Source: Microlunatus antarcticus (GTDB lineage: Bacteria; Actinomycetota; Actinomycetes; Propionibacteriales; Propionibacteriaceae). Taken from it: a DNA stretch of 64,000 nucleotides. The position numbers and the translations under genes were made by a program. Below are positions 1 to 64,000 of the stretch, piece by piece. Where the stretch lies: contig NZ_JACHZG010000001.1 of the NCBI RefSeq assembly GCF_014193425.1, positions 2,232,001 to 2,296,000 on the forward strand, given 5' to 3'. The notes under the pieces were generated by a model that saw only the letters and a program-made list of their open reading frames with translations, did no database searches and was not told where the DNA came from. Each line of letters opens with the position of its first letter. The first letter of the stretch is position 1.

Positions 1-197
1 TGCTCGCGATCGACCCGATCCTCGACATGATCAGGACCGCGACGAACGTCGCCGGCCAGGCGCTCGTGCCGACGATCGTCGCCAAGCGCAACGGGCTGCT
101 CGACCTCGACGTCTACAACGGCGCCAAGGTGAGCTCGATCGACGAGGCCGGCGGCGACGCCAAGGTCCGCGACCGGGAGCTCGCGCACAGCGCCTGA
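1..197 (+). CDS. Dicarboxylate/amino acid:cation symporter, C-terminal end (partial)
   Basis: This is the last 64 or so codons of a gene that begins before the window. The frame starts at base 3 and ends with TGA at 195-197. The visible peptide includes DMIRTATNVAGQALVPTIVA, which closely matches the conserved last membrane region of the sodium:dicarboxylate symporter (SDF, DctA/GltP) family. That stretch carries the Asp and Asn residues that bind substrate and cation. A hydrophilic tail of about 35 residues follows, as in actinobacterial members. The protein would sit in the cytoplasmic membrane and import C4-dicarboxylates, glutamate or aspartate. Which of these it carries cannot be decided from the tail. 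Family assignment is fairly safe; substrate is not. Confidence 0.75.
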   Translation, partial: LAIDPILDMIRTATNVAGQALVPTIVAKRNGLLDLDVYNGAKVSSIDEAGGDAKVRDRELAHSA

Positions 198-241
198 CGC
201 GGCACCGTACGAGACGTACGCACCGCAGCACCCGTACGACC

Positions 242-254
242 GGACCGCCGGTCC
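242..254. terminator. Short GC hairpin between convergent genes
   Basis: GGACCG-c-CGGTCC is a perfect 6-bp inverted repeat in the 102-bp gap between the symporter stop and the stop of the minus-strand GH15 gene. There is no T-tract. The position suits a bidirectional terminator, but the hairpin is short. Confidence 0.25.
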
Positions 255-299
255 CGGACCCCTCGCTGGGACTCGGGGCCGACGGTCTCGTCGTGGCCG

Positions 300-2333
300 C
301 TACGCATCCGGCCGGTCCTCGCCCGACGACACGTCGGCGTCCACCGAGCCGGCCCAGGCACCCGAGGCTGCCTGCTGCTGCTCGGCCTCGAGCTTGATCA
401 CGTGCAGCACGGCGTTGATCAGCGCCAGGTGGGTGAACGCCTGCGGGAAATTGCCCAGGTGCTGCCCCGAGTGCGCGTCGATCTCCTCGGCGTAGAGGTC
501 GAGCGGACCGGCGAAGGAGAGCAGCCGGGCGCAGAGCTTGCGGGCCCGGTCGTACTCCCCGATCTCGCAGAGCGCCGACACCAACCAGAACGAGCAGATG
601 GTGAAGCTGCCCTCCTCGCCGGCGAAGCCGTCGTCGGTCTCCTCCACCTTGTAGCGGAGCACGAGCCCGTTGACCGTCAGCTCCTTGGCGATGGCCAGGA
701 CGGTGTTGCGGATGATCGGGTCGTCCGCCGGCAGGAAGCGCACCAGCGGCGCCAGCAGGGCCGAGGCGTCGAGCGCCTTCGACCCGTAGTACTGGGTCAG
801 CACGCCCCGCTCGTCGACCCCGTTCGCGAGGACGTCGTCCTTGATCTCCTGCGCCGCGAGCTCCCACTCGGCGGCCTTGCCGTCCTCCCCCGTCATCCGG
901 GCGATCTTGGCGCCGCGGTCCACCGCGACCCAGCACATGATCTTGGACGACGTGAAGTGCTGCAGCTCGCCGCGGACCTCCCAGATCCCGGCGTCCGGCT
1001 CGCGCCAGTACTTGAGCGCCTCGGTCACCTGGGCGTCGAGGATGCCCCAGATCCGGCTGTCGAGGTGGTCGGCCGCCTTGAAGTGCAGGTAGACCGAGTC
1101 GAGCAGCGCCCCCCAGACGTCGTGCTGGCGCTGCGCGTACGCGGCGTTGCCGACCCGGACGGGACGCGAGTTCGCGTAGCCCGGCAGCCAGTCGAGCTCA
1201 CGCTCGGTGAGCTCCTTCTCCCCGCCGATGCCGTACATGATCTGGATGTCCTGCTGGTCGGCGACCAGGTCGGCGATGAAGGCGAAGAAGTCCACCGCCT
1301 CCCAGTCGAAGCCGAGCGAGTAGAGGCCCCAGAGGGCGAACGTCGCGTCGCGGATCCAGGTGTAGCGGTAGTCGTAGTTGCGGTTGCCGCCCGGTGTCTC
1401 CGGCAGCGACGTCGAGCCCGCGGCGGCGATGGCGCCCGTCGGGGCGTACGTCAGTCCCTTGAGCGTCAGCGCGGAACGCTGCAGGTAGCCGCGCCACGGG
1501 TGGTCGGGAAAGCGGCCGCGGGCCAGCCAGTGCTGCCAGTGGTGCGCCGTCCAGACCTGCTTCTCGTACGCCTCCTCGTACGTCCGGACGGGGACCGCGC
1601 CGCCCCAGGAGAGGCAGACGAAGCGCGTGTCGCCCTGCTTGAGCAGCGTGCGGGAGCTGGCCTGGCCACCCTCGAACCCGAGCTTCATGTCGCTGGTCAG
1701 GGTCACGGTGACCGGGTCGTCCTCGGTGGTCGCCGTGCCCGAGTAGTAGCCGCCCTCCGTGTACTCCCACGCGGCGTGCTTCTGCCCGTAGTCGAACACC
1801 GGCTCGCAGTCCATCGTCGTCTGCACCTCGCCCGAGACGCACCGGATGGTGCGGATCAGCATGTGCTCGGCCTCGTAGTCGTTGGGCGTGCGCCGGTAGG
1901 TCCTGGACCGGTCCTCCTCGTGGTGCCACGGGCCGATCACGAGCGCGTCGCGCACGATGATCCAACCGGTCGGGGTGCCCCAGCTCGTCTCGATGATCAT
2001 GGTGCCGGGCAGGTAGCGCATCTCGACCGGGACGAGCACGTCGGCCGGCGCCACCCGGAAGGCTCCGGCCCCCCGGCCCAGGATCCGCCCGAACACGCTC
2101 GGCGCGTCGAAGCGCGGCACGCACATCCACTCGATCGCGCCGTTGGGAGAGAGCAGCGCCGACACCTCGCCGTCGCTCAGGAACCCGTAGTCCCCGATCG
2201 GGGTCGAGCGGACCGCGCTGCTCGTGCCGCCCAGCTGCTGGCTGGTCAACCGCTTGCGCTTGCCGGTCCCGCTCCTCTTCGCCATGGCGGAAAGCATCGC
2301 GGGTCCATGATCACGAGGCAAGAGCGGGGTCAC
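300..2333 (-). CDS. Glycoside hydrolase family 15 protein (glucoamylase/trehalase-like)
   Basis: A protein of 677 residues with the (alpha/alpha)6 GH15 fold, expected to release glucose from alpha-glucosides such as trehalose or maltodextrin. The N-terminal substrate-site region reads PIGDYGFLSDGEVSALLSPN. The family hallmark NYDYRYTWIRDATFALWGLY follows. The catalytic-acid region is GIWEVRGELQHFTSSKIMCW, and the second catalytic Glu is likely in EEGSFTICSFWLVSALCEIG. No signal peptide is present, so it is cytoplasmic. The GTG at 2331-2333 overlaps the stop of the upstream GT39 gene by four bases, which suggests translational coupling. An ATG at 2283-2285 (MAKRSGTGK) is an equally possible start, and neither has a clear ribosome site. 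Length is normal for bacterial GH15. Trehalase versus glucoamylase activity is not resolved. Confidence 0.85.
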   Translation of the reverse strand: MTPLLPRDHGPAMLSAMAKRSGTGKRKRLTSQQLGGTSSAVRSTPIGDYGFLSDGEVSALLSPNGAIEWMCVPRFDAPSVFGRILGRGAGAFRVAPADVLVPVEMRYLPGTMIIETSWGTPTGWIIVRDALVIGPWHHEEDRSRTYRRTPNDYEAEHMLIRTIRCVSGEVQTTMDCEPVFDYGQKHAAWEYTEGGYYSGTATTEDDPVTVTLTSDMKLGFEGGQASSRTLLKQGDTRFVCLSWGGAVPVRTYEEAYEKQVWTAHHWQHWLARGRFPDHPWRGYLQRSALTLKGLTYAPTGAIAAAGSTSLPETPGGNRNYDYRYTWIRDATFALWGLYSLGFDWEAVDFFAFIADLVADQQDIQIMYGIGGEKELTERELDWLPGYANSRPVRVGNAAYAQRQHDVWGALLDSVYLHFKAADHLDSRIWGILDAQVTEALKYWREPDAGIWEVRGELQHFTSSKIMCWVAVDRGAKIARMTGEDGKAAEWELAAQEIKDDVLANGVDERGVLTQYYGSKALDASALLAPLVRFLPADDPIIRNTVLAIAKELTVNGLVLRYKVEETDDGFAGEEGSFTICSFWLVSALCEIGEYDRARKLCARLLSFAGPLDLYAEEIDAHSGQHLGNFPQAFTHLALINAVLHVIKLEAEQQQAASGAWAGSVDADVSSGEDRPDA

Positions 2334-4366
2334 GACGTCGGCGAGGTCAGGTCGTAGACCGTCGACCCGTCCACCGTGGTGGAGGAGTAGTGCGCCTCGA
2401 CCCAGGTCGTGATCTGGCTCCCGGACGAGTCGGACCCGCCCTGGCCGCCGCCGCCGTTCCCGCTGCTGGCGATGAAGTAGGTGATGTCGCCGGCGGTCAC
2501 GTACGCCTGGAACTGGGCGAGCGTGGGCGAGTCGTCGCTACCGCCCCAGCCGCCGACGGCCATCACCGCCGTGCTGCTCGACAGGATCAGCGTGGCGGCC
2601 GACTGGTCGCCGACGACGGCGGCGGACCACCGGGTGGAGGTGGCGTTCAGCAGGTCGGTGACCTCGGTCGAGGTGGTCGAACCCTGGCCTCCCCCGCCCT
2701 GTCCCGCACCGCTGGGGGCCTGGTCGGTCTGCGCGCCGGACGTCCGGGTGCCGTCCTGGGTCGGCGGCTGCCCGCCGCCGGGACCGCCCTGGCCGCCGCC
2801 GATCCCGGAGGAGGTGGAGACGATGGCCGGGCCGGCGGTCGGCATGGAGCCGGTGTGGCCGGAGGCGACCGTGGCGACGGTGAACGAGGCGGTGCCGGCG
2901 AGCGCGGACAACGTGCCGACCAGCAGCCCGGCCACGGCCCAACGCTTCAGGCGGCCGGCGGACACGGCCAGGACGAGGGCACCGAGCGAGCCGCCCACGA
3001 GCATGGTCCAGGCCAGCCAGGTCAGCCAGCCGCTCGCGTCGCGCTGCAGGAGGACGAACCCCCAGACCGCGGTCCCGGCGATCATCGCGGCGAGCGTCAC
3101 CCGGGCGGCGTGGCCGTCGCGCCGCAGCCACAGCGCCCGACCGCCGACCGCGATCACCGCGGCGAGAGCCGGGGCGAGCGCGACCGAGTAGTACGGGTGG
3201 ATGGTGCCGGACATGCAGGAGAAGACCACGGCGGTGACGAGCAGCCAGCCGCCCCAGAGCAGCAGGGCTGCGCGGGTCCGGTCCGTCCGCGGAGCGCGCC
3301 GGGTGACGACGAGACCCGCGACCAGCGCAACCAGCGCGGCGGGCAGCAGCCAGGAGATCTGGGTGGCGAACTCGCTGTTGAACAACCGCGTCAGCCCGGC
3401 CGTGCCGCCGAAGCTCGCGCCGCCCCCACCGCCGGTGCCGCTGCTGGCCCCGAAGATGCGGCCGAGGCCGTTGTAGCCGATGGCCAGCTCCCAGAGCGAG
3501 TTGTTCGTCGAGCCGCCGATGTAGGGCCGCGAGGCCGCCGGCCACAGCGCGACCAGGGCGATGAACCAGCCCGCCGAGACCACGAGGGCGCCGGCCGCGG
3601 CGGTCAGGTGGCCGACCCGGGCGCGGAACCGCTCCGGGGAGGCGACCAGGTGGACCAGACCGAACGCGGGGAGCACGAGCAGGCCCTGCGCCATCTTGGT
3701 CAGGAACGCGAGCCCGATCAGTGCGCCGGCGACGATCATCCAGCGCAGCGCCACACGCCCGCGGGGGCTGTCGACCGCCCGCACGACCGCGTACGCGGCG
3801 AGCGTCATCAGCAGCACGAGCATCGCGTCGGGGTTGTCGAAGCGGAACATCAGCGCGGCGACCGGGGTCAGGGCGAGCAGCGCCCCGGCGACGAGGCCGG
3901 CGTACGACCCGGCCCAGCGCTTGACCGTGGCGTACGTGGCGGCGACCGCCCCGACGCCCATCAGGGCCTGCGGCAGCAGCAGGGAGAACGAGCTGAAGCC
4001 GAGGACGCGGGCGAACAGCACCATGACCCACAGCGAGGCGGGCGGCTTGTCGACCGTGATCGAGCTCCCGGCGTCGAGCGAGCCGAACAGCCACGCCTTC
4101 AGCGACTCGGTGCCCGACTTCACGGCGGCGGCGTAGAACTCGTTGGCGTAGCCCGAGCTGGTCAGGTTCACCAGGTAGAGGGCGGCGGTCCCCAGCAGCA
4201 GGAGCCAGAGCAGCGGGCGCGCGAGGCGCGGCTCGTCGGGGCCGCCGAGGAACCACCGGCGCACGGACCGCGAGCCCGGGCGGCGCCGGGTCTCGTCGGT
4301 CTCGAGCACCTGGTCGGTACGGGTACGCCGGGTGGGCAGGGCGCGGAGCAGGAGGGAGCTGGACAC
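2330..4366 (-). CDS. Glycosyltransferase family 39 membrane protein
   Basis: A polytopic membrane protein of 678 residues related to ArnT/PMT-type transferases, which move a sugar from a polyprenyl-phosphate donor to an acceptor outside the membrane. A cytoplasmic N-terminus of about 50 residues leads into many hydrophobic helices. The first outer loop holds the acidic motif and the DKPPASLWV segment typical of the family (about residues 105-115). After the membrane part comes a Gly/Pro/Gln-rich linker (about 520-570) and a final extracytoplasmic domain of about 100 residues (NATSTRWSAAVVGDQSAATL onward) of the kind seen in actinobacterial YkcA/YkcB-like proteins. The GTG start has no strong ribosome site. 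It lies first in a two-gene unit with the GH15 gene. Acceptor and donor are unknown. Confidence 0.8.
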   Translation of the reverse strand: MSSSLLLRALPTRRTRTDQVLETDETRRRPGSRSVRRWFLGGPDEPRLARPLLWLLLLGTAALYLVNLTSSGYANEFYAAAVKSGTESLKAWLFGSLDAGSSITVDKPPASLWVMVLFARVLGFSSFSLLLPQALMGVGAVAATYATVKRWAGSYAGLVAGALLALTPVAALMFRFDNPDAMLVLLMTLAAYAVVRAVDSPRGRVALRWMIVAGALIGLAFLTKMAQGLLVLPAFGLVHLVASPERFRARVGHLTAAAGALVVSAGWFIALVALWPAASRPYIGGSTNNSLWELAIGYNGLGRIFGASSGTGGGGGASFGGTAGLTRLFNSEFATQISWLLPAALVALVAGLVVTRRAPRTDRTRAALLLWGGWLLVTAVVFSCMSGTIHPYYSVALAPALAAVIAVGGRALWLRRDGHAARVTLAAMIAGTAVWGFVLLQRDASGWLTWLAWTMLVGGSLGALVLAVSAGRLKRWAVAGLLVGTLSALAGTASFTVATVASGHTGSMPTAGPAIVSTSSGIGGGQGGPGGGQPPTQDGTRTSGAQTDQAPSGAGQGGGGQGSTTSTEVTDLLNATSTRWSAAVVGDQSAATLILSSSTAVMAVGGWGGSDDSPTLAQFQAYVTAGDITYFIASSGNGGGGQGGSDSSGSQITTWVEAHYSSTTVDGSTVYDLTSPTS

Positions 4367-4591
4367 GTGCCTACCGTCGAGCAGCGCTCTGTGCCGTCCC
4401 GCTCGTCGGCCTGTGAGCCTGTTGTGAGCCTGCGCGGTGCTGGGTCATCTGCCGCTCGACGGCTCGATCGTGCTCTCACGCCACAGCACGGGCCACGGTC
4501 GGCGAGAAACCGGCAGACCGCTCGAGGGCGCGGGTCCCGACCGGGCGTGACCGGCGGTCGGGCAGGCTGGGCCCGACGAGAGGAGCGCACG

Positions 4592-5590
4592 GTGCGCGCA
4601 GTCTGGTACGACCGCCAGGGCCCAGCGGCCGAGGTGCTGCAGGTCGGGGAGCTGCCCGACCCGGAGCCCGGGCCCGGCGAGGTCCGGGTCCGGCTGACCC
4701 TCTCGGGGATCAGCCCGGGCGACACCAAGAAGCGGCGCGGCTGGCTCGGCTCGACCATGCCCTACCCCCGGGTCGTCCCGCACAGCGACGGCGCCGGCGT
4801 GGTCGACGCCGTCGGCGCCGGGGTGGACGCCGACCGGGTCGGCGAGCGGGTCTGGGTCTACGGCGCGCAGTCCTACCGCGCGTCGGGCACGGCCGCCGGG
4901 CTGACCGTCGTCCCGGCGGCCTGCGCCGTCAGCCTCCCGGACCTCGTGAGCGACGAGATCGGGGCCTGCCTCGGCATCCCCGGCGTCACCGCGCACCGAG
5001 CGGTCTTCGCCGACGGACCGGTCCACGGCCGGACGGTGCTCGTGCACGGCGTCCTCGGCGCGGTCAGCTCCCTGGCCGCGCAGCTCGCCGTCCGCGACGG
5101 GGCCCTCGTCGTGTCGACGGTGCGTCGGGCGGGCGACCTCGCAGCGCTCCCCGACCGCCTCCGTGAGCACGCCGTCGCCCTCGACGGACCCGACCCGGTG
5201 GCGGCGATCCGCGCCTTGGCGCCGGACGGCGTCGACCGGGTCGTCGAGGTCGCGTTCTCCGACAACGTCGACCTCGACGCCGCCGTGGTCCGCAACGGCG
5301 CGGTCGTCGCCGCCTACGCCACGCGGTCCGACCGGCCCTCGTTCGACTTCTGGCCGATGCTCTTCGACAACGTGACGATCAGGTTGCTGGGCAGCGACGA
5401 CTTCCCCCCCGAGGCCAAGCAGCAGGCGGCCAGAGACCTCACGGCCGCCGCGGCCGCCGGCGACCTCGAGATCCACGTCGCCCCGCCGCTGCCGCTCGAG
5501 GCGGCAGCGCAGGCGCACGACCAGGTCGACACCGACAACCGCCGCCGGGTCCTGCTCGACGTCACCTCGGCGTCGGCACGTCCAGCCTGA
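4592..5590 (+). CDS. Zinc-independent medium-chain dehydrogenase/quinone reductase family protein
   Basis: A predicted NADPH-dependent oxidoreductase of 332 residues in the MDR (quinone oxidoreductase) superfamily. The start GTG at 4592 is set by AGGAG seven bases upstream, and the protein then begins directly with VRAVWYDRQGPAAEVLQVGE as expected. The catalytic-zinc cysteine of alcohol dehydrogenases is absent (SGISPGDTKKRRGW instead of a GxCGxD loop), so it belongs to the zinc-free quinone-reductase branch. The cofactor fold covers about residues 140-260 (TVLVHGVLGAVSSLAAQLAV). Its last 29 bases overlap the end of the convergent minus-strand gene. Substrate is unknown. The reading frame stays open far upstream, but that part has no protein-like sequence. 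Confidence 0.8.
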   Translation: MRAVWYDRQGPAAEVLQVGELPDPEPGPGEVRVRLTLSGISPGDTKKRRGWLGSTMPYPRVVPHSDGAGVVDAVGAGVDADRVGERVWVYGAQSYRASGTAAGLTVVPAACAVSLPDLVSDEIGACLGIPGVTAHRAVFADGPVHGRTVLVHGVLGAVSSLAAQLAVRDGALVVSTVRRAGDLAALPDRLREHAVALDGPDPVAAIRALAPDGVDRVVEVAFSDNVDLDAAVVRNGAVVAAYATRSDRPSFDFWPMLFDNVTIRLLGSDDFPPEAKQQAARDLTAAAAAGDLEIHVAPPLPLEAAAQAHDQVDTDNRRRVLLDVTSASARPA

Positions 5591-6014
5591 CCGGACCCAT
5601 CCGGACGTTGTTCTCGGCGGTCCAGCTGACGATGACCTGCCGACCCGGGTCGTGGCGGCTGAACCAGACGCTCATCGACTCGTGCGGGGCCAAGGTGGGA
5701 AGCAGCTCGGACGTGGCCGTCTCCACCTGACCGGCGACCGGCTGCGGCGGCCACTGCTCGAGCCCGTCGACGAAGGGCAGCACCCGGACGAGCGAGCCCG
5801 GGGCGTCGCCGACGTTGACCAGGGCCCAGGTCAGGCCGTCGAGGTGCTCGAGGCGGAACCTCGCCTCGGGCGTACGCGACTCAGGCTCGGTGGCCCGTCG
5901 CCGCCGGTCGCTCAGCAGCGCGACCTGGCCCCCGGCGAACCCGAGACCTGCGGCCAGCACCACTCCCACGAGGTAGAACCCCCACTCCACGCCCGCCCCC
6001 TGATCCGCCGCCAT
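5562..6014 (-). CDS. Small membrane-anchored hypothetical protein
   Basis: A protein of 150 residues of unknown function. One N-terminal hydrophobic helix (WGFYLVGVVLAAGLGFAGGQ) is followed by a basic patch (SDRRRR) and a beta-rich domain of about 110 residues with FRLEHLDGLTWALVNVGDAP and MSVWFSRHDPGRQVIVSW. This suggests a membrane-anchored domain, probably facing the cytoplasm because the basic patch follows the helix. The ATG at 6012-6014 has no nearby ribosome site, but a perfect AGGAGG lies at 6033-6038. That site is ideally spaced (six bases) for the in-frame CTG at 6024-6026, so translation may start four codons earlier with CTG. The 3' end overlaps the convergent dehydrogenase gene by 29 bases. 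I do not recognise the family. Confidence 0.6.
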   Translation of the reverse strand: MAADQGAGVEWGFYLVGVVLAAGLGFAGGQVALLSDRRRRATEPESRTPEARFRLEHLDGLTWALVNVGDAPGSLVRVLPFVDGLEQWPPQPVAGQVETATSELLPTLAPHESMSVWFSRHDPGRQVIVSWTAENNVRMGPVRLDVPTPR

Positions 6015-6141
6015 CGGCTCGTGCAGCGGAATCCTCCTGTTTCGCGACGATCTGGATGCTGAGAGCTCGATGGGAATGTTCCGAGAACACCCGGCAGCGT
6101 GTGACCGTAGGTCATGGAGCTCGGCTCCCGAGCCCGCCACT

Positions 6142-6157
6142 GCTCCCGCGCGGGAGC
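6142..6157 (-). terminator. Perfect 16-bp palindrome after the hydrolase gene
   Basis: GCTCCCGCGCGGGAGC reads the same on both strands and begins six bases past the stop of the alpha/beta hydrolase. A longer alternative stem is possible with the upstream GGCTCCCG. There is no T-tract, as is common for actinobacterial terminators. Confidence 0.5.
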
Positions 6158-6162
6158 CGACG

Positions 6163-7011
6163 TCACCGGCTGAGCAGGTCCGTGACGACCGACGCCGTCG
6201 CCGGCTCGAACAGCACGGTGGCGTGGTTCGCCTGGGCACGCTCCCAGGTCAGACCGGGCAGGACCTCCTGGCCCGCGGCGATCGCGCCGTCGGAGAGGAA
6301 CGCAGGCCGCGTGTCGTCGGCCCCACGGGCCGCGGCGATCAGGTGGACCGGGGCAGCCGTCGCCCGCAGCTCCGGCAGGTGCGCGGGCCGACCCAGGGTG
6401 TCGACCGCGTCGGCGACGAGCCGCCGGACGTCCAACCGGGGCCGGAACCCGCCGGCATGCGGTTCGAGGACGGCTTCGGACCAGGCGTGGAACCCGGCGT
6501 GCAGGTCGGGCCGGTGAGCGGCGGCGCCTCCCTCGGCGACCCGTGTGTACGCGTCGACGTCCGGCCAGGTCCGCACCGTGCGCCGCATCTGGAGGGTGAA
6601 CAACGCGCGCACGACTAGGGGACGCAGCAGGACCGACCGCTCGGGCGGCACACCGCCGTCCAGCAGGACGACGGCCACGACGCGCTCGCCCAGCTGCTGC
6701 ACGACCAGCGGGGCCAGGAACGCACCCATCGAGTGACCGACCACGACCACCCGGCGCAGTCCCAGCGCGTCGACGGCCCGCACCACCGCCCCGGCCAGCC
6801 CGGCCAGCCCGGGGGCCACCGGCACGTCGACCGATCCGCCTCGCCCGGGCAGGTCGGGCGCCACCACGGGCACGGTGGGCAGCCGGGCCGCGAGGTCGGC
6901 CCACACCGCCGAGGTGCTGGTGAGCCCGTGCAGGGCGACGACCGTCGGCTGCTCGGGCGAGACGTCGCCCCACGTGCGGACGGCAAGACCGGCGAGCTGG
7001 GTGAGCGGCAC
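6163..7011 (-). CDS. Alpha/beta hydrolase
   Basis: A cytoplasmic hydrolase of 282 residues with the alpha/beta fold. The oxyanion region is VVALHGLTSTSAVWADLAAR and the nucleophile elbow is VVVVGHSMGAFL (Ser in GHSMG). The C-terminal catalytic His is in QANHATVLFE, placed where esterase, epoxide hydrolase and haloalkane dehalogenase relatives have theirs. The acid residue is probably in the segment before that. Likely an esterase or lactonase of broad specificity; the substrate cannot be read from the sequence. The GTG start is preceded by TAGCGT at exactly six bases, so the message is probably leaderless, and a palindromic terminator follows the stop. It appears to be a single-gene unit. Confidence 0.8.
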   Translation of the reverse strand: MPLTQLAGLAVRTWGDVSPEQPTVVALHGLTSTSAVWADLAARLPTVPVVAPDLPGRGGSVDVPVAPGLAGLAGAVVRAVDALGLRRVVVVGHSMGAFLAPLVVQQLGERVVAVVLLDGGVPPERSVLLRPLVVRALFTLQMRRTVRTWPDVDAYTRVAEGGAAAHRPDLHAGFHAWSEAVLEPHAGGFRPRLDVRRLVADAVDTLGRPAHLPELRATAAPVHLIAAARGADDTRPAFLSDGAIAAGQEVLPGLTWERAQANHATVLFEPATASVVTDLLSR

Positions 7012-7017
7012 ACCCTG

Positions 7018-7023
7018 ACGCTA
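7018..7023 (-). promoter_or_regulatory. Leaderless -10 box TAGCGT for the hydrolase
   Basis: TAGCGT (TANNNT pattern) lies six bases before the GTG at 7011, placing the transcription start at or next to the start codon. No clear -35 box is seen. Confidence 0.55.
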
Positions 7024-7070
7024 CGGGAACGGACGTCCACGGCGTCCCGGGAGCGGGTCCGGAGACGACG

Positions 7071-7103
7071 CGGTCCACCGCCTCACGAGGAGACGGTGGA
7101 CCG
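7071..7103 (-). terminator. Hairpin downstream of the wrbA-like gene
   Basis: A perfect 10-bp inverted repeat (CGGTCCACCG and CGGTGGACCG) with a 13-base loop lies 46 bases past the wrbA-like stop codon. It is a candidate terminator for that minus-strand transcript. Confidence 0.45.
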
Positions 7104-7149
7104 GGGTCGTACGGACGTCAGGGCTCGACGCCGGGGTGGAGCGCTCGGC

Positions 7150-7716
7150 TCAGGCGTTCAGGCGACGGCTGATGCTGATCGCGCGCGTGACGAGGTGGTC
7201 GAGCGCGGTGTTGGTGACGTCGCCGACGGGGATGTCGTTCGCCGCACCGGTGACGTGGCTGGCGCCGTACGGGTTGCCGTCGACGAACTTGGAACCGTCG
7301 GTGTAGCCCGGGGTCACGAGGATGCCGCCGAAGTGGATCACGGTGTTGTAGAGCGCGAGCAGCGTCGTCTCCTGGCCGCCGTGCAGGGTCTGGCTGGAGG
7401 TGAAGCCGGCGTACACCTTGTCGGCGAGCTGACCGGTGCCCCACTGCGCGCCGAGGCTGTCGAGGAAGACCTTGAGGCGGCCGGCGATGTTGCCGTAGCG
7501 GGTGGGGGAACCGAGCAGGACCACGTCGGCCCAGACGATGTCGTCCGGGGTCGGGCGCTGGGGCTCGCCCTCGACGGGCTCGTCGTTGTCGCGGCCCACG
7601 GAGCGCAGGCGCACCTCGGCGCCCTGCGCCTCGGCGGTCTGGGCCAGGCGGGAGGCCATCGTGGCGACCGTTCCGGACTGCGAGTAGTAGACGATGGTGA
7701 CCTTGGTGGTCGGCAC
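7150..7716 (-). CDS. wrbA: NAD(P)H:quinone oxidoreductase, WrbA family
   Basis: A flavodoxin-fold enzyme of 188 residues that reduces quinones with two electrons using NAD(P)H and FMN, guarding against redox cycling. The FMN phosphate loop is IVYYSQSGTVATMA near the N-terminus, and the WrbA hallmark GSPTRYGNIAGRLKVFLDSL lies at about 75-95. GGQETTLLALYNTVIHFGGI further on is also typical. Length matches the family (about 190-200). The GTG at 7714-7716 is chosen because AGGAG lies five bases upstream; the open frame extends 11 codons further but without support. An inverted repeat sits just upstream (7733-7746), so expression is probably controlled by a MarR- or HxlR-type regulator responding to electrophiles or quinones. 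Confidence 0.9.
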   Translation of the reverse strand: MPTTKVTIVYYSQSGTVATMASRLAQTAEAQGAEVRLRSVGRDNDEPVEGEPQRPTPDDIVWADVVLLGSPTRYGNIAGRLKVFLDSLGAQWGTGQLADKVYAGFTSSQTLHGGQETTLLALYNTVIHFGGILVTPGYTDGSKFVDGNPYGASHVTGAANDIPVGDVTNTALDHLVTRAISISRRLNA

Positions 7717-7732
7717 GGCATCTCCTGAAGTA

Positions 7733-7746
7733 GTTGAGGGCTCAAC
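7733..7746. promoter_or_regulatory. Operator-like inverted repeat upstream of wrbA
   Basis: GTTGAG-gg-CTCAAC is a perfect 6-bp inverted repeat, and the wider TAGTTGA...TCAACcA extends it imperfectly. It lies 17 bases before the wrbA start codon. The size and symmetry fit MarR/HxlR-type operators that control quinone and electrophile responses. The cognate regulator is not identified; an HxlR-family gene lies at 25663. Confidence 0.5.
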
Positions 7747-8097
7747 CATACCACCGCCGGGCGGACCAGGGGTCGGATCGGGAGATCGGCGGAGCAGACC
7801 GGGAGCCGCGGGTGTCGCGGGCGACCCGCACCGCGTGCAGGGCCAGGGTCACGACGGCCACGATCCCGAGCAGGAGCGTCAGGTCTCGCCCGTGGTCCTG
7901 CAGCAGGGTCGCCTTCTCCGGCGGCTGGCTGCCCTCGAGGTAGATCGTCGGCTCATCAGCCCGGTGACGAAGCAGATGGCGATGGCGATGCCGAGGACCC
8001 GGCCAGCCGCGCCGTCACGGCGGTCGAGCGGAGCGTGCTGGAGAAGTGCGGCCAACAGCCGGGGCGGGCCGCGGGCGTCCTCAGGCCCGGAACGCCG
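7742..8097 (-). pseudogene. Possible frameshifted remnant of a small membrane protein
   Basis: This 387-bp gap between the BLUF gene and wrbA has no intact gene, but two minus-strand frames look protein-like. The first, open from about 8097, contains a hydrophobic helix (GRVLGIAIAICFVTGLMS). At about 7955 the good frame changes by one base and continues as YLEGSQPPEKATLLQDHGRD, then a second helix (LTLLLGIVAVVTLALHAVRV), ending at a TGA at 7742-7744. Joined, they would give a two-helix protein of about 115 residues. No good start codon is present. The sequence may be a decayed gene or contain a sequencing error. I do not recognise the family. Confidence 0.35.
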
Positions 8098-8103
8098 TCA
8101 CGC

Positions 8104-8520
8104 TCAGGACGGGCGGAACATGGACAGGAAGTCGTCCAGCGTCCTGCCGTGCCCGTCAGCGTCCTCGTCCGCGTCCAGGACCTCGTTGAGCAGCCGGTTG
8201 TAGCCGAGCTCCGCGACGGGCTGCTCGGTCATCTCACGGAAGCCCATGGTCCACTCGCCGAAGCGGCGGTGCTCGGTGTGGTTGGTCCACATCAGGTCCA
8301 CGTCCTGGTGCCGCGGGTCGACGCTGATGTGGGAGAACAGACCGTTCACGGTCGGCTCCTCGCCCTCCAGGAACTGCATGAACGCGCAGTCGCGGTAGAG
8401 GAGCAGGCCGGTGACGCCGTGGTCGTGGTTCCAGCCGCGGCTCCACTCGAGCAGCGCCACGAGCTCGTCCTGGCTCCAGTCGTGGTCGGTCGTGCTCGAG
8501 TACACCAGCGAGAAGACCAC
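8104..8520 (-). CDS. BLUF-domain blue-light sensor protein
   Basis: A short BLUF photoreceptor of 138 residues consisting of the FAD-binding domain and a brief acidic C-terminal tail. The residues of the flavin photocycle are all present: Tyr7 (VYSS), Asn31 (GWNHDHGVTG), Gln49 (FMQFLEGEE), and Trp90/Met92 (EWTMGF). The conserved GVTGLLLYRD core confirms the fold. In such short BLUF proteins light changes the flavin hydrogen-bond network and alters contacts with a partner protein; there is no output domain here. GTG is the start, with TAGGCT six bases upstream indicating a leaderless transcript. It is one of three BLUF genes in the window. Partner unknown. Confidence 0.9.
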   Translation of the reverse strand: MVFSLVYSSTTDHDWSQDELVALLEWSRGWNHDHGVTGLLLYRDCAFMQFLEGEEPTVNGLFSHISVDPRHQDVDLMWTNHTEHRRFGEWTMGFREMTEQPVAELGYNRLLNEVLDADEDADGHGRTLDDFLSMFRPS

Positions 8521-8526
8521 AGGGCG

Positions 8527-8532
8527 AGCCTA
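8527..8532 (-). promoter_or_regulatory. Leaderless -10 box TAGGCT for the BLUF gene
   Basis: TAGGCT lies exactly six bases before the GTG start at 8520, fitting the TANNNT leaderless pattern seen repeatedly in this window. Confidence 0.55.
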
Positions 8533-8601
8533 GGTGACGGCTCGGCATCCGGAGGTGGAACCCACCCCGTCGCCTCCCGGGTCCTGAGAGGGTGGGTCCT
8601 C

Positions 8602-10266
8602 GTGACCGAGCTGCTCGTCGTGATGGTGGCCGCGCTCGTCGTCATCGCGGCCTCTGCGGTCGCCGGTCCGCGGCTGGGGATCGCCGCGCCGCTCGTGCTC
8701 GTGGCCGTCGGGGTCGGCGCGAGCTTCCTGCCGGTCTTCGCCGGCGTGCGGATCGAGCCGGAGTGGATCCTCGAGGGCGTCCTGCCCCCGCTGCTCTACT
8801 CCTCCGCGGTGTCCATGCCCGCGATGAACTTCCGCCGCGAGTTCGGCGCGATCAGCGGCCTCTCGGTGGTGCTGGTGGTCGGCAGCGCCCTGCTGCTCGG
8901 GCTGTTCTTCTCCCTCGTGGTCCCCGGCCTCGGCTTCGCCTGGGGCGTCGCCCTCGGGGCGATCGTCAGCCCCACCGACGCGGTCGCGACGTCGATCATC
9001 AAGCGGACGTCCGTGTCGCGGCGCGTGGTGGCCATGCTCGACGGCGAGAGCCTGCTGAACGACGCCACCGCGCTGGTGCTGCTGCGGACGGCGATCGCCG
9101 CGACGGCCCTGTCCTTCTCGTTCTGGGGTGCGCTGGGCAGCTTCGCCTACTCCGTGGCCGTGGCGGCCGTCGTCGGCTGGGCGGCCGGCTCGCTGAACCT
9201 CCTGGTCCGCAAGCGGATCAAAGACCCGGCGGTGAACACCGTCATCTCGTTCGCGGTCCCCTTCGTCGCCTCCGTGCCGGCCGAGCTGCTCGGTGCCTCC
9301 GGGCTCGTCGCGGCCGTCGTCGCCGGCCTCGTCACGGGGATCTTCGCGCCGCGCATGCTCTCGCCGCAGAGCCGGCTGTCGGACAGCCAGAACTGGCGGA
9401 CGGTCGAGCTGCTCCTCGAGGGCGCGGTCTTCCTGACCATGGGCGTGCAGATCAAGGCCATCGTGACCAACGTCGAGCGCGACCACGGCGGCGTCGGCAC
9501 CGCCCTGCTCGTCGCCGCCGGCGCCCTGGTCCTGACCATCCTCGTCCGGACGGCGTACGTCGCCCCGCTGCTGGGCGTCCTGCACGCGCGCGGTTCCCGC
9601 ATCGGCCCCATGCGGGAACGCATGCAGGACATGCAGCAACGGATGACGACCCCCGAGGGCCGGCAGGAGACGTTCCGGGAGGTCAACCCGCGGGCCCGTC
9701 GGACGGCGTCGCAGCGCACCCTCGACCGGTTCGCGTTCCGGGTCACGCAGGCGGTCGCCGACCTCGAGTACTTCCGGCGCGCACCGCTCGGCTGGCGCGA
9801 GGGCACGGCCGTCGTCTGGGCGGGCATGCGCGGAGCCGTGACCGTGGCCGCGGCGCAGACCCTGCCCGAGAACACGCCGCAGCGCTCGGTCCTGGTGCTC
9901 GTCGCCTTCACGGTCGCCGCGCTGTCCCTCGCCCTGCAGGGCGGGACGATCGGTCCGCTGCTCCGGCGGATCGCGCCGGAGGTCGACACGACGGACGCCG
10001 AGCAGACCGCGGCCGAGCAGGCGCGGATCGCCGAGCTCCTCCGGTCCAGCACCGAGTCGGTGCCCGCGCTGACGGCACCCCGCGACGCGACGCCGGAAGG
10101 GTTCCGCGCGGCGCGGACGTACGCGCTGGCGGTCCTCGCGGCGCAGCGGACGGCGCTGCTCGACGCGCGCGACCACGGCACCTTCGACGCCGACCTCCTC
10201 GCCGCGGCGCTCGAGAACCTCGACGCGTCCCAGATCGCCCTCGAGATGCGCGGCAGCGCGGCCTGA
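8602..10266 (+). CDS. Na+/H+ antiporter (CPA1/NhaP family)
   Basis: A cation:proton antiporter of 554 residues in the cytoplasmic membrane, exchanging Na+ (or K+) for H+ to control pH and salt balance. It has about 12 hydrophobic helices in the first 400 residues. The CPA1 motifs are visible: VGVGASFLPV and EWILEGVLPPLLYSSAVSMP near the start, ALGAIVSPTDAVATSIIKRT, and LDGESLLNDATALVLLRTAI with the ion-binding ND pair. AVVWAGMRGAVTVAAAQTLP is a late conserved helix. A soluble C-terminal part of about 110 residues follows. The GTG at 8602 is preceded by a weak GGGTGGG; the open frame upstream covers the antisense of the BLUF gene and is not real. Single-gene unit. Confidence 0.9.
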   Translation: MTELLVVMVAALVVIAASAVAGPRLGIAAPLVLVAVGVGASFLPVFAGVRIEPEWILEGVLPPLLYSSAVSMPAMNFRREFGAISGLSVVLVVGSALLLGLFFSLVVPGLGFAWGVALGAIVSPTDAVATSIIKRTSVSRRVVAMLDGESLLNDATALVLLRTAIAATALSFSFWGALGSFAYSVAVAAVVGWAAGSLNLLVRKRIKDPAVNTVISFAVPFVASVPAELLGASGLVAAVVAGLVTGIFAPRMLSPQSRLSDSQNWRTVELLLEGAVFLTMGVQIKAIVTNVERDHGGVGTALLVAAGALVLTILVRTAYVAPLLGVLHARGSRIGPMRERMQDMQQRMTTPEGRQETFREVNPRARRTASQRTLDRFAFRVTQAVADLEYFRRAPLGWREGTAVVWAGMRGAVTVAAAQTLPENTPQRSVLVLVAFTVAALSLALQGGTIGPLLRRIAPEVDTTDAEQTAAEQARIAELLRSSTESVPALTAPRDATPEGFRAARTYALAVLAAQRTALLDARDHGTFDADLLAAALENLDASQIALEMRGSAA

Positions 10267-10278
10267 GCGCAACGCCCC

Positions 10279-10316
10279 TTCGACGGGCTCAGGGGGCGTT
10301 CGACGGGCTCAGGGGG
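10279..10316. repeat. Tandem 18-bp repeat after the antiporter gene
   Basis: TTCGACGGGCTCAGGGGG occurs twice, at 10279-10296 and 10299-10316, separated by CG. A related CCCTTCGACAGGCCCGG lies at about 28009-28025, again after a gene. This resembles the short dispersed CCTTCGACnnGCTCAGG words common between genes in many high-GC genomes (REP-like). It could act as an mRNA 3' end or be a scar of repeat mobility. Confidence 0.5.
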
Positions 10317-10337
10317 TGCTGCTGACAGGCTGGCCCC

Positions 10338-11237
10338 ATGGCCGCCGACCGTGAGACGAGGTGGCCGGCGCTCCCGGTCGCCGACTGGCAGGACACCCGC
10401 GACACGCTCCAGCTCTGGAGCCAGGTGGTGGGCAAGACCAAGCTCGCGCTGGCCCCGCCCCTGAACCACTGGTGGGGCATCACGTTCCAGCTGGGCGCCA
10501 CGGGGCTGACGACCGGGCTGATGCCGACCGAGGCCGGCGGGCTGGAGGTGGCGTTCGACCTCGTCGACCACCGGCTGCGCCTGACGACCACCGACGGGCA
10601 GCAGCGCGAGCTGCGGCTCGAGCCCCGCAGCGTCGCCGACTTCTACGCCGCGTACCGCGCAGCCCTGGCCGACCTCGGCGTCACCGTCGCCCTCGACCCG
10701 GTCCCGGTCGAGCTGCCCGAGGTGATCCCGTTCGCCGAGGACACCGTCCACGCCGCGTACGACGCGGAGGCCGTCAACGCCTTCTGGCGCTCGACGGTGT
10801 CGGCCGCCGCCGTGATGGCGCGGTTCCGCGGGGAGTTCCGGGGCAAGGCGAGCAACGTCCACTTCTTCTGGGGCGCGTTCGACCTGGCCGTGACCCGGTT
10901 CTCCGGCCGCTCCGGCCCGGTGCACCCCGGCGGCATCCCGAACTGCCCGGACTGGGTCATGCGGGAGGCGTACGACGCGGAGCTCTCCAGCTGCGGCTAC
11001 TGGCCGGGCGGGCGCGACGAGGGCGTCTTCTACTCCTACGCCTACCCCGAGCCGGAGGGGTTCCGGGAGCGGGAGCTCAGCACGCCCGGCGCGGAGTTCG
11101 ACGCCGACCTCGGCGAGTTCGTCCTGCCCTACCGGACCGTGCGCGAGGCCGACGACCCCGAGGCCACGCTGCTGGCGTTCCTCCGCGAGACGTACGCCGC
11201 CGCCGCCGACCTGGCCCGCTGGCCGACCTCGGTCTGA
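10338..11237 (+). CDS. DUF5996 family protein
   Basis: A cytoplasmic protein of 299 residues matching the DUF5996 pattern: an N-terminal WPALPVADWQDTRDTLQLWS, then QVVGKTKLALAPPLNHWWG, and the later KASNVHFFWGAFDLAVTRFS and DEGVFYSYAYPEPEGF. The His/Trp-rich conserved patches suggest an enzyme or ligand-binding fold, but no biochemical function is known to me for this family. CAGGCT lies six bases before the ATG, so the transcript may be leaderless. It stands alone between the antiporter and the ABC exporter operon. Family call is confident; function is unknown. Confidence 0.8.
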   Translation: MAADRETRWPALPVADWQDTRDTLQLWSQVVGKTKLALAPPLNHWWGITFQLGATGLTTGLMPTEAGGLEVAFDLVDHRLRLTTTDGQQRELRLEPRSVADFYAAYRAALADLGVTVALDPVPVELPEVIPFAEDTVHAAYDAEAVNAFWRSTVSAAAVMARFRGEFRGKASNVHFFWGAFDLAVTRFSGRSGPVHPGGIPNCPDWVMREAYDAELSSCGYWPGGRDEGVFYSYAYPEPEGFRERELSTPGAEFDADLGEFVLPYRTVREADDPEATLLAFLRETYAAAADLARWPTSV

Positions 11238-11281
11238 AGTCGAGGCGCCGCGCGCCCCACCGGGCCCGCTCCGGGCGTCCC

Positions 11282-11287
11282 TAGGAT
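11282..11287 (+). promoter_or_regulatory. Leaderless -10 box TAGGAT for the ABC exporter operon
   Basis: TAGGAT lies exactly six bases upstream of the GTG at 11294. This would make the three-gene FtsX/ATPase operon start as a leaderless message. Confidence 0.55.
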
Positions 11288-11293
11288 CGCCGG

Positions 11294-14200
11294 GTGACGC
11301 GGCGCGACCTCGGCCTGGTGCTGCAGGGGCTGTGGTTCCGGCGCTGGGTGTCGCTCGCCGTCCTCCTCGTCGCCGCGCTCGTCGTCGGCGCGGCCGTCAC
11401 CGGGCCGTTGTTCCTGCGCGCGGCCGGGGAGTCGGTGCTGCGCGACACGCTCGCCCAGTCCACGGCCTCGGGCCGCGGGGTGGCCGACCGCTACGAGGGC
11501 CCGATGACGGACGGACCCGTGGACCGGGTCGTGACCGCGGACGCTGCGAAGGTGGCGGAGCGGCCCGTCCTCGCCCGCCTGCTCGGGGCGCCAGTCGCCG
11601 CGCTGCAGACCACGGTCACCGTCGGTGACGCGGGGCCACTCGCCGAACGCGTACCGCTGGTCTCGCGCGACGGCGCCTGCGCCCACGTCCGCCTGGTGAC
11701 CGGGACGTGCCCCGAGCAGCCGGGCTCGGTGATGGCGACCGTCTCGACCGCCGAGCTCCAGGGCTGGCGGGCGGGCCAGACGCTGCAGCTCGGCACGCAG
11801 CGCGTGCTGCTCGCCGGCACGTACGTCCCGCTCGACCCGTCGGGCGACTACTGGGCGGGCCGGCCGTACTTCGTCGCGTACGCGGGCGGCGCCGGCCCCG
11901 CGTACGCCGGCCCCGACGCCTCGAGCCTGGACGCCGTGCTGGCGACGCGCGAGACCGTCGAGGCCGCCGGCCCGAGCGCCACGGGCGCGGCGTCCGTCGA
12001 CCGTCTGCTCGACCTCGACCGGATCCGCGTGACCGACGTCCCCGCGCTGCAGCAGGAGATCGACACCTGGTCGACCCCGGACGACAGCACCGGCGTGCAG
12101 GGCGACACCGCGCTGACCGTGGTGCTGCGGCAGGCCATCGGAGTCGTCGACGCGCTGACGCTGCCCGTCCTCGTGGTCGAGGCGCAGCTGCTGGTCCTGT
12201 GCTGGCTCGTGCTGTTCCTGGTCGTGGCCAACGCCGCCGAGGCGCGCGGCCCCGAGGTGGCGCTGGCCAAGCTGCGCGGGGTCGGGACCGGCGCGACGGT
12301 CGCCTTCGGGCTGCTCGACACCCTGCTGCTCGTGGTGCTCGCCGTGCCGGTCGGCTTCCTGCTCGCGTGGGCGTGGACCGTCGCGCTGGCCCGGTGGCAG
12401 CTCGCGCCCGGCGTCCCGGTCGTGCTCACCGCGGCGGCGGGCTGGGCCGCCCTGGGAGCCGGGGCGGGAGCGGTGGTCGGCGCCGTCCTCGCCACGGCCC
12501 GGACGCTGCGTCGCCCCGTCGTCGAGCAGTGGCGTCGCGCGACCCGGCGGGTCAAGGCGCGCTCGTGGCTCGTCGACGCGGCCGTCGCGGTGGTGGCCGT
12601 CGTCGGCCTCGTCGCCCTCGTCGGGCCGGGCGCGGCGGACGTGCCGGCGGGACCGCTCGCGCTCGTCGCCCCCAGCCTGGTCGTCCTGCTGGCGGCCCTG
12701 GTCGGCTCGCGGGTGCTGCCGGGGCTGTGCCGGGCCGCGTACGGGCCCACCCGCCGCCGCGGCTGGGTCGCGGGCCTGCTCGCGGTGCGCCAGCTCGGCC
12801 GGCGCCCGAGCACGCTGCGGCTCGCGCTGCTGCTGACCGTGGCGTTCGGGCTGGTGGTCTTCGGCGTCGACGCGTGGTCGGTCGCGCGTGCGAACGCGCA
12901 CGACCGGGCGTGGACGGAGGTCGGCGCGGCGGAGGTGCTCACCGTGAACGTCCCGCCCGGCGCCGACCTCGCCGCGGTGGTCGACCGGATCGACCCGACC
13001 GGCGCCGAGGTGACCGCGGTGAGCACGGCGACCGACTTCACCCGGACCCCGTCGGTCCTGCTGCTGGGGGTGCAGCCCGAGCGGTTCGCCCGCATCGCGT
13101 TCTGGCGCTCCGACCTCGGACCCGCCCCGCTCGCCGACCTGACGTCACGCCTGGCCAGTACCGACGCGCCGCCCGTGCTGCTGACCGGCGACCGGCTGCG
13201 CGTCGACGTCGACGTGCCGTCGATGACTGCGGAGGCGGCTCCGCTCCTGGTGGCGGACGTCGTCCAGCCGAGCGCGCTCGGCGGCGCGACGCGGGTGGTC
13301 CTCGGACCCGTCGGCGTCGGGCGTCGGACGCTCGAGGCCGACCTGCCGTGCGCGGGCAAGACCTGCCGGCTCGCCGGCGTCGGGCTGCAGCGGCCCGGGA
13401 CGACGCTGTTCCCCTTCCGCGGCACCGTCGTCCTCACCGGTCTGCAGGTCCACGGGGACGCGGGCTGGCAGGACAAGCCCGGTGCCGTCCGGACGGCCGG
13501 GGGCTGGCGTCCCGTCCGGACCGGAGCCGCGGCGGCGACGTCGAGCGCGACGGGCACCGCGCTGGAGGCCGACGCGAGCCTGGCCGACTCCCCCACCTGG
13601 CAGGTCGCCGACCACCCCGCGGCCCTGCCCGCCCTGGTCGCGTCGGGCGTCGCCGAGGCGGCAAGGACCACGAGCGCCGGGCTGGGATCCCGGCCCCTCG
13701 CCCTCGACCCGGTCGCGCTGACCGCGGCCCTCCCCGGCGGCGGCGACCGCGCGGTCGTCGTCGACCGTGACCTCGTACGGCGTGCCTCCGAGGGGTCGGT
13801 CGCCCGCGACGTCGAGACCGTCTGGGTGGCGCCCGCGGCGGTCGCGCGCGTCCCGCAGGAGCTCGAGGCCGCCGGGGTGACCGTCCTCGACACGAGCTCG
13901 GCCTCGGAGCTGACCCGCGTCTACGGGCGCCAGGGTCCGCAGCTGGCCCTGCTGCTCTTCCTCGCGGGCGCGAGCCTTGCGGCCCTGCTCGCCGGCGGTG
14001 GCGCCGCCCTGACGCTGCACCTCAACGGTCGCCGGCGCACGTACGAGCTCGCCGCCATGCTCGCCCTCGGCCTGCGACGCCGCACGCTGCTCGCCGCCCT
14101 GCACCTGGAGCAGGGGCTGCTCGTGGCCTTCGGCGCCGTGGTCGGCACGGCGTCGGGCCTGGTAGCGGCGGCCCTCGCGCTCCCCGCGATCCCCGAGTTC

Positions 14201-14365
14201 TCGGACGCGCCGACCGCCCCTCCCCTGCGCTACGACGTCCAGGTCGGGCCGGTCGCGCTGAGCGTCGGCGTCGCGGTCCTCGTGCTGGCCCTGACCGTCG
14301 TGATCAGCTCGGCGAGCCTGGTGCGCAGCGCTCACGTCGACCAGCTGCGCGAGGCACCGGCGTGA
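11294..14365 (+). CDS. FtsX-like ABC transporter permease
   Basis: A large permease of 1023 residues with an N-terminal helix (WVSLAVLLVAALVVGAAVTG), a long extracytoplasmic domain, a central cluster of helices (about 290-530), a second extracytoplasmic domain, and a final FtsX core (about 870-1015). This duplicated FtsX layout (two copies of the MacB/FtsX permease unit) is typical of exporters that act on lipoproteins, peptides or cell-wall factors rather than importers. The GTG start has TAGGAT six bases upstream. The gene overlaps the next ATPase gene by four bases (GTGA) and forms a three-gene operon with two ATPases. Substrate is unknown; peptide or antibiotic efflux or envelope stress are common roles for relatives. 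Confidence 0.8.
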   Translation: MTRRDLGLVLQGLWFRRWVSLAVLLVAALVVGAAVTGPLFLRAAGESVLRDTLAQSTASGRGVADRYEGPMTDGPVDRVVTADAAKVAERPVLARLLGAPVAALQTTVTVGDAGPLAERVPLVSRDGACAHVRLVTGTCPEQPGSVMATVSTAELQGWRAGQTLQLGTQRVLLAGTYVPLDPSGDYWAGRPYFVAYAGGAGPAYAGPDASSLDAVLATRETVEAAGPSATGAASVDRLLDLDRIRVTDVPALQQEIDTWSTPDDSTGVQGDTALTVVLRQAIGVVDALTLPVLVVEAQLLVLCWLVLFLVVANAAEARGPEVALAKLRGVGTGATVAFGLLDTLLLVVLAVPVGFLLAWAWTVALARWQLAPGVPVVLTAAAGWAALGAGAGAVVGAVLATARTLRRPVVEQWRRATRRVKARSWLVDAAVAVVAVVGLVALVGPGAADVPAGPLALVAPSLVVLLAALVGSRVLPGLCRAAYGPTRRRGWVAGLLAVRQLGRRPSTLRLALLLTVAFGLVVFGVDAWSVARANAHDRAWTEVGAAEVLTVNVPPGADLAAVVDRIDPTGAEVTAVSTATDFTRTPSVLLLGVQPERFARIAFWRSDLGPAPLADLTSRLASTDAPPVLLTGDRLRVDVDVPSMTAEAAPLLVADVVQPSALGGATRVVLGPVGVGRRTLEADLPCAGKTCRLAGVGLQRPGTTLFPFRGTVVLTGLQVHGDAGWQDKPGAVRTAGGWRPVRTGAAAATSSATGTALEADASLADSPTWQVADHPAALPALVASGVAEAARTTSAGLGSRPLALDPVALTAALPGGGDRAVVVDRDLVRRASEGSVARDVETVWVAPAAVARVPQELEAAGVTVLDTSSASELTRVYGRQGPQLALLLFLAGASLAALLAGGGAALTLHLNGRRRTYELAAMLALGLRRRTLLAALHLEQGLLVAFGAVVGTASGLVAAALALPAIPEFSDAPTAPPLRYDVQVGPVALSVGVAVLVLALTVVISSASLVRSAHVDQLREAPA

Positions 14366-15051
14366 GCGCGTCGGAGGCGGTGGTCCGCTGCGAGCAGGTC
14401 GGTCACGTCTACCGCGACGACAGCGGGACGGAGGTGACCGCGCTCGCCGGCGTCGACCTCGAGGTGCGTCCCGGCGAGGCCGTCGCGCTCGTCGGGCCGT
14501 CCGGGGCGGGGAAGTCGACCCTCCTCACGCTGCTCGCCGGCCTCGTCCGCCCGACGTCGGGCCGCGTCGTGGTCGCGGGCCAGGACCTCGGCGCCCTGTC
14601 CGAGCGCGGGCTGCTGCGCGTCCGGGCCACCTCGCTCGGCGTGGTCCTGCAGACCCCGGGCCGCAACCTGCTGCCGTACGCCACCGCGCAGGCCAACGTC
14701 GCCTTCGCGCAACGGTCCCAGCGCGGCACGGGACCGGGCGGCGCGACGGAGGTCGGCACCCTGCTCGAGTCCGTCGGCCTGGGCGCCGTCGCCCACCGGG
14801 CGGCACGGCACCTGTCCGGCGGGCAGCAGCAGCGGCTCGCCCTGGCCGTCGCGCTCGCCGGAAACCCGCCGCTGCTGCTCGCCGACGAACCCACCAGCCA
14901 GCTCGACCGCGCGACCGGCGAGATCGTGCTCGAGCTGATGCTGCAGGCACGCGACGAGCGCGGCACGGCCCTGGTCGTGGTCACGCACGACCACGAGGTC
15001 AGCCGCCGGCTCGACGTCGAGCACACGATCCTCGACGGGCGGCTGGCGTGA
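14362..15051 (+). CDS. ABC transporter ATP-binding protein (LolD/MacB type)
   Basis: An ATPase subunit of 229 residues for the adjacent FtsX permease. Walker A is GPSGAGKST (about 45-53), the Q-loop is VVLQTPGRNLLPY, the signature is LSGGQQQRLALA, Walker B is LLLADEPTSQLD and the switch His is in VVVTHDHE. All catalytic residues are present. The size and the RATSLGVVLQ region fit the LolD/MacB exporter branch. Start and stop overlap neighbours by four bases on both sides, implying coupled translation. Confidence 0.9.
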   Translation: MSASEAVVRCEQVGHVYRDDSGTEVTALAGVDLEVRPGEAVALVGPSGAGKSTLLTLLAGLVRPTSGRVVVAGQDLGALSERGLLRVRATSLGVVLQTPGRNLLPYATAQANVAFAQRSQRGTGPGGATEVGTLLESVGLGAVAHRAARHLSGGQQQRLALAVALAGNPPLLLADEPTSQLDRATGEIVLELMLQARDERGTALVVVTHDHEVSRRLDVEHTILDGRLA

Positions 15052-15704
15052 CCGGCGACGAGCGGGCCCCCGTCGCCCTGGTCGGGCAGGACCTCCGCGT
15101 CTCCCGCGGAGGCGTCGAGATCCTGCGCGGGGTGGACCTGACCGTCCACGGCGGAGAACGCCTGGCCCTCACCGGCCCGAGCGGCTCCGGCAAGACCGTG
15201 CTGCTGAGCGTCCTGTCCGGGCTGGTCCTCCCCCAGTCCGGGACCGTCCTGCTCGACGGACGCCCGCTCGCCCAGGAACCGTCCCTGCGCCGGCGCCTGG
15301 GCGTCGTGTTCCAGGGCTACGGCCTCGTCGCGCTGCTCACCGCCGCGGAGAACGTCGAGCTCCCTCTGCTCGCCGCCCGCGTCCCCGCCGCCCAGGCGCG
15401 CGTTCGGGCGTACGAGGCGCTCGAGTCGGTCGGGCTCGCCGACCGCGCCGAACACCTGGTCGAGGAGCTGTCCGGCGGCCAGCAGCAGCGCGCGGCCGTG
15501 GCCCGCGCCCTCGCCGTACGCCCGGACGTCCTGCTCGCCGACGAGCCCACGGCTGAGCAGGACGTCGGTCACCGGGCCTCCACCCTCGACGCGATCCTCG
15601 CGGCCGCCAACGCCGGTACGGCGGTCCTGCTCGCCACGCACGACCCGGTCGTCGCCGCCCGCTGCGACCGCGTCGTCCACCTCGACGCGGGCGTGCTGCG
15701 CTGA
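15048..15704 (+). CDS. ABC transporter ATP-binding protein (LolD/MacB type)
   Basis: A second ATPase of 218 residues in the same operon. Walker A is GPSGSGKTV (about 43-51) with Thr in place of the usual Ser, which still coordinates magnesium. Signature ELSGGQQQRAAVARAL, Walker B VLLADEPTAEQD and switch His ATHDPVVA are intact. The D-loop reads AEQD rather than the common SxLD. Two different ATPases with one large double-FtsX permease suggest a heterodimeric motor. The operon ends here and is followed by the 51-bp-period repeat array at 15713-15947. Confidence 0.9.
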   Translation: MTGDERAPVALVGQDLRVSRGGVEILRGVDLTVHGGERLALTGPSGSGKTVLLSVLSGLVLPQSGTVLLDGRPLAQEPSLRRRLGVVFQGYGLVALLTAAENVELPLLAARVPAAQARVRAYEALESVGLADRAEHLVEELSGGQQQRAAVARALAVRPDVLLADEPTAEQDVGHRASTLDAILAAANAGTAVLLATHDPVVAARCDRVVHLDAGVLR

Positions 15705-15712
15705 CGGGGTTC

Positions 15713-15947
15713 CGCGTCTTCAGACCGGTGCGGGCAGACGTTCCGCCGCGGCGGAGCTTTCGCCGCGTCTTCAGACCGGTACGCGAAGACGGTCAGCCGT
15801 GACCGACCTAAGAACGCGTCTTCAGACCGGTGCGGGAAGACGGCGTCCCAGGTCACGGGTCCGACCGCGTCTTCAGACCACGGTCCGAAGACGCGACAGA
15901 GCTCGACCCGGAGAACTCACTTCTACCCGCCGCGGTCTGAAGACGCG
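15713..15947. repeat. Array of 28-bp palindromic repeats at 51-bp period
   Basis: Four direct copies of a 28-bp unit start at 15713, 15764, 15815 and 15866, each exactly 51 bp apart, with 23-bp unrelated segments between them. Each unit begins CGCGTCTTCAGACC and ends GAAGACG (first copy cAGACG), so each can fold on itself. The fourth copy is an almost perfect hairpin through 15895. A fifth copy lies inverted at about 15920-15947. The array fills the 256-bp gap between convergent genes (ABC ATPase and GH43). It may be a multiple terminator, a REP-type element or a protein-binding array. It is not a recognisable CRISPR: spacers are short, one unit is inverted and no cas genes are present. Confidence 0.8.
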
Positions 15948-15960
15948 GACCGACCGAGCC

Positions 15961-17019
15961 CTACCGACCCGGGTCCCCCGACGGCAGCGGAACGTCGCCG
16001 GCGCTGGGGGTACCGAGCTGCGGGGTGCCGTCGGCGGCGAAGGTGATCGGCTGCGCGTACACCTCGCGGTCGTCGCCGCAGCTGCCCTCGGGCGTGGTCA
16101 CCGCGTGGTAGACGAGCCACGTCTGCGTGCCGTCGGGCGAGGTGAAGAAGTTGTTGTGCCCGGTCCCATACAGCCCGCTACCCTCGGCGGGCGCGAACAC
16201 GGGCTCCGGGGACTTGGTCCATGACGCCGGGTCGAGCAGGTTCGCCGACGCGTCAGCGGTCAGCATGCCCAGCGCGTACTCCGGCGTCCAGCAGCCCGAG
16301 CCGGAGTAGGTCAGGAACACGCGCCGGTCACGGACCAATGCGGCCGGCCCCTCGTTGACCAGCACACCGACGTCGCCGGCGTGGGTCTCCCACGCAAGCT
16401 CGGGCCGGGAGATGCGGACGGCCTTCCCCGCGACCTTCGTCGGGCTGCTGAGCTGCGCGAGGTAGAGGTCCTGCTCCCCGTTCTTGTCACCGGGCCAGCC
16501 GGACCAGGCCACGTACGAGACGTCGCCGACGGCGAAGACGGTCGCGTCGATCGCCCAGCGGTCGCCAGGCAGCTGTAGCTGGCCCTCAAACGCGTACGGG
16601 CCGGTGATCGTGTCGGCGGAGAGGACGTACGTGCGGTGGTTCTCGTTGTCGCCGTCGTCCGCGGCGACATAGACGTACCAGCGCCCACCGATCTGGTGGA
16701 CCTCCGGCGCCCACCACTCGCAGCACGGCGAGCCGTCGGCGCCGCCGGTGAAGATCGTCTGCTCCGGTGCGGTGGACAGCGTCGCCAACGACGTCGCACG
16801 GCGCATCACCAGATCGTTGCCGGACGACAGGACCTGGTGGTACTGCCCGTCGGTGAAGACCACGAACGGGTCGGCACCCTGTCCGAGCACGGGGTTGTTC
16901 AGCATGGCGGCTCCTGCCGTCTCGGTGGGCGATGCGGCCGGCCCGGACGGTGCCCCGCCGGAGCAGGCCGCGACGAGCAGCAGGACGGCCACCAGCGCGG
17001 CCGGCCAGCCTCGCCGCAT
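15961..17019 (-). CDS. Secreted lipoprotein glycoside hydrolase family 43
   Basis: A lipoprotein of 352 residues: signal peptide WPAALVAVLLLVAAC with lipobox VAAC, then a five-bladed GH43 propeller. The catalytic base Asp is in GADPFVVF, the pKa-tuning Asp in RWAIDATVFA, and the acid Glu in VNEGPAALVR. It is most like exo-acting alpha-L-arabinofuranosidases that trim arabinan or arabino-oligosaccharides, with xylosidase as an alternative. It would act on the outer face of the membrane beside the binding protein of the same operon. The ATG overlaps the permease stop by one base (TGATG), so it is the fourth gene of the importer operon. The repeat array begins 14 bases after its stop. Confidence 0.85.
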   Translation of the reverse strand: MRRGWPAALVAVLLLVAACSGGAPSGPAASPTETAGAAMLNNPVLGQGADPFVVFTDGQYHQVLSSGNDLVMRRATSLATLSTAPEQTIFTGGADGSPCCEWWAPEVHQIGGRWYVYVAADDGDNENHRTYVLSADTITGPYAFEGQLQLPGDRWAIDATVFAVGDVSYVAWSGWPGDKNGEQDLYLAQLSSPTKVAGKAVRISRPELAWETHAGDVGVLVNEGPAALVRDRRVFLTYSGSGCWTPEYALGMLTADASANLLDPASWTKSPEPVFAPAEGSGLYGTGHNNFFTSPDGTQTWLVYHAVTTPEGSCGDDREVYAQPITFAADGTPQLGTPSAGDVPLPSGDPGR

Positions 17020-17939
17020 CACCCCTTGAGCCCGCTGCGCGCGACGCCCTCGACGATGTTCCGCTGCGCGAGGATGAAGAGCACGATCGCCGGGACGCTC
17101 GCGATCACCGCGCCGGCCATGACGACCGGGTAGTTGATCGTGAAGGCGCCCTGCAAGATCGACAGTCCGGCCGGCAGAGTCAGCGTGGACGGGCTGAAGA
17201 GCACGAACACCGGCCAGAGGAAGTCGTTGTAGTTGGTGAGGAACGACAGCACCAGCAGCGTCGAGATGCCCGGCTTGGACAGCGGCAGCACGACCCGGAT
17301 GAACGTCTGCCACCGGTTGGCGCCGTCGATCTCCGCGGCCTCCTCCAGCTCCATCGGCAGGCTCGAGAAGAACTGCCGCAGGAAGAAGACGCCGAACGCA
17401 CCGCCCGCGCTCGGCAGGATGACGGCCCAAAGGGTGTCGAGCCAGCCGAGCGAGTTGACGATCAGGTAGTTCGGGATCAGGAACACGAAGCCCGGGACGA
17501 AGAGCGTCGCGATGATCACCCCGAACACGACGCGCTTGCCCGGGAAGTCCAGCCGGGCCAGCGCGTACGCGGCGAGCGCGGCGGTCGCCGTGACGATCAC
17601 CGAGTTCGCCACCCCGGCGAGCAGGCTGTTGAGGAACCAGCGGATCACCGGCGTCTGGCTGCTCGTGTCGAGCAGCGGCCGGTAGCCGTCGGCCGTGGCC
17701 GGGCTCGGGAACAGCGACGGCGGGATCGACGTCGCTCCGTCCGGCGTCTTGAACGACGTCAGGAACATCCACAGCAGCGGTCCGACGAAGACCGCGGTCA
17801 GGACGACGAGCAGGACCGTGAACGCGACCCGGCTCAGCGGGGAGGAACGCGGGCCGTGGCCCCGGCGGGTCGGCTCGAGGGCGTCACCCGCTCCACGGAC
17901 GGTGGGCGCGGTGGTGCTGGAGGCGGTGGTGGCGCTCAC
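17019..17939 (-). CDS. Carbohydrate ABC transporter permease (MalG type)
   Basis: An inner-membrane permease of 306 residues with about six helices. The cytoplasmic EAA loop that contacts the ATPase is EAAEIDGANRWQTFIRVVLP (about 205-225). The family is CUT1, with the partner permease immediately upstream (GTGA overlap of four bases) and the lipoprotein GH43 downstream (one-base overlap). No ATPase gene is present in the locus, so a shared MsmK-like ATPase encoded elsewhere is probably used, as is common in Actinobacteria. Likely cargo is arabino-oligosaccharides, from the GH43 context. Confidence 0.9.
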   Translation of the reverse strand: MSATTASSTTAPTVRGAGDALEPTRRGHGPRSSPLSRVAFTVLLVVLTAVFVGPLLWMFLTSFKTPDGATSIPPSLFPSPATADGYRPLLDTSSQTPVIRWFLNSLLAGVANSVIVTATAALAAYALARLDFPGKRVVFGVIIATLFVPGFVFLIPNYLIVNSLGWLDTLWAVILPSAGGAFGVFFLRQFFSSLPMELEEAAEIDGANRWQTFIRVVLPLSKPGISTLLVLSFLTNYNDFLWPVFVLFSPSTLTLPAGLSILQGAFTINYPVVMAGAVIASVPAIVLFILAQRNIVEGVARSGLKG

Positions 17940-18898
17940 GACTGGTCCTGCCGTTCACGGAAGACGCGGAAGCTGATCAGGCTGATGAGCAGCAGGAAGA
18001 TCGCGAGCACGTAGCTCATGGCCGACGCGGCACCCATGCGAAAGCTGCTGAGGCCCTCGGTCGCGATGTAGCCGATCGCGGTGCGCGTCGAGGTCCCCGG
18101 CGCGCCCTTGGTCAGCAGCAGCTGCTGGCCGAACATGTTGGCCGAGGCGAGGATCGTCGTGGTGATCACGAAGACCAGCACCGGCCGCAGCCCGGGCAGC
18201 GTGACGTTGAAGAACTGCTGGCTCCGGCTGGCCCCGTCCATCTCGGCGGCCTCGTAGAGCTCGCGCGGGATGTCGGTGAGGCCGGCGAGGTAGATCGTGG
18301 CGTTGAAGCCGAGCGTCCACCAGACCGTCATCCCGACGAGGCTGACCCACACCCACGGCAGGTCCGTCGTCCAGGGGACGTTGCTCCCGAGGAAGTAGTT
18401 CACGACCCCGACGTTCGGGTCGAGGATGTAGCGGAACAGCAGCCCGATCACGGCGACACCGAGCACGTACGGCAGGAAGAACACGGCGCGGAAGAAGGTC
18501 CGCCCCGGGAACTTCCGGTTGAGCAGCACGGCCACGCCGAGCGGCAGGACGACCAGGCACGGGACGCTCAGGCCGGTGAAGATGCCCGTCGCGCCCATGC
18601 TCTGCCAGAAGTCGCCGAAGTCGCGCGACCCGGGGGTGAAGAGCGAGACGTAGTTCGCCAGCCCCACCCACGGCTTGTAGGGCAGCACGAAGTCGTAGTC
18701 GTGCAGGCTGATCCAGATCCCGTACACCGCCGGCGCGATGATGAACGCCCCGAACAGCACCAGGTACGGCGCGAGGAACAGGTACGCGGTCAGCGGCCGG
18801 GACCGCCGGCCACCCGCGCGCGTCGAGCGCGACCGAGGCCGGGCGGCGACGGGCGGAACCGCCGCCGGCCCGACCTGGGTCTCGGCTGTGACGGCCAC
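17936..18898 (-). CDS. Carbohydrate ABC transporter permease (MalF type)
   Basis: A permease of 320 residues with a basic, cytoplasmic N-terminus of about 35 residues followed by six helices (first one LTAYLFLAPYLVLFGAFIIA). The EAA loop is EAAEMDGASRSQQFFNVTLP. It pairs with the MalG-type permease. It starts with GTG three bases after the binding-protein stop, so all four genes form one transcript beginning at the binding protein. Confidence 0.9.
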   Translation of the reverse strand: MAVTAETQVGPAAVPPVAARPRSRSTRAGGRRSRPLTAYLFLAPYLVLFGAFIIAPAVYGIWISLHDYDFVLPYKPWVGLANYVSLFTPGSRDFGDFWQSMGATGIFTGLSVPCLVVLPLGVAVLLNRKFPGRTFFRAVFFLPYVLGVAVIGLLFRYILDPNVGVVNYFLGSNVPWTTDLPWVWVSLVGMTVWWTLGFNATIYLAGLTDIPRELYEAAEMDGASRSQQFFNVTLPGLRPVLVFVITTTILASANMFGQQLLLTKGAPGTSTRTAIGYIATEGLSSFRMGAASAMSYVLAIFLLLISLISFRVFRERQDQS

Positions 18899-18901
18899 GA
18901 G

Positions 18902-20263
18902 CTACGCGCCGTACTTCTTGAGGTTGTCCTGCAGGATCGAGGTCGCCTTCTTGGCGCCGTCACTCAGGGCCTGCTGCGGCGTGGCCTTGCCCAGCACCGC
19001 GTTGTTCACCGCAGTGTAGAGCTCGGTCAGCGCGTCGCCGATGCCCGCGGTCGCCGGCGGGAAGTGCACGTACTGGGCCTCGGGGGCCAGCGAGTACTCC
19101 TCCTTGAGCGCCTTGAACTCGGGGCTCTCGGCCACGCTCAGCTTGGCCGGGATCTTGCCGCTGGTCGCCCACTCGGCCGACTTCTGGCTGACCCAGTTGA
19201 TGAAGTAGCGGGTCGCGTCGACCTTGTTCTGGTCGGGCTTGGTCTGGCGCAGCTGCACGAACTGGTGGCTGTTGCCCCAGACGCCCTGCTGCGACCCGAT
19301 CTGCGGGACGGGACCGACGCCCCACTTGATCTTGTCCTGCGCCTTGAGGTCGTTGATCTGCCAGATGCCGTTCCAGTTGAACGCGTTCTTGCTGTTCTTG
19401 AACGCGATGTAGTCCGCGTCCTGCCCGACGTTCTTGGGGCTGTAGCCCTGGTCGGCCATGCTGGTCAGCCAGGTCAGCGCCTCGACGGCCTCGGGCGAGT
19501 CGAACGTCGCCTTGGTGACGCCGGCGTCGAACGCGTCGCCGCCGAACTGCCACATCAGCGACATGTACGTGAAGGCGCCGGTGAACTGGAAGGGCGAGAC
19601 CCAGAAGCCCTGCGTGCCCTTCCCCTTGAGCTCGGCGAGGACCGACTCGTAGTCGGCCCGGTTGGTCGGCGGCTTCTCCGCGTCCAGCCCGGCCTTGGTG
19701 AGCACGTCCTTGTTCCAGTAGAGCGCGAGCGGGTGGATGTCCAGCGGGATGCCGAAGCGCTGGCCCTTGTACGTGCCGCCCTGCCAGACCGCGGAGGAGA
19801 AGTCGGACTCCTGCAGGTTGAGCGCGGCCGCGACCTGGTCGATCGGCGTGATGATGTTGCGCGCCGCGTTGGTCGGGATGTCGTCGATGTGCATGCAGGC
19901 CACGTCCGGGCCCTTGCCGGTGCTCACCGCGGCCGGGAGCTTCGTGAAGAAGTCCGCCCACTGGTAGATGTTCATCTCGACCTTGACGTTGGTCGCCTGC
20001 GCGTTGAACTCGCTCACGATCTTCTTGATCACGTCGCCGTCGCCACCGGTGAAGCCGTTCCAGAAGGCGAGGGTCACGGCCGGTCCGCCGTAGCTGGCGC
20101 CGCCGGAGCCGGTGTCGGGCGCCGCGGGCTGGCCCGGGGCGTTCCCGCCGCCGCCACACGCGGCCAGGGCGAGGCCCGCACCGCCGAGCACGAGGAAGCG
20201 GCGGCGGCTGAAACCGGCCGCGATCGCCGAGAGGGCGGGGTCGAGCGGGGTGGTTGTCGTCAT
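18902..20263 (-). CDS. Extracellular sugar-binding lipoprotein of ABC importer
   Basis: A solute-binding protein of 453 residues (family 1, CUT1 systems). The N-terminus carries a twin-arginine motif SRRRFLVLGGAGLALAACGG combined with a lipobox (LAAC), so it is probably folded before Tat export and then lipid-anchored. The mature part has the usual two-lobe sequence pattern, with aromatic-rich stretches such as VTLAFWNGFTGGDGDVIKKI and NAFNWNGIWQINDLK. It is the first gene of the importer operon. A LacI-type operator lies about 42 bases upstream of the ATG (20305-20322), indicating repression by the divergent LacI protein. Confidence 0.9.
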   Translation of the reverse strand: MTTTTPLDPALSAIAAGFSRRRFLVLGGAGLALAACGGGGNAPGQPAAPDTGSGGASYGGPAVTLAFWNGFTGGDGDVIKKIVSEFNAQATNVKVEMNIYQWADFFTKLPAAVSTGKGPDVACMHIDDIPTNAARNIITPIDQVAAALNLQESDFSSAVWQGGTYKGQRFGIPLDIHPLALYWNKDVLTKAGLDAEKPPTNRADYESVLAELKGKGTQGFWVSPFQFTGAFTYMSLMWQFGGDAFDAGVTKATFDSPEAVEALTWLTSMADQGYSPKNVGQDADYIAFKNSKNAFNWNGIWQINDLKAQDKIKWGVGPVPQIGSQQGVWGNSHQFVQLRQTKPDQNKVDATRYFINWVSQKSAEWATSGKIPAKLSVAESPEFKALKEEYSLAPEAQYVHFPPATAGIGDALTELYTAVNNAVLGKATPQQALSDGAKKATSILQDNLKKYGA

Positions 20264-20304
20264 CGAGAACCTGTCTTTCTGGAGGCGTGCCGAAGTACTA
20301 GCCA

Positions 20305-20322
20305 GTTTCCAGCGCTGTAAAC
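20305..20322. promoter_or_regulatory. LacI-type operator, site 1
   Basis: GTTTCCAGCGCTGTAAAC is an 18-bp near-perfect palindrome (one mismatched pair) with the central CG step typical of LacI-family operators. It sits between the divergent lacI-like gene and the importer operon. The word TTTACAGCGCTG recurs on the other strand at site 2 (21450). Confidence 0.75.
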
Positions 20323-20384
20323 GCTGGGTCGACCATAGCCCGACCGACCCGGGGAACGGCAGGGCCGGGGGTGCGACGCGCTGC

Positions 20385-20390
20385 TAGCGT
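20385..20390 (+). promoter_or_regulatory. Leaderless -10 box TAGCGT for the LacI gene
   Basis: TAGCGT lies exactly six bases before the GTG at 20397, again fitting leaderless transcription. Confidence 0.55.
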
Positions 20391-20396
20391 TCGCCG

Positions 20397-21428
20397 GTGA
20401 CCACCACCCGCCCCGCCGCCCGGCTGGAGGACGTGGCGCGGCTGGCCGGGGTCTCGGCGAAGACGGTCTCGAACGTGGTCAACGACTACGTCCACGTCCG
20501 CCCGGCGACCCGGACGCGGGTGCAGGAGGCCATCGACCTGCTGGGCTACCGGCCGAACGTGATCGCCCGCAACCTCAAGAACGGGCGGTCCGGCGTCATC
20601 GCGCTGGCGCTGCCCGAGCTCGACGCCCCGTACTTCGCCGAGCTCGCCCACCACGTCGTCCAGGCGGCGATGGAACGCGGCTGGACCGTGCTGGTCGACG
20701 AGACCGGGCAGATCCAGGACCAGGCGCTGCGGGCCCGCGAGCGCAGCGCGGTCGGCGGCATCCGCGAGCACCTCATCGACGGCGTCATCCTCAACCCGCT
20801 CGCGCTCGACGACGCCGACGTGGAGCGCTACGGCTCGGTACCGGTGGTCCTGCTCGGCGAGCGCCTCGGTTCCCACCTCGCCGACCACGTGGCCATCGAC
20901 AACGAGGCCGCCGCCGCCGAGGCCACGCGGCACCTGATCGCCACCGGTCGCCGGCGCATCGCCGTCATCGGTGCGCAGCCCCCGCCCTTCGGCCACAGCG
21001 CCCGCCTCCGCCTGCGCGGCTACCGCGACGCCCTCGCCGAGGCCGGCATCCGCTACGACCCGGCCCTGGTCGTCACCGCCCTCAACTGGCGTCGCCAGCC
21101 CGGCGCCGACGCCGTACGGCCGCTGCTCGAGCTGGCCGAGCCGCCCGACGCGATCTTCGCCCTCAACGACCTGCTCGCCCTCGGCGCGATCCGCGGGCTC
21201 GCCGACGCCGGGCTGCGCGTGCCCCAGGACGTGGCCGTCGTCGGCTTCGACGACATCGAGGAGAGCCGCTACGCCCTCCCCTCCCTCACCACCGTCGCCC
21301 CCGACAAGCAGGCCATCGCCCGCAGCGCCGTCGACCACCTCGCCCGCCGCCTCGAGCACCGCAGCGTGGCGCCCGAGGAGGTCCTGGTCGGCCACACCCT
21401 CCAGATCCGCGAGTCGACGGCCGTCTGA
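20397..21428 (+). CDS. LacI family transcriptional regulator
   Basis: A repressor of 343 residues. The helix-turn-helix is at about 8-30 ([20 protein letters not shown]), followed by the hinge helix ([20 protein letters not shown]) and a periplasmic-binding-protein-like sensor domain with [16 protein letters not shown] and [12 protein letters not shown]. It is divergent from the importer operon and upstream of two GH43 genes. Matching operators lie in front of the binding-protein gene (20305) and the secreted GH43 gene (21450). It therefore most likely represses the whole arabinan-type locus until a sugar ligand releases it. GTG start with TAGCGT six bases upstream. Confidence 0.9.
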
Positions 21429-21449
21429 GCCGTCGGACCCGGCCCGGCT

Positions 21450-21467
21450 GTTTACAGCGCTGAAGAA
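21450..21467. promoter_or_regulatory. LacI-type operator, site 2
   Basis: GTTTACAGCGCTGAAGAA shares the core TTTACAGCGCTG with the reverse strand of site 1. It lies between the LacI stop (21428) and the secreted GH43 start (21536), where it would block that promoter. Confidence 0.65.
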
Positions 21468-21535
21468 ACGGTTACGGTGCTCGCGGACCGCCTGGCACTC
21501 CCGCCTCGGCGCGGTCCCCCCGGACGGAGACCGCG

Positions 21536-23827
21536 ATGAAGCGTCTGACCCGAGCGACGGCCGTGCTGGCGGCCGCCGTCGTGCCCCTGCTGGCCGGTGC
21601 GGCCACCCCGGCCCTCGCCGCCCCGCCCCTCGTCGACCGCGCCACCTTCACGAACCCGGTGTCCAAGAGCTTCGCCGACACGTTCGCGGACCCGTCGCTC
21701 ATCCGGGGCCTCGACGGCTGGTGGTACGCGTACGGCACCTCGGACCCGCTCCGCGAGGGGGACGACCCGGACGAGCCGGCGCAGATCCCGATCGCGCGCT
21801 CGCACGACCTGGCCACGTGGACGTACGTGGGCGAGGCGTTCAGCAGCAGCAACCGGCCGAGCTGGGCGACGGCCGACGCCGGCCTCTGGGCGCCCGACAT
21901 CCGCTACGTCGACGGGCAGTACCGGCTCTACTACGTCGTCACGCAGACCACGCTCTTCGCCGGCGAGAACGACAACGCCATCGGCATGGCCACCGCGCCC
22001 ACCCCGGCCGGTCCCTGGACCGACTCGGGCGCCCCGATCGTCGAGCCGCGGCCCGGCGACAACGCGGCTCAGGACCCGAACGACTTCAAGTGGAACTTCG
22101 ACCCGAGCACGGTCACCGACGGCGGCAAGCAGTACCTGTTCTACGGGTCCTACTACGGCGGGGTCTTCGTGCAGCAGCTCGGCACGAACGGCCGCTCCCG
22201 CGTCGGCACGCCCACGCAGGTGGGGATCGACAACAAGTTCGAGGGCGCGTACGCGGTGCACCGCGACGGCTACTGGTACCTCTTCGCCTCCACCGCGAAC
22301 TGCTGCGCCGGGCCCACCACCGGCTACTCCGTCCAGGTCGGGCGCTCCAAGAAGATCACCGGCCCGTACGTCGACGCCCAGGGCGTCTCGCTGACGGCGT
22401 CGCGGACCGGCGGCACACCGGTGCTCAACCAGAACGGCAACCGCTGGATCGGCGCCGGCCACAACGCGGTCGCCACCGACCTCGCCGGCCGGGACTGGAT
22501 CGTCTATCACGCCCTCGACCGCGCCGACCCGTACCTGAACGGCACCGACGGCATCAACCAGCGCCCGATGCTGATCGACCGGCTGGACTGGGTCAAGGGC
22601 TGGCCGGTCGTCCGCGCCGGTCGCGGACCGAGCACCGGCCAGCAGCAGGGCCCGGCGACCGGCGGTCGCTGGTCGACCGCGTTCGACTCCGGCGTCCCGG
22701 CGCGCTGGCAGACCACGGGCACCTGGAGCGAGGAGACCAGCACGCCGACCGGCGGCTACGTCTCCGCCGACAAGGCAGGGTCGCTGCTGACCGCGAAGGT
22801 CGGCGGCTCCGCCCGCGTCGAGGCCGACCTGCGGTCCTCGGGGACGGCGTACGGGCTGAGCCTGCGCGCCGGGTCGTCGACGGTCCGGGTTCGCGTCGAC
22901 CCGCAGGCCGGCACGCTCCGGCTGCAGCAGCAGCGGCCGGGGCAGAAGACCCGCACGAGCACGTCCGACCTGCCCGACTCCTTCAGCGCCGACGCCTGGC
23001 ACGCCGTCGCCCTCGAGGTGCGCGACGGCAGCGCGACGGCCGAGATCTCGAACGCCCGGCTCGGTGACCCGATCAGCACCGCCGACCTCGACCTGCGCGG
23101 CAGCACGAAGAAGGTCGACCGCGCCGGGGCGGTGGCCGAGGGAGCCGGTGTGGACGTCGACAACTTGAGCGCTCTGCCGGCGGCGAAGCCGGTCACGAAG
23201 CTGGCGGCGACGCCGGTCCCGGACCGGCTCGACCGCTCGGCGAGCGACACGTTCTCCGGCTCCACGCTGGACCCGGCCTGGTCGTGGGTCCGCCAGGACG
23301 CGAAGGCGACGCTGGGCGGCGGCAGGCTGACCTGGCCGACCGAGGCGGGCGACCTCAACGGCACCGGGAACGACGCCGGCGTGCTGCTCCGCTCCCCCGG
23401 CGAGGGCCCGTGGACGATCGAGACGAAGCTGACGATCGACCTCGGCACCGACGACGTCCGCAACTACCAGCAGGCCGGGCTGGTCGCGTACGTCGACGAC
23501 GACCAGTTCGTCCGCCTCGACCACGTCGCGATCTTCAACACCCGGCAGACCGAGTTCGGCCACGAGACCCCGTACGCGGGCCGCGTCGTCAACGGCGGCA
23601 CGATCGTCGGCCCGCCGGCCCGGACGACCTGGCTGCGAATCACGCACCGGGTCGACCCGGCCAACGGCGAGCACGAGCTGCGCGGCTGGACGAGCCGTGA
23701 CGGCAAGACGTGGGTCAAGGGCGGGGTCTGGACGCTCCCGGCCGGGTCCGACGTCAAGGTCGGGCTCGTCTCGCAGGGCGGCGTCGGGGCGACCGCGGAG
23801 TTCTCGTACTTCCGTCTCTACCGCTGA
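21536..23827 (+). CDS. Secreted GH43 glycosidase with C-terminal beta-sandwich domains
   Basis: A secreted enzyme of 763 residues. A Sec signal peptide (AVLAAAVVPLLAGAATPALA) is followed by a GH43 propeller to about residue 365. The catalytic Asp is in FADPSLIRG, the modulating Asp in KWNFDPSTVT and the acid Glu in NKFEGAYAVH. After it come two beta-rich segments: about 375-545, and about 565-763 with DTFSGSTLDPAWSWVRQDAK, the pattern of DUF1349/LamG-like domains that extend GH43 active sites or bind glycan. Start ATG has GGAG about eight bases upstream. No lipobox and no sorting signal, so it is probably released. Likely an arabinofuranosidase or xylosidase acting on polymer; the LacI operator lies upstream. 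Confidence 0.85.
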   Translation: MKRLTRATAVLAAAVVPLLAGAATPALAAPPLVDRATFTNPVSKSFADTFADPSLIRGLDGWWYAYGTSDPLREGDDPDEPAQIPIARSHDLATWTYVGEAFSSSNRPSWATADAGLWAPDIRYVDGQYRLYYVVTQTTLFAGENDNAIGMATAPTPAGPWTDSGAPIVEPRPGDNAAQDPNDFKWNFDPSTVTDGGKQYLFYGSYYGGVFVQQLGTNGRSRVGTPTQVGIDNKFEGAYAVHRDGYWYLFASTANCCAGPTTGYSVQVGRSKKITGPYVDAQGVSLTASRTGGTPVLNQNGNRWIGAGHNAVATDLAGRDWIVYHALDRADPYLNGTDGINQRPMLIDRLDWVKGWPVVRAGRGPSTGQQQGPATGGRWSTAFDSGVPARWQTTGTWSEETSTPTGGYVSADKAGSLLTAKVGGSARVEADLRSSGTAYGLSLRAGSSTVRVRVDPQAGTLRLQQQRPGQKTRTSTSDLPDSFSADAWHAVALEVRDGSATAEISNARLGDPISTADLDLRGSTKKVDRAGAVAEGAGVDVDNLSALPAAKPVTKLAATPVPDRLDRSASDTFSGSTLDPAWSWVRQDAKATLGGGRLTWPTEAGDLNGTGNDAGVLLRSPGEGPWTIETKLTIDLGTDDVRNYQQAGLVAYVDDDQFVRLDHVAIFNTRQTEFGHETPYAGRVVNGGTIVGPPARTTWLRITHRVDPANGEHELRGWTSRDGKTWVKGGVWTLPAGSDVKVGLVSQGGVGATAEFSYFRLYR

Positions 23828-23867
23828 TCCGCTCAACCGCAGGACCCCGACCGCCCAAGGAGGGCAC

Positions 23868-24824
23868 GTGACCACGCTCCGCACCACGCGACGCACCTAC
23901 CGCAACCCGGTGCACCTGGGGTACTTCGCCGACCCGTTCGCGCTGCGGCTCGAGGACCGCTACGTCGCGTACGGCACGGGCGCGGCGGTCGGGGGCCGCG
24001 TGTTCGGGGTGCTGGAGTCGACCGACCTCGTCGGCTGGACCTCCGTCGGGGGCGCGCTCGAGCCCGTGGACCCTGCGCTCGGCGCCGACTACTGGGCGCC
24101 CGAGGTCGCGCGGGCCGACGGCCGGTTCTGGATGTACTACTCCGTCGGGCACGGGGACGCCGGCCACCACCTCCGGGTGGCCGTGGCCGACGCCGCCGAG
24201 GGACCGTTCACCGACCTCGGTCTCGACCTGACGCCGGACGAGCGGTTCGCGATCGACCCGCACCCGTTCCGCGACGCCGACGGCAGCTGGTTCCTGTTCT
24301 TCGCCCGCGACGTCCTCGACGGGCCGCGGGTCGGGACCCAGCTGGCCGTCGCCGAGCTGTCGGGGATGACGACGCTGGGGCCGACGACGACCGTCCTCGC
24401 CCCCAGCGCCGACTGGCAGATCTTCGCGCGCGACCGCCAGATGTACGGCGGCCGCCACGACTGGCACACGCTCGAGGGGCCGTCGGTGCGCGAGCACGAC
24501 GGCACGTACTACTGCTTCTACTCCGGCGGCTCCTACCTCGGCGAGGGGTACGCGGTCGCCTGGGCGAGCGCCCCGTCCGCGCTGGGGCCGTGGACCGAGC
24601 CCGCGGACGGGTCGGGCCGGCTGATCGCCTCGGTCCCCGACCACGTGCGCGGGCCTGGGCACAACAGCGTCGTCACCACGTTCGGCGGGACGGACATGAT
24701 CGTCTACCACGCCTGGAACGAGACGCTCAGCGCCCGCGAGCTCTGCATCGACCCGCTCCGCTGGACCGCCGCCGGTCCGACCACCCCGGGCCCCACCTGG
24801 CAGGACCAGCCCCTGCCCGCCTGA
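23868..24824 (+). CDS. Cytoplasmic GH43 family glycosidase
   Basis: A GH43 enzyme of 318 residues without a signal peptide. The GTG at 23868 is fixed by AAGGAGGG just upstream. Catalytic residues are visible: Asp in GYFADPFALR, modulating Asp in RFAIDPHPFRD, and acid Glu in TLEGPSVREHDG. The end GHNSVVTTFGGTDMIVYHAW is also typical. It lies 40 bases after the secreted GH43 and is probably co-transcribed. The three GH43 enzymes would act in series: released enzyme on polymer, lipoprotein at the membrane, and this one on imported oligosaccharides. Confidence 0.85.
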   Translation: MTTLRTTRRTYRNPVHLGYFADPFALRLEDRYVAYGTGAAVGGRVFGVLESTDLVGWTSVGGALEPVDPALGADYWAPEVARADGRFWMYYSVGHGDAGHHLRVAVADAAEGPFTDLGLDLTPDERFAIDPHPFRDADGSWFLFFARDVLDGPRVGTQLAVAELSGMTTLGPTTTVLAPSADWQIFARDRQMYGGRHDWHTLEGPSVREHDGTYYCFYSGGSYLGEGYAVAWASAPSALGPWTEPADGSGRLIASVPDHVRGPGHNSVVTTFGGTDMIVYHAWNETLSARELCIDPLRWTAAGPTTPGPTWQDQPLPA

Positions 24825-24853
24825 GGTGGTCCTGTCTCGAGCCGCCCTCGGTC

Positions 24854-25552
24854 TCAGGCGAGCGACGGGTAGAGCGCCTCGACGGGGCTGCTGAGCGCGG
24901 CGCGGACGTCACGGCTGATCTGGTCGGCGAGGACCTCGTGCTGCCCCGCCTCGACGGCGTCCCAGATCGAGGCCACGATCTGGGCCGGGTCGGACTTGGC
25001 CACGTCGAGCGCGGCGATCATCGGGGTGTCGGTGTAGCCGAGGTGCGCGCCCAGCACCTGCGTGCCCTGGGGGGCGAGCTCGAGGCGCAGCGAGTTGGTG
25101 ATCGACCAGAAGGCGGCCTTCGAGGCGGAATAGCCGCCGGCCAGCCCGATCCAGCTGAGGACCGAGTGCACGTCGACGAGCGCCCCGCCGCCGTTGCGCG
25201 CCAGCACCGGGGCGAACGCCTTAGCGACGCGGAGCGCGCCGAAGACGTTCGTCGCGAACACGTGCTCGACGTCTGTGACGTCGGAGTCGAGCAGGCTGCT
25301 CGTCCCGCTGATGCCCGCGTTGTTGACGACGACGGTCGTGTCCCACGCCGCCTCGGCGGCCGCCGCGACGCTCGCCGCGTCGGTGACGTCGAGCGCGAGC
25401 GGAACGACGCGGGCGTCGTCCCAGGTGCGCGGCGTGCGGGCCGTCGCGTACACCTTCACCGCCCCGCGGGTCAGGGCCTGGTGGACGAACTCGGCCCCGA
25501 GGCCGCCGTTCGCGCCGGTGACGAGGACGGTCGCGCCCTGAAGGTTGGTCAT
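24854..25552 (-). CDS. SDR family oxidoreductase
   Basis: A classical short-chain dehydrogenase of 232 residues. The cofactor loop is TVLVTGANGGLGAEF, NNAG (VVVNNAGISG) is present, and the catalytic Ser and YxxxK are in VDVHSVLSWIGLAGGYSASK. AGGAG precedes the ATG. It is divergent from an HxlR-type regulator with a symmetrical site between them, which is the usual arrangement for a redox-inducible reductase. NADPH preference is likely from ATARTPR after the second strand. Substrate unknown. Confidence 0.85.
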   Translation of the reverse strand: MTNLQGATVLVTGANGGLGAEFVHQALTRGAVKVYATARTPRTWDDARVVPLALDVTDAASVAAAAEAAWDTTVVVNNAGISGTSSLLDSDVTDVEHVFATNVFGALRVAKAFAPVLARNGGGALVDVHSVLSWIGLAGGYSASKAAFWSITNSLRLELAPQGTQVLGAHLGYTDTPMIAALDVAKSDPAQIVASIWDAVEAGQHEVLADQISRDVRAALSSPVEALYPSLA

Positions 25553-25603
25553 GTCGTGCTCCTGTGTCGAGGCCGGACCGCGCGAGACGGTCCGGGTGGT
25601 TGA

Positions 25604-25618
25604 GTTCAGGATCCGAAC
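25604..25618. promoter_or_regulatory. Operator-like site between SDR and HxlR genes
   Basis: GTTC-aggatcc-GAAC is an inverted repeat in the 110-bp divergent gap, with the wider GGTTGAGTTC beginning at 25598. It is a good candidate site for the HxlR-type protein encoded at 25663. Confidence 0.45.
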
Positions 25619-25650
25619 CTAGCACGCTCGGTCCAACAACCAGACCCAGG

Positions 25651-25656
25651 TACGCT
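25651..25656 (+). promoter_or_regulatory. Leaderless -10 box TACGCT for the HxlR gene
   Basis: TACGCT is exactly six bases before the ATG at 25663. Confidence 0.55.
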
Positions 25657-25662
25657 GGTCCC

Positions 25663-26121
25663 ATGCTCGGCATCCTCGGCGGCGACGAACGCTGCCCCAT
25701 CGCCCGCGGGCTCGACGTGCTCGGCGAGAAGTGGACGCTGATGGTCGTCCGCGACGCGCTGCTCGGGTCGACGCGGTTCAGCCAGTTCCAGGCCTCGCTC
25801 GGCATCCCCCGCGAGATCCTGACGGCGCGGCTCGCGTCGCTGGTCGAGAGCGGCGTCCTGGAACGTTCCTCCTACAAGCCCGACGGCGGCCGCGCCCGCG
25901 AGGAGTACCGGCTCACCGAGTCCGGCCGCGACCTCGGGCCCGTGCTGCTCGCCCTCGGCGGCTGGGCCGACCGGCACCACCCCTCCGAGCGTCGCTCCGA
26001 CCTGCGCTTCGTCGACGCCGAGACCGACGAGGCGGTCGAGGCCGCGGTCGTCGCCGCTGGCTCGGGCCGGATCGTTCCGCGCGACCGCGTCGCCGCCCGC
26101 CTCGATCGCCCGGTGAGCTGA
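25663..26121 (+). CDS. HxlR family transcriptional regulator
   Basis: A winged-helix regulator of 152 residues. The HxlR hallmark is present: a Cys near the N-terminus (GGDERCPIARGLDVLGEKWT), then MVVRDALLGSTRFSQFQASL and IPREILTARLASLVESGVLE. The single N-terminal Cys12 is typical of family members that sense electrophiles or reactive aldehydes by thiol modification. It is divergent from an SDR gene and probably regulates it and itself. The ATG is chosen because the conserved domain begins at once and TACGCT lies six bases upstream. A strong hairpin follows the stop. Confidence 0.9.
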   Translation: MLGILGGDERCPIARGLDVLGEKWTLMVVRDALLGSTRFSQFQASLGIPREILTARLASLVESGVLERSSYKPDGGRAREEYRLTESGRDLGPVLLALGGWADRHHPSERRSDLRFVDAETDEAVEAAVVAAGSGRIVPRDRVAARLDRPVS

Positions 26122-26189
26122 CAGAGCCGACGGTCCGACGAGGCGGAGGGGCTGCGCGTCGCTGCCGGCCGGGTCCCGCTGACCACGAC

Positions 26190-26253
26190 AAACTGGCGCT
26201 GGCCACGGCAGATCTGCCGTGCTCAGCGTCAGTTTTTCACGTGAACGTGAAAA
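26190..26253. terminator. Two overlapping inverted repeats between convergent genes
   Basis: The first stem pairs AAACTG at 26190, CGCTG and CACGGCA with TGCCGTG, CAGCG and CAGTTT around a central gatc, followed by TTTTT to 26237. That is a good intrinsic terminator for the HxlR gene. Overlapping its T-tract is a second perfect repeat, TTTTCACGT-ga-ACGTGAAAA (26234-26253), which could terminate the convergent SDR transcript or bind a protein. Confidence 0.7.
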
Positions 26254-26292
26254 TCCTGGGGCTCCCGGGACCTGTGGAACCCGACCCAGACC

Positions 26293-26976
26293 TCACCAGC
26301 CGAGCACGCCCTCGCGCTCCTGGAACGTCCCCGTCGGCCCGTCAGCGCTGATGCTCGCCCAGCGGGCGATGACGGCGGCACCGACCTCGACCGGCTGGCC
26401 GGCGCTGTGGTCGACGTCGCCGAGCTCGGTGGCGGTGTAGCCGGGCTCCACCGCGTTGAACCTGACCTCCGGCACGGCCCGCGCGTACTGGACCGTGAGC
26501 ATCGACACCGCCGCCTTGCTCGCGCCGTAGACGATCGCGGCGAACTGCGAGGCCGGCCGGGCGGGGTCGTGGTTGGCCGCGAACGAGCCGAGCGCGCTCG
26601 AGACGTTGACGACGACCGGGTTCGCGGAACGCCGCAGCAGCGGCAGGGCGGCCTCGGTGACCCGGATGATGCCGACGGCGTTGGTGTCGAAGACGGCGAG
26701 CGCATCGGGACCGTTGAGCGCATACCTCGCGATCCCGGCGTTGTTCACCAGGACGTCGAGGCCGCCCTCGGCCCCGAGCTGCGCGAACGCGCGGGCGATG
26801 GAGGCGTCGTCGGTGACGTCGAGCTGGACGGAGCGCGCGCCGAGCTCCGCGGCCAGCGCGCGTCCGCGCGCCTCGTCCCGGGAGCCGAGGTAGACGGTGT
26901 GGCCGGCGGCGAGGAGCTGGCGGGCGGTCTCGAGGCCGAGGCCGCGGCTGGCCCCGGTGATCAGTGTGGTGGTCAT
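26293..26976 (-). CDS. SDR family oxidoreductase
   Basis: A short-chain dehydrogenase of 227 residues. The cofactor loop is TTLITGASRGLGLETARQL, NNAG is in VLVNNAGIAR, and the catalytic Ser/Tyr/Lys are in VVNVSSALGSF and IVYGASKAAV. SRDEARG after strand two suggests NADPH. The ATG at 26974-26976 begins right at the Rossmann motif; the frame is open upstream only as antisense of the neighbouring regulator. It is divergent from an XRE-type regulator that probably controls it. CAGCCT lies six bases upstream of the ATG. Substrate unknown. Confidence 0.85.
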   Translation of the reverse strand: MTTTLITGASRGLGLETARQLLAAGHTVYLGSRDEARGRALAAELGARSVQLDVTDDASIARAFAQLGAEGGLDVLVNNAGIARYALNGPDALAVFDTNAVGIIRVTEAALPLLRRSANPVVVNVSSALGSFAANHDPARPASQFAAIVYGASKAAVSMLTVQYARAVPEVRFNAVEPGYTATELGDVDHSAGQPVEVGAAVIARWASISADGPTGTFQEREGVLGW

Positions 26977-27078
26977 GGACCCAGGCTGCGGCGGGCGTAC
27001 GGGGTCGACCAGTCGTCCGGTTGTCGTAGGACCACCAGGGCCAGGACAGGGCGGGCGGCGGGGGTGCACGCTGGGAGC

Positions 27079-27924
27079 GTGACGTCGTCGGAGTTCGGGC
27101 ACCTGGTCCGCCGCTGGCGTGACCGGGCCACCCCCGACGCGGTCGGGCTCCCGCCGGGTCGCCGCCGTCGCGCCGCCGGGCTTCGCCGCGAGGAGCTCGC
27201 CGGCCTGGCCGCCATCTCCGCGGACTACCTCACCCGGCTCGAGCAGGGGCGGGCCACGTCGCCGTCGGCGCAGGTGGTGGAGTCGCTGGCCCGCGCGCTG
27301 CGCCTGTCCGACGCCGAGCGCGACCTGCTGTTCCGCGTCGCGGGCCACGCGCCGCCGGGCCAGGGCGTCGTCCGGTCGCACCTCGCGCCGAGCGTGCAGC
27401 GGGTGCTCGACCGGCTCGCCGGGACCCCGGTCTGCGTGTACGACGCGAGCTGGACGCTGGTCGTGGCCAACGCGCCGTACGACGCGCTGATGGGCGAGAC
27501 GTCCACGTGGCAGGGCCTCGAGCGCAACGCGGTCTGGCGCCATCTCGTCGGGCCCGGGAGCCGAGCCGTGAGCACCCCCGCGGAGCAGGCCCGGCTGGAG
27601 GCCCAGCTGGTCGCCGACCTGCGCCTGACCGTGTCGCGCTACCCGGACGACCCGGCCCTCGGACGGCTCGTCCACGACCTCGCCGCGCTGAGCCCGCGCT
27701 TCGTGGAGCTGTGGGACTCGAGCGAACCCGATCTTGATCAGGAGATGACGCGGCACAAGATCATCGAGCACCCGGCCGTCGGCCGCATCACGCTCGACTG
27801 CGACACCCTCGTCGTCGCGCTCGACGACCTGCGCCTGATGGTCTACACCGCCGAGCCGGGCACCGAGGACGCGGAACGGCTCGCCCTCGCGATCGTCCTC
27901 GGCACCCAGACCCTCGTCTCCTGA
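27079..27924 (+). CDS. XRE/MmyB-like helix-turn-helix regulator
   Basis: A regulator of 281 residues. The N-terminal helix-turn-helix includes LRREELAGLAAISADYLTRL (about 37-57) and EQGRATSPS, and the C-terminal ligand-binding part is of the MmyB type (VYDASWTLVVANAPYDALMG, about 118-138, a PAS-like fold reported to bind fatty acids in relatives). The layout is very common in Actinobacteria beside a divergently transcribed SDR gene, as here. It probably represses or activates that SDR in response to a hydrophobic ligand. GTG start with CACGCT six bases upstream. Confidence 0.85.
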   Translation: MTSSEFGHLVRRWRDRATPDAVGLPPGRRRRAAGLRREELAGLAAISADYLTRLEQGRATSPSAQVVESLARALRLSDAERDLLFRVAGHAPPGQGVVRSHLAPSVQRVLDRLAGTPVCVYDASWTLVVANAPYDALMGETSTWQGLERNAVWRHLVGPGSRAVSTPAEQARLEAQLVADLRLTVSRYPDDPALGRLVHDLAALSPRFVELWDSSEPDLDQEMTRHKIIEHPAVGRITLDCDTLVVALDDLRLMVYTAEPGTEDAERLALAIVLGTQTLVS

Positions 27925-28047
27925 GCAGAGCTGGACACGCCGGGGCGGGGGCCGTCCGTCCGGGGCGCTGCCACCCGCTGCCGGTGACGGACGTGGACCC
28001 GCGCCGAGCCCTTCGACAGGCCCGGCGACACCGCCGTCCAGCCCCCG

Positions 28048-29082
28048 TCAGGAGAAGGCGTTCTTGTAGGCGATGCTGATGGGCCGGTCGATCCCGTCGG
28101 GCTGGCCGGCGCTCCTGGTGCCGCTGTGGCCGACGAACCCGAAGTAGAGCCGGTGCTCGCCGTCGGCCTTGACGTAGCCCGCCATCCCCTCCGGCTCCCG
28201 CGACGTCATCGACCCGAACGCGTTGCTGTGCACCGGTCCCTGCGCGTACGCGCCCGTCGAGAGGTCGAGCTTGCTGAGCGTGGTGTTGCCGGGTGACGGG
28301 TTGGTGCCGCTGTAGGCGTCACCGTGCAGCAGGTAGACGTAGCTGCCGAAGATCGTCCAGCCCTGGAACGTCCCCGCCAGCGCCGGCTGGGTGACCTGGA
28401 GGAGCACCTGCGAGAAGTCGCCGGCGCTGGCCCGGTCCAGGTCGTAGACCCGGAACCGCGACGAGCCACCCACCGTGTACTTGAGCGCGAGCAGGCGGTT
28501 CCAGTGGTCGACCGAGGGGGTGACGTTGACCCCGCCCTCGTCGGCGGTGGGGTTACCCCGGTAGGTCGGCCGCGGCGTGCCGCCGTCGACGAACTGGAAG
28601 CGCTGGATCCCCCGACCGCGATCGGTCGAGGCGTCGTAGTCGTACTCCGTCCACAGGAAGGTCGACGTGCCGGACCGCTCGGCCCCCATCGACACGCCGT
28701 GGCCGAGCGCACCGAGGTTCATGTGGCCGGAGACCGTGCCGCCGTAGCTCAGCCGCGTGACGGACAGCTGGCCCGCCGTGCCGCCGTTGGGCTGGGCGAT
28801 CGTGAACAGCCACTGGTTGTTCGGGTCGAAGCAGAACGACTGCATCGTGTGGTGGGTGTCGGTGGTGAGCTTGTCCTCCAGGAACGGATGGGACGTGGCC
28901 GTCAGGTCCCACGACCCCACGGAGGTCAGGGCAGCCCGTCGGCTCGGCGCCGCCACCGCGCGGCGAGGGACGCCCAGGAGGCCGGTCCCGGCGGCCAGCG
29001 CGAGCCCGCCGGTCGCGCCGAGGACGGCACGTCGCGAGATGCCCCGGTCGTCGGGGGTGGTGCTGAGCTGCTGCGTCGTCAC
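28048..29082 (-). CDS. Tat-exported TagC-like beta-propeller protein
   Basis: A secreted protein of 344 residues. The twin-arginine signal ISRRAVLGATGGLALAAGTG is followed by cleavage near VAAPS. The mature part matches the propeller shared by phage receptor-binding proteins and TagC: DKLTTDTHHTMQSFCFDPNN, then SYGGTVSGHMNLGALGHGVS and STFLWTEYDYD. Relatives are linked to wall teichoic acid or surface glycan binding. The GTG at 29082 is chosen because GAGAGG lies eight bases upstream and it places the Tat motif about 15 residues from the start. A 26-bp motif shared with the peptidase operon lies about 100 bp upstream (29179-29204). Exact ligand unknown. Confidence 0.75.
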   Translation of the reverse strand: MTTQQLSTTPDDRGISRRAVLGATGGLALAAGTGLLGVPRRAVAAPSRRAALTSVGSWDLTATSHPFLEDKLTTDTHHTMQSFCFDPNNQWLFTIAQPNGGTAGQLSVTRLSYGGTVSGHMNLGALGHGVSMGAERSGTSTFLWTEYDYDASTDRGRGIQRFQFVDGGTPRPTYRGNPTADEGGVNVTPSVDHWNRLLALKYTVGGSSRFRVYDLDRASAGDFSQVLLQVTQPALAGTFQGWTIFGSYVYLLHGDAYSGTNPSPGNTTLSKLDLSTGAYAQGPVHSNAFGSMTSREPEGMAGYVKADGEHRLYFGFVGHSGTRSAGQPDGIDRPISIAYKNAFS

Positions 29083-29178
29083 AGGGTCGGCCTCTCGGGG
29101 TGCTGCGGCCCACGGTCTCCCGGCTCGGGGTGCGCGGGTCACGCTCGTGCCCCTCACGCTGCCCCGCTGCGGTCCGTC

Positions 29179-29204
29179 GCGCACCCCACGAATCCGCGGA
29201 CTTC
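29179..29204 (-). promoter_or_regulatory. Shared 26-bp upstream motif, copy A
   Basis: Read toward the TagC-like gene, the site is GAAGTCCGCG, two variable bases, then TTCGTGGGGTGCGC. An almost identical copy (24 of 26 bases) in the same orientation precedes the M23 peptidase gene at 31177-31202. The two-component system lies between these targets, so this is a candidate binding site for its response regulator. Confidence 0.65.
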
Positions 29205-29241
29205 ACGCCCCGGACCCTCGAGGGGTCGCGCTGCGACAGGG

Positions 29242-29904
29242 TCAGGTCGAGGCTCCCGGCGCCCCGGGCCACAGCAGGTCACCCGGGGCGAGCCCCATCG
29301 CGCGCTCGATGTCGGCGGCGGAGCTCGTCTTGAGATGGTCGGCGACCACGGCGCAGACGTCGGTCCAGTAGCCGCGCAGCGTCGACTCCGAGAGGTGCAG
29401 CTCCCCACCGATCTCGGCGTACGTCCTGCCGCGGGCCCGGCCGGCGAGGAGCTGGCGCTGCCGGGGTGACAGCAGCCGCAGGTTGCCGCGCCGGACGAGC
29501 ACCTCCGCCAGCCCGACCAACGACGACGGCAGCACGACCTCGCCGGCGAGGACCCGGTCGATGGTCCGCGCGGTCTCCTCGAGCGGGTCGGACTTGGCCA
29601 CGAGCCCGGACGCGCCGGCGGCGACGCACGCGGCCAGCACGAAGCGGCGCTCTTCCTGGCTGTACAGGCAGACCCGGTAGCCGGCCCCGACCACGAGCCG
29701 GACGACCTCGAGGCCCTGCGCGGCCGACGGCTGGCTCGTGTTCGCCAGCTTGAGGTCGAGCAGCACCAGGTCGGCGGGCGGACGTTCCGCGAGCAGGTCC
29801 TCCGCCTCGGCGTACACCCCGACGAAGTCGAGGTCGGGCAGCAGCACCGGGAGGGCGGCGCGGAGCGCGGCGATGTCGTCCACGAGGACGACGCGCGGCC
29901 TCAC
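29242..29904 (-). CDS. Two-component response regulator, NarL/LuxR type
   Basis: A response regulator of 220 residues. The receiver domain covers 1-125 with the acidic pair D9/D10 (VVLVDD), phospho-acceptor Asp50 (LVLLDLKL) and Lys104. The C-terminal LuxR-type helix-turn-helix is LLSPRQRQLLAGRARGRTYA then IGGELHLSESTLRGYW (about 144-180). It overlaps the histidine kinase gene by four bases (GTGA). By context it should bind the motif found in front of the TagC-like gene and the M23/GH25 operon. Confidence 0.85.
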   Translation of the reverse strand: MRPRVVLVDDIAALRAALPVLLPDLDFVGVYAEAEDLLAERPPADLVLLDLKLANTSQPSAAQGLEVVRLVVGAGYRVCLYSQEERRFVLAACVAAGASGLVAKSDPLEETARTIDRVLAGEVVLPSSLVGLAEVLVRRGNLRLLSPRQRQLLAGRARGRTYAEIGGELHLSESTLRGYWTDVCAVVADHLKTSSAADIERAMGLAPGDLLWPGAPGAST

Positions 29905-31154
29905 GTCCCGGCCGTCCCGCTGAGCTCGACCCGTGTCCCGCGCCCGGGTTCGGAGTCGAGGTGGACGTCGACGTCGTGCTGCGCCAGCTCGTCGACCACC
30001 TGGGTGCGCAGACCCACCCCCAGCGGGGTCAGCCGCAGGTCGAAGCCGCAGCCGTCGTCGCTGACCGTGATCGTCCACCGCCGGGCCTCGTCCACGTCGC
30101 CGTGCACCACGACCGCTGTCGCGTCCGCGTGGCGCCGGACGTTGTGCAGGACGGTCCTCAGGGCCGACACCAGCGCCGCCGCGGTCGCGGGATCCACCTG
30201 CTGGTCGTCGAGCAGCTCCGTGCGGACCTGGAGCCCGAGGTCGGCGAAGCCGTCGCACGCCTCCGCGACCACGGCGCGCAGCCCGGGCGCCGAGCCCGGC
30301 GCCTCCGTCACGCCGGTCTCGTGCCGCAGGTAGCTGCGCATGCGACGGACCTCGGCCACGGCCTGCGTCTGCAGCTGGGCCCGCAGCGCGGCGGGCAGGG
30401 TCGGGTCCGCCAGCAGCTGCATCACCGCCGTCGCGTCGTGCATCGCGAGCTGCGCGCGGTGCTCCTCCTCCAACCGTGCCAGCCGGGCCACCTCGGCCTG
30501 GGCGCGGTCGGCGATGAGCGAGATCCTGCGCAGGTACCAGACGATCAGCCGGACGGTGGAGGCGAGGACGACGTAGCCGAGCGCGTTCGCGATGACGGTC
30601 GGCAGCGCCGGGCCGGCCGCCAGCGGCCCGACGTAGAACACGTAGCCGGCGACGACCAGGCCCAGGCTGAGCAGCCAGCCGCGCGTCGAGCGCAGGGTGC
30701 CCGAGCAGCAGGCGACGGTCAGGGCGTAGCCCGCCGTCCAGCCGACCCACGAGCCGATCCTGTGCTCGACCGGGATCGTGCCCCCGGCCAGGGTGAGCAG
30801 CAGCACGGCGGCGGCCACGTCGGCGTAGACCAGCGGCGCGGGGAGCGGTCGCCGACGCAGGGCCACGACCCCGGCCCCGAGCACGGCGACGGCCACGGCG
30901 AGCGACCAGAGGACCACGTACGCGTGCGGCCGGGCGGAGATCTGCACACCCGCCGCCAGGGCGGGAACCATCTGCACCACCAGGCTGAGCCGGAGGGCGG
31001 CCACCCCGACCGCGGCGGCCTGCTCGACCAGGACCGCCGTCGAGGTGGGCGACGCACGCCGCGCGCGACGTCGGCGGTCGAGCGACGTCGGGGGGTGCGG
31101 CCGCCGGCCGGCCACGTCGGTGAGGTCGAGCCACGGCACCGGCAGCCCTGTCAC
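29901..31154 (-). CDS. Sensor histidine kinase
   Basis: A membrane histidine kinase of 417 residues. About six hydrophobic helices (residues 45-205) form the sensor with little extracellular mass, followed by a coiled-coil-like linker. The phospho-acceptor is probably His239 (LAMHDATAVMQ), an HD-type box like that of NarL-partner kinases. The ATP-binding part has the N-box VLHNVRRHADATA (about 335-348) and the G-box VSDDGCGFDL (about 364-373). GTG start with TACATT six bases upstream, so the message is probably leaderless. Partner is the overlapping response regulator. The signal is unknown; sensing of membrane or wall stress is a reasonable inference from the flanking genes. Confidence 0.85.
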   Translation of the reverse strand: MTGLPVPWLDLTDVAGRRPHPPTSLDRRRRARRASPTSTAVLVEQAAAVGVAALRLSLVVQMVPALAAGVQISARPHAYVVLWSLAVAVAVLGAGVVALRRRPLPAPLVYADVAAAVLLLTLAGGTIPVEHRIGSWVGWTAGYALTVACCSGTLRSTRGWLLSLGLVVAGYVFYVGPLAAGPALPTVIANALGYVVLASTVRLIVWYLRRISLIADRAQAEVARLARLEEEHRAQLAMHDATAVMQLLADPTLPAALRAQLQTQAVAEVRRMRSYLRHETGVTEAPGSAPGLRAVVAEACDGFADLGLQVRTELLDDQQVDPATAAALVSALRTVLHNVRRHADATAVVVHGDVDEARRWTITVSDDGCGFDLRLTPLGVGLRTQVVDELAQHDVDVHLDSEPGRGTRVELSGTAGT

Positions 31155-31160
31155 GGCGTC

Positions 31161-31166
31161 AATGTA
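31161..31166 (-). promoter_or_regulatory. Leaderless -10 box TACATT for the kinase operon
   Basis: TACATT lies six bases upstream of the GTG at 31154. It is 11 bp from copy B of the shared motif, so binding at the motif could also affect this divergent promoter. Confidence 0.55.
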
Positions 31167-31176
31167 GGACCGCCTC

Positions 31177-31202
31177 GAAGTCCGCGCTTTCGTGGGGTGC
31201 GC
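31177..31202 (+). promoter_or_regulatory. Shared 26-bp upstream motif, copy B
   Basis: GAAGTCCGCG, two variable bases, then TTCGTGGGGTGCGC, ending 75 bp before the M23 peptidase start. It has the same orientation relative to its target as copy A (29179-29204), and similar bases continue for several positions past the 26 (AGACG versus GACG). Confidence 0.65.
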
Positions 31203-31277
31203 AGACGAACCCCCGCGGGGGACGGTGGTCGGACCAGCCAGCGGCCGCCCCCGGACGGCCGAGACCAGGAGGTCGAC

Positions 31278-32192
31278 GTGTCGACGATGCCCCCGCTCCC
31301 CCCGACGTCCGAGACGGAGCCGTGCTGCTGCGCCGCCGAGGAGACCGACGACGGCCGCGCCGCGAGGTTCTCGCGGCGGTCGCTTTTGCGCGGAGCCTCG
31401 ATCGGCGGTCTCGCCGTGGCCGCCGGGGTGACGTTGCCGCCGCTGGCCGCGTTCGCGGCCGGACCGAACATCTACAACCCCTTCGTGGGGCGGACCGTCA
31501 CCCAGACGTGGGCGCAGCACCGTGCCAACGGCTCGCTCGGCGGGGTCGACTACGCGATGCCCGTCGGGACGCCGCTGCCCGCCTGCGGCGCCGGCACGAT
31601 CACGAACATCGCGAACAACGGCACCGGCGGCAACACCGTGACGATCAACCTCGGCGGCGGCTGGAAGAGCCAGTACATGCACCTGTCCCGGTTCACGACC
31701 AACGGCAAGACCGTGGCGCAGAAGGACGTCGTGGGCTGGTCCGGCGGCGCGGCCGGCGCGCCCGGCGCGGGGAGCTCGACCGGACCGCACTGCCACTGGC
31801 ACCTGATCGACCCGAACGGCACGCGCGTGAACGCGCTCAACTACGTCAGCACCGGTGGCGGCTCGACGAAGCTGCCGAAGACGTCGACCGAGGACGACGG
31901 GCAGCCGGGCCCGATCTTCTACAAGCGGATGCAGAACTGGTTGCGCCTCACCGCGGGCTACACCGGCCCGATCGACGGCGAGCCGGGCAAGAACACGTAC
32001 GCGGCCCTGCAGTCGGCCATGCGGGCCTACGGCTACACGGGCGTGATCGACGGCGTCATGGGGACGAACTCCTGGAAGGCCGTCCAGCGCCTCGCCGCCG
32101 AGCACGGCTACGACGGTCCCCAGGACGGCGTCATGGGCGCCAACTCCTGGCGCGGGTTCGCCGCGTTCCTCAACGACGACCGGTGGGACTGA
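31278..32192 (+). CDS. Tat-exported M23 (LytM-type) peptidase-like protein with peptidoglycan-binding repeats
   Basis: A secreted protein of 304 residues. A Tat signal (FSRRSLLRGASIGGLAVAAG) is followed by an M23 domain (about 50-195) and three peptidoglycan-binding-like repeats (about 215-304; GYTGPIDGEPG, GYTGVIDGVMG, GYDGPQDGVMG). The zinc site is incomplete: HxH is present (GPHCHWHLID) and the catalytic His (QYMHLSRF), but the first ligand His of the usual HxxxD is Leu (LGGVDYA). It may be a variant peptidase or a non-catalytic activator. The GTG at 31278 is set by AGGAGG five bases upstream. First gene of an operon with a GH25 muramidase and a nuclease-fold protein. Motif copy B lies upstream. 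Confidence 0.8.
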   Translation: MSTMPPLPPTSETEPCCCAAEETDDGRAARFSRRSLLRGASIGGLAVAAGVTLPPLAAFAAGPNIYNPFVGRTVTQTWAQHRANGSLGGVDYAMPVGTPLPACGAGTITNIANNGTGGNTVTINLGGGWKSQYMHLSRFTTNGKTVAQKDVVGWSGGAAGAPGAGSSTGPHCHWHLIDPNGTRVNALNYVSTGGGSTKLPKTSTEDDGQPGPIFYKRMQNWLRLTAGYTGPIDGEPGKNTYAALQSAMRAYGYTGVIDGVMGTNSWKAVQRLAAEHGYDGPQDGVMGANSWRGFAAFLNDDRWD

Positions 32193-32194
32193 CC

Positions 32195-33283
32195 ATGACC
32201 GTCGCGCTCCCCCGCCGGCTGGTCGTCCTGCTCGTCGCGCTGCTGCTGGCGGGCGCTGCCCTGACCCTGCGCACCACCCCGGCACCGGCCGCCGAGGCCA
32301 CCCTCGAGGGCATCGACGTCGGTACGAGCCAGGCGAACCTCGACTTCGCCGCGGCGGCCCAGGCCGGCGTGAAGTTCGCCGTCGTCAAGGCCGGCGGCTC
32401 CCAGCTGAGCAGCAGCCCGTACGTCAGCCCCTACTACGCGCGCCAGGTCGACAGTGCCCGCTCGGCCGGCATGAAGGTCGGCCACTACTGGCTGGTCGGC
32501 GACTTCCAGACCCCGACCGCCGCCGCGGACTACTTCGTCGACCACCTGCACGGCTACCGGGCCGGCGACGTCCTCGCCGTCGACGACGAGCTCCTCGACG
32601 GGTCGAAGACCTTGTGGGACGACGCCAAGATCACGACCTTCCTCGACGAGGTGAAGCGGCGCGTGCCGACCGCCGTGCTCTGGTTCTACATCGGTGCGAA
32701 CGACCTCCGGACACGCGGTCCGTGGACCTCGACCATCGCCACCGGGGCCAAGCTCTGGGTCGCGGTCTACGGCCCGAACAACGGCACGTACACCGGTCCG
32801 CCGGACATCGCCTCGGCCTATCCCTCGTACGCGGTCCACCAGTACACCTCCAAGGCCGCGCTCTACGGGGTCAAGGAGCTCGACCGCGACCGCGCGTCCG
32901 CTAGCGCGTTCACCGCCGCCGGTGGCGGGACGACGACACCGCCACCGACGACCACGAAGCTGCCGAAGACGTCCACGCAGAGCGACGGCGTGCCGGGCAC
33001 CGTGTTCTGGCAGCGGGCGCAGCACTGGCTCGCGATCTCCGACGGCTACACCGGGCCGATCGACGGCAAGCCGGGCACGAACACGTACCAGGCGCTCCAG
33101 CGCGACCTCGCCGCGCACTGGGGCTACACCGGCCCGGTCGACGGGGCACCTGGCGCCAACACCTACCGGGCGTGGCAGCGCCAGGCGGCGGCGTACGGCT
33201 ACACCGGCCCGATCGACGGCGAGATGGGCCCGAACTCCTACCGGGCGATCGCGACGTTCCTGAACGAGGACCGGTGGGACTGA
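32195..33283 (+). CDS. Secreted GH25 muramidase with peptidoglycan-binding repeats
   Basis: A secreted lysozyme-type protein of 362 residues. Sec signal (LVVLLVALLLAGAALTL), GH25 domain (about 35-240) with the first catalytic Asp region EGIDVGTSQANLDFA and the DxE motif in LAVDDELLDG. A Thr/Pro linker (TTTPPPTTTKLPKTS) joins it to three peptidoglycan-binding repeats ending FLNEDRWD. These repeats are nearly the same as those of the preceding M23-like protein, which ends FLNDDRWD, so the two genes share a duplicated wall-binding module. Two-base spacing after the M23 stop. Likely cleaves MurNAc-GlcNAc bonds in the cell's own or competitors' wall. Confidence 0.85.
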   Translation: MTVALPRRLVVLLVALLLAGAALTLRTTPAPAAEATLEGIDVGTSQANLDFAAAAQAGVKFAVVKAGGSQLSSSPYVSPYYARQVDSARSAGMKVGHYWLVGDFQTPTAAADYFVDHLHGYRAGDVLAVDDELLDGSKTLWDDAKITTFLDEVKRRVPTAVLWFYIGANDLRTRGPWTSTIATGAKLWVAVYGPNNGTYTGPPDIASAYPSYAVHQYTSKAALYGVKELDRDRASASAFTAAGGGTTTPPPTTTKLPKTSTQSDGVPGTVFWQRAQHWLAISDGYTGPIDGKPGTNTYQALQRDLAAHWGYTGPVDGAPGANTYRAWQRQAAAYGYTGPIDGEMGPNSYRAIATFLNEDRWD

Positions 33284-34329
33284 TGAACAGGATGATCATG
33301 ACTCGACGACGTACCCGCACCCTGATGATCACGACGCTGCTCGTCGGCGTGGTGTCCGCGACCATGCTGACGGGGGCGCCGGCCACGGCCGCGCCGGTAG
33401 TCTCGGACCGGACGCTGCGGGTCTACAGCAACAACATGGAGAACCTCGTGCTGAACAGCAGCACGGACTCGAGCGACGGCGACAACCTCTGCGACCGGGT
33501 CTCGGGTCCGGAGCACCTGGCCTCGATGCTCGTCGACGACAGCGGTCGCCCCGGCACCGGCGGTGTCGTCGCCCCCGACCTCCTGATCCTGCAGCAGGTG
33601 CGCGGGCAGGGTCAGGCCGACGCGTACGCCGACCAGCTCTCGGCCAAGTTCGGCTACGCGGCGGGGACCTACAAGGCGATCGTGGTGTGGCAGGACCCGG
33701 AGCCGTGGGGCGGCTCGCACCACTGCGCCACCTCCGCGCTCGGCGACCTGAAGAAGAAGCAGACCAACGGCATCGTCTACAACAGCGCCCGGCTCGGCCT
33801 GACCGCGAAGGCGGACTACTGGAGCGCCGGCTGGCTCCAGCCCGGCGCGACCTACGCCGGCGGCGCGGGGTGCGTGCTCTACAAGGGCGCGGACGCCGAC
33901 GGACCCGGCGCCGACGCGTACAAGTGGAAGCGGACGAGCGCGATCGCGGCCAAGTTCACCGTGAAGGCGACGGGTACGACCGTCTTCGCGGCCACGATGC
34001 ACCTCCCGGAGGAGAACCGCCAGAACGGGTGCGCGGGGGACGGCGACGCCGGGATCGGCGGAACGGGCATCCACCTCGGGGCGAGCGCGACCAGCCTGCT
34101 CGGCTCGTCGACCGTGAGGGTCGTGGGGATGGACGCCAACCGGACGGGGATCCCGGCCTCGACGTTGAGCGGCTACGGCCTCCAGGGCTACGGCAGCGGG
34201 GCCACCAGCGGGTCGAGCAAGATCGACTACCTCTTCGCCAACGGCGGCGTGCACGCCTCCCCCGTCGGGTACACCGTCGCCGGCACCAGGTCCAACCACA
34301 AGGCGCTGTACAGCTTCATCGACTTCTGA
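33283..34329 (+). CDS. Secreted endonuclease/exonuclease/phosphatase-fold protein
   Basis: A secreted protein of 348 residues of the EEP superfamily (DNase I, sphingomyelinase and inositol phosphatase relatives). The signal peptide is LMITTLLVGVVSATMLTGAP. EEP pattern: LRVYSNNMENLV at the start of the mature protein, PDLLILQQVRGQ (Gln where a metal-binding Glu is usual), MHLPEE, VVGMDANRT and a final SNHKALYSFI. The missing Glu is notable. The ATG overlaps the GH25 stop by one base (TGATG), so it is the third gene of the wall operon. It may attack extracellular DNA or phospholipid; the substrate is not readable. Confidence 0.75.
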   Translation: MNRMIMTRRRTRTLMITTLLVGVVSATMLTGAPATAAPVVSDRTLRVYSNNMENLVLNSSTDSSDGDNLCDRVSGPEHLASMLVDDSGRPGTGGVVAPDLLILQQVRGQGQADAYADQLSAKFGYAAGTYKAIVVWQDPEPWGGSHHCATSALGDLKKKQTNGIVYNSARLGLTAKADYWSAGWLQPGATYAGGAGCVLYKGADADGPGADAYKWKRTSAIAAKFTVKATGTTVFAATMHLPEENRQNGCAGDGDAGIGGTGIHLGASATSLLGSSTVRVVGMDANRTGIPASTLSGYGLQGYGSGATSGSSKIDYLFANGGVHASPVGYTVAGTRSNHKALYSFIDF

Positions 34330-34339
34330 GTGCCTCGCC

Positions 34340-34355
34340 GGGCGGCCCTCCGCCC
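34340..34355 (+). terminator. Hairpin after the wall-enzyme operon
   Basis: GGGCGG-ccct-CCGCCC, ten bases after the EEP gene stop, followed by GAAC with no T-tract. It is a plausible operon end. Confidence 0.4.
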
Positions 34356-34367
34356 GAACAGTCAGGC

Positions 34368-34754
34368 ATGGTCACCAACCGCACAGACGAGTTCGCCACC
34401 GCCCTCACCGCACTCGAGGGCGGTGGTGGGCTCGACACGTTCCTCACGGTCTTCGCCGACGACGTCGAGCTCCACCGGCCCGAGACCCAGCAGGAGCTCG
34501 ACGGGATCGACGGGGCCCGGTCTTTCTGGCGGCAGTACCTCGGCATGTTCGACGAGATCCGCTCCGACTTCAGCCGGGTCGTCGACGGCCCGGTCGGCGT
34601 GCTCGAGTGGACCAGCACCGGCCGGCTCGCGAGCGGCGCCCCGATCACGTACGCCGGCGTCAGCCTCCTCGACTTCGACGACGCCGGGAAGGTGACGCGG
34701 TTCGCGACGTACTTCGACACCCAGGCCTTCGGCCCGACGCCCGCGGCCTCCTAG
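34368..34754 (+). CDS. NTF2-like (SnoaL-type) protein
   Basis: A small cytoplasmic protein of 128 residues with the cone-shaped NTF2-like fold: FLTVFADDVELHRPETQQEL, ARSFWRQYLGMFDEIRSDFS, VLEWTSTGRLASGAPITYAG, and ARG/aromatic ending KVTRFATYFDTQAF. Members are polyketide cyclases, isomerases or orphan ligand binders. Nothing in the neighbourhood fixes a role. The ATG has no strong ribosome site. Confidence 0.75.
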   Translation: MVTNRTDEFATALTALEGGGGLDTFLTVFADDVELHRPETQQELDGIDGARSFWRQYLGMFDEIRSDFSRVVDGPVGVLEWTSTGRLASGAPITYAGVSLLDFDDAGKVTRFATYFDTQAFGPTPAAS

Positions 34755-34783
34755 GCCCGGCTGGAGAGGACCGCCAGTCGGCC

Positions 34784-34813
34784 CTGCCGCCCGTCCGTCG
34801 CAGCGGGCGGCAG
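34784..34813 (+). promoter_or_regulatory. 10-bp hairpin overlapping the SIS gene start region
   Basis: CTGCCGCCCG and CGGGCGGCAG form a perfect 10-bp stem with a 10-base loop. The 3' arm ends nine bases before the GTG at 34823 and contains the start of CAGGAT, which is also the possible leaderless -10 box. It may terminate the NTF2-like transcript or control the SIS gene. Confidence 0.45.
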
Positions 34814-34822
34814 GATCGACCC

Positions 34823-36007
34823 GTGAGCACCTCGAGCCCGATCCCCTCCCCCGCGTCCGGCACCTCCCACCTCGAGCGCGAGATCCTGCAGCAGCCCGCC
34901 GTCTGGCGCGACCTCGCGGCGAGCCTGCGCGACCTCGACCTCGCACCGTTCCTGCGTCCGGTGCTCGACCGGCCCGACGCCCGCATCCTGCTGACCGGGG
35001 CCGGCACGAGTGCGTACGCCGGGCAGGTCGCCGCGCCCCACCTCACCCGCGTGCTCGGCCGACGCGTCGAGCCGGTCGCGACCACCGACCTCGTGTCCAA
35101 TCCGCTCGAGATCCTCCTCCCGGGCGTGCCGACGCTGCTGGTCTCGTTCGCCCGGTCCGGCAACAGCCCCGAGAGCCTGGCCGCGTGCGACCTGGCCGAC
35201 CAGGTCCTCGGCGACGTCTCGCACCTGGTGCTCACCTGCAACCCGGACGGCGCGCTCGCACGGGCGCACGCCGACCGGGCACGTTCCCGGGTCGTGCTGA
35301 TGCCGGCGGCAGCCGACGACCAGAGCTTCGCCATGACGTCGAGCTTCACCTCGATGGTCCTGGCCGTGCTGCAGCTGCTCGGTCCCGATGCTCTGGCCGA
35401 CGGCGCGGACGACGGGGTCGAAGCCCTGGCGCGGGCGGCCGAGAGCGTCCTGCGGCAGCGGGACCGCGTGGCCGAGCTGGCGGGGCGCGTGCACGAGCGC
35501 GTCGTCTACCTGGGCAGCGGCGCCCTGACCGGGCTGGCCCGCGAGTGCTCCCTCAAGCTGACCGAGGTCACCGCCGGGCAGGTGGTCGGCCTGCCGGAGT
35601 CGTCGCTCGGCTACCGCCACGGACCCAAGGCCGCGCTGACGCCGGAGACGCTGGCCCTCGTGCTGGTCTCGAGCGACCCGTACGCCCGCCGCTACGACCT
35701 CGACATCGTCGCCGAGCTCGCCGCGGCGCTGCCGCCGGGGCAGACCGTGGCCGTGTCCGCCGCCGCCCTGGCCGACGACCTCGGACCCGACGTCGAGGTG
35801 GTCCGCATCGACCTGGACCCGACCGTCCCCGACGCCTTCCTCGCCCTGCCGACGGTGCTCGTCGGGCAGCTGCTCGCGCTGGAGTCGGCCGCCCGCCGCG
35901 GCCTCGACCCGGACGTCCCGTTCCCGGGCGGCGAGGTCAACCGCGTGGTCCGCGGGGTGCACATCCACCCGCTTTCCACGTCGCCCGCCGAGGTCTCACC
36001 GGCCTGA
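34823..36007 (+). CDS. SIS-domain sugar isomerase/deaminase (AgaS-like)
   Basis: A cytoplasmic protein of 394 residues with two SIS (sugar isomerase) domains. The first has LLTGAGTSAYAGQVA and SFARSGNSPESLAACDLA (phosphosugar-binding Ser/Thr loop); the second has VYLGSGALTGLARECSLKL then ESSLGYRHGPKAALT. It lacks the glutaminase domain of GlmS, so it matches AgaS, the tagatose/galactosamine-6-phosphate isomerase-deaminase, or a related amino-sugar-phosphate enzyme. GTG start with CAGGAT six bases upstream. No kinase or transporter lies beside it. Confidence 0.8.
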   Translation: MSTSSPIPSPASGTSHLEREILQQPAVWRDLAASLRDLDLAPFLRPVLDRPDARILLTGAGTSAYAGQVAAPHLTRVLGRRVEPVATTDLVSNPLEILLPGVPTLLVSFARSGNSPESLAACDLADQVLGDVSHLVLTCNPDGALARAHADRARSRVVLMPAAADDQSFAMTSSFTSMVLAVLQLLGPDALADGADDGVEALARAAESVLRQRDRVAELAGRVHERVVYLGSGALTGLARECSLKLTEVTAGQVVGLPESSLGYRHGPKAALTPETLALVLVSSDPYARRYDLDIVAELAAALPPGQTVAVSAAALADDLGPDVEVVRIDLDPTVPDAFLALPTVLVGQLLALESAARRGLDPDVPFPGGEVNRVVRGVHIHPLSTSPAEVSPA

Positions 36008-36022
36008 TCGGGCGAGCATCGG

Positions 36023-36457
36023 TCAGCTCACGGGCGCGCCGTCTGGGCCGGACGGCGCCACGTGCGCGAGGACCCGCGCGACGGCGTCCCGGCGCCCGAG
36101 CCGCCCCAGTTCGAGCGGCTTGGCCAGCAGGTCACGGTGCCCCTCGAGCGCGAGCTCGTCGTGCTCGAGGTGCCGGAACCCCATGCTCCAGTCGGGAAAC
36201 CGCCGTCGGGGCGCATGCGCCACCCAGATGTTCGCGACGTCGTGGTGGCGCGGGTCGGCGGCGATCCGGCGGTAGAGGGCGCGGACGACCTCCTCCTCGC
36301 CCTCGAGCACCTGCATGAAGACGTCGTCGCGGTAGAGCAGCAGCCCGGTCACGTCGACCGCGGCGTTCGCCGTCCGGCTCTGGGCGAGCAGGGCCGTGAG
36401 GTCGGCCTGGTCCCAAGGCTCGGCCGCGACGCTGACGTACACGGTGCAGAAGATCAC
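36023..36457 (-). CDS. BLUF-domain blue-light sensor protein
   Basis: A short BLUF protein of 144 residues. The flavin-site residues Tyr7 (CTVYVSV), Asn31 (TANAAVDVTG), Gln49 (FMQVLEGEE) and Trp90/Met92 (DWSMGF) are all kept. The C-terminal 45 residues are helical and basic/acidic without an output domain. It lies 22 bp downstream of a second BLUF gene in the same direction. GTG start with TAACAC six bases upstream, a slightly off TANNNT box. Confidence 0.9.
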   Translation of the reverse strand: MIFCTVYVSVAAEPWDQADLTALLAQSRTANAAVDVTGLLLYRDDVFMQVLEGEEEVVRALYRRIAADPRHHDVANIWVAHAPRRRFPDWSMGFRHLEHDELALEGHRDLLAKPLELGRLGRRDAVARVLAHVAPSGPDGAPVS

Positions 36458-36479
36458 CCGGCGGTGTTACCCAGCCGCG

Positions 36480-37118
36480 TCAGCGCGAGCCGCTCGCCTC
36501 GAGCGCCCACAGCGCGTTCTTGGCCGTGGGGCACGGGTACTCGTCCAGCACCGCCGACCCGTACGCGCGGCACTCCCGGCACCGCACCCGCGAGCGACCG
36601 TCCGCGTCGTCGACGACCTCGGCCTCGTGCCCGTTCAGGATGATTCCGAGCGCGCCGACCAGACGGTCCCCGCTGACGAGGGCGCGGCGCAGCGCGGTCC
36701 GACGCCGCTCCAGGTAGTCCTGCTGCTCGACGGTGCCGGCGGGCAGCGTGATCGGCGCGCCCGACTGCACGGCCAGCTCGTCGACACGGGTCGCCGCCCC
36801 GACGGCGTTCAGCGCCGGATCGCGGTCGAGGTCCTCGAACCCCATGGTCCAGCTCGGGAAGCGACGTTCCGTAGCCTTGCTGGTCCAGACGTTCGTGACG
36901 TCCTGGTGGCGCACGTCCATCCGGATCCGGTCGTAGAGGGCGTGCACCTCGTCCTGCTCGCCCTCGAGCATCTGCATCACCCGGCCGGCACGGTAGAGCA
37001 GCAGGCCGGTGATCCCCCGCTCCGCGTTGCGCGCCCGGCTCGTCGCCAGGAGCTCGGCCAGCTCGGGGTCGCTCATCGGCCGCACCATCACGCTCGTGTA
37101 GGCGGTCGTGAACATCAT
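36480..37118 (-). CDS. BLUF-domain protein with C-terminal Cys-rich extension
   Basis: A BLUF protein of 212 residues. The photocycle residues Tyr7, Asn31, Gln49, Trp90 and Met92 are present (TTAYTS, ARNAERGITG, VMQMLEGEQ, SWTMGF). After the BLUF domain comes a helical segment (about 110-165) and a short C-terminal patch with Cys180-x2-Cys183 and Cys196 (RVRCRECRAYGSAV, EYPCPTAKNAL). That patch could bind zinc or act as a redox switch. Such an extension on a short BLUF protein is unusual. ATG start with TACTCT six bases upstream. It heads a probable two-gene unit with the other BLUF gene. Confidence 0.85.
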   Translation of the reverse strand: MMFTTAYTSVMVRPMSDPELAELLATSRARNAERGITGLLLYRAGRVMQMLEGEQDEVHALYDRIRMDVRHQDVTNVWTSKATERRFPSWTMGFEDLDRDPALNAVGAATRVDELAVQSGAPITLPAGTVEQQDYLERRRTALRRALVSGDRLVGALGIILNGHEAEVVDDADGRSRVRCRECRAYGSAVLDEYPCPTAKNALWALEASGSR

Positions 37119-37124
37119 GGGCTC

Positions 37125-37130
37125 AGAGTA
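37125..37130 (-). promoter_or_regulatory. Leaderless -10 box TACTCT for the tandem BLUF genes
   Basis: TACTCT lies exactly six bases before the ATG at 37118. Confidence 0.55.
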
Positions 37131-37270
37131 GGGACGTTCCGCGGGCCTGGCGGCCAGGTCGCGCGGACGAGTGGTTCTCCGGGGACGGCACGGCTGTCAG
37201 CGGGCGAAGGCGTCTCACGTTCGGACGGTTCGAGGTCGCCGGTCGTCAGGTAGTAGAGTCCTCGACTGCG

Positions 37271-37288
37271 GCTCTGCCTCGGCAGAGC
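37271..37288 (+). promoter_or_regulatory. Hairpin in the tRNA-Pro 5' leader
   Basis: GCTCTGCC-tc-GGCAGAGC is a perfect 8-bp stem followed by TTT, ending four bases before the mature tRNA. It may guide 5' processing or attenuate read-through. No plus-strand gene ends just upstream that would need a terminator here. Confidence 0.5.
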
Positions 37289-37292
37289 TTTG

Positions 37293-37366
<74 letters not shown>

Positions 37367-37395
37367 CCGGCTTATGGCCTGGTCACAACATGTTT

Positions 37396-37417
37396 GGCCG
37401 CTCCGTGAGGAGCGGCC
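37396..37417 (+). terminator. GC hairpin after tRNA-Pro
   Basis: GGCCGCTCC-gtga-GGAGCGGCC is a perfect 9-bp stem 29 bases after the tRNA, without a T-tract after it. Probable tRNA terminator. Confidence 0.6.
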
Positions 37418-37426
37418 CGACGGGTC

Positions 37427-37494
37427 GGCGAACGGTTCGACCGGATCAGGTGCCAGGTCTAGTCCTCCTCATCTCTCGCCTCGAACCGTTCGCC
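37427..37494. repeat. Perfect 14-bp inverted repeat around 40 bp
   Basis: GGCGAACGGTTCGA (37427-37440) and TCGAACCGTTCGCC (37481-37494) are exact reverse complements separated by 40 bases. The stem would end 56 bases before the likely start of the PLD-like gene. It could be a structured leader, a terminal inverted repeat of a tiny decayed element, or a recombination site next to the tRNA. Confidence 0.65.
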
Positions 37495-37550
37495 TGAGCT
37501 CCCCGGATAGCGGAGGATGCAGCCGTGGCGACGACACCCCAGACAGCTCC

Positions 37551-38984
37551 TTGACCGGCCAGGCCACGCCCGGCGCCCACGCTGGGCACCGTCGGCCAGC
37601 GAGACCAGCGCGGCGTCCCCTGCTCCAGGCGCGCCTCCTGCTCCTCGCCCTGACGATCGCCGTGCTCCTCGGCCTCGTGCCCGGTGCGGCCCCGGCGTAC
37701 GCCAGGCCCGGCTCCCCGATCGGCACCAGCACGACCGCCCCGGGTCCGCTCCCGCTCGGCTACCTCCCCATCACCCCCGACGGCGCCGGCACCGCCTGCC
37801 ACGTCAAGACGCTCGAGGGCTGCGAGCAGGCCGCGCTGATCGTCCGGGCGATCAACGCCACCCCCTGCACCGGGCGCATCACCGCAACGTTCTACTCGAT
37901 GTCGATCGACGCCTACGCCGACGCTCTCGTCGGTCGTGAGAAGTGCGGGACCGACCTCCACATCCTGACCTGGCACGGGGTCGACGACGACGGCGAGCTG
38001 ATCAAGGACAGCAAGCAGCTGCGTCGCATCAAGGCCGCGGTCAAGAAGTACGGCAACGGTTGGTACAAGAGCTGCCGCTACTCCTGCTACGACACCCGCG
38101 GTGAGGGCACGATGCACATGAAGGAGTGGCTGTTCAGCTCGACCGGTGACCAGCAGGACGTGATCATCCACTCGGAGAACAACGCCACCACCAACGGCGA
38201 CCTCGTCCACTTCGGTTCGCTCACCGTGCTGTCCGACAGCTGCGCGTACACGGCCCTGACCGCCTGGGTCGACCTGGGTCGCCAGGACAAGGCCCAGACC
38301 ACGCCGCAGCCGATCTCCACGTGCGACGGTCGGCAGACCTTCCACGTCGCTCCGACCAAGAAGAACGCAGCCCTCGACCTGCTCAAGGCGATCAAGGAAC
38401 CGGCGCCGGGGTGCCGCGTCGAGCACGACATGAACCAGGTGACCATCGACGCCCCGACCGACGAGGTCATCCGCCTGCACAAGGCCGGCTGCCAGACCCG
38501 TGCCGTCGTCGACTGGAAGCTGTTCAGCCGCGGCGAGCTGAAGTCCGCCTCCCAGATGAAGCAGATCCGCCGCCTCGTCGCCGCTGGCGTCCCCACCTTC
38601 GACGCCAGCTGGAAGGCGACCGCGTACAACCACCGAAAGGCCACGATCGCGGAGAACGGCGACGTCCGCTGGGCGGCGAGCGGCGCGACGAACCAGACGA
38701 CGGGCTCGTTCAAGAGCGCGAACATCCTGCTCGTGTCACGCGTCAGCACCGACGTCACGGCCGCGTTCGCGGCCTCGGACGTGATGGTCGCTTACTCGCA
38801 CGAGCTCACCGTGAAGTCCGTCGGCTGCGTGGGCGCCAAGAAGAAGCAGCCCGCCGGCTGCATCGCCAAGACCAGCCGCTCGTCGGCGCTCGCGACTTCC
38901 GCAGCCGACCGCAGGGAAGCAGCTGATTCCGCAGACCTGACCGAGAGTCACGGTGAGCGCTCGAGCGAGCTCGGCGAGGACTAG
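37551..38984 (+). CDS. Secreted phospholipase D-like domain protein
   Basis: A secreted protein of about 477 residues. Signal helix LLQARLLLLALTIAVLLGLV, then two PLD-like halves. The first HxK motif is GTMHMKEWLFSSTG with the usual later residues changed to FSS, and the second is YNHRKATIAENGDVRWAASG. Many Cys residues suggest disulfides (CRYSCYDTRG). It may cleave phosphodiesters in lipid or nucleic acid outside the cell. The start is uncertain. GGAGG at 37512 would serve the GTG at 37525, but that frame stops after nine codons. The correct frame offers TTG at 37551 (used here). A one-base N-terminal frameshift or a short leader peptide is possible. Confidence 0.7.
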   Translation: MTGQATPGAHAGHRRPARPARRPLLQARLLLLALTIAVLLGLVPGAAPAYARPGSPIGTSTTAPGPLPLGYLPITPDGAGTACHVKTLEGCEQAALIVRAINATPCTGRITATFYSMSIDAYADALVGREKCGTDLHILTWHGVDDDGELIKDSKQLRRIKAAVKKYGNGWYKSCRYSCYDTRGEGTMHMKEWLFSSTGDQQDVIIHSENNATTNGDLVHFGSLTVLSDSCAYTALTAWVDLGRQDKAQTTPQPISTCDGRQTFHVAPTKKNAALDLLKAIKEPAPGCRVEHDMNQVTIDAPTDEVIRLHKAGCQTRAVVDWKLFSRGELKSASQMKQIRRLVAAGVPTFDASWKATAYNHRKATIAENGDVRWAASGATNQTTGSFKSANILLVSRVSTDVTAAFAASDVMVAYSHELTVKSVGCVGAKKKQPAGCIAKTSRSSALATSAADRREAADSADLTESHGERSSELGED

Positions 38985-39092
38985 GACGTCGCTTCAGCAA
39001 GAACCCGACCCACTGCACGCAAAGCCGACCGTCGTACGGCCGGCGAACGCCGCATGCCTCTCCGTCGATCGGTCGCCACTTCCCTCAAGAGG

Positions 39093-39749
39093 TCAGACGG
39101 CCGATCGCCGCATCGGGTTAGCAAACTCGACAGCCGCCTCCTCGAGGCGGTCTTCGAGCGCCTCGGCACCGTGCTCGACCTTGAACTCCCGCTCGGCTGT
39201 CGTGATGGGCTGGACCGCCAGCACCTGGATGTGCCCGTTCAGCCAAGCGCAGACCTCGAGGTCAGGACCGTAGGCGTAGGGCAATCCGATCAGCTCGTAC
39301 TCGCAGGCTGAGCCAGGTGTCCAGGCTTCGCCGATGGGCACCGTGTGGCCCAGATCGAGGCGTTGGTCCGGCGGGCCGGCGTGGTAGTACGCCAGCATCG
39401 TCAGGACCTCCACGTGCCGCAGATCGTCGGCGTTGGTCGAGAGCACGAATTCCAGGCCATGGCCGGCCTCCGCAGTCGCGCCCCAGCACCCCGCGGTGAG
39501 AAAGGTCCACCCCGAGAAGCGGGGTCCCGGGCCGACCTTGTAGACGAAGAACCCGGGTATGCGCCGCTCGACGGGCCCGAGAGGCCATCGTTCCTGGCTG
39601 ATGGAGTGTGTTCCGAAGTACGAGGCGACGTGCCGCTCGAGCGCATGATTCCAGGACGCGACGTCGTAGTGCGGCACGCGGTCACCGTAGCCGGGCCAAG
39701 ACTGTCCTCCGGCCGCGGAAGAGGGTGGGCATCGTCTCGAGCCGATCAT
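39093..39749 (-). CDS. Suppressor-of-fused (SUFU) domain protein
   Basis: A cytoplasmic protein of up to 218 residues with the bacterial SUFU-domain pattern: WNHALERHVASYFG, GFFVYKVGPGPRFSGWTFLT, GCWGATAEAGHGLEFVLSTN, and PYAYGPDLEVCAWLNGHIQV. In bacteria such domains are often immunity proteins against toxins or are accessory genes of unknown role. The ATG at 39747-39749 directly follows the TGA of the upstream frameshifted gene, suggesting coupling; a GTG at 39675-39677 closer to the domain is an alternative. Base composition is lower in GC than the genes to the left, in keeping with an accessory region. No toxin gene is seen beside it. Confidence 0.7.
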   Translation of the reverse strand: MIGSRRCPPSSAAGGQSWPGYGDRVPHYDVASWNHALERHVASYFGTHSISQERWPLGPVERRIPGFFVYKVGPGPRFSGWTFLTAGCWGATAEAGHGLEFVLSTNADDLRHVEVLTMLAYYHAGPPDQRLDLGHTVPIGEAWTPGSACEYELIGLPYAYGPDLEVCAWLNGHIQVLAVQPITTAEREFKVEHGAEALEDRLEEAAVEFANPMRRSAV

Positions 39750-40807
39750 TCAGACTGAAGTCTCGCGAACCCATGCGTGGTCGCCCCCGTCGGACGTCTT
39801 CCTGGTCCATCTCTCGGGTGTCGCGATTGAGTGCACAACATCGGTGAGCCAGAAGGTGAGGTCGGGGTCGAAGCCGGCGAGGACGGTCCACCCGTACCTG
39901 GTCGGTAGAGCACGACCTGCGGTGGCCAGGTAGCCGGTGGCGGTGAGGTGGACGGCGTCGTGGTCGCGGCTGACGGCCAGCCAGTCGGGGATCTGCCACG
40001 GACCGGTGCTGCCGGTGGTGCGGTACCAGTCGTGGCGTCGGGACCGCTCGACGTCGAGGGGATACCTCGTGACCAGGTCGACCCAGTCCGACGCCTTGCG
40101 ATCTCGAGCACGCGAGCATCTGCTGCCACGTCGACACGCGCCACACGGGCCCGTTCCCAGCCCATGGAGTCCTCGACGAGGGCGACCTGGACGGCGGGGA
40201 GCCGACCGAGCTGACGGCTGGTCGTGACGAGTCCGGCGTGGGTGGGGGTCGACCACCAGTACCCGCTGTACGCGGCGGCAGGGTCTTCGGGCCGCTCAGC
40301 GGTGGCACTCGCTTCGTCGTCGAGAGCATCGGCGCGCCACAGCTCGAGCCGGGACGTGGCGCCGCGCAGCGGAGGTGCTCCCGTACGGGCGCCACCCCGG
40401 CCCGACCAGCGCACCACCGACTGTCGCGTGAGGTCGACGGGCGACCACCACCACTGCGCTGCGGGGGCGACCGAGACGGCTCGCGCGATCGGATCGAGGT
40501 GAGCTGCCACCTGAGGGTCGGCGAGCGCCGCGTCGTGCTCGAACGGATCTTGCCAGTAGCGAGCGGAGTCCACCGAGGTGCCGAGCGCGTCCACCAGCTC
40601 GAGCGGGTCGTCGAGCGCGGCGATCTTCCGAGTGTCGATCTCCGCCAGCTGCTCGATCAGCAGAGCCTTGCCGGCCTCGTCCGTCATCTCGTGAGGCATC
40701 ACCAGTCGCGGCTCGACCACGCGTGCTACCGCAGCACACACCTCACGCCCTCGCGGACCGGTGAGCAGCACCGCCGCGCGTCGTGATTCCTCGTTCGACT
40801 CTCCCAT
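39750..40807 (-). pseudogene. Frameshifted hypothetical gene upstream of the SUFU gene
   Basis: Two minus-strand frames make one protein of about 350 residues. The first runs from the ATG at 40805-40807 (MGESNEESRRAAVLLTGPRG) to about VARVDVAADARVLEIA near 40100. The second takes over with ASDWVDLVTRYPLDVERSRR and ends at the TGA 39750-39752 (GGDHAWVRETSV). The switch lies at about 40092-40102 and needs one extra base to restore the frame. Both halves are rich in Trp and clearly coding. It is either a real pseudogene, a sequencing error, or less likely a programmed shift. I do not recognise the family. A GAGG precedes the start. Confidence 0.65.
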
Positions 40808-40966
40808 CTCCGCATCCTCGCGGATCACCGAGAGCAACCAACTCTCGCCGTAACCCGACCGTCGTGCGCTGCATGCAGTCCGCAGCACGCACCGTCGTGC
40901 GGATCGAGCCGTAAGCCGAGCACGCACAAGCCGGCCTTCACACGCTGCGTCGACCTTCAGTGACAG

Positions 40967-41002
40967 CGCGGAGGTCGTCGCCGCTGGACGAGGACCTCCG
41001 CG
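40967..41002 (-). terminator. Hairpin after the secreted protein gene
   Basis: CGCGGAGGTC and GACCTCCGCG form a perfect 10-bp stem with a 16-base loop, 11 bases past the stop at 41014 on the minus strand. No T-tract. Confidence 0.55.
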
Positions 41003-41013
41003 GTGTCGTCGCG

Positions 41014-41871
41014 TCAGTGGGTGCCGGCGGCGGCGTAGTCGCCGAACGAGGCGCCCGCCTGGGTCTTGCTGGTCGAGTCGGTCACCCAGAAGTAGGTGCC
41101 CGGTCCGGTCACGGTGATCTTGGTCGACAGGTTGCCCTTGCTGCTGGCCTCGTCGGTGCCGACCGGCTGGGCTGGGGTGCCGGTCTTGCTCTGGAAGTAG
41201 AGCGTGGCCTCCTTGCCCTTGTAGGCGTGGCCGTTGCGCTTCACGGTGCCCTTGACAGTGATCTTCTTGCCGGCCTTGGTCGACTCGGGGGTGGCGTTGA
41301 TGGCCACGGTCACCTTGGCGCGCTTGTCGTTGAGGTTGTCGTGGCCGACGATCGCGTGCTGGAACGTCGCCGGTGCTTCGTTGTTGCTGATCCGGTAGAG
41401 GCCGACCTCGATGTTGCCGCGCTCGAAGCCGCCGAGACCGGAGCCTGTCGGCGGGGGGGTCGGGCTGATCGGCCCTCCTACGCTGCCGACCGAGACCTTG
41501 ATGAGGTGCTTGTGGCCGTCGCAGGTGAAGGTCGGGTCAGCGGACGGGTCGCCCAGGTTGAAGGCCGCGGCGGTCGGCTGCGCGAACGTGGTCTGGAAGA
41601 CGCCGGGTCCGTACTGGCGGTCCTCGGGGGCAGCCTTGGTGCCGCACGTGTACGTGATCGGCACCTCGACCTCGGTGGCCGATGTCAGCGTGACCTTGTG
41701 GCCGTCGACTCTCCAGGTGATGTCGTTGCCCGAGTCGACGATGCGGGACTGCGCGTGGTGCGGGCTCGCCGGCGGCCAGGCCACGTGGGTGTCGGCGGAT
41801 GCGGCGCTGGGGACGAGCAGCGCGGCGGCGGCGACCGTACCGGCAGCGAGAACAGGGAGAAGAGGGCGCAC
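41014..41871 (-). CDS. Secreted hypothetical protein with Ig-like repeat
   Basis: A secreted protein of 285 residues. Signal peptide LLPVLAAGTVAAAALLVPSA, cleavage near ASADTHVAW. The N-terminal part has two Cys-containing beta segments (ITYTCGTK, PTFTCDGHKH), then a Pro-rich linker (GGPISPTPPPTGSG). The C-terminal part is Ig-like (KAGKKITVKGTVKRNGHAYK, ATLYFQSKTGTPAQPVGTDE, GTYFWVTDSTSKTQAGAS), of the kind found in bacterial surface proteins. The GTG at 41869-41871 is preferred because AAAGG lies eight bases upstream and it starts the signal peptide at once. Function unknown; adhesion or surface structure is a guess. Confidence 0.65.
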   Translation of the reverse strand: MRPLLPVLAAGTVAAAALLVPSAASADTHVAWPPASPHHAQSRIVDSGNDITWRVDGHKVTLTSATEVEVPITYTCGTKAAPEDRQYGPGVFQTTFAQPTAAAFNLGDPSADPTFTCDGHKHLIKVSVGSVGGPISPTPPPTGSGLGGFERGNIEVGLYRISNNEAPATFQHAIVGHDNLNDKRAKVTVAINATPESTKAGKKITVKGTVKRNGHAYKGKEATLYFQSKTGTPAQPVGTDEASSKGNLSTKITVTGPGTYFWVTDSTSKTQAGASFGDYAAAGTH

Positions 41872-42090
41872 GAGGTGGCCTTTCAGATCGGGGGTGGCCT
41901 GAACGTAACGCCTGCCCGACGACTGCGCTGCCCGTTCGTCTCCTCCGCCCAAGAGCGCTGTGACCAGGAACGGGCAGACGACCTCCGCGTGTTCCTTCAG
42001 GCCTTGCCGGTCCCAGATGCTTCTCCTGGCGAGCTTCAGAACCCCTCGAGGTCGCCTACGAGCAGGCGGCGTCGCGAGCCAGGTAGCCGG

Positions 42091-42825
42091 TCACCACGGC
42101 ACGACCTGGCGGTCCTCCCACAGCAACCCGGTCTCGGCTCCACCGGCGGCGCGGGCGGCCAGCCACACAGCGGTCTCGGCGCCCTCCTCAGCAGAGCGGG
42201 GGGCGTCGGGGCCGCCCATGTCGGTGCGGCAGTGGCCGGGGCAGGTGGCGTCGACGAGCACCCCGCGACGGCCCAGGCCCTGCTCGTGGGCCAGGTTGCG
42301 CACGAGCGCGTTCACACCCGCCTTGGCCACGCGGTACGGCGCCAGGCCTCCTGCCGTACCGGGGCCGCTCATCCGGCCCAGGCAGGCGCTGACCGCGACC
42401 ACCCGGCCGCTGCGGCGCTCGACCATGCCCGGCACGAACGCGGTCATCGTCCGCCAGACCCCGTCGAGGTCCACGGCCATCACCCGGCGCCACTCCTCCT
42501 CGCTCGTGCGGAGCGTCTTGGCCGTGCGCTCACTCATCACACCGGCGGCGCAGACGAGCACGTCGGCGGCCGCCAGGGGGCCGAGCCGCTCCGGCAGCGC
42601 GGCCACCGACTCGGCGTCACCGACGTCGCAGCCGAAACCGACGGCGTCCAAGCCCGCCTCGACAAGGGTGGCGGCGACGTCGGCCGCCGCTTGCTCGTCA
42701 CGGCCGACGAGGACCACGGTCGCGCCGAGCGCACCGAGCCCCCGCGCCGCGGCCAGACCGATGCCACGGGTGCCGCCGGTCACCACGGCGACCTTCCCGT
42801 CGAGGCGGGTGTCGTATGACGTCAT
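42091..42825 (-). CDS. SDR family oxidoreductase
   Basis: A short-chain dehydrogenase of 244 residues: cofactor loop VAVVTGGTRGIGLAAARGLG, CAAG replacing NNAG (VLVCAAGVMS), catalytic Ser in VVAVSACLGR and YxxxK in APYRVAKAGV. The long gap between Ser and Tyr (GRMSGPGTAGGL) is a small insertion. NADPH use is suggested by VGRDEQA. ATG start with CACACT six bases upstream. It appears to stand alone; the region to the left (41872-42090) holds no gene that I can support. Confidence 0.85.
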   Translation of the reverse strand: MTSYDTRLDGKVAVVTGGTRGIGLAAARGLGALGATVVLVGRDEQAAADVAATLVEAGLDAVGFGCDVGDAESVAALPERLGPLAAADVLVCAAGVMSERTAKTLRTSEEEWRRVMAVDLDGVWRTMTAFVPGMVERRSGRVVAVSACLGRMSGPGTAGGLAPYRVAKAGVNALVRNLAHEQGLGRRGVLVDATCPGHCRTDMGGPDAPRSAEEGAETAVWLAARAAGGAETGLLWEDRQVVPW

Positions 42826-42908
42826 AGGACAAGTGTGGACACGACGCCCCAGCCACTCGACCTCGTCGAACGCGGCTCGCGCCGCTGCGCGAACGAGCTC
42901 TCTTTCCG

Positions 42909-43127
42909 TTGCTCGAACCACACGACTATCTCGACCTCGACCGGGCGCCGGCGATTCTCGACGACGCCGCTCGTCTGGCGCAGGTGCCATCTGAGCGGTT
43001 GTTGCTCCTTGCGCTCGCCACCGGCGGCGCGCATGAGCTCGACCCTGCCTGTTCCGACTACACCGATTCGACATGGCAGCACCCGGTCACGTTCAACTCG
43101 ACGGATCAGCCGCAGCGCGCGGCCCCG
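42909..43127 (+). pseudogene. Possible gene remnant between SDR and GH3 genes
   Basis: The 302-bp gap 42826-43127 has a plus-strand frame with coding-like codon use: PLLEPHDYLDLDRAPAILDD, RLAQVPSERLLLLALATGG, AHELDPACSDYTDS. It has no ATG or GTG at a sensible place (a TTG at 42909 is used as the left limit) and no stop before it runs antisense into the GH3 gene. It looks like a fragment of a larger gene cut by rearrangement. I do not recognise it. Confidence 0.25.
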
Positions 43128-44270
43128 TCAGTGGAGGCTGCTCCGGAGCCGGCGTACGCGCAGGAGCGAGGCGAGGAACGCGGGCGCATCAAGCCGGCGG
43201 CGCAGCAGGGCGTCCCTGAGCGCCGCCGCCACCGCCTCGCCCTGGGCGACGTCGCGGGAGGAGCAGAGCAGCACGTCCATCCCGGCCCGGGCCGCGAGGA
43301 CCCCGACCTGCGCGTCCGAGCCGTACGCGTCGAGCGAGCCCGCCTCGAGCGCGTCGGTGATGGTCACCCCGCGGAAGCCGAGCCGCCCACGGAGCTCGTT
43401 CTTGATCACCCGGCGCGACAGCCCGGCGGGACGCTCGGCGTCCAGCGCGGGGTAGATCGCCCAGGACGCCATGACGAGGTCGATGCCTGCGCGGATCGAC
43501 GGCACGAAGGCTGCTTCGTCGACCGCCCGCAGCTCCTTGCGGGGCTGCGACAGCGTCACCGCGGTCAGGTCGGTGTTCGCGCCCGCGGGTGCCGCGCCCA
43601 GCCCCGGGAAGTGCTTGGCCGTCGCGGCAATACCCGCGGCCTGCTGCGCGACGGCGAAGCGCATCCCGAGGTCGCCCGCGACCTCCGGGTCCGAGGAGAA
43701 GGACCGGCCGAACTGGTCGTCGAAGTTGCCCTCCTCGCGGTAGACGTCGACCACGGGGGCGAGGTTGAGGTTCATCCCGGCCGCCTTCAGCCCCGCCGCC
43801 GCGCCGATCCCGGCCGCGGTCGCAGCCGCCTTCGGGTCGGGCTGTTGGCCGATCTGCTTCGCGGTGAGGAACGGCTCCTGGTCCTTGAGGCGACGGACGA
43901 CACCGCCCTCCTGGTCGGTCATCAGCAGCAGCGGCTCCCGCACCCCGCTCGTGGCGTGGGCTCGTCGAAGCTGCGCGACCACGCCCGCGATCTGCTCGGT
44001 GGAGGTGATGTTCTCGCCGAAGAAGATGATCCCGCCGACGCGGCCGGCCCGGATCAGCTTGAGCAGCGCGTCCGGGGGCGTGAGGCCGGGGTACGAATAG
44101 ATAACGAGCTGCCCGACGAGCTGGTCAAGCACCATCCCAGGGAAGGCCGGTGAGGCGAACGACGACGCGGCGGACGCAAGCGGCGCACCGACGCTTGCAA
44201 GCACCGCGCCGGCCGCGAGCGCTCCTCCACCGGTGAGGGCGTTGCGTCGGGTGATCAGGTTGTCGGTCAT
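43128..44270 (-). CDS. Tat-exported glycoside hydrolase family 3 protein (NagZ-like)
   Basis: A protein of 380 residues with a Tat signal (RRNALTGGGALAAGAVLASV) and a single GH3 N-terminal domain. Visible family motifs are LLLMTDQEGGVVRRLKD, NLNLAPVVDVYRE, KHFPGLG, and the nucleophile Asp in GVTITDALEAGSLDAYG. Length and single domain match beta-N-acetylhexosaminidases that release GlcNAc from wall fragments. The usual KHFPGHG is KHFPGLG and the following DSH loop reads AGANTD, so the catalytic His of classical NagZ is missing. GGAG lies six bases before the ATG. It probably acts outside the membrane in wall turnover. Confidence 0.8.
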   Translation of the reverse strand: MTDNLITRRNALTGGGALAAGAVLASVGAPLASAASSFASPAFPGMVLDQLVGQLVIYSYPGLTPPDALLKLIRAGRVGGIIFFGENITSTEQIAGVVAQLRRAHATSGVREPLLLMTDQEGGVVRRLKDQEPFLTAKQIGQQPDPKAAATAAGIGAAAGLKAAGMNLNLAPVVDVYREEGNFDDQFGRSFSSDPEVAGDLGMRFAVAQQAAGIAATAKHFPGLGAAPAGANTDLTAVTLSQPRKELRAVDEAAFVPSIRAGIDLVMASWAIYPALDAERPAGLSRRVIKNELRGRLGFRGVTITDALEAGSLDAYGSDAQVGVLAARAGMDVLLCSSRDVAQGEAVAAALRDALLRRRLDAPAFLASLLRVRRLRSSLH

Positions 44271-44436
44271 GTCCGCTCCAGTCCTGGCGCTTCGTCGACG
44301 CCAGCTGTCGACGTTCCATCGACGCACGAGGCCTGTCAAGGGGCTCACGACTTTCCATAGCACTGCGTTGCTTGTCATCCGCCCGAGCCCGGGTGGGGCC
44401 CTAGGTCGACGACCGCTCGCGGTGAGCCGAACTCGC

Positions 44437-44442
44437 TAGGGT
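44437..44442 (+). promoter_or_regulatory. Leaderless -10 box TAGGGT for a membrane protein gene
   Basis: TAGGGT is exactly six bases before the GTG at 44449. Confidence 0.55.
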
Positions 44443-44448
44443 AGAGCG

Positions 44449-45042
44449 GTGCTCAGAGGGCAGTCGTTGGCGGGCGGCCCGCTGCTGATCGTGATCGGGG
44501 AGGCCCTGCTCGTCCTCTGCAGCCTGAGCTACCTCGTCTGGTGGACGATCACGTTCAGGCCGTCGGGTCGGACTCCGGGCGGTGGCGGGCCCTTCCTGGC
44601 GGGAGCGGTGCTCGGCGGCGTCGGCGGTCTGGCCCTGCTGGCGGTCGCCATCGCAGCTCTTCTGCCGCGGGCGTCCTGGCTGGCGCTGGGGGCGACGGTC
44701 GTCGGCGGCGTGCTGGTCGGCGCGCTGCTGGTGCACGTCACGTCGAGCGTCGCCCACCGGCAGCTCACCACCGAGCTCCCGCTGATCATCGTCTGGACGA
44801 CCATGCAGCTCGCGGCCGGCGTCACACTGCGGACGGCCGGGGTGCTGGCGGCGCCGGCGGCGTCCGCCTGGATCCTCGCGACAGCGGTCGCGACCCTGGT
44901 CGGGCTCGCCTGCTACCTCGTCTTCTACCGGCTCGCCCCGGCCCCGGCGTACTGGGTCGGCATGGTGCCGCTCGCGCTCGACGGCGTGGTGGCGGCGGTC
45001 CTGGCCGTGATCGTGACGGTGGCGCGCGCTCCGTCCCTCTGA
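44449..45042 (+). CDS. Hypothetical multi-pass membrane protein
   Basis: A membrane protein of 197 residues with about six hydrophobic helices: LLIVIGEALLVLCSLSYLVW, a short Gly/Pro loop, FLAGAVLGGVGGLALLAVAI, LALGATVVGGVLVGALLVHV, a segment with LPLIIVWTTMQLAAGVTL, then ASAWILATAVATLVGLACYL and WVGMVPLALDGVVAAVLAVI. No catalytic or binding motif is recognised. Start GTG is supported by TAGGGT six bases upstream. It is convergent with the serpin gene. Confidence 0.65.
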   Translation: MLRGQSLAGGPLLIVIGEALLVLCSLSYLVWWTITFRPSGRTPGGGGPFLAGAVLGGVGGLALLAVAIAALLPRASWLALGATVVGGVLVGALLVHVTSSVAHRQLTTELPLIIVWTTMQLAAGVTLRTAGVLAAPAASAWILATAVATLVGLACYLVFYRLAPAPAYWVGMVPLALDGVVAAVLAVIVTVARAPSL

Positions 45043-45102
45043 TGCTGGCCATCAACGTGCCAGGACGGGCAGCCGCAGAGCGGGTCCACCACACGGGCGC
45101 GG

Positions 45103-46365
45103 TCAGCGTGGGTCGACGACCACTCCCCCCAGCAGCGGCAGGGCCAGCGCGACGTCGTGCAGCACGAAGAAGAACGGCCGGTCGACGACGAGCTCATGAC
45201 CGGGCCCGGCCGAGCCGCTGACGCCCTCGACCGTAACCACCGTGGCTGCGGCCGCTTCGATCCCGTTCTCGTCCAGCGCCAGGTAGCCCATGTGCTTCGC
45301 CGCCTGGAGCTTGAGCTGGTCGCTCGTCGTCAGGCCGGGGAACTCGGCGGCATCGGTGAAGGCGGTCTCGAGGCCGAGGTCGGTCAGCGGCGGCTTCAGG
45401 TCGATGGTCGACCGGACCGTGAAGGTCGGCAGGGTGAGGTCGACGAGGTCGTCGGACTCGGTGTCGAGCAGCCCGCTCAACCCGGAGGCCCGCAGGCCGG
45501 TGACAAGGGCCCCGACGTCCCCGTCCGGGAGCACGACGGTGAGTGCCAGCTCCTCTCCCAGCAACGGGATCCGAGCGCCCTCCCACCCAGGACCTGAGAC
45601 GTAGTACGGCGAGGCCCCGCTCCTGATCATGGGCACGGGCACCTGGTCACCGCCGACCAGGAACGGGCGGTCGCCCGCGACCACGAAGGGTTCGGTCCAC
45701 GGCGCCCGGGCGTGAAACGCGTTCGCCAGCGCGAGCACGGTGTCGGCGTCGATCACGTCGGGCGTCGCGATGTCGGTGATCTTGCCGTGCGTGCGGTCGG
45801 CCACCCAGGCGTTGACCGCCTTGCGCGCCCCCGCCGCGTCGCCGCTGAAGTCGGTGGGGTGCACCCCGGTCCCGTAGTCGGCCGCCAGGGTCTGCAGGAA
45901 CCGCTCCTGCCAGGTGTAGCCCTGCTGTCCCCAGACGGCGTTGGCGAGGTCGAGCTCGACCTTGCCCTTGCGGTCCCCCGCTCCGCGCTTCCCGGAGCGC
46001 TTCGCCAGCGTCTGGTCGATCAGGTTCATGCCGGCGTTGAGGTCGTCCAGCGCCGGGAACCGGAGGGCGCGGTCCAACTCGGCGGCGGTCGCGCCGGCCG
46101 CCCCGTTGCGCACCATCGCCAGTGCCACCAGGACAGAGAGCGGCGAGCAGACCACGTTCGCGTTCGTGTCGAGGTGCGCGAGAAGGTCGAGGCTGAAACG
46201 TCCGACGGCGTCGACGGTGCCGGCGGCGCGCTCCGGCTCCGGGGCGGCTCTGGTGACCTCGGCGCGCACCAGGTCGCCGGAGGATCCACAACCGGTCACG
46301 CCGCCCAGCAGCGCCGCCCCGCCGACAAGGGCGGCGGCCGACACGAGCAGTTGGCGTCGCTGCAC
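45103..46365 (-). CDS. Lipoprotein serpin (serine protease inhibitor)
   Basis: A serpin of 420 residues anchored as a lipoprotein (LLGGVTGCGSS lipobox). Serpin features: NVVCSPLSVLVALAMVRNGA (helix B/breach), LANAVWGQQGYTWQERFLQT, INAWV-like VNAWVADRTHGKITDI, FHARAPWTEPF, and the end VDRPFFFVLHDVALALPLLG. The reactive loop begins at Glu366 (ENGIEAAAATVVTVEG). Small residues at P14-P9 predict an inhibitory serpin. By alignment with antitrypsin, P1-P1' would be Val-Ser, which points to an elastase-like target. GTG start with TAGGTT six bases upstream. Bacterial lipoprotein serpins are uncommon and probably shield the surface from foreign proteases. Confidence 0.9.
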   Translation of the reverse strand: MQRRQLLVSAAALVGGAALLGGVTGCGSSGDLVRAEVTRAAPEPERAAGTVDAVGRFSLDLLAHLDTNANVVCSPLSVLVALAMVRNGAAGATAAELDRALRFPALDDLNAGMNLIDQTLAKRSGKRGAGDRKGKVELDLANAVWGQQGYTWQERFLQTLAADYGTGVHPTDFSGDAAGARKAVNAWVADRTHGKITDIATPDVIDADTVLALANAFHARAPWTEPFVVAGDRPFLVGGDQVPVPMIRSGASPYYVSGPGWEGARIPLLGEELALTVVLPDGDVGALVTGLRASGLSGLLDTESDDLVDLTLPTFTVRSTIDLKPPLTDLGLETAFTDAAEFPGLTTSDQLKLQAAKHMGYLALDENGIEAAAATVVTVEGVSGSAGPGHELVVDRPFFFVLHDVALALPLLGGVVVDPR

Positions 46366-46371
46366 CCGCTC

Positions 46372-46377
46372 AACCTA
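46372..46377 (-). promoter_or_regulatory. Leaderless -10 box TAGGTT for the serpin gene
   Basis: TAGGTT lies six bases before the GTG at 46365. Its first three bases are also the TAG stop of the small upstream reading frame. Confidence 0.5.
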
Positions 46378-46551
46378 GCCCCGGCGAGGCCAGTGCGAGC
46401 CGATGTACGCCGACTCCTCGGCCACGCCCGCTCGCCAGCTCAGCACCGTCCAGACCCGGAACCTCTGGCCATCGGGGACCTCCACGCTGAGCCGGGAGAG
46501 CGTGCGAGATGCCACCTCCGACACCTGCGTCACTGCAGTCCCACCGCTCAC
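46375..46551 (-). CDS. Possible small hypothetical protein upstream of the serpin
   Basis: The 342-bp gap 46366-46707 contains a minus-strand frame of at least 58 codons with protein-like sequence: VTQVSEVASRTLSRLSVEVP, then DGQRFRVWTVLSWRAG and AEESAYIGSHWPRRG. The GTG at 46549-46551 is the first usable start. The frame continues 13 good codons upstream (EFVPFGSDVRLVS), close to a strong AGGAGGAGG at 46602-46610 that is out of phase. The true N-terminus may therefore be frameshifted. It ends nine bases before the serpin start. Function unknown. Confidence 0.4.
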   Translation of the reverse strand: MSGGTAVTQVSEVASRTLSRLSVEVPDGQRFRVWTVLSWRAGVAEESAYIGSHWPRRG

Positions 46552-46707
46552 AGAGACGAGTCGGACGTCACTCCCGAAGGGGACAAACTCACCCTCCTCC
46601 TGCGACGAAGATCAGGTACGCCGGACCGAAGCACCCCTCCCCCAGGTCGAATCTGCACGGCACGACGAGGTGCTGCACCCTCCGTGCGGCCGTGAGGAGG
46701 AGGCTCC

Positions 46708-48153
46708 GTGCCGAAGAAGATCTGGTCCCTGGCCGTGGCCGGTGTGCTGATGGCGATGCTGCCGAGCCCCGGGGGTGCGGCGGCCGCCACCGCCACGTGC
46801 ACCGGCAACACGGTCCCGCTGCACCTCGTGAACAACACGAGGTCCACCCTGATCACCGCCTCGGCCAGCGCGTCCGCCGCTGCGTCCCAGCAGTCCGGCG
46901 CCCAGAACCGCGGGCTCGTCGCCCTCACGGCTTCGCAGCCCGGATCGGGCCGGGTGGCCGTCGTCCGCTACCGCTCAGGAACCGACTACCGCTACGTGGC
47001 GGACGCCAAGGCCAAGGGGGCTGCCGAGGCGGCCGGCTACCGGTCCGACGGCGAGACGATCTACGGCTCGGCCTCCCCCGCGCCCGGCTGCACGGTCGCG
47101 ATCTACCAGCTCCAGAAGTCGGGCAGCCACCAGCTCGCCGTCGGAGGGGCCGGCGTCGACGCGCTCGCCCGGGCCGGCTGGACCGCCCAGGGCCCACTCC
47201 TCTACGCAGCGGACCCGCCCGGACGGGCGAGGCCGGTCGCGAGCGGGCCCGTAGCCGGTGCGCTGCCGGCCGACGATGCCGACAAGGTCTTCCGGGTGGC
47301 GGTCCTCCCCGACACCCAGGAGGAGGTCCACACCGACAGCGACGCGCGGCTGCCTCAGCGGGCGCAGTACATCGCCGACCGGCAGAAGAGCTGGGACATC
47401 CGCCTGGCCGTCAGCGTCGGGGACATCGCGGACTGGGACACTCCCGACCACGCGCAGTACGCGCGGTCGGCCGACCAGCTGGCGCCGCTCGTCCGCGCCG
47501 TGCCGTTCGTCGCCGCAGTCGGCAACCACGACACCCAGGCGGTCTGCCCCGGCGGCTCGGCCTGCTCCGGCCTCAGCGCCCGGACGACGGTCCGCGACAC
47601 GACGGTCTTCAACCGCTACTTCCCGGCCAGCCGCTTCAGCCTGCTGCGCGGCGAGTACGAGCCCGGCAAGATCGACAACGCGTACCACACGTTCCGGGCC
47701 GGAGACGTGGACTGGCTCGTCCTCAACCTCGAGCTGTGGCCGCGACCCGGTGTCGTCGACTGGGCGCGGCGGGTGGTCGCGGCCAACCCGGACAAGAACG
47801 TCATCGTCGTGACCCACTCGTACCTGACGAAGAAGGGGAAGATCCTTTCGAACAACGGCGGCTACGGGTCGACGTCGCCCAAGTACCTGTTCGACCACCT
47901 GATCAGGGTCTACCCCAACATCAAGATCGTCCTGTCCGGCCACACGGGCAAGGACAAGATGCGGCTCGACAAGGGCACGCACGGCAACCGCATCGTGTCC
48001 TACCTGCAGTGCTTCCACAGCCGGACCGGCAACCCCTTCCGCCGGCTCTCGATCCACACCGACACCGGCCGGATCTACAGCGAGATCTACACGCCGAGCA
48101 CCGGCAAGAAGGTCACGACCAAGAGCGTCACGGGGCTGAAGTTCGTCCGCTGA
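46708..48153 (+). CDS. Secreted metallophosphatase
   Basis: A secreted protein of 481 residues. Signal peptide (IWSLAVAGVLMAMLPSPGGA), an N-terminal beta domain of about 150 residues, then a calcineurin-like phosphoesterase domain from about 190. Metal ligands are in RVAVLPDTQ, SVGDIADWD, AAVGNHDTQ, VVTHSYLTKKG and VLSGHTGKD, the full D-(GD)-(GNHD)-H-(GHxx) set with the last His followed by T. Related to other actinobacterial metallophosphoesterases with a large extracellular N-domain. GTG start with AGGAGGAGG just upstream, a strong ribosome site. It probably releases phosphate or processes phosphodiesters outside the cell. Confidence 0.85.
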   Translation: MPKKIWSLAVAGVLMAMLPSPGGAAAATATCTGNTVPLHLVNNTRSTLITASASASAAASQQSGAQNRGLVALTASQPGSGRVAVVRYRSGTDYRYVADAKAKGAAEAAGYRSDGETIYGSASPAPGCTVAIYQLQKSGSHQLAVGGAGVDALARAGWTAQGPLLYAADPPGRARPVASGPVAGALPADDADKVFRVAVLPDTQEEVHTDSDARLPQRAQYIADRQKSWDIRLAVSVGDIADWDTPDHAQYARSADQLAPLVRAVPFVAAVGNHDTQAVCPGGSACSGLSARTTVRDTTVFNRYFPASRFSLLRGEYEPGKIDNAYHTFRAGDVDWLVLNLELWPRPGVVDWARRVVAANPDKNVIVVTHSYLTKKGKILSNNGGYGSTSPKYLFDHLIRVYPNIKIVLSGHTGKDKMRLDKGTHGNRIVSYLQCFHSRTGNPFRRLSIHTDTGRIYSEIYTPSTGKKVTTKSVTGLKFVR

Positions 48154-48184
48154 TCCTTGGCCGCCGACCTCGACCTGCCTGAGC

Positions 48185-49102
48185 TCAGCCCGACCGGACG
48201 GCCGGGCTCTGCTCGACGTGGTCCTCGTGGAGCCGCTCGTCCTCGCGGACGAGCCGCCAGATGCCGAGCCCGATCATGGTCACCCCGACCAGCTCCGCGA
48301 CCAGCTGCCCCGGCGACAGGAACAACCGGTCGCCGAAGACGACGGTGCCGAAGGCCACGGCCACCAGCACGTCGACGATGTTCAGCACGGGGGCGGTGAC
48401 GGACAGCCGAGTGGCCTGGAAGGCTCGCTGGCTCAGGAAGAACGCACTGAGGCCGGCCGGCGCGACCAGCCACACCGCCCAGTGGTGCAGGAGCAGGTCG
48501 GGACCCGGACCCGGCCCAGGCCCCCCCGGCCCCGGCCCTGGCCGGGCGAACGAGGTCGCCACCTTGACCAGCCCCGCAGTCGTCCCATAGAGGATCCCCG
48601 CAGCGACCGAGAGCAGGAACCCGCGGCGTACGGGGGCGTGGGTCCGGTGCGCCACCACGACGATCAGGACGGCCGCCGCGACGGCGACCGCGACGAACAC
48701 CCCGGCCATCCGCTCGTCCCCGCGGAAGCTGGGGGGCCGGGTCCGGGCGACCACGACGAAGAGCGTGAGACCGACGCACGCGCACAGGCCCCACAGGACC
48801 TCGGTCCGGTCCGGGAGGGCACGGTCCAGGGCCGCCCGGACGAAGACGGCGAAGACCGTGGTGGTGACGACGACCGGTTGGACGAGGGCCAGAGGCCCCT
48901 CGTGCAGCGCGGCCACGTGGAGGGCGAACGCGACGCCGCTGAGCGCGAGACCGGCGACCCAGCCGGGCCGGCGCAGCAGCCGGGAGAACAGGTGGCCGGC
49001 GGTCGGGTCCGCGCGAGAGATCCCGCTCGCCGCGTGGTGCTGCAGCGCCGTCGCCGTGCCGAAGACGACGGCGGCGGCCAGGGCCAGCACTGCGGCGAAC
49101 AT
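48185..49102 (-). CDS. DMT-family membrane transporter
   Basis: A 305-residue protein with about ten helices in two repeats (AAVLALAAAVVFGTATALQH at the start, LNIVDVLVAVAFGTVVFGDR near the end), typical of the drug/metabolite transporter superfamily. An odd Pro-Gly stretch (ARPGPGPGGPGPGPGPD, about 190-206) forms a loop between helices and comes from a run of CCCGG words at about 48500-48545. Substrate unknown. TAGAGT lies eight rather than six bases before the ATG. Confidence 0.8.
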   Translation of the reverse strand: MFAAVLALAAAVVFGTATALQHHAASGISRADPTAGHLFSRLLRRPGWVAGLALSGVAFALHVAALHEGPLALVQPVVVTTTVFAVFVRAALDRALPDRTEVLWGLCACVGLTLFVVVARTRPPSFRGDERMAGVFVAVAVAAAVLIVVVAHRTHAPVRRGFLLSVAAGILYGTTAGLVKVATSFARPGPGPGGPGPGPGPDLLLHHWAVWLVAPAGLSAFFLSQRAFQATRLSVTAPVLNIVDVLVAVAFGTVVFGDRLFLSPGQLVAELVGVTMIGLGIWRLVREDERLHEDHVEQSPAVRSG

Positions 49103-49124
49103 CGCTCGCGACTCTAGTACGGCA

Positions 49125-49880
49125 CTAGCTCGCGAGGAGTCGCACCCGTCGCAGGCGTTGGAGCACCGTGAGCAGGACGCTGGCCAGCAGGTAGTAGGCG
49201 AGGTACGCGAGCGAGAGGACCAGCGCCACGCGGCTCGGGTCGGGCATGCCGGCCAGGATCACCGCGTAGAGGACCAGCCAGAGCCCGGCCAGGCCGAGGT
49301 TGAGCAGGCGGAAGCGCCGGGCGCGCGAGGGGTAGAGGTACTTGATCGGCACGAACACCAGGACCGAGCAGGTCACCAGGACCACCGCCACGACAGCGGG
49401 GCTCAGGTCGAGGACGACGGCGTAGAACGCGACGACGTTCCAGTAGCTGGGGAACCCGAGGAAGTAGTGGTCCTCGGTCTTGGCGTCCTTGCGGCAGAAC
49501 TGGATGCACGACGCCAGCAGCGGCAGCGCCGCGAGGACGAGCCCCCAGGTCCCGCCCGGCAGGCGTCCGGTGCAGAGCAGCAGCACGACGGGGGCGAACA
49601 CGTACGTGAGGTAGTCGACGATGTCGTCGAGCCGGGCGCCGTCGAAGCCGGGGATGGTCTCCGAGACTCGCAGCCGACGGGCGAGCATGCCGTCCGTCCC
49701 GTCGACGACGAGAGCGGCCAGCAGGACCCAGAGGGCCTCGTCCACCCGACCGTCCACGGCGGCGAGGACGGCGAGCAGGGCCAGCACGCTGCCGCTCGCG
49801 GTGTAGACGTGCAGGGCCCAGCCCGCGACCCGGGCCCGGACCGAGCCGGTGGGTCTGGACGGGAGTTCGAGCGTCAGCAA
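49125..49880 (-). CDS. CDP-alcohol phosphatidyltransferase, phosphatidylcholine synthase-like
   Basis: A membrane enzyme of 251 residues that joins CDP-diacylglycerol to an alcohol. The active-site motif DGMLARRLRVSETIP then GARLDDIVDYLTYVFAP is the CDP-alcohol signature in its phosphatidylcholine-synthase variant (longer spacing between AR and the G-x3-D-x3-D part). FCRKDAKTEDHYFLGFPSYW is a further Pcs hallmark. The start is TTG at 49878-49880 because a perfect AGGAGG lies five bases upstream; the ATG at 49931 is less likely. Substrate is probably choline, but another amino-alcohol cannot be excluded. Confidence 0.8.
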   Translation of the reverse strand: MLTLELPSRPTGSVRARVAGWALHVYTASGSVLALLAVLAAVDGRVDEALWVLLAALVVDGTDGMLARRLRVSETIPGFDGARLDDIVDYLTYVFAPVVLLLCTGRLPGGTWGLVLAALPLLASCIQFCRKDAKTEDHYFLGFPSYWNVVAFYAVVLDLSPAVVAVVLVTCSVLVFVPIKYLYPSRARRFRLLNLGLAGLWLVLYAVILAGMPDPSRVALVLSLAYLAYYLLASVLLTVLQRLRRVRLLAS

Positions 49881-49952
49881 GCGTGCCTCCTGGAAGCTGG
49901 GCGTCGGGGGCACGCGGCGAGAGTCTGCCACGCACCGTAATCCCCCGTGTCT

Positions 49953-49969
49953 CGTCCGGAACCCGGACG
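49953..49969 (-). terminator. Hairpin after the kinase gene
   Basis: CGTCCGG-aac-CCGGACG, perfect 7-bp stem, 9 bases past the kinase stop on the minus strand. Probable terminator. Confidence 0.5.
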
Positions 49970-49978
49970 CTCCAGCGG

Positions 49979-51577
49979 TCAGCCGCTGCCCAGGACCGAC
50001 GACGCGGCGATCTTGAGGACGCCGTCCTCGCGGACCAGGCGGAACGAGGTGCGCTCGACCGCGGTACCGCTGTCACGCCGGTAGGTGACGGTGGCCTCCA
50101 CCCGCGACGGCGGCTGAGCCTCGACCTTCGCGACCGACACGCGCTCGACCTGGTCCCAGAAGCGCTCGTACGACTGCCGCCCGCCGGAGGTGCCGCGCTG
50201 GTAGTCAGAGGTCAGCCGCGCCCAGGCCGCGTCCGTGTCGTCCGGCACCAGCGCGTAGTAGCCGGTGATCGCGTCCTCGAGCTCGGCCGCCGTCGGCTGA
50301 CCATCGCTGGCGGTCGCCGTCGGGCTCGCTGAGGGGCTCGCCGACGGTGTCTGCGTCGTTGCGGAGGGCGTCGGCTCGGGCGACTCGGAGTCGTCGCCCT
50401 CCGCGCTCTCCGTGCTCGAGGCCGAGCTCGACGCGGTTCCCGAGGCCGACCTCGACGGGGTGCTCGACGCGGAACGTGACGTGGTCGGGCCCGGCCCGGC
50501 CGCGTCGGACCCCAGCCGGCCCAGGGCTGCGGCCGTGCCGAGGACGACCAGCACGACCAGCAGGGCGGCGACCGCGACCCAGGCCCCGCGCCGACGGCGA
50601 CGTCCCGGGGGCGGGTCCTGCGGCGGACCGACTGGCGGGCCCACGGACGGACGGACCTGGGTCGTCCCGGTCACGACCGCGGGGGCCTCGAAGGACGGGA
50701 CCTCGTCGGCGAACGGCGGCTCCACCGGGATCAGCAGCGTCGCGGCCGGGATCGCGTCGCCGGCCTCGGCGGCGGCGAGCTGCCCCCCGACCTCCCGCAT
50801 CGTCGGGCGTACGGCAGGGTCGGGCCGCAGCATCTCCGTCAGGACCGGGGCCAGGACACCGGCCCGCTCCGGCGGAGCGAACTCCCCGGACGCCACCTTG
50901 TAGAGCAGCGCGATCGAGTTCGAGTCGGTGCCGAAGGGCGGGCCGCCCTCCAGGCACGCGTAGAGCGTGGCGCCGAGGGAGAAGACGTCCGAGGCGTGGC
51001 TGGACTCGGCGCCCCGCGCGACCTCGGGGGCGAGGTAGGCGGGCGTGCCGTGGACCAGCCCGGTCGAGGTGAGGGTCGCGTCGCCGAGCGCGCGGGAGAT
51101 CCCGAAGTCGCTGATCAGCGCGGTGCCGTCGTCGGTGATCAGGATGTTGCCCGGCTTGACGTCGCGGTGCACGATCCCGAGCTCGTGCGCGGCGGCCAGC
51201 GCGGACGCCACCTGGGCGCCGACCTTGGCCGCCTCGTGCACGCCCAGCGGCCCGCTCTCGCGGAGCACGGCCGAGAGCGGGACCGACGGCAGGAACTGCA
51301 TGACGAGGCAGGGCTGGCCCGCGTGCTCGACGACGTCGAAGACGGGGACCGCGTTGCGGTGGTGCAGCCGGGCGGTGATCCGGGCCTCGCGCATCGCCCG
51401 GTTCTTCGCGAGCTCGGCCTCCTCGGAGCTCAGGCCGGGCTGCGGCTTGAGCTCCTTGATCGCGACGGGACGTTCCAGGCGCTCGTCCCACGCCTCCCAG
51501 ACGACGCCCATGCCGCCGCGGCCGACCTCGCGCACGAGCCGGTAGCGGTCGGCGAGGAACGTGCCCGGCTCGGCCAT
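49979..51577 (-). CDS. Membrane Ser/Thr protein kinase (Pkn family) with NTF2-like outer domain
   Basis: A kinase of 532 residues. The catalytic domain covers about 12-270: Gly loop REVGRGGMGVVWEAWD, Lys41 (VAIKELK), catalytic loop IVHRDVKPGNIL, DFG motif SDFGISRA, GTPAYLAPE and the C-lobe. A Pro-rich stretch leads to one helix (AWVAVAALLVVLVVLGTAAA, about 330-350), a long Ser/Thr/Pro linker, and an extracytoplasmic domain (about 430-530; ITGYYALVPDDTDAAWARLT) of NTF2-like type. No PASTA repeats, so it is not PknB itself. AGGGGGAG precedes the ATG. It would sense an outside signal and phosphorylate cytoplasmic targets, not identified here. Confidence 0.9.
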   Translation of the reverse strand: MAEPGTFLADRYRLVREVGRGGMGVVWEAWDERLERPVAIKELKPQPGLSSEEAELAKNRAMREARITARLHHRNAVPVFDVVEHAGQPCLVMQFLPSVPLSAVLRESGPLGVHEAAKVGAQVASALAAAHELGIVHRDVKPGNILITDDGTALISDFGISRALGDATLTSTGLVHGTPAYLAPEVARGAESSHASDVFSLGATLYACLEGGPPFGTDSNSIALLYKVASGEFAPPERAGVLAPVLTEMLRPDPAVRPTMREVGGQLAAAEAGDAIPAATLLIPVEPPFADEVPSFEAPAVVTGTTQVRPSVGPPVGPPQDPPPGRRRRRGAWVAVAALLVVLVVLGTAAALGRLGSDAAGPGPTTSRSASSTPSRSASGTASSSASSTESAEGDDSESPEPTPSATTQTPSASPSASPTATASDGQPTAAELEDAITGYYALVPDDTDAAWARLTSDYQRGTSGGRQSYERFWDQVERVSVAKVEAQPPSRVEATVTYRRDSGTAVERTSFRLVREDGVLKIAASSVLGSG

Positions 51578-51659
51578 CGCGCTCCCCCTCCATCGCCCGG
51601 CTCGTCGCCCAGCGGCAAAGCGCCGAGCCTACGACAGAGGGCGGGGGTGGGTCTGGCCG

Positions 51660-52691
51660 TCAGCCGACCGACGTGCTCGACTCCCGTACGACGAGGCGGT
51701 GGGGCACCACGAACGTGGCGCCCTCGGAACGGTCGCCGTCGACCCGGCGCGACAGCGCGTCCAGGGTCCGCTCGGCCAGCACCGGGAGGTCGGTGGCGAC
51801 CGTGGTCAGGCTCGGCGAGCTGTAGCAGCCGTCGATCGTGTCGTCCCAGCCCGTGACGGCGACGTCGTCGGGCACGGTGACGCCGAGCCGCCGCAGCGCG
51901 CGCATCGCCCCCACGGCGAGCAGGTCGCTGGCGCAGACCAGGGCATCGATCGTGTGGTCCCCCCGCCAGAGCGTCGCCGCCAGCTCCTCCCCCTCCTGGC
52001 GGGTGAAGCGGTCCGCCCCGACGACCCGGTCGGGCGAGAGCGCGATGCCCGCTTCGCCGAGCTCGCGGTCGTACCCACGACGTCGCGCGGCCCCGACGGT
52101 GGTGGGCCGCCCGGGCTGGTCGCCGAGGAAGGCGATCCGGCGTCGCCCGAGGCCCAGCAGGTGTGCGACCACCTCGCGGGCCGACTGCTCGTTGTCGATC
52201 GCGACGTAGTCGGCCGAGCTGCCCGGCACCCGCTCCCCCAGCAGCACGAGGGGGCTGCGCGTGCTGACCGCGGCGAGGTGCTGCGGGTCGAGGGCGATCG
52301 CGGAGAAGATCACGCCGTCGATCCCGTGGCCGGGGTAGCCCTCCGACGCCTGCCGCTCGCGCTCCGGACGCCCGCCCGTCTCGTCGATCAGCACGGTGTA
52401 GCCGCGCGGCGTGGCGGCGGCGATGAGCGCGTGGGCCAGCGAGCCGAGGTAGGGCTCGTCGATCCGCGGCACGGCGAGGGTCAAGATGTTGCTCCGCCCG
52501 CTCTGCAGCTGGCGCCCGATCATCGAGGGCCGGTAGTCCAGCTCGTCGATGGCCTCGAGCACCCGGCGCCGGGTCTCGGCCGCAACGTTGGGGCGCTGGT
52601 GGACCACGTTCGTCACGGTCTTCAGCGAGACGCCCGCCAGGGCGGCGACGTCCTTGATCCGCGCGGGTCGGACGGTGTCGGGGACGCTCAT
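51660..52691 (-). CDS. LacI family transcriptional regulator
   Basis: A repressor of 343 residues: helix-turn-helix at IKDVAALAGVSLKTVTNVVH, hinge DYRPSMIGRQLQSGRSNILT, sensor domain with DALVCASDLLAVGAMRALRR and VAVTGWDDTIDG. Divergent from the sugar ABC operon; a perfect palindrome lies between them at 52759-52772. The ATG at 52689-52691 is chosen because the domain starts 11 residues later and AAGGAG lies ten bases upstream. Effector sugar unknown. Confidence 0.9.
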   Translation of the reverse strand: MSVPDTVRPARIKDVAALAGVSLKTVTNVVHQRPNVAAETRRRVLEAIDELDYRPSMIGRQLQSGRSNILTLAVPRIDEPYLGSLAHALIAAATPRGYTVLIDETGGRPERERQASEGYPGHGIDGVIFSAIALDPQHLAAVSTRSPLVLLGERVPGSSADYVAIDNEQSAREVVAHLLGLGRRRIAFLGDQPGRPTTVGAARRRGYDRELGEAGIALSPDRVVGADRFTRQEGEELAATLWRGDHTIDALVCASDLLAVGAMRALRRLGVTVPDDVAVTGWDDTIDGCYSSPSLTTVATDLPVLAERTLDALSRRVDGDRSEGATFVVPHRLVVRESSTSVG

Positions 52692-52758
52692 GAGATCACC
52701 GCTCCTTCTGCGTGTCGTCGCCCGGCATCTTGACATCCGGCTCCGGTCTGGATCACAG

Positions 52759-52772
52759 TTCTAACGTTAGAA
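52759..52772. promoter_or_regulatory. Perfect 14-bp palindromic LacI-type operator
   Basis: TTCTAACGTTAGAA is an exact palindrome with the central CG of LacI operators. It lies 68 bp from the regulator start and 79 bp before the binding-protein start, so it can control both. Confidence 0.75.
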
Positions 52773-52851
52773 GTCGTTCTCGGCAAGACCCGCTGCTCCT
52801 TCGGTCGCGGGGTGGCCACGAGGACGTCCATCCGTGACAAGGGAGTCATTC

Positions 52852-54153
52852 GTGAGGACACGCACACCCCTGACCGCGCTCGGTGCGAGCGCACTGGTCC
52901 TGAGCCTCGCCGCCTGCTTCGGCGGCACGACGGGCGCCGAGCAGTCGAGCGCGCCGCAGCAGTCCAGCGGCCCGGTCGAGATCCGCTACCTGATCGGGCA
53001 GCCGGAGAGCCCGGAGGACCTGGCCAACATCAAGGCCGACATCAAGACCTTCGAGGCCGGCAGCAACGGCATCACGGTCAAGCTGGACGTGGTCCCGAGC
53101 GAGAACGTCAAGACGATCCTGCAGACGCAGCTGCGGTCGGGCAAGGGCCCGGACGTCTTCGGCTACGACACCGGCCCCGGGTTCGCCGGGGCGCTGGCCA
53201 AGGCCGGGCTCATCCACGACCTGACCGACGCGTACGCCAAGTACGACTGGCCCGTCTACGACTTCGCCAAGCAGCGGGTGACCTTCGACGGCAAGATCGT
53301 CGGCATCCCCAGCCAGCTGGAGGAGGTCGGGGTCTTCTACAACAAGGACATGTTCGCCAAGCTCGGTCTGGCGGAGCCGCAGAACCTCGGCGACCTGATG
53401 GCCGCGTCGACCAAGATCAAGGACTCGGGCGTCATCCCGATGACCCTGGCCGACAAGGAGGGCTGGGAGGGCGGCCACCTGCTGAGCATGGCGCTGTCCA
53501 GCGAGGTCGGCAGTGCGGGGATGGACAAGCTGCTCTCCGGGGAGACCCCCTGGGACGACCCGTCCGTCGTCAACGCCCTCAAGGTGTGGGGCGACATGTA
53601 CGACCAGAAGCTGCTCACCCCGTCCCCGACCGCCGTCGGCTACGACAACGCCAACGCCCTCTTCTACTCGGGCAAGGCGGCCATGAACCCCACCGGCAGC
53701 TGGCTGGCGCAGGAGATCGAGCGGCAGGCCAAGTTCCAGGTGGGCTTCATCCCCTTCCCCTCGAGCACCGGCAAGGGCATCTTCAGCGGCGGCCTCGGGT
53801 CCGGCACCTTCGTCTCCGCGACGAGCCAGAAGGTCGACGCGGCCGAGCAGTTCCTGAACTACCAGATGAGCCCGGCGCACGGGAAGTGGGCGGTGGAGAA
53901 GCTGCAGGACATCCCCGCGTACCCCGTCGACACCACCGGGATCGAGGCCTCGCCGCTCTTCACCCAGGTCCTGAACGACACCGCCAAGATCGCGGACGGC
54001 ACCGGGGACTTCGGCTACAACATCGACGTGCTGACCAACGACGCGTTCAACAACGCGATGTGGAAGGGCGTCCAGGGCATCCTGAGCGGCCAGAGCACCC
54101 CCGAGAAGGTCGCCGCCCAGCTGCAGAAGAGCTACAAGAAGCCCGCCGCCTGA
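52852..54153 (+). CDS. Extracellular sugar-binding lipoprotein of ABC importer
   Basis: A solute-binding lipoprotein of 433 residues (lipobox LSLAACFGG after TPLTALGASALVLS). Two-lobe family 1 pattern: VEIRYLIGQPESPEDLANIK, FGYDTGPGFAGALAKAGLIH, VGVFYNKDMFAKLGLAEPQN, FYSGKAAMNPTGSWLAQEIE. The GTG at 52852 is fixed by AGGGAG about seven bases upstream. It is first in an operon with two permeases and, further on, a dehydrogenase, an isomerase and a ThuA protein. Cargo is a sugar or glycoside, not determined. An operator for the divergent LacI protein lies upstream. Confidence 0.9.
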   Translation: MRTRTPLTALGASALVLSLAACFGGTTGAEQSSAPQQSSGPVEIRYLIGQPESPEDLANIKADIKTFEAGSNGITVKLDVVPSENVKTILQTQLRSGKGPDVFGYDTGPGFAGALAKAGLIHDLTDAYAKYDWPVYDFAKQRVTFDGKIVGIPSQLEEVGVFYNKDMFAKLGLAEPQNLGDLMAASTKIKDSGVIPMTLADKEGWEGGHLLSMALSSEVGSAGMDKLLSGETPWDDPSVVNALKVWGDMYDQKLLTPSPTAVGYDNANALFYSGKAAMNPTGSWLAQEIERQAKFQVGFIPFPSSTGKGIFSGGLGSGTFVSATSQKVDAAEQFLNYQMSPAHGKWAVEKLQDIPAYPVDTTGIEASPLFTQVLNDTAKIADGTGDFGYNIDVLTNDAFNNAMWKGVQGILSGQSTPEKVAAQLQKSYKKPAA

Positions 54154-55070
54154 TGGCCACGGCGAGCCTGGCGCCGCTGGTCACCCGGCGGGCCCAGCGC
54201 CGGCTGGGCATCCTCCTGGTCCTCCCGGTGGTCGTGCTGATCATCGTGTTCTTCCTGGTGCCGCTGGCGAACGCGCTGGTCTACTCGGTGGTCGACTTCG
54301 ACGGCATCAGCGCCAGCCCGCCGTTCATCGGGCTCGCGAACTTCCGCGAGATGTTCACCGACGACCTCGTCTGGCACGCGCTGGGCAACAACGCCATCTG
54401 GATCGTCGTCGGCACCGTCGTCCCGCTGGTCCTCGGTCTGCTGATCGCGCTGCTGCTGTGGGGCGTACGGCGGGGCAGCCTGGTCTACCGGCTGTGCTTC
54501 TTCCTGCCGTACGTGCTGCCGGGGGTGGCGATCGGCATCGTCTGGGGCTGGATCTACGACCCGGTCCAGGGCCTGCTGAACCGGGGCCTCGGAGCGATCG
54601 GCCTCGACAGCCTGCAGCGCGGCTGGCTGGGAGACCCCGAGTGGGCCCTCTACGCGATCCTCGTCACCGCGATCTGGGGCGGCACCGGGTTCGCCATCGT
54701 GATCTTCGTGGCGGCCCTGCGGAACGTCGACGTCGAGATGGTGGACGCAAGCCGGATCGACGGGGCCGGCGGACCGGCGCAGCTCTGGTACATCATCCTG
54801 CCGCAGATCATGCCGGTGTTCCTGATGGTGCTGACCCTGACGCTGCTCGGCGGCTTCAGCGTCTTCGACATCATCTTCATCATGACCGGCGGCGGTCCCG
54901 CCGGCGCCACCGACGTGATCGGCACGTACGCGTACGAGCAGGCCTTCCAGCTCAGCCGGATCGGCTACGGAACGTCCCTGGCGCTGCTGATCACGGTGCT
55001 GTCCGTGCCGTTCGCGATCGCCCTCAACCGCCTGCAGCGACGCGTGTCGCTCCAGGGAACCGGAGCCTGA
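54153..55070 (+). CDS. Carbohydrate ABC transporter permease (MalF type)
   Basis: A permease of 305 residues with six helices; first RLGILLVLPVVVLIIVFFLV. The EAA-type loop is degenerate: VEMVDASRIDGAGGPAQLWY then IILPQI, still at the usual place. The ATG overlaps the binding-protein stop by one base (TGATG). No ATPase gene in the locus. Confidence 0.9.
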   Translation: MATASLAPLVTRRAQRRLGILLVLPVVVLIIVFFLVPLANALVYSVVDFDGISASPPFIGLANFREMFTDDLVWHALGNNAIWIVVGTVVPLVLGLLIALLLWGVRRGSLVYRLCFFLPYVLPGVAIGIVWGWIYDPVQGLLNRGLGAIGLDSLQRGWLGDPEWALYAILVTAIWGGTGFAIVIFVAALRNVDVEMVDASRIDGAGGPAQLWYIILPQIMPVFLMVLTLTLLGGFSVFDIIFIMTGGGPAGATDVIGTYAYEQAFQLSRIGYGTSLALLITVLSVPFAIALNRLQRRVSLQGTGA

Positions 55071-55071
55071 C

Positions 55072-55980
55072 GTGGCCACCTCGACCCAACCCCGTCCGAC
55101 GTACGCGGAGCCCACGCAGGAGCGCTCGGCGGCCCCGGTGAAGAACCGGGTCTCCCCCCGACGCAGGGCGACGCTGGCCGTCCGGCACCTGGTGCTGATC
55201 GTGCTGTCGTTCCTGACGATCATCCCGGTGCTCATGGTCGTCTCCACCACGCTGAAGACCGACAGCGACGTGAAGACCAACCCGTTCGGGCTGTTCACCT
55301 CGTTCTCGCCGGCCAACATCGTGCGGGCGTGGACGGCCGGCGGCTTCGACGACTACCTCCTGAACAGCATCCTGCTGTCGGTGCCGAGCACCGTGCTGAT
55401 CATCGTGATCTCCACGATGGCGGGCTACACCTTCGCCCGGCTGCCGTTCCCGGGGCGGTCGCTGCTGTTCTACCTGGTCGTGCTGGGCCTGCTCGTGCCG
55501 TTCTTCACGTTCATGATCCCGCTGTACTTCCAGCTCCGGTCGATGCACCTGCTGGACACCCTGGCCGGCGCGATCCTCGTGCTGACCTCGACGGGCATCT
55601 CGTTCGGCACGTTCTTCATGCGCGCGTTCTTCTCCGACCTGCCCGAGGAGCTCGAGCAGGCGGCGCGCATCGACGGCTGCTCGGAGTGGCGGATCTTCAC
55701 CCGGGTGATGCTCCCGCTGGTCACCTCCGGGATCGGCGCGCTGGCGGTCTTCACCTTCATCTCCACCTGGAACAACTTCCTGGTCCCGCTCCTCTACCTT
55801 CCCGGCGGCACCTACCGACCCCTGACCGCCGGCCTCTACAACTTCATGGGCGGCCGGTCGATCGACATCGGACCGCTCGCCGCAGGCACCTTGATCACGA
55901 TCCTTCCGATCATCGTGCTCTTCGTCGTCCTGCAGAAGCAGGTCACCGCCGGCTTCATCTCCGGCGCGGTCAAGGGCTAG
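55072..55980 (+). CDS. Carbohydrate ABC transporter permease (MalG type)
   Basis: A permease of 302 residues with six helices (VLIVLSFLTIIPVLMVVSTT first). EAA loop: LEQAARIDGCSEWRIFTRVM. It starts with GTG one base after the partner permease stop, so translation is likely coupled. The partner pair and the binding protein make a CUT1 importer that needs an ATPase from elsewhere. Confidence 0.9.
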   Translation: MATSTQPRPTYAEPTQERSAAPVKNRVSPRRRATLAVRHLVLIVLSFLTIIPVLMVVSTTLKTDSDVKTNPFGLFTSFSPANIVRAWTAGGFDDYLLNSILLSVPSTVLIIVISTMAGYTFARLPFPGRSLLFYLVVLGLLVPFFTFMIPLYFQLRSMHLLDTLAGAILVLTSTGISFGTFFMRAFFSDLPEELEQAARIDGCSEWRIFTRVMLPLVTSGIGALAVFTFISTWNNFLVPLLYLPGGTYRPLTAGLYNFMGGRSIDIGPLAAGTLITILPIIVLFVVLQKQVTAGFISGAVKG

Positions 55981-56052
55981 GCCCCCGCACCGTCCGTTCC
56001 ACCCTCCCTCTCCCTGCACCACACCGCACCCAGCCCGAAAGCGAGCTCCACC

Positions 56053-57138
56053 ATGCCCTCAGTCGTCCGCTTCACCTCACCCCACGTGGCCGAGGTCATC
56101 GAGGAGGAGCTGCCGCCCCTCGGTGCGGACGAGGTCCGCCTGAAGACCTTGTTCTCCGGCATCTCCGCCGGCACCGAGCTCACCGCCTACCGCGGCAGCA
56201 ACCCGTACCTCACCAAGAAGTGGGACGAGGAGCGTCGGCTGTTCGTCGACGGCTCGACCAGCTTCGAGTACCCGGTCGACGGCTGGGGCTACGAGGAGGT
56301 CGGCGAGGTCGTCGAGGTCGGGGCCGACGCCGAGGACATCGCCCTCGGCGACCGCGTGTACGGCACCTGGGGCCACCGCGCCTTCACCACGCAGAAGGCC
56401 GAGCGTGCGAGCCGCCGGATCCTGTCGCCGGTCGCCGACCCGCGGATCGGGATCTTCTCCCAGATCGCCGCGATCGGGCTCAACGTCACCCTGGACGCCG
56501 ACATCCACGTCGGGGAGACGGTCGCCGTCTTCGGGCTCGGGGTGCCCGGGCAGATCGCGGCCCAGCTCGCCCGGCTCAACGGCGCGCGGGTGATCGGGGT
56601 CGACAACATCGCCGGCCGCCGGGCCCTGGCCACCGAGCTCGGCGCCGACGAGGTGCTCGACGCGGGCGAGGGGAGCGTGGCCGAGCGGATCCGCGACCTC
56701 ACCGACGGCCGCGGCGCCGACGTCTGCCTCGAGATCACCGGCAACTACCGCGCGCTGCACGAGGCCATCCGGTCCGTGGCCTACAGCTCCCGCGTCTGCG
56801 CCGCCGGCTTCATGCAGGGCGACGGGGCCGGGCTGCGGCTGGGCGAGGAGTTCCACCACAACCGCGTGCAGGTGATCTGCTCGCAGATCTCCGGCGTCGC
56901 GCCGGCGCTGCAGCACCGCTGGAACGAGTACCGCCTCGCCAGCACGGCCATCGACCTGGCCACCCGCGGCCGCCTGCGGCTGACCGACCTGATCACGCAC
57001 ACGATGCCGATCGAGCAGGCGCCCGAGGCCTTCCAGCTCCTCGACCACAACCCGCAGGACGCGCTGCAGGTCGTGCTGACCTTCGACGACGAGGCCTCCC
57101 AGAGCACGGCGCAGGCCGGGACGGGGGCGTCGGCATGA
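56053..57138 (+). CDS. Medium-chain dehydrogenase family protein without catalytic zinc
   Basis: A dehydrogenase of 361 residues in the MDR superfamily. The N-terminal half has FSGISAGTELTAYRGSNPYL where zinc alcohol dehydrogenases have GICGTD, so the catalytic Cys is missing. The Rossmann half is VAVFGLGVPGQIAAQLARLN then VIGVDNIAGRRALA (NAD-type Asp). Such genes sit in glycoside or inositol-like sugar operons and are thought to oxidise the sugar ring. Likely third step or later in the imported sugar's breakdown. It lies 72 bp after the permease and overlaps the isomerase gene by four bases. Confidence 0.8.
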   Translation: MPSVVRFTSPHVAEVIEEELPPLGADEVRLKTLFSGISAGTELTAYRGSNPYLTKKWDEERRLFVDGSTSFEYPVDGWGYEEVGEVVEVGADAEDIALGDRVYGTWGHRAFTTQKAERASRRILSPVADPRIGIFSQIAAIGLNVTLDADIHVGETVAVFGLGVPGQIAAQLARLNGARVIGVDNIAGRRALATELGADEVLDAGEGSVAERIRDLTDGRGADVCLEITGNYRALHEAIRSVAYSSRVCAAGFMQGDGAGLRLGEEFHHNRVQVICSQISGVAPALQHRWNEYRLASTAIDLATRGRLRLTDLITHTMPIEQAPEAFQLLDHNPQDALQVVLTFDDEASQSTAQAGTGASA

Positions 57139-57929
57139 GCTACCGGATCGCGGCCCAGGAGTCGACCCTGCCGGGCGACACCCTGATGGAGAAGTTCCAG
57201 TTCACGCTGGACTGCGGCTTCGACGGCATCGAGCTGTCGGGCCAGGGCGGCGGGATCTTCGCCGGCCGGGCTGACGAGCTGCGCCGGGCCCGCGACGCCG
57301 GGGTGGTGATGTGCTCCGCGGTGATGCACACGCCGACGTTCCTCGGCTCGTTCGCCCCCGAGGCCCGCCAGACGGCCATCGCGGACCTCAAGGACCTGCT
57401 CAGCACCATCGTCGTGGCCGGCGGGCTGGGCATCGTGAGCCCGAACGCGTTCGGCGCCTTCTCGACCAAGCTGCCGCCGTTCGACCCGCCGCGCAGCCAG
57501 GCGGAGTCGCGCCGGCTGCTCGTCGAGGCGCTGACCGAGGTCGGTGCGCACGCCGTGAGCGTCGGGGCGACCTTGTTCCTCGAGCCGCTGAACCGGTACG
57601 AGGACTACCTGGTCAACACGCTCGCCGACGCGGTGTCGGTCGTCGAAGAGGTCGGCTCTCCCGGGGTCGCCGTCATCGCCGACACCTACCACATGTCGAT
57701 CGAGGAGGTCGACTGCGCGCAGGCGATCGAGCAGGCCGGAGCCCACATCCAGCACGTCCAGCTCGGGGACAGCAACCGGCTCGAGCCGGGTGCGGGCCAC
57801 TACGACTGGCCCGCCACGCTGGAGGCGCTCGACCGCATCGGCTACGACGGCTGGCTGGCGATGGAGTGCGGCCTGAGCGGACCGACCGGGGACGTGCTGC
57901 CGCGCGTGGCGAAGGTGCTGCGCCCGTGA
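57135..57929 (+). CDS. TIM-barrel sugar phosphate isomerase/epimerase family protein
   Basis: A protein of 264 residues of the xylose isomerase-like TIM-barrel family (AP endonuclease 2 superfamily). Metal-binding residues are probably in LFLEPLNRYEDYLVN (Glu), VAVIADTYHMSIEE (Asp/His), HVQLGDSNRLEPGAGHYDW (His/Asp) and WLAMECGL (Glu), the usual E-D-H-E set. May isomerise, epimerise or cleave an oxidised (keto) sugar made by the preceding dehydrogenase. Overlaps genes on both sides by four bases, so it is in the same coupled unit. Confidence 0.8.
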   Translation: MSYRIAAQESTLPGDTLMEKFQFTLDCGFDGIELSGQGGGIFAGRADELRRARDAGVVMCSAVMHTPTFLGSFAPEARQTAIADLKDLLSTIVVAGGLGIVSPNAFGAFSTKLPPFDPPRSQAESRRLLVEALTEVGAHAVSVGATLFLEPLNRYEDYLVNTLADAVSVVEEVGSPGVAVIADTYHMSIEEVDCAQAIEQAGAHIQHVQLGDSNRLEPGAGHYDWPATLEALDRIGYDGWLAMECGLSGPTGDVLPRVAKVLRP

Positions 57930-58711
57930 GCGGGGCGGTACCGGTCCGCGTCACCGTCTGGGGCGAGAACGTCCACGAGCACTCCGCGCGCGACCGTGCG
58001 GCGATGGCCGAGCGCTACCCCGACGGGATGCACGGCGCGATCGCCGCCGGGCTCGTGGAGCTGCTGGGCGACGCCGTCACCACCCGGACGGCGACGCTCG
58101 ACCAGCCCGAGCACGGGCTGAGCGACGAGGTCCTCGGGAGCACCGACGTGCTGACCTGGTGGGGCCACGTGGCCCACGCCGACGTCGACGACGTGGTCGT
58201 GGAGCGCGTACGGCAGCGGGTGCTCGGCGGGATGGGCCTGCTCGTCCTGCACTCGGCGCACTTCTCCAAGATCTTCACCCGGCTGATGGGCACGACGTGC
58301 TCGCTGGCCTGGCGGAACTCGGCCGACGCCGAGCTGGTCTGGAACGTGTCGCCGTCGCACCCGATCACGCAGGGCGTGCCGATGCCGATCGTCATCGAGG
58401 AGCAGGAGACGTACGGCGAGTACTTCGACATCCCGGCACCGGACGAGCAGGTGTTCCTGTCGACCTTCTCGGGCGGCGAGGTGTTCCGCTCCGGGTGCTG
58501 CTGGCGGCGCGGCAAGGGGAAGGTCTTCTACTTCTCCCCCGGCGACCAGGACTACCCCGTCTACCACCACCCCGACGTCAAGCGGGTCCTCGCCAACGCG
58601 GTGGGCTGGGCGCGGCCGGAGGAGGTCGCCGACTTCGTCGCCCCGCACGTGGTGGACGAGCCGAGGCCCTGGTTCAGCGGCGGCGGGCTGACGGGAGCGG
58701 GTCCGGCCTAG
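57926..58711 (+). CDS. ThuA domain-containing protein
   Basis: A protein of 261 residues with the ThuA (trehalose utilisation) class I glutamine-amidotransferase-like fold. Motifs: RVTVWGENVHEHSARDRAAM, VLTWWGHVAHADVDD, GMGLLVLHSAHFSKIF, RGKGKVFYFSPGDQDYPVYH. Named for Sinorhizobium genes in trehalose use; members accompany dehydrogenases and TIM-barrel isomerases in glycoside operons, as here. GTG start overlapping the isomerase stop by four bases. The end TAG shares CTAG with the stop of the convergent ROK regulator. Confidence 0.85.
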   Translation: MSGAVPVRVTVWGENVHEHSARDRAAMAERYPDGMHGAIAAGLVELLGDAVTTRTATLDQPEHGLSDEVLGSTDVLTWWGHVAHADVDDVVVERVRQRVLGGMGLLVLHSAHFSKIFTRLMGTTCSLAWRNSADAELVWNVSPSHPITQGVPMPIVIEEQETYGEYFDIPAPDEQVFLSTFSGGEVFRSGCCWRRGKGKVFYFSPGDQDYPVYHHPDVKRVLANAVGWARPEEVADFVAPHVVDEPRPWFSGGGLTGAGPA

Positions 58712-59883
58712 GCGCTGGTGGCGACGGCGAACGCCGTGTGCCGGGCGCGGGCGAGCCCGTCGGCGACCGCGCCCTGCAGCGGCGCGTCGGTCCCGAGCCG
58801 GGAGATCCGGATCTCGGGCGGCGCGAGCGGCAGGCGGCGCCCGAGGTCCGTCCGGACCGGGCCGAGCAGGAGGTCGCCGTTGCGCCCGACGCCCCCGCCC
58901 AGGACGATCAGCGGCGGGTCGAGGACAGCCACGACGGCGGCCAGCGCGAGCGACAGCCGCTCGGCCTCGCCCGCGACGACGTCCTGGGCCGGGGCCGACC
59001 CGTGGCGGGCGGCGTCGAACACCGCCTCGGCGCTCGGCAGGTCCAGCCCGGCCTCCCGGGCGGCACGGACGATCGAGGCCGAGCCCGTGAGCTCCTCCAG
59101 CCGGGTCGAGGTGACGGCCGAGGACGGGTCCGCGGGCAGGTAGGAGATCTCGCCGGCCGCGCCGCGGGCGCCGCGCAGGAGCCGGCCGCCGCTGACGATG
59201 CCCATGCCCAGGCCGGTGCCGACGGACACGAGGACGAAGGTGTCCACCGGGTCGTCGAGCCGGGCGAGGTCGTCGAGCTCGGCCAGCGCCGCCAGGTTGA
59301 TGTCGTTCTCCACCACCAGGTCACCGGGGAGCCCGGCGCGCAGCCGGCTCAGCACCGAGCTGGTCTCCCAGCCGGGCAGGTTCGGGGCCAGGCGGATGAC
59401 GTCGGCCGCCCGGTCGTAGACGCCGGGGCTGCCGAGCACGGTGTGGCTGACGTGGTGGTCGGCGGCGCCGAGGTCCCCGGCGAGCCGGAGGACCTGGTCG
59501 ACCAGGGCGTCCGCGGAACGTCCGTCCGCCCGGAGCTCGGCCCGCTGCTGGACCTGCCCCGCCAGGTCGACCCGCGCCCCACGTACCCAGGAGCGGCCGA
59601 CGTCGATGGCCAGGGCTCCTGCCGCCGACGGCCGGAGCTGGTAGAGGCGCGGTGCGCGACCGGTGCTCCCCCGCCGCCGACCCGCCTGCTCGACCAGCCC
59701 GAGCTGCTCGAGCTCGGCCAGGGCGAGGCCCACGGTGGGCTTGGAGAGGCCGGTCACCTCCCCCAGCTCCGGGGCGGAGAGCCCGCCCCCACGGCACAGG
59801 ACGTCGTACACGGCCCGCTCGTTGGCCACCCGGACGCTGCCCGTCGAGGACACGGCGGCGCTCAGCGCGGAACGTCCTGGCAC
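58708..59883 (-). CDS. ROK family transcriptional regulator
   Basis: A repressor of 391 residues: N-terminal winged helix (LSAPELGEVTGLSKPTVGLA, about 35-55) and a C-terminal ROK sugar-binding domain (LVSVGTGLGMGIVSGGRLLR, VVENDINLAALAEL). The usual ROK zinc motif (CxCGxxGC) is missing: after AAGEISYLPADP the sequence goes to TRLEELTG, and the ExGH motif reads EISY. Divergent from the APC/ROK kinase/GH2 operon with a palindromic site between (59919-59939), so it probably represses that unit until a sugar binds. GTG start with CATGAT six bases upstream. Confidence 0.85.
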   Translation of the reverse strand: MPGRSALSAAVSSTGSVRVANERAVYDVLCRGGGLSAPELGEVTGLSKPTVGLALAELEQLGLVEQAGRRRGSTGRAPRLYQLRPSAAGALAIDVGRSWVRGARVDLAGQVQQRAELRADGRSADALVDQVLRLAGDLGAADHHVSHTVLGSPGVYDRAADVIRLAPNLPGWETSSVLSRLRAGLPGDLVVENDINLAALAELDDLARLDDPVDTFVLVSVGTGLGMGIVSGGRLLRGARGAAGEISYLPADPSSAVTSTRLEELTGSASIVRAAREAGLDLPSAEAVFDAARHGSAPAQDVVAGEAERLSLALAAVVAVLDPPLIVLGGGVGRNGDLLLGPVRTDLGRRLPLAPPEIRISRLGTDAPLQGAVADGLARARHTAFAVATSA

Positions 59884-59918
59884 CGAAACATCATGTCAGC
59901 CCCGCCTGCCTCTTGCGC

Positions 59919-59939
59919 TTAAGAAGACAGTCTTACTAA
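59919..59939. promoter_or_regulatory. ROK-type operator between regulator and permease
   Basis: The site has AAGAC-a-GTCTT at its centre, flanked by TTA on one side and TAA on the other (reverse strand TTAGTAAGACTGTCTT). This long imperfect palindrome matches the A+T-flanked style of NagC/XylR-like ROK operators. It lies 35 bp from the regulator and 37 bp from the permease gene. Confidence 0.7.
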
Positions 59940-59976
59940 TGTCGCGGACAACACCGGACCACCGCAGGAGAACCCG

Positions 59977-61419
59977 ATGCCCGCCAGCACGACCGCCGCT
60001 CCCACCGCGTCCACCGGGCAGTTCCGCCGCACCGTCGGGACGGTGACGGCCACGGCCATCAACATGACCCAGATGTGCGGCATCGGGCCGTTCGTCACGA
60101 TCCCGCTCATGGTCGCGACCATGGGTGGGCCCCAGGCCATCCTCGGCTGGATCGTCGGCGCGCTGCTGGCGCTGACCGACGGGCTGGTCTGGGCCGAGCT
60201 CGGCGCCGCCATGCCCGGCGCGGGCGGCACGTACCTCTACCTGCGCGAGGCGTTCCAGTACCGCACGGGCAAGCTCATGCCGTTCCTCTTCGCCTGGACC
60301 GCGGTGATCAGCATCCCGTTGATCATGTCGACCGGCGTGATCGGCCTGGTGCAGTACCTCGGGTTCTTCTTCCCGGACATGAGCTGGCTCGAGATCCACG
60401 CGATCGGCGTCGGCGTCGTCGTCCTGGTCATGATCGCGCTGTTCCGCAAGATCGAGTCGATCCGCGTCCTCACCACCGTGCTGTGGGTGGTCATGCTCGT
60501 CACCGTCGTGCTGACGATCGCGGCCTGCTACTCCCACTTCAGCCCGCAGCTCGCCTTCGACTTCCCGGCCGGCGCGTTCCACCTGGACGGCAAGTTCTTC
60601 ACCGGCCTCGGCGCCGGCCTGCTGATCGCGGTGTACGACTACCTCGGCTACAACACGACGGCCTACATGGGCGACGAGCTGAAGAACCCGGGCCGCTCCA
60701 TGCCGCGCTCGATCGTCTTCTCGATCCTCGCGATGATGGTCATCTACCTCGCGCTGAACGTCGGCGTCATGGGCGCGGTGCCGTGGCAGCAGGTCGCCCA
60801 GTCCACCTCGGTCGCGAGCCTCGCCGTCACCACGAACTGGGGCCACACGGCCGCGGCGGTCGTCACCGTGCTGATCATCATCACCGCGTTCGGCTCGGTC
60901 TTCGCCGGTCTCCTCGGCGGCTCGCGGGTGCCCTACAACGCGGCGCGCGACAAGGTGTTCTTCCCGGTCTTCGCCCGGCTCGCGCCCAAGGGCGGCTTCC
61001 CGTACGTCGCCCTGATCTTCATGGGCGTCGTCACCGCGCTGGGCTCGCTGCTCGACCTCTCGACCGTGATCAACATGCTGACGGCCGTGGCGGTGCTGGT
61101 GCAGTCGATCGCCCAGATCGCCGCGCTGACCGTGCTCCGACGCCGCCAGCCGACCCTGCACCGGCCGTACAAGCAGTGGCTCTACCCGATCCCCAGCATC
61201 GTGGCCCTGGTCGGCTGGGTCTACGTGTACGTCTCCGCCACGACCCTGTCGATCCTGCTCTCGATCGGCTGGATCGTCGCCGGGCTGGTGGCCTTCCTGA
61301 TCTGGGCCAAGGTGCGGCGCTCGTGGCCCTTCGCCCCGGTGGAGATCCACGAGGCCTACCTCGAGGCGCAGGACCAGGGCGGACCGGAGTCGGTGCAGCC
61401 GGCCGCGGTGACCGCGTGA
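59977..61419 (+). CDS. APC family permease
   Basis: An amino acid-polyamine-organocation type transporter of 480 residues with 12 predicted helices. The conserved start is VTATAINMTQMCGIGPFVTI (unwound helix 1 with GIGPF) and PGAGGTYLYLREAFQ follows; the helix 6 region is AVYDYLGYNTTAYMGDELKN. Its partners are a sugar kinase and a GH2 glycosidase under a ROK regulator, so it may import an amino sugar such as glucosamine rather than an amino acid. That is inference. First gene of the operon; operator upstream. Confidence 0.85.
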   Translation: MPASTTAAPTASTGQFRRTVGTVTATAINMTQMCGIGPFVTIPLMVATMGGPQAILGWIVGALLALTDGLVWAELGAAMPGAGGTYLYLREAFQYRTGKLMPFLFAWTAVISIPLIMSTGVIGLVQYLGFFFPDMSWLEIHAIGVGVVVLVMIALFRKIESIRVLTTVLWVVMLVTVVLTIAACYSHFSPQLAFDFPAGAFHLDGKFFTGLGAGLLIAVYDYLGYNTTAYMGDELKNPGRSMPRSIVFSILAMMVIYLALNVGVMGAVPWQQVAQSTSVASLAVTTNWGHTAAAVVTVLIIITAFGSVFAGLLGGSRVPYNAARDKVFFPVFARLAPKGGFPYVALIFMGVVTALGSLLDLSTVINMLTAVAVLVQSIAQIAALTVLRRRQPTLHRPYKQWLYPIPSIVALVGWVYVYVSATTLSILLSIGWIVAGLVAFLIWAKVRRSWPFAPVEIHEAYLEAQDQGGPESVQPAAVTA

Positions 61420-62381
61420 CCCAGGCCCGTCCGGTCCTGCTCGGCGTCGACGTCGGCGGGACCAAGGTCGGCGTCGCGCTGGCCACGCCCGAGCTCGAGG
61501 TGGTCGCCCGGGGCCAGATCGAGACCCGCGCCGACGAGGGCGCCGAGCAGGTCGTCCGCCGGGCCTGCGCGCTCGCGCGGTCGTTGGTCGAGGCCCACGG
61601 TGTCCGGGTCATCGCCGTCGGCGCGGTGAGCCCCGGCGTGCCCAAGACCGACCGGGTGCTGCTGGCGCCGACCATCGGCGGCTGGGAGGACCTGCACTTC
61701 GCGGCGTCGGTCCGTTCCGGTCTCGGCGCCCTGATCGGCGACGACGTCGACGTGGTCGTCGGCAACGACGTGAAGGCCGGCGCGCTGGCCGAGCACCGCT
61801 CGGGCGGCCTCCGGGACGCGACCACCGGGCTCTACGTCAACCTCGGGACCGGCATCGCCATGGCGGTGGTGGTCGACGGCGTCGTGCTGACCGGCGCCCA
61901 CGGCGCGTCGGGCGAGGTGGCCTACCAGCACACGGCGCCCGGCCAGGCCGGCGCGGGCGACGACCGGGCGCCCCTCGAGGAGCTGGTCGGCGGCCGCGTG
62001 CTCGACGAGGCCACCACGCGGGCAGCGGGTCGACCGACCACGGTGGTCGAGGCGCTGCGGGCCGACGACGCGTCGGTGCGGTCGGCGCTCGAGCCCGCGC
62101 TCGCCGCTCTCGACGTGGCGCTCGTCAACGCCTGCTGCCTGCTCGACCCCGACGTCGTCGTGGTCGCGGGCGGTCTGATGAACGCGGCCGACGCGCTCCT
62201 GCCCCGGCTCCGGCGTGCGGTCGAGCGCGGCGCCCCCGTCGCCCCGACCGTCGTTGCCGCGCGGCACACCTTCGACGCCCCGCTCGTCGGGGCCCTCCAC
62301 CTGGCGGCCGACGCGCTCCAGGACCACCAGACCCGTACGCCCCCGCCGCAGCACCGCCTCCCCACCCAGGAGCTCGCATGA
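61416..62381 (+). CDS. ROK family sugar kinase
   Basis: A kinase of 321 residues. Phosphate loop LLGVDVGGTKVGVALA, substrate/catalytic Asp in VVGNDVKAGALAEH, adenosine motif YVNLGTGIAMAVVVDG. As in the neighbouring regulator, the zinc Cys motif is absent and the ExGH motif reads EVAYQH. Expected to phosphorylate glucose, glucosamine or GlcNAc. Overlaps neighbours by four bases on each side (GTGA and ATGA). Confidence 0.8.
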   Translation: MTQARPVLLGVDVGGTKVGVALATPELEVVARGQIETRADEGAEQVVRRACALARSLVEAHGVRVIAVGAVSPGVPKTDRVLLAPTIGGWEDLHFAASVRSGLGALIGDDVDVVVGNDVKAGALAEHRSGGLRDATTGLYVNLGTGIAMAVVVDGVVLTGAHGASGEVAYQHTAPGQAGAGDDRAPLEELVGGRVLDEATTRAAGRPTTVVEALRADDASVRSALEPALAALDVALVNACCLLDPDVVVVAGGLMNAADALLPRLRRAVERGAPVAPTVVAARHTFDAPLVGALHLAADALQDHQTRTPPPQHRLPTQELA

Positions 62382-64000
62382 TCACGTCCCGCCGGCTCGC
62401 CGTCGTGAGCGCCGCCTCGGCGCTGGTCCTCGCCACGACGTGGCTGGGCGGCGGCGCGGCGAGCGCCGACACGCCCACGCCCGCCCCCGCGGCGGCTCCG
62501 TCGGCATCGCCGACGACGCCCAGCGCTCCCGCCTCAGCCCCAGCCCTGGCGCAGGGCGACCTGAGCCGGCTCCTGCGCACCGACGCGCCCGCCGACCTCG
62601 GGACGACGACGCTGGGCCGACAGGGCTGGCGCGTCGTCAGCACGGCTACCGAGCACGGCTCCGGGAACGCGGTCTCGCAGACCGGTCACTCGACCAAGCG
62701 GTGGCTGCCGGTGAAGCCGGACGACGGCGGCGCCCCGGGCACCGAGATCAACGCGCTGCTGCAGAACGGTGCCTGCCCGAAGGTCTTCTACTCCGACAAC
62801 CTCAAGAAGTGCTTCGGCACCCAGGAGACCGGGCCGGAGACGGTGAAGCGGTTCGCGGTGCCGTGGTGGTACCGCACGACCTTCGCCACCCCGAAGCACG
62901 GCGACCACGCCGAGCTGATCACCAACGGCGTGGTCGGCGAGGCCGACGTCTGGGTCAACGGGACCCGCGTCGCCACGCGCAGCACGATCACCGGGGCGTA
63001 CACCCAGCACCGGCTGGACGTCAGCCGGCTGCTGCGGGCGAAGGGCGCCAACACGGTGGCGATCAAGGTCTACCCGAACGACCCGCTCAAGTACTTCACC
63101 GTCTCCAACATCGACTGGACCCAGATCCCGCCGGACCAGAACACCGGAATCCAGTTCCCGGTCCAGCTGCAGAGCTCGGCGGGCGTCGAGCTGAGCGACA
63201 GCCACGTCGTCCAGGACACGTCGGCCGACCTGTCGAGCACGCGCCTCACCGTCTCCGCGAAGGTCACGAACGTGACCGGCCGGATGCAGCACGCCAGCGT
63301 CGCGGCGCTCGTCGTCGCCCCCGACGACGCGGTGGCCCCCGTCTACGTGACCAAGCAGGTCGACGTCGGGGCCGGGACCACGCAGGTGTCGATCACGCCC
63401 GCGGACGACCCCGCCCTGACGATCCGGCACCCGCAGGTCTGGTGGCCGTACCGGATGGGCGCCCAGCCGCTCTACACGCTGGTCACCGCCCTGGCGACGC
63501 AGGGCTCGCTGGTCAACAGCACGACCAGCCACTTCGGCGTCCGGACGACCAGCAGCGCCCTCGTCGGCGCCGGACCCCTGGCCCCGGGCGGGGTGCGGCA
63601 GTACACGATCAACGGGCAACCGCTGGTCCTGCGCGGCGGCGGCTTCGACCCCGACCTCTTCCTGCGCTACTCCGCCGCCGACACGGCCCAGCAGATCCGG
63701 CTCCTGAAGAGCGCCGGGCTGAACACGGTCCGCGTCGAAGGCCACTTCATGCCGCAGGACTTCTACGACCAGATGGACGACGCTGGCATCCTCGTCGCCT
63801 CGGGCTACTCGTGCTGCGACGCCTGGGAGCTGCCGACCGACACCCCCACCAGCAGCCACGACCTCGGGGTGCTGACGGCGTCGGCGTACGGGGTGGCCCG
63901 CAGCCTGCGCGACCACCCGTCGGTCTTCACGTTCCAGTGGAGCGACAACAACCCGACCGCGCCGCAGGAGGCGGTCACGCTGAAGGCCTTCGCGGCCGAG
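62378..64000 (+). CDS. Glycoside hydrolase family 2, exo-beta-glucosaminidase-like (truncated by window end)
   Basis: The first 541 codons of a secreted GH2 enzyme. Sec signal (LAVVSAASALVLATTWLGGG), a Pro/Ala/Ser linker, a sugar-binding domain (VPWWYRTTFATPKHGDHAEL, GEADVWVNGTRVATR), Ig-like domain, then the start of the TIM barrel (YTINGQPLVLRGGGFDPDLF, AGLNTVRVEGHF). The barrel has FQWSDNNPTAP where beta-galactosidases have a WxNE pair, a pattern recalling exo-beta-D-glucosaminidases such as CsxA. AGGAG precedes the ATG, which overlaps the kinase stop. The catalytic nucleophile lies beyond the window. Likely degrades chitosan-type oligomers outside the cell. Confidence 0.8.
   Translation, partial: MITSRRLAVVSAASALVLATTWLGGGAASADTPTPAPAAAPSASPTTPSAPASAPALAQGDLSRLLRTDAPADLGTTTLGRQGWRVVSTATEHGSGNAVSQTGHSTKRWLPVKPDDGGAPGTEINALLQNGACPKVFYSDNLKKCFGTQETGPETVKRFAVPWWYRTTFATPKHGDHAELITNGVVGEADVWVNGTRVATRSTITGAYTQHRLDVSRLLRAKGANTVAIKVYPNDPLKYFTVSNIDWTQIPPDQNTGIQFPVQLQSSAGVELSDSHVVQDTSADLSSTRLTVSAKVTNVTGRMQHASVAALVVAPDDAVAPVYVTKQVDVGAGTTQVSITPADDPALTIRHPQVWWPYRMGAQPLYTLVTALATQGSLVNSTTSHFGVRTTSSALVGAGPLAPGGVRQYTINGQPLVLRGGGFDPDLFLRYSAADTAQQIRLLKSAGLNTVRVEGHFMPQDFYDQMDDAGILVASGYSCCDAWELPTDTPTSSHDLGVLTASAYGVARSLRDHPSVFTFQWSDNNPTAPQEAVTLKAFAAE

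What the first reader, a model, noticed from the sequence alone, without database searches (positions are those of the whole stretch)
15713..15947. 51-bp-period array of palindromic 28-bp repeats
Four direct 28-bp units start at 15713, 15764, 15815 and 15866, an exact 51-bp step (about five helical turns), with unrelated 23-bp segments between. A fifth unit lies inverted at about 15920-15947. Each unit is itself an inverted repeat (CGTCTTC...GAAGACG; copy 1 ends cAGACG), so the array can form a series of hairpins or present binding sites on one DNA face. It lies only between two convergent operons. It is not a simple terminator, because one hairpin would do, and not a normal CRISPR. A REP-like family, a nucleoid- or partition-protein array, or a structured small RNA are all possible.
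Basis: seen in the sequence. Interest (0 to 1): 0.75.

Follow-up and report, generated by a model that had tools for sequence, protein, structure and literature searches.

The report
Phased repeat arrays between bacterial genes
A short DNA word is repeated in arrays between genes at ten places in one bacterium's genome, about 51 letters apart and in either direction, and its sampled relatives lack these arrays, which points to repeat DNA whose spacing is held by something that binds or copies it.

Summary
The array is real: four direct units at 15713, 15764, 15815 and 15866 and an inverted one at 15920-15947. It is one of ten places in its own genome (36 units). All 26 neighbouring units lie 50-52 bp apart, centre to centre, in both orientations, although linkers of different arrays are nearly unrelated. 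The constant part is not the 28-bp palindrome (9 of 36 units, in two arrays) but an asymmetric word, CGTCTTCAGACC followed by about GGTGCGGG. In three diverged tandem pairs the 12-mer differs at 1 of 36 positions, the linker at 31 of 94. No directly repeated pair occurs in 390 other genomes of the order, 18 of them congeners; no 16-mer in 56 relatives. Nine of ten sites could be compared with a sister species, and none there has the array. No REP transposase (RAYT) was found in 20 genomes of the genus. Best reading: a lineage-specific, RAYT-less, REP/NIME-like intergenic repeat. Its arrays grow by tandem duplication, and its word and spacing are probably held by an unidentified DNA-binding or mobilising protein sitting every five helical turns. 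The protein is inferred. A family-wide hairpin RNA, a terminator and a CRISPR array are not supported.

The parts
15713..15740 (+). unit 1 (12-mer at 15715-15726; second half GCAGACG, 6 of 7 pairs)
15741..15763 (.). linker 1 (tandem-similar to linker 2, z 3.2)
15764..15791 (+). unit 2 (12-mer at 15766-15777; full GAAGACG)
15792..15814 (.). linker 2
15815..15842 (+). unit 3 (12-mer at 15817-15828; full GAAGACG)
15843..15865 (.). linker 3
15866..15893 (+). unit 4 (12-mer at 15868-15879; also an 11/12 copy of the 12-mer on the - strand at 15882-15893, so nearly a perfect 26-bp palindrome); a unit with 27 of 30 identical bases stands alone at C1:2522062 of the genome
15894..15919 (.). linker 4, between the convergent pair of units 4 and 5
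15920..15947 (-). unit 5, inverted (12-mer at 15934-15945); centre 52 bp from that of unit 4
15048..15704 (+). flanking ABC transporter ATPase gene, ends 8 bases before unit 1
15961..17022 (-). flanking convergent glycosyl hydrolase family 43 gene (exact start not determined)

Best explanation
The array belongs to a low-copy, lineage-specific, intergenic repeat family (REP/NIME-like) in a high-GC bacterium. Its unit is a 20-bp asymmetric word, about CGTCTTCAGACCGGTGCGGG, whose first 12 bases are nearly invariant. Shown: ten places, 36 units, a 50-52 bp centre grid in both orientations, arrays that grow by tandem duplication of one 51/52-bp step, drifting linkers and a kept 12-mer, and no array at the compared sites of sister species. 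Inferred: the word is the recognition site of a sequence-specific protein, either a host DNA-binding protein or the enzyme that spreads the repeat. That protein sits as a two-fold symmetric complex on positions 13-14 and stacks on one DNA face every five helical turns, so units are kept if they fall on the grid, in either direction. How the unit reaches new intergenic sites is not known; no Y1 transposase of the RAYT kind was found.
For: Family: 33 exact 12-mers against 0 for the reversed control; 36 units with at most one mismatch in the fetched array loci. A sequence model built from them gives 37 hits at E<=0.025, all in the known places (36 units plus the second half-site of unit 4); the next own-genome hits (E 0.039 and up) are no better than single hits in relatives. 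Grid: 26 of 26 neighbour distances are 50-52 bp, mean 51.35, sd 0.55, with 19 direct, 6 convergent and 1 divergent pairs on one grid when the centre is set at 12.5. Linkers are nearly unrelated between arrays but tandem-related inside L031, L032, L038 and between linkers 1-2 of the window. Constraint: in three diverged tandem pairs the 12-mer differs at 1/36 positions and the rest at 31/94, Fisher p 1.7e-4. Contrast: another repeat of the same genomes (CCCTTCGACAGGCTCAGGG) has irregular neighbour distances of 20-100 bp, singles and imperfect copies. Lineage: direct pairs of 12-mers in 1 of 391 genomes of the order, the own one; 16-mer in 1 of 57. Sister sites carry no array. No Y1 transposase in any of 20 genomes of the genus, while the control rings in E. 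coli and four others.
Against: No binding protein or mobilising enzyme was identified, so the central step is inference. The centre at 12.5 was fitted to the data. Units were collected by their 12-mer, which favours intact ones; two of the 20 nearest flanking grid slots hold decayed units (p 0.0004 and 0.0075). The constraint test rests on three pairs picked by a divergence cut-off of 15% that I set (all eight pairs: 4/96 against 37/251, p 0.005). Gene conversion or recent spread could also keep the word alike. The 51-bp step could be inherited from one founding array; between-array linkers show a small excess of similarity (10.2-10.3 against 9.6 matches, and 1.4-2.6% against 0.6-0.7% of pairs with 15 or more). 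Isolated 12-mers occur in 5 of 19 congeners (7 in all, reversed control 1). A species-specific site is unusual for a host nucleoid protein.
Confidence: 0.45

Rival explanations
1. Ordinary selfish or neutral REP-like DNA. A founding array or unit spread to intergenic sites, arrays grew by slippage with a 51/52-bp step, and gene conversion or recency keeps the word alike. No protein reads the spacing.
For: Intergenic, none between divergent genes (4 convergent, 6 same-strand, 0 divergent, the window pair). Tandem duplication is visible in L031, L032 and L038. Lineage-specific. Small excess of linker similarity between arrays. The genus carries another repeat in the same kind of slot: G003 has a CCCTTCGACAGG copy in the gap that holds array L033.
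Against: Inverted units fall on the same grid in five arrays, which slippage alone does not give. Linkers diverge while the 12-mer and length stay. No excess of one-mismatch copies in 400 kb of the own genome outside the array loci (1, against 1 reversed control, and 5 in 1.2 Mb of G003).
Confidence: 0.33
2. Transcribed hairpin element: bidirectional terminator or 3'-end protector of the convergent operons.
For: The window array folds far better than shuffles (z -6.7 on +, -10.0 on -). It fills the whole 256-base gap between convergent genes, where sister G017 has 43 bases that can form a hairpin. With units fixed, linker pairing still helps on the - strand of the window (z -3.3) and in L034 (z -2.5, -2.1).
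Against: Arrays L032, L037b and L038 fold no better than shuffles on either strand. Linker shuffling gives no family-wide signal; L037b is at z +1.5 and +1.6. No terminator-like site with a T run at 15400-16200. L034 has its own terminator-like hairpins beside the array (read by eye). No Rfam match at gathering score.
Confidence: 0.12
3. The arrays are the ends of a mobile segment whose gene is the DUF559/MTES_1575 nuclease-like gene at C2:3299-4507; other arrays are its non-autonomous derivatives.
For: Three + units and three - units flank that gene, and the segment C2:3113-4555 has no counterpart in sisters G017 and G003, which carry a different gene of 237-238 aa there.
Against: The five other DUF559 hits have no flanking array; some show single inverted 12-mers of other sequence. 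A seventh relative seen in L180 was not examined. The family match is weak: 24.2 bits to MTES_1575 (cut-off 38.2) and 20.5 to DUF559 (cut-off 20.6), 22.8 bits. The arrays may be ordinary repeats beside an unrelated gene gain.
Confidence: 0.05
4. A degenerate CRISPR-like array with 19-bp repeats and 32-bp spacers.
For: Constant repeat, constant period, varied linkers.
Against: Units run in both directions inside five arrays. Linkers are tandem duplicates in several arrays. No phage match to the window array; 21 pooled linkers of 26 match six phage records, all at E 0.9, four of them by the same 22 bases. No directly repeated pair of units in viral contigs. cas genes were not searched for.
Confidence: 0.02

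Closest known systems
NIME arrays with dRS3 repeats of Neisseria (PMC3898611, passages read)
   Same: 20-bp repeats separated by short segments, in intergenic arrays of 200 bp and more; discussed there as places of gene insertion or deletion
   Different: dRS3 is ATTCCC(N8)GGGAAT, almost 700 copies, with repeated RS elements of 30-160 bp; here 36 units, nearly unrelated linkers and a 51-bp grid
CGTC-tagged REPs (Di Nocera 2013, PMC3733652, abstract and passages read)
   Same: Unit begins with CGTC, intergenic, same-strand and convergent gaps preferred, no dedicated transposase known
   Different: [quoted passage not shown] here CGTC is inside the stem where a stem exists, and 27 of 36 units have none
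REPINs and REP/BIME with RAYT (Bertels and Rainey 2011, PMC3116915, passages read)
   Same: Conserved short word, inverted pairs at fixed distances, some tandem clusters
   Different: No Y1 transposase gene found in the genus; five of ten places have no inverted partner within the array; copy number is low
CCCTTCGACAGGCTCAGGG repeat of the same genus (found here)
   Same: Short dispersed repeat, singles and clusters, present in G000, G003 and G017
   Different: Spacing irregular, imperfect copies common, shared by the three species

Membership tests
REP/RAYT (Y1 transposase-linked REPs) | each unit is a 20-40 bp imperfect palindrome | tested here: not met
   9 of 36 units keep at least 6 of 7 pairs, all in two arrays
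REP/RAYT (Y1 transposase-linked REPs) | RAYT (PF01797) gene in the genome | tested here: not met
   0 in own genome (95.2% complete); 0 of 20 genomes of the genus
REP/RAYT (Y1 transposase-linked REPs) | extragenic location | tested here: met
   10 of 10 places, by codon-usage ORF calls with two provisos: the window's GH43 neighbour comes, and at L037b the called 402-aa frame overlaps the array and is read as an over-long start
REP/RAYT (Y1 transposase-linked REPs) | high copy number (usually over 100, abstract of PMC2817692 as seen in the listing) | tested here: not met
   36 units
CGTC-tagged REPs | unpaired CGTC followed by an 8-9 bp stem with a 4-5 base loop | tested here: not met
   feature as given
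REPIN | inverted doublet as the basic unit | tested here: not met
   five places have inverted neighbours; five (L032, L036, L037a, L037b, L038) have none within the array
NIME/dRS3 | ATTCCC(N8)GGGAAT repeats with repeated RS segments between | tested here: not met
   sequence differs; linkers are nearly unrelated between arrays
CRISPR array | one orientation, spacers from foreign DNA | tested here: not met
CRISPR array | cas genes nearby | not tested
   no cas search was made; no cas family among the Pfam hits of the 15 neighbouring genes scanned
structured RNA family | match to a described family, or fold shared by members | tested here: not met
   Rfam: no match at gathering score in nine array loci; L032, L037b and L038 do not fold beyond shuffles
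phased protein-binding array | a protein that binds the word | not testable with these tools
   needs pull-down, footprint or ChIP

The most novel reading that the evidence does not exclude
A species-specific DNA-protein system laid out on a 51-bp ruler: a recombinase- or nuclease-like protein, possibly tied to the DUF559-like gene that stands between two inverted three-unit arrays, recognises a site of two 12-bp halves around a 2-bp centre and both spreads the sites and stacks on them. This would be a REP-like family with a mobiliser other than a Y1 transposase. The 12+2+12 geometry recalls serine invertase crossover sites (from memory, not tested).
Probability: 0.08. Interest if true: 0.8.

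Novelty: new variant of a known kind. Interest (0 to 1): 0.45.

Why it matters
How REP-like repeats without a RAYT spread is an open question stated in the literature (PMC3733652, abstract). This family is small, sharply defined and apparently recent, with sister sites that lack it. A spacing rule that survives nearly unrelated linkers and inverted units gives a concrete bait for finding the protein involved. If no protein is found, it still shows that array spacing in such repeats can be held to about one base by the copying process alone.

Tried and rejected
Rfam search of nine array loci: nothing at gathering score. Window array against phages: no match; against plasmids: 8 records, best E 0.8. 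16-mer in viral contigs: 6 contigs with one copy each; spaced pair: 0. Scans of the 84,980-genome collection: 0 for one exact spaced pair, and 8 stretches with one copy each of a 19-mer in unrelated taxa, taken as chance. At least six isolated one-mismatch words on the + strand are listed and treated as chance. Mirror duplication about unit centres as the source of inverted units: mean z 0.87, best 2.7, over 17 adjacent linker pairs, not convincing. Common origin of the six convergent linkers: 28 between-array comparisons, 3 above z 2.5, best 3.4, no consistent picture. Flanking arrays at the five other DUF559 hits: none. Search for other regular direct arrays (three exact 11-mers, 35-80 bp steps) in 1.2 Mb of G003, 400 kb of G017 and 464 kb of G000: the known window array, two places with CCCTTCGACAGG clusters, and tandem runs at L155 and L219 of another kind; a looser scan of the first 400 kb of G003, of G017 and of G000 lists further irregular clusters, of which ten stretches were printed and read. 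L039 could not be placed in the held part of G003. No tool named the organism. Papers: PMC3733652 (outline, abstract, passages), PMC3116915 and PMC3898611 (passages); all others seen only in search listings. The unit's letters were searched in print: two mouse ATM papers, taken from the listing as unrelated. The CCCTTCGACAGG letters were searched: none.

Full report
What is there. The window lies at C1:2232001-2296000 of a 4.37-Mb genome in 18 contigs, 95.2% complete. The array fills the 256 bases between an ABC transporter ATPase gene that ends at 15704 and a convergent glycosyl hydrolase 43 gene that ends at 15961.

The family. The exact word CGTCTTCAGACC occurs 33 times in the genome, the reversed control word 0 times. 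With one mismatch allowed inside the fetched array loci, and two hits set aside (C1:2243231, a single word inside a gene, and the - strand half-site inside unit 4), there are 36 units at ten places: L031 (6), L032 (5), L033 (4), L034 (2), window (5), L036 (1), L037a (3), L037b (3), L038 (3), L039 (4). A 30-position sequence model built from these 36 units gives 48 matches at E<=10 in the own genome; 37 lie in the known places (E<=0.025: the 36 units and the second half of unit 4). The next match is at E 0.039, no better than single hits in relatives, whose best are 0.0037 (G024) and 0.0073 (G046). At up to 2 mismatches the word exceeds its reversed control in the own genome (419 against 186), but it does so in G003 and G017 too. 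At one mismatch, 400 kb of the own genome outside the array loci has 1 word and 1 reversed word. So I see no halo of decayed singles at these sensitivities.

What is constant. Bases 1-12 are nearly invariant: 33 of 36 units exact, 3 with one change. Positions 13-20 favour GGTGCGGG. The second half GAAGACG that makes the window units palindromic is kept (at least 6 of 7 pairs) in 9 of 36 units, all in L031 and the window.

The grid. Taking the centre of the 26-bp unit (12+2+12) as reference, all 26 neighbour distances in nine arrays are 50, 51 or 52 bp: mean 51.35, sd 0.55. This includes 6 convergent pairs and 1 divergent pair; the centre at 12.5 was chosen because it minimises the spread. A different dispersed repeat of the same genus, CCCTTCGACAGGCTCAGGG, has neighbour distances (under 250) of 20 to 100 bp without a grid: 34 hits in 400 kb of G003 (reversed control 4), 20 in 400 kb of G017 (7) and 18 in the G000 sample (5), at up to 4 mismatches.

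Linkers. Between arrays they are nearly unrelated: 10.2-10.3 matches in 26 against 9.6 for shuffles, over 573 pairs on each side; 15 or more matches in 1.4-2.6% of pairs against 0.6-0.7%; mean z 0.37 over 84 pairs, 3 of them above 2.5. Near-identical tandem copies were not removed from the 573. Inside L031, L032, L038 and between linkers 1 and 2 of the window they are tandem-related, so arrays grow by duplication of one 51/52-bp step. In the three diverged tandem pairs (more than 15% change outside the word, a cut-off I set) the 12-mer differs at 1 of 36 positions and bases 21 to the end of the period at 31 of 94 (Fisher p 1.7e-4); over all eight pairs it is 4 of 96 against 37 of 251, p 0.005. 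This leans towards intact units, since units were found by the 12-mer. A look at flanking grid slots found decayed units in 2 of the 20 nearest slots and none below p 0.01 in the 40 farther ones.

Where it sits. The ten places are intergenic: four between convergent genes, six between genes on one strand, none between divergent genes (codon-usage ORF calls; the window's GH43 gene; at L037b the called frame is taken as over-long; the gene left of L031 is a weak call). Neighbours include rplL-rpoB, tuf, rbfA, Pup ligase/FKBP and fructose-bisphosphate aldolase; rpoB, rplL and tuf are named from their sequence, not by a Pfam call.

Sister species. G003 and G017 are the closest by rpoB (96% in the first 252 aa). 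G017 keeps the window gene pair with 43 bases between the genes; G003 has other sequence beside its GH43 gene. No array stands in the rplL-rpoB gap of G003 or G017, at the two places near tuf, or at the G003 counterparts of L031, L032, L033, L034 and L036 (located; L033, L034 and L036 read; for L031 and L032 from the absence of the word). L039 could not be placed. Held G003 and G017 sequence, 1.6 Mb, has no 12-mer, and neither whole genome has one. Among 19 congeners, 5 have one or two isolated 12-mers (7 in all, against 1 for the reversed word; all 7 on the minus strand as numbered); none has the 16-mer, which occurs in 1 of 57 genomes searched, the own one. Directly repeated pairs occur in 1 of 391 genomes of the order, the own one with 15 pairs; 18 of the 390 others are congeners.

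Mechanism. Shown: dispersal, tandem growth, kept word, kept spacing, lineage restriction. Inferred: a sequence-specific protein that reads the word and the five-turn spacing. Inverted units on the same grid argue against slippage as the only cause, because slippage copies direction. A Y1 transposase of the RAYT kind was not found in any of 20 genomes of the genus, so the route of spread is unknown. A DUF559-like gene stands between two inverted three-unit arrays in a segment that sisters lack, but the five other DUF559 hits have no such flanks, so this is a lead only.

RNA readings. The window array folds well (z -6.7 and -10.0), but much of this comes from units being inverted copies of each other. 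With units held fixed and linkers shuffled, the window - strand stands out (z -3.3), then L034 (-2.5, -2.1) and L039 - strand (-2.0); the others lie between -1.8 and +1.6. Direct-only arrays L032, L037b and L038 do not fold beyond shuffles on either strand; L037a reaches z -2.4 on one strand. No terminator-like site with a T run, no Rfam family at gathering score.

Known kinds. By arrangement it is closest to NIME/dRS3 arrays of Neisseria and to CGTC-tagged REPs, and less so to REPINs. It fails defining tests of each (see Membership tests), so I file it as a new variant of the REP-like kind: it works like a dispersed intergenic repeat but is not shown to be a member of those families.

Noticed in passing
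window 10276, 10296 and 28009 (+): Copies (1, 3 and 3 mismatches) of a dispersed repeat CCCTTCGACAGGCTCAGGG, abundant in sister G003 (34 hits in 400 kb, reversed control 4), with irregular spacing; no paper in the held library contains the letters searched.
   Followed up: partly
L037:3113-4555 (C2 of the own genome): A DUF559/MTES_1575-like gene between two inverted three-unit arrays; sisters have a different gene of 237-238 aa at this place.
   Followed up: partly
L091, rplL-rpoB gap of G017: Sister G017 has 943 bases from the end of rplL to the start of the rpoB match against 436 in G003, with an unrelated insert containing inverted stretches.
   Followed up: no
L034:7060-7400 and L036:6930-7000: Similar terminator-like hairpins with an arm near CGCTGACTCCCG recur around array L034 and near L036 (read by eye); possibly another small repeat family.
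   Followed up: no
L226:4228-5580 (G003): The stretch before rbfA that holds array L032 in the own genome is about 1.35 kb between aligned blocks in G003, with other content.
   Followed up: no
G002, G010, G012, G014, G004 (congeners): Seven isolated 12-mers in five congeners, all on the minus strand as numbered, against one reversed-control hit; taken as chance, not inspected.
   Followed up: no
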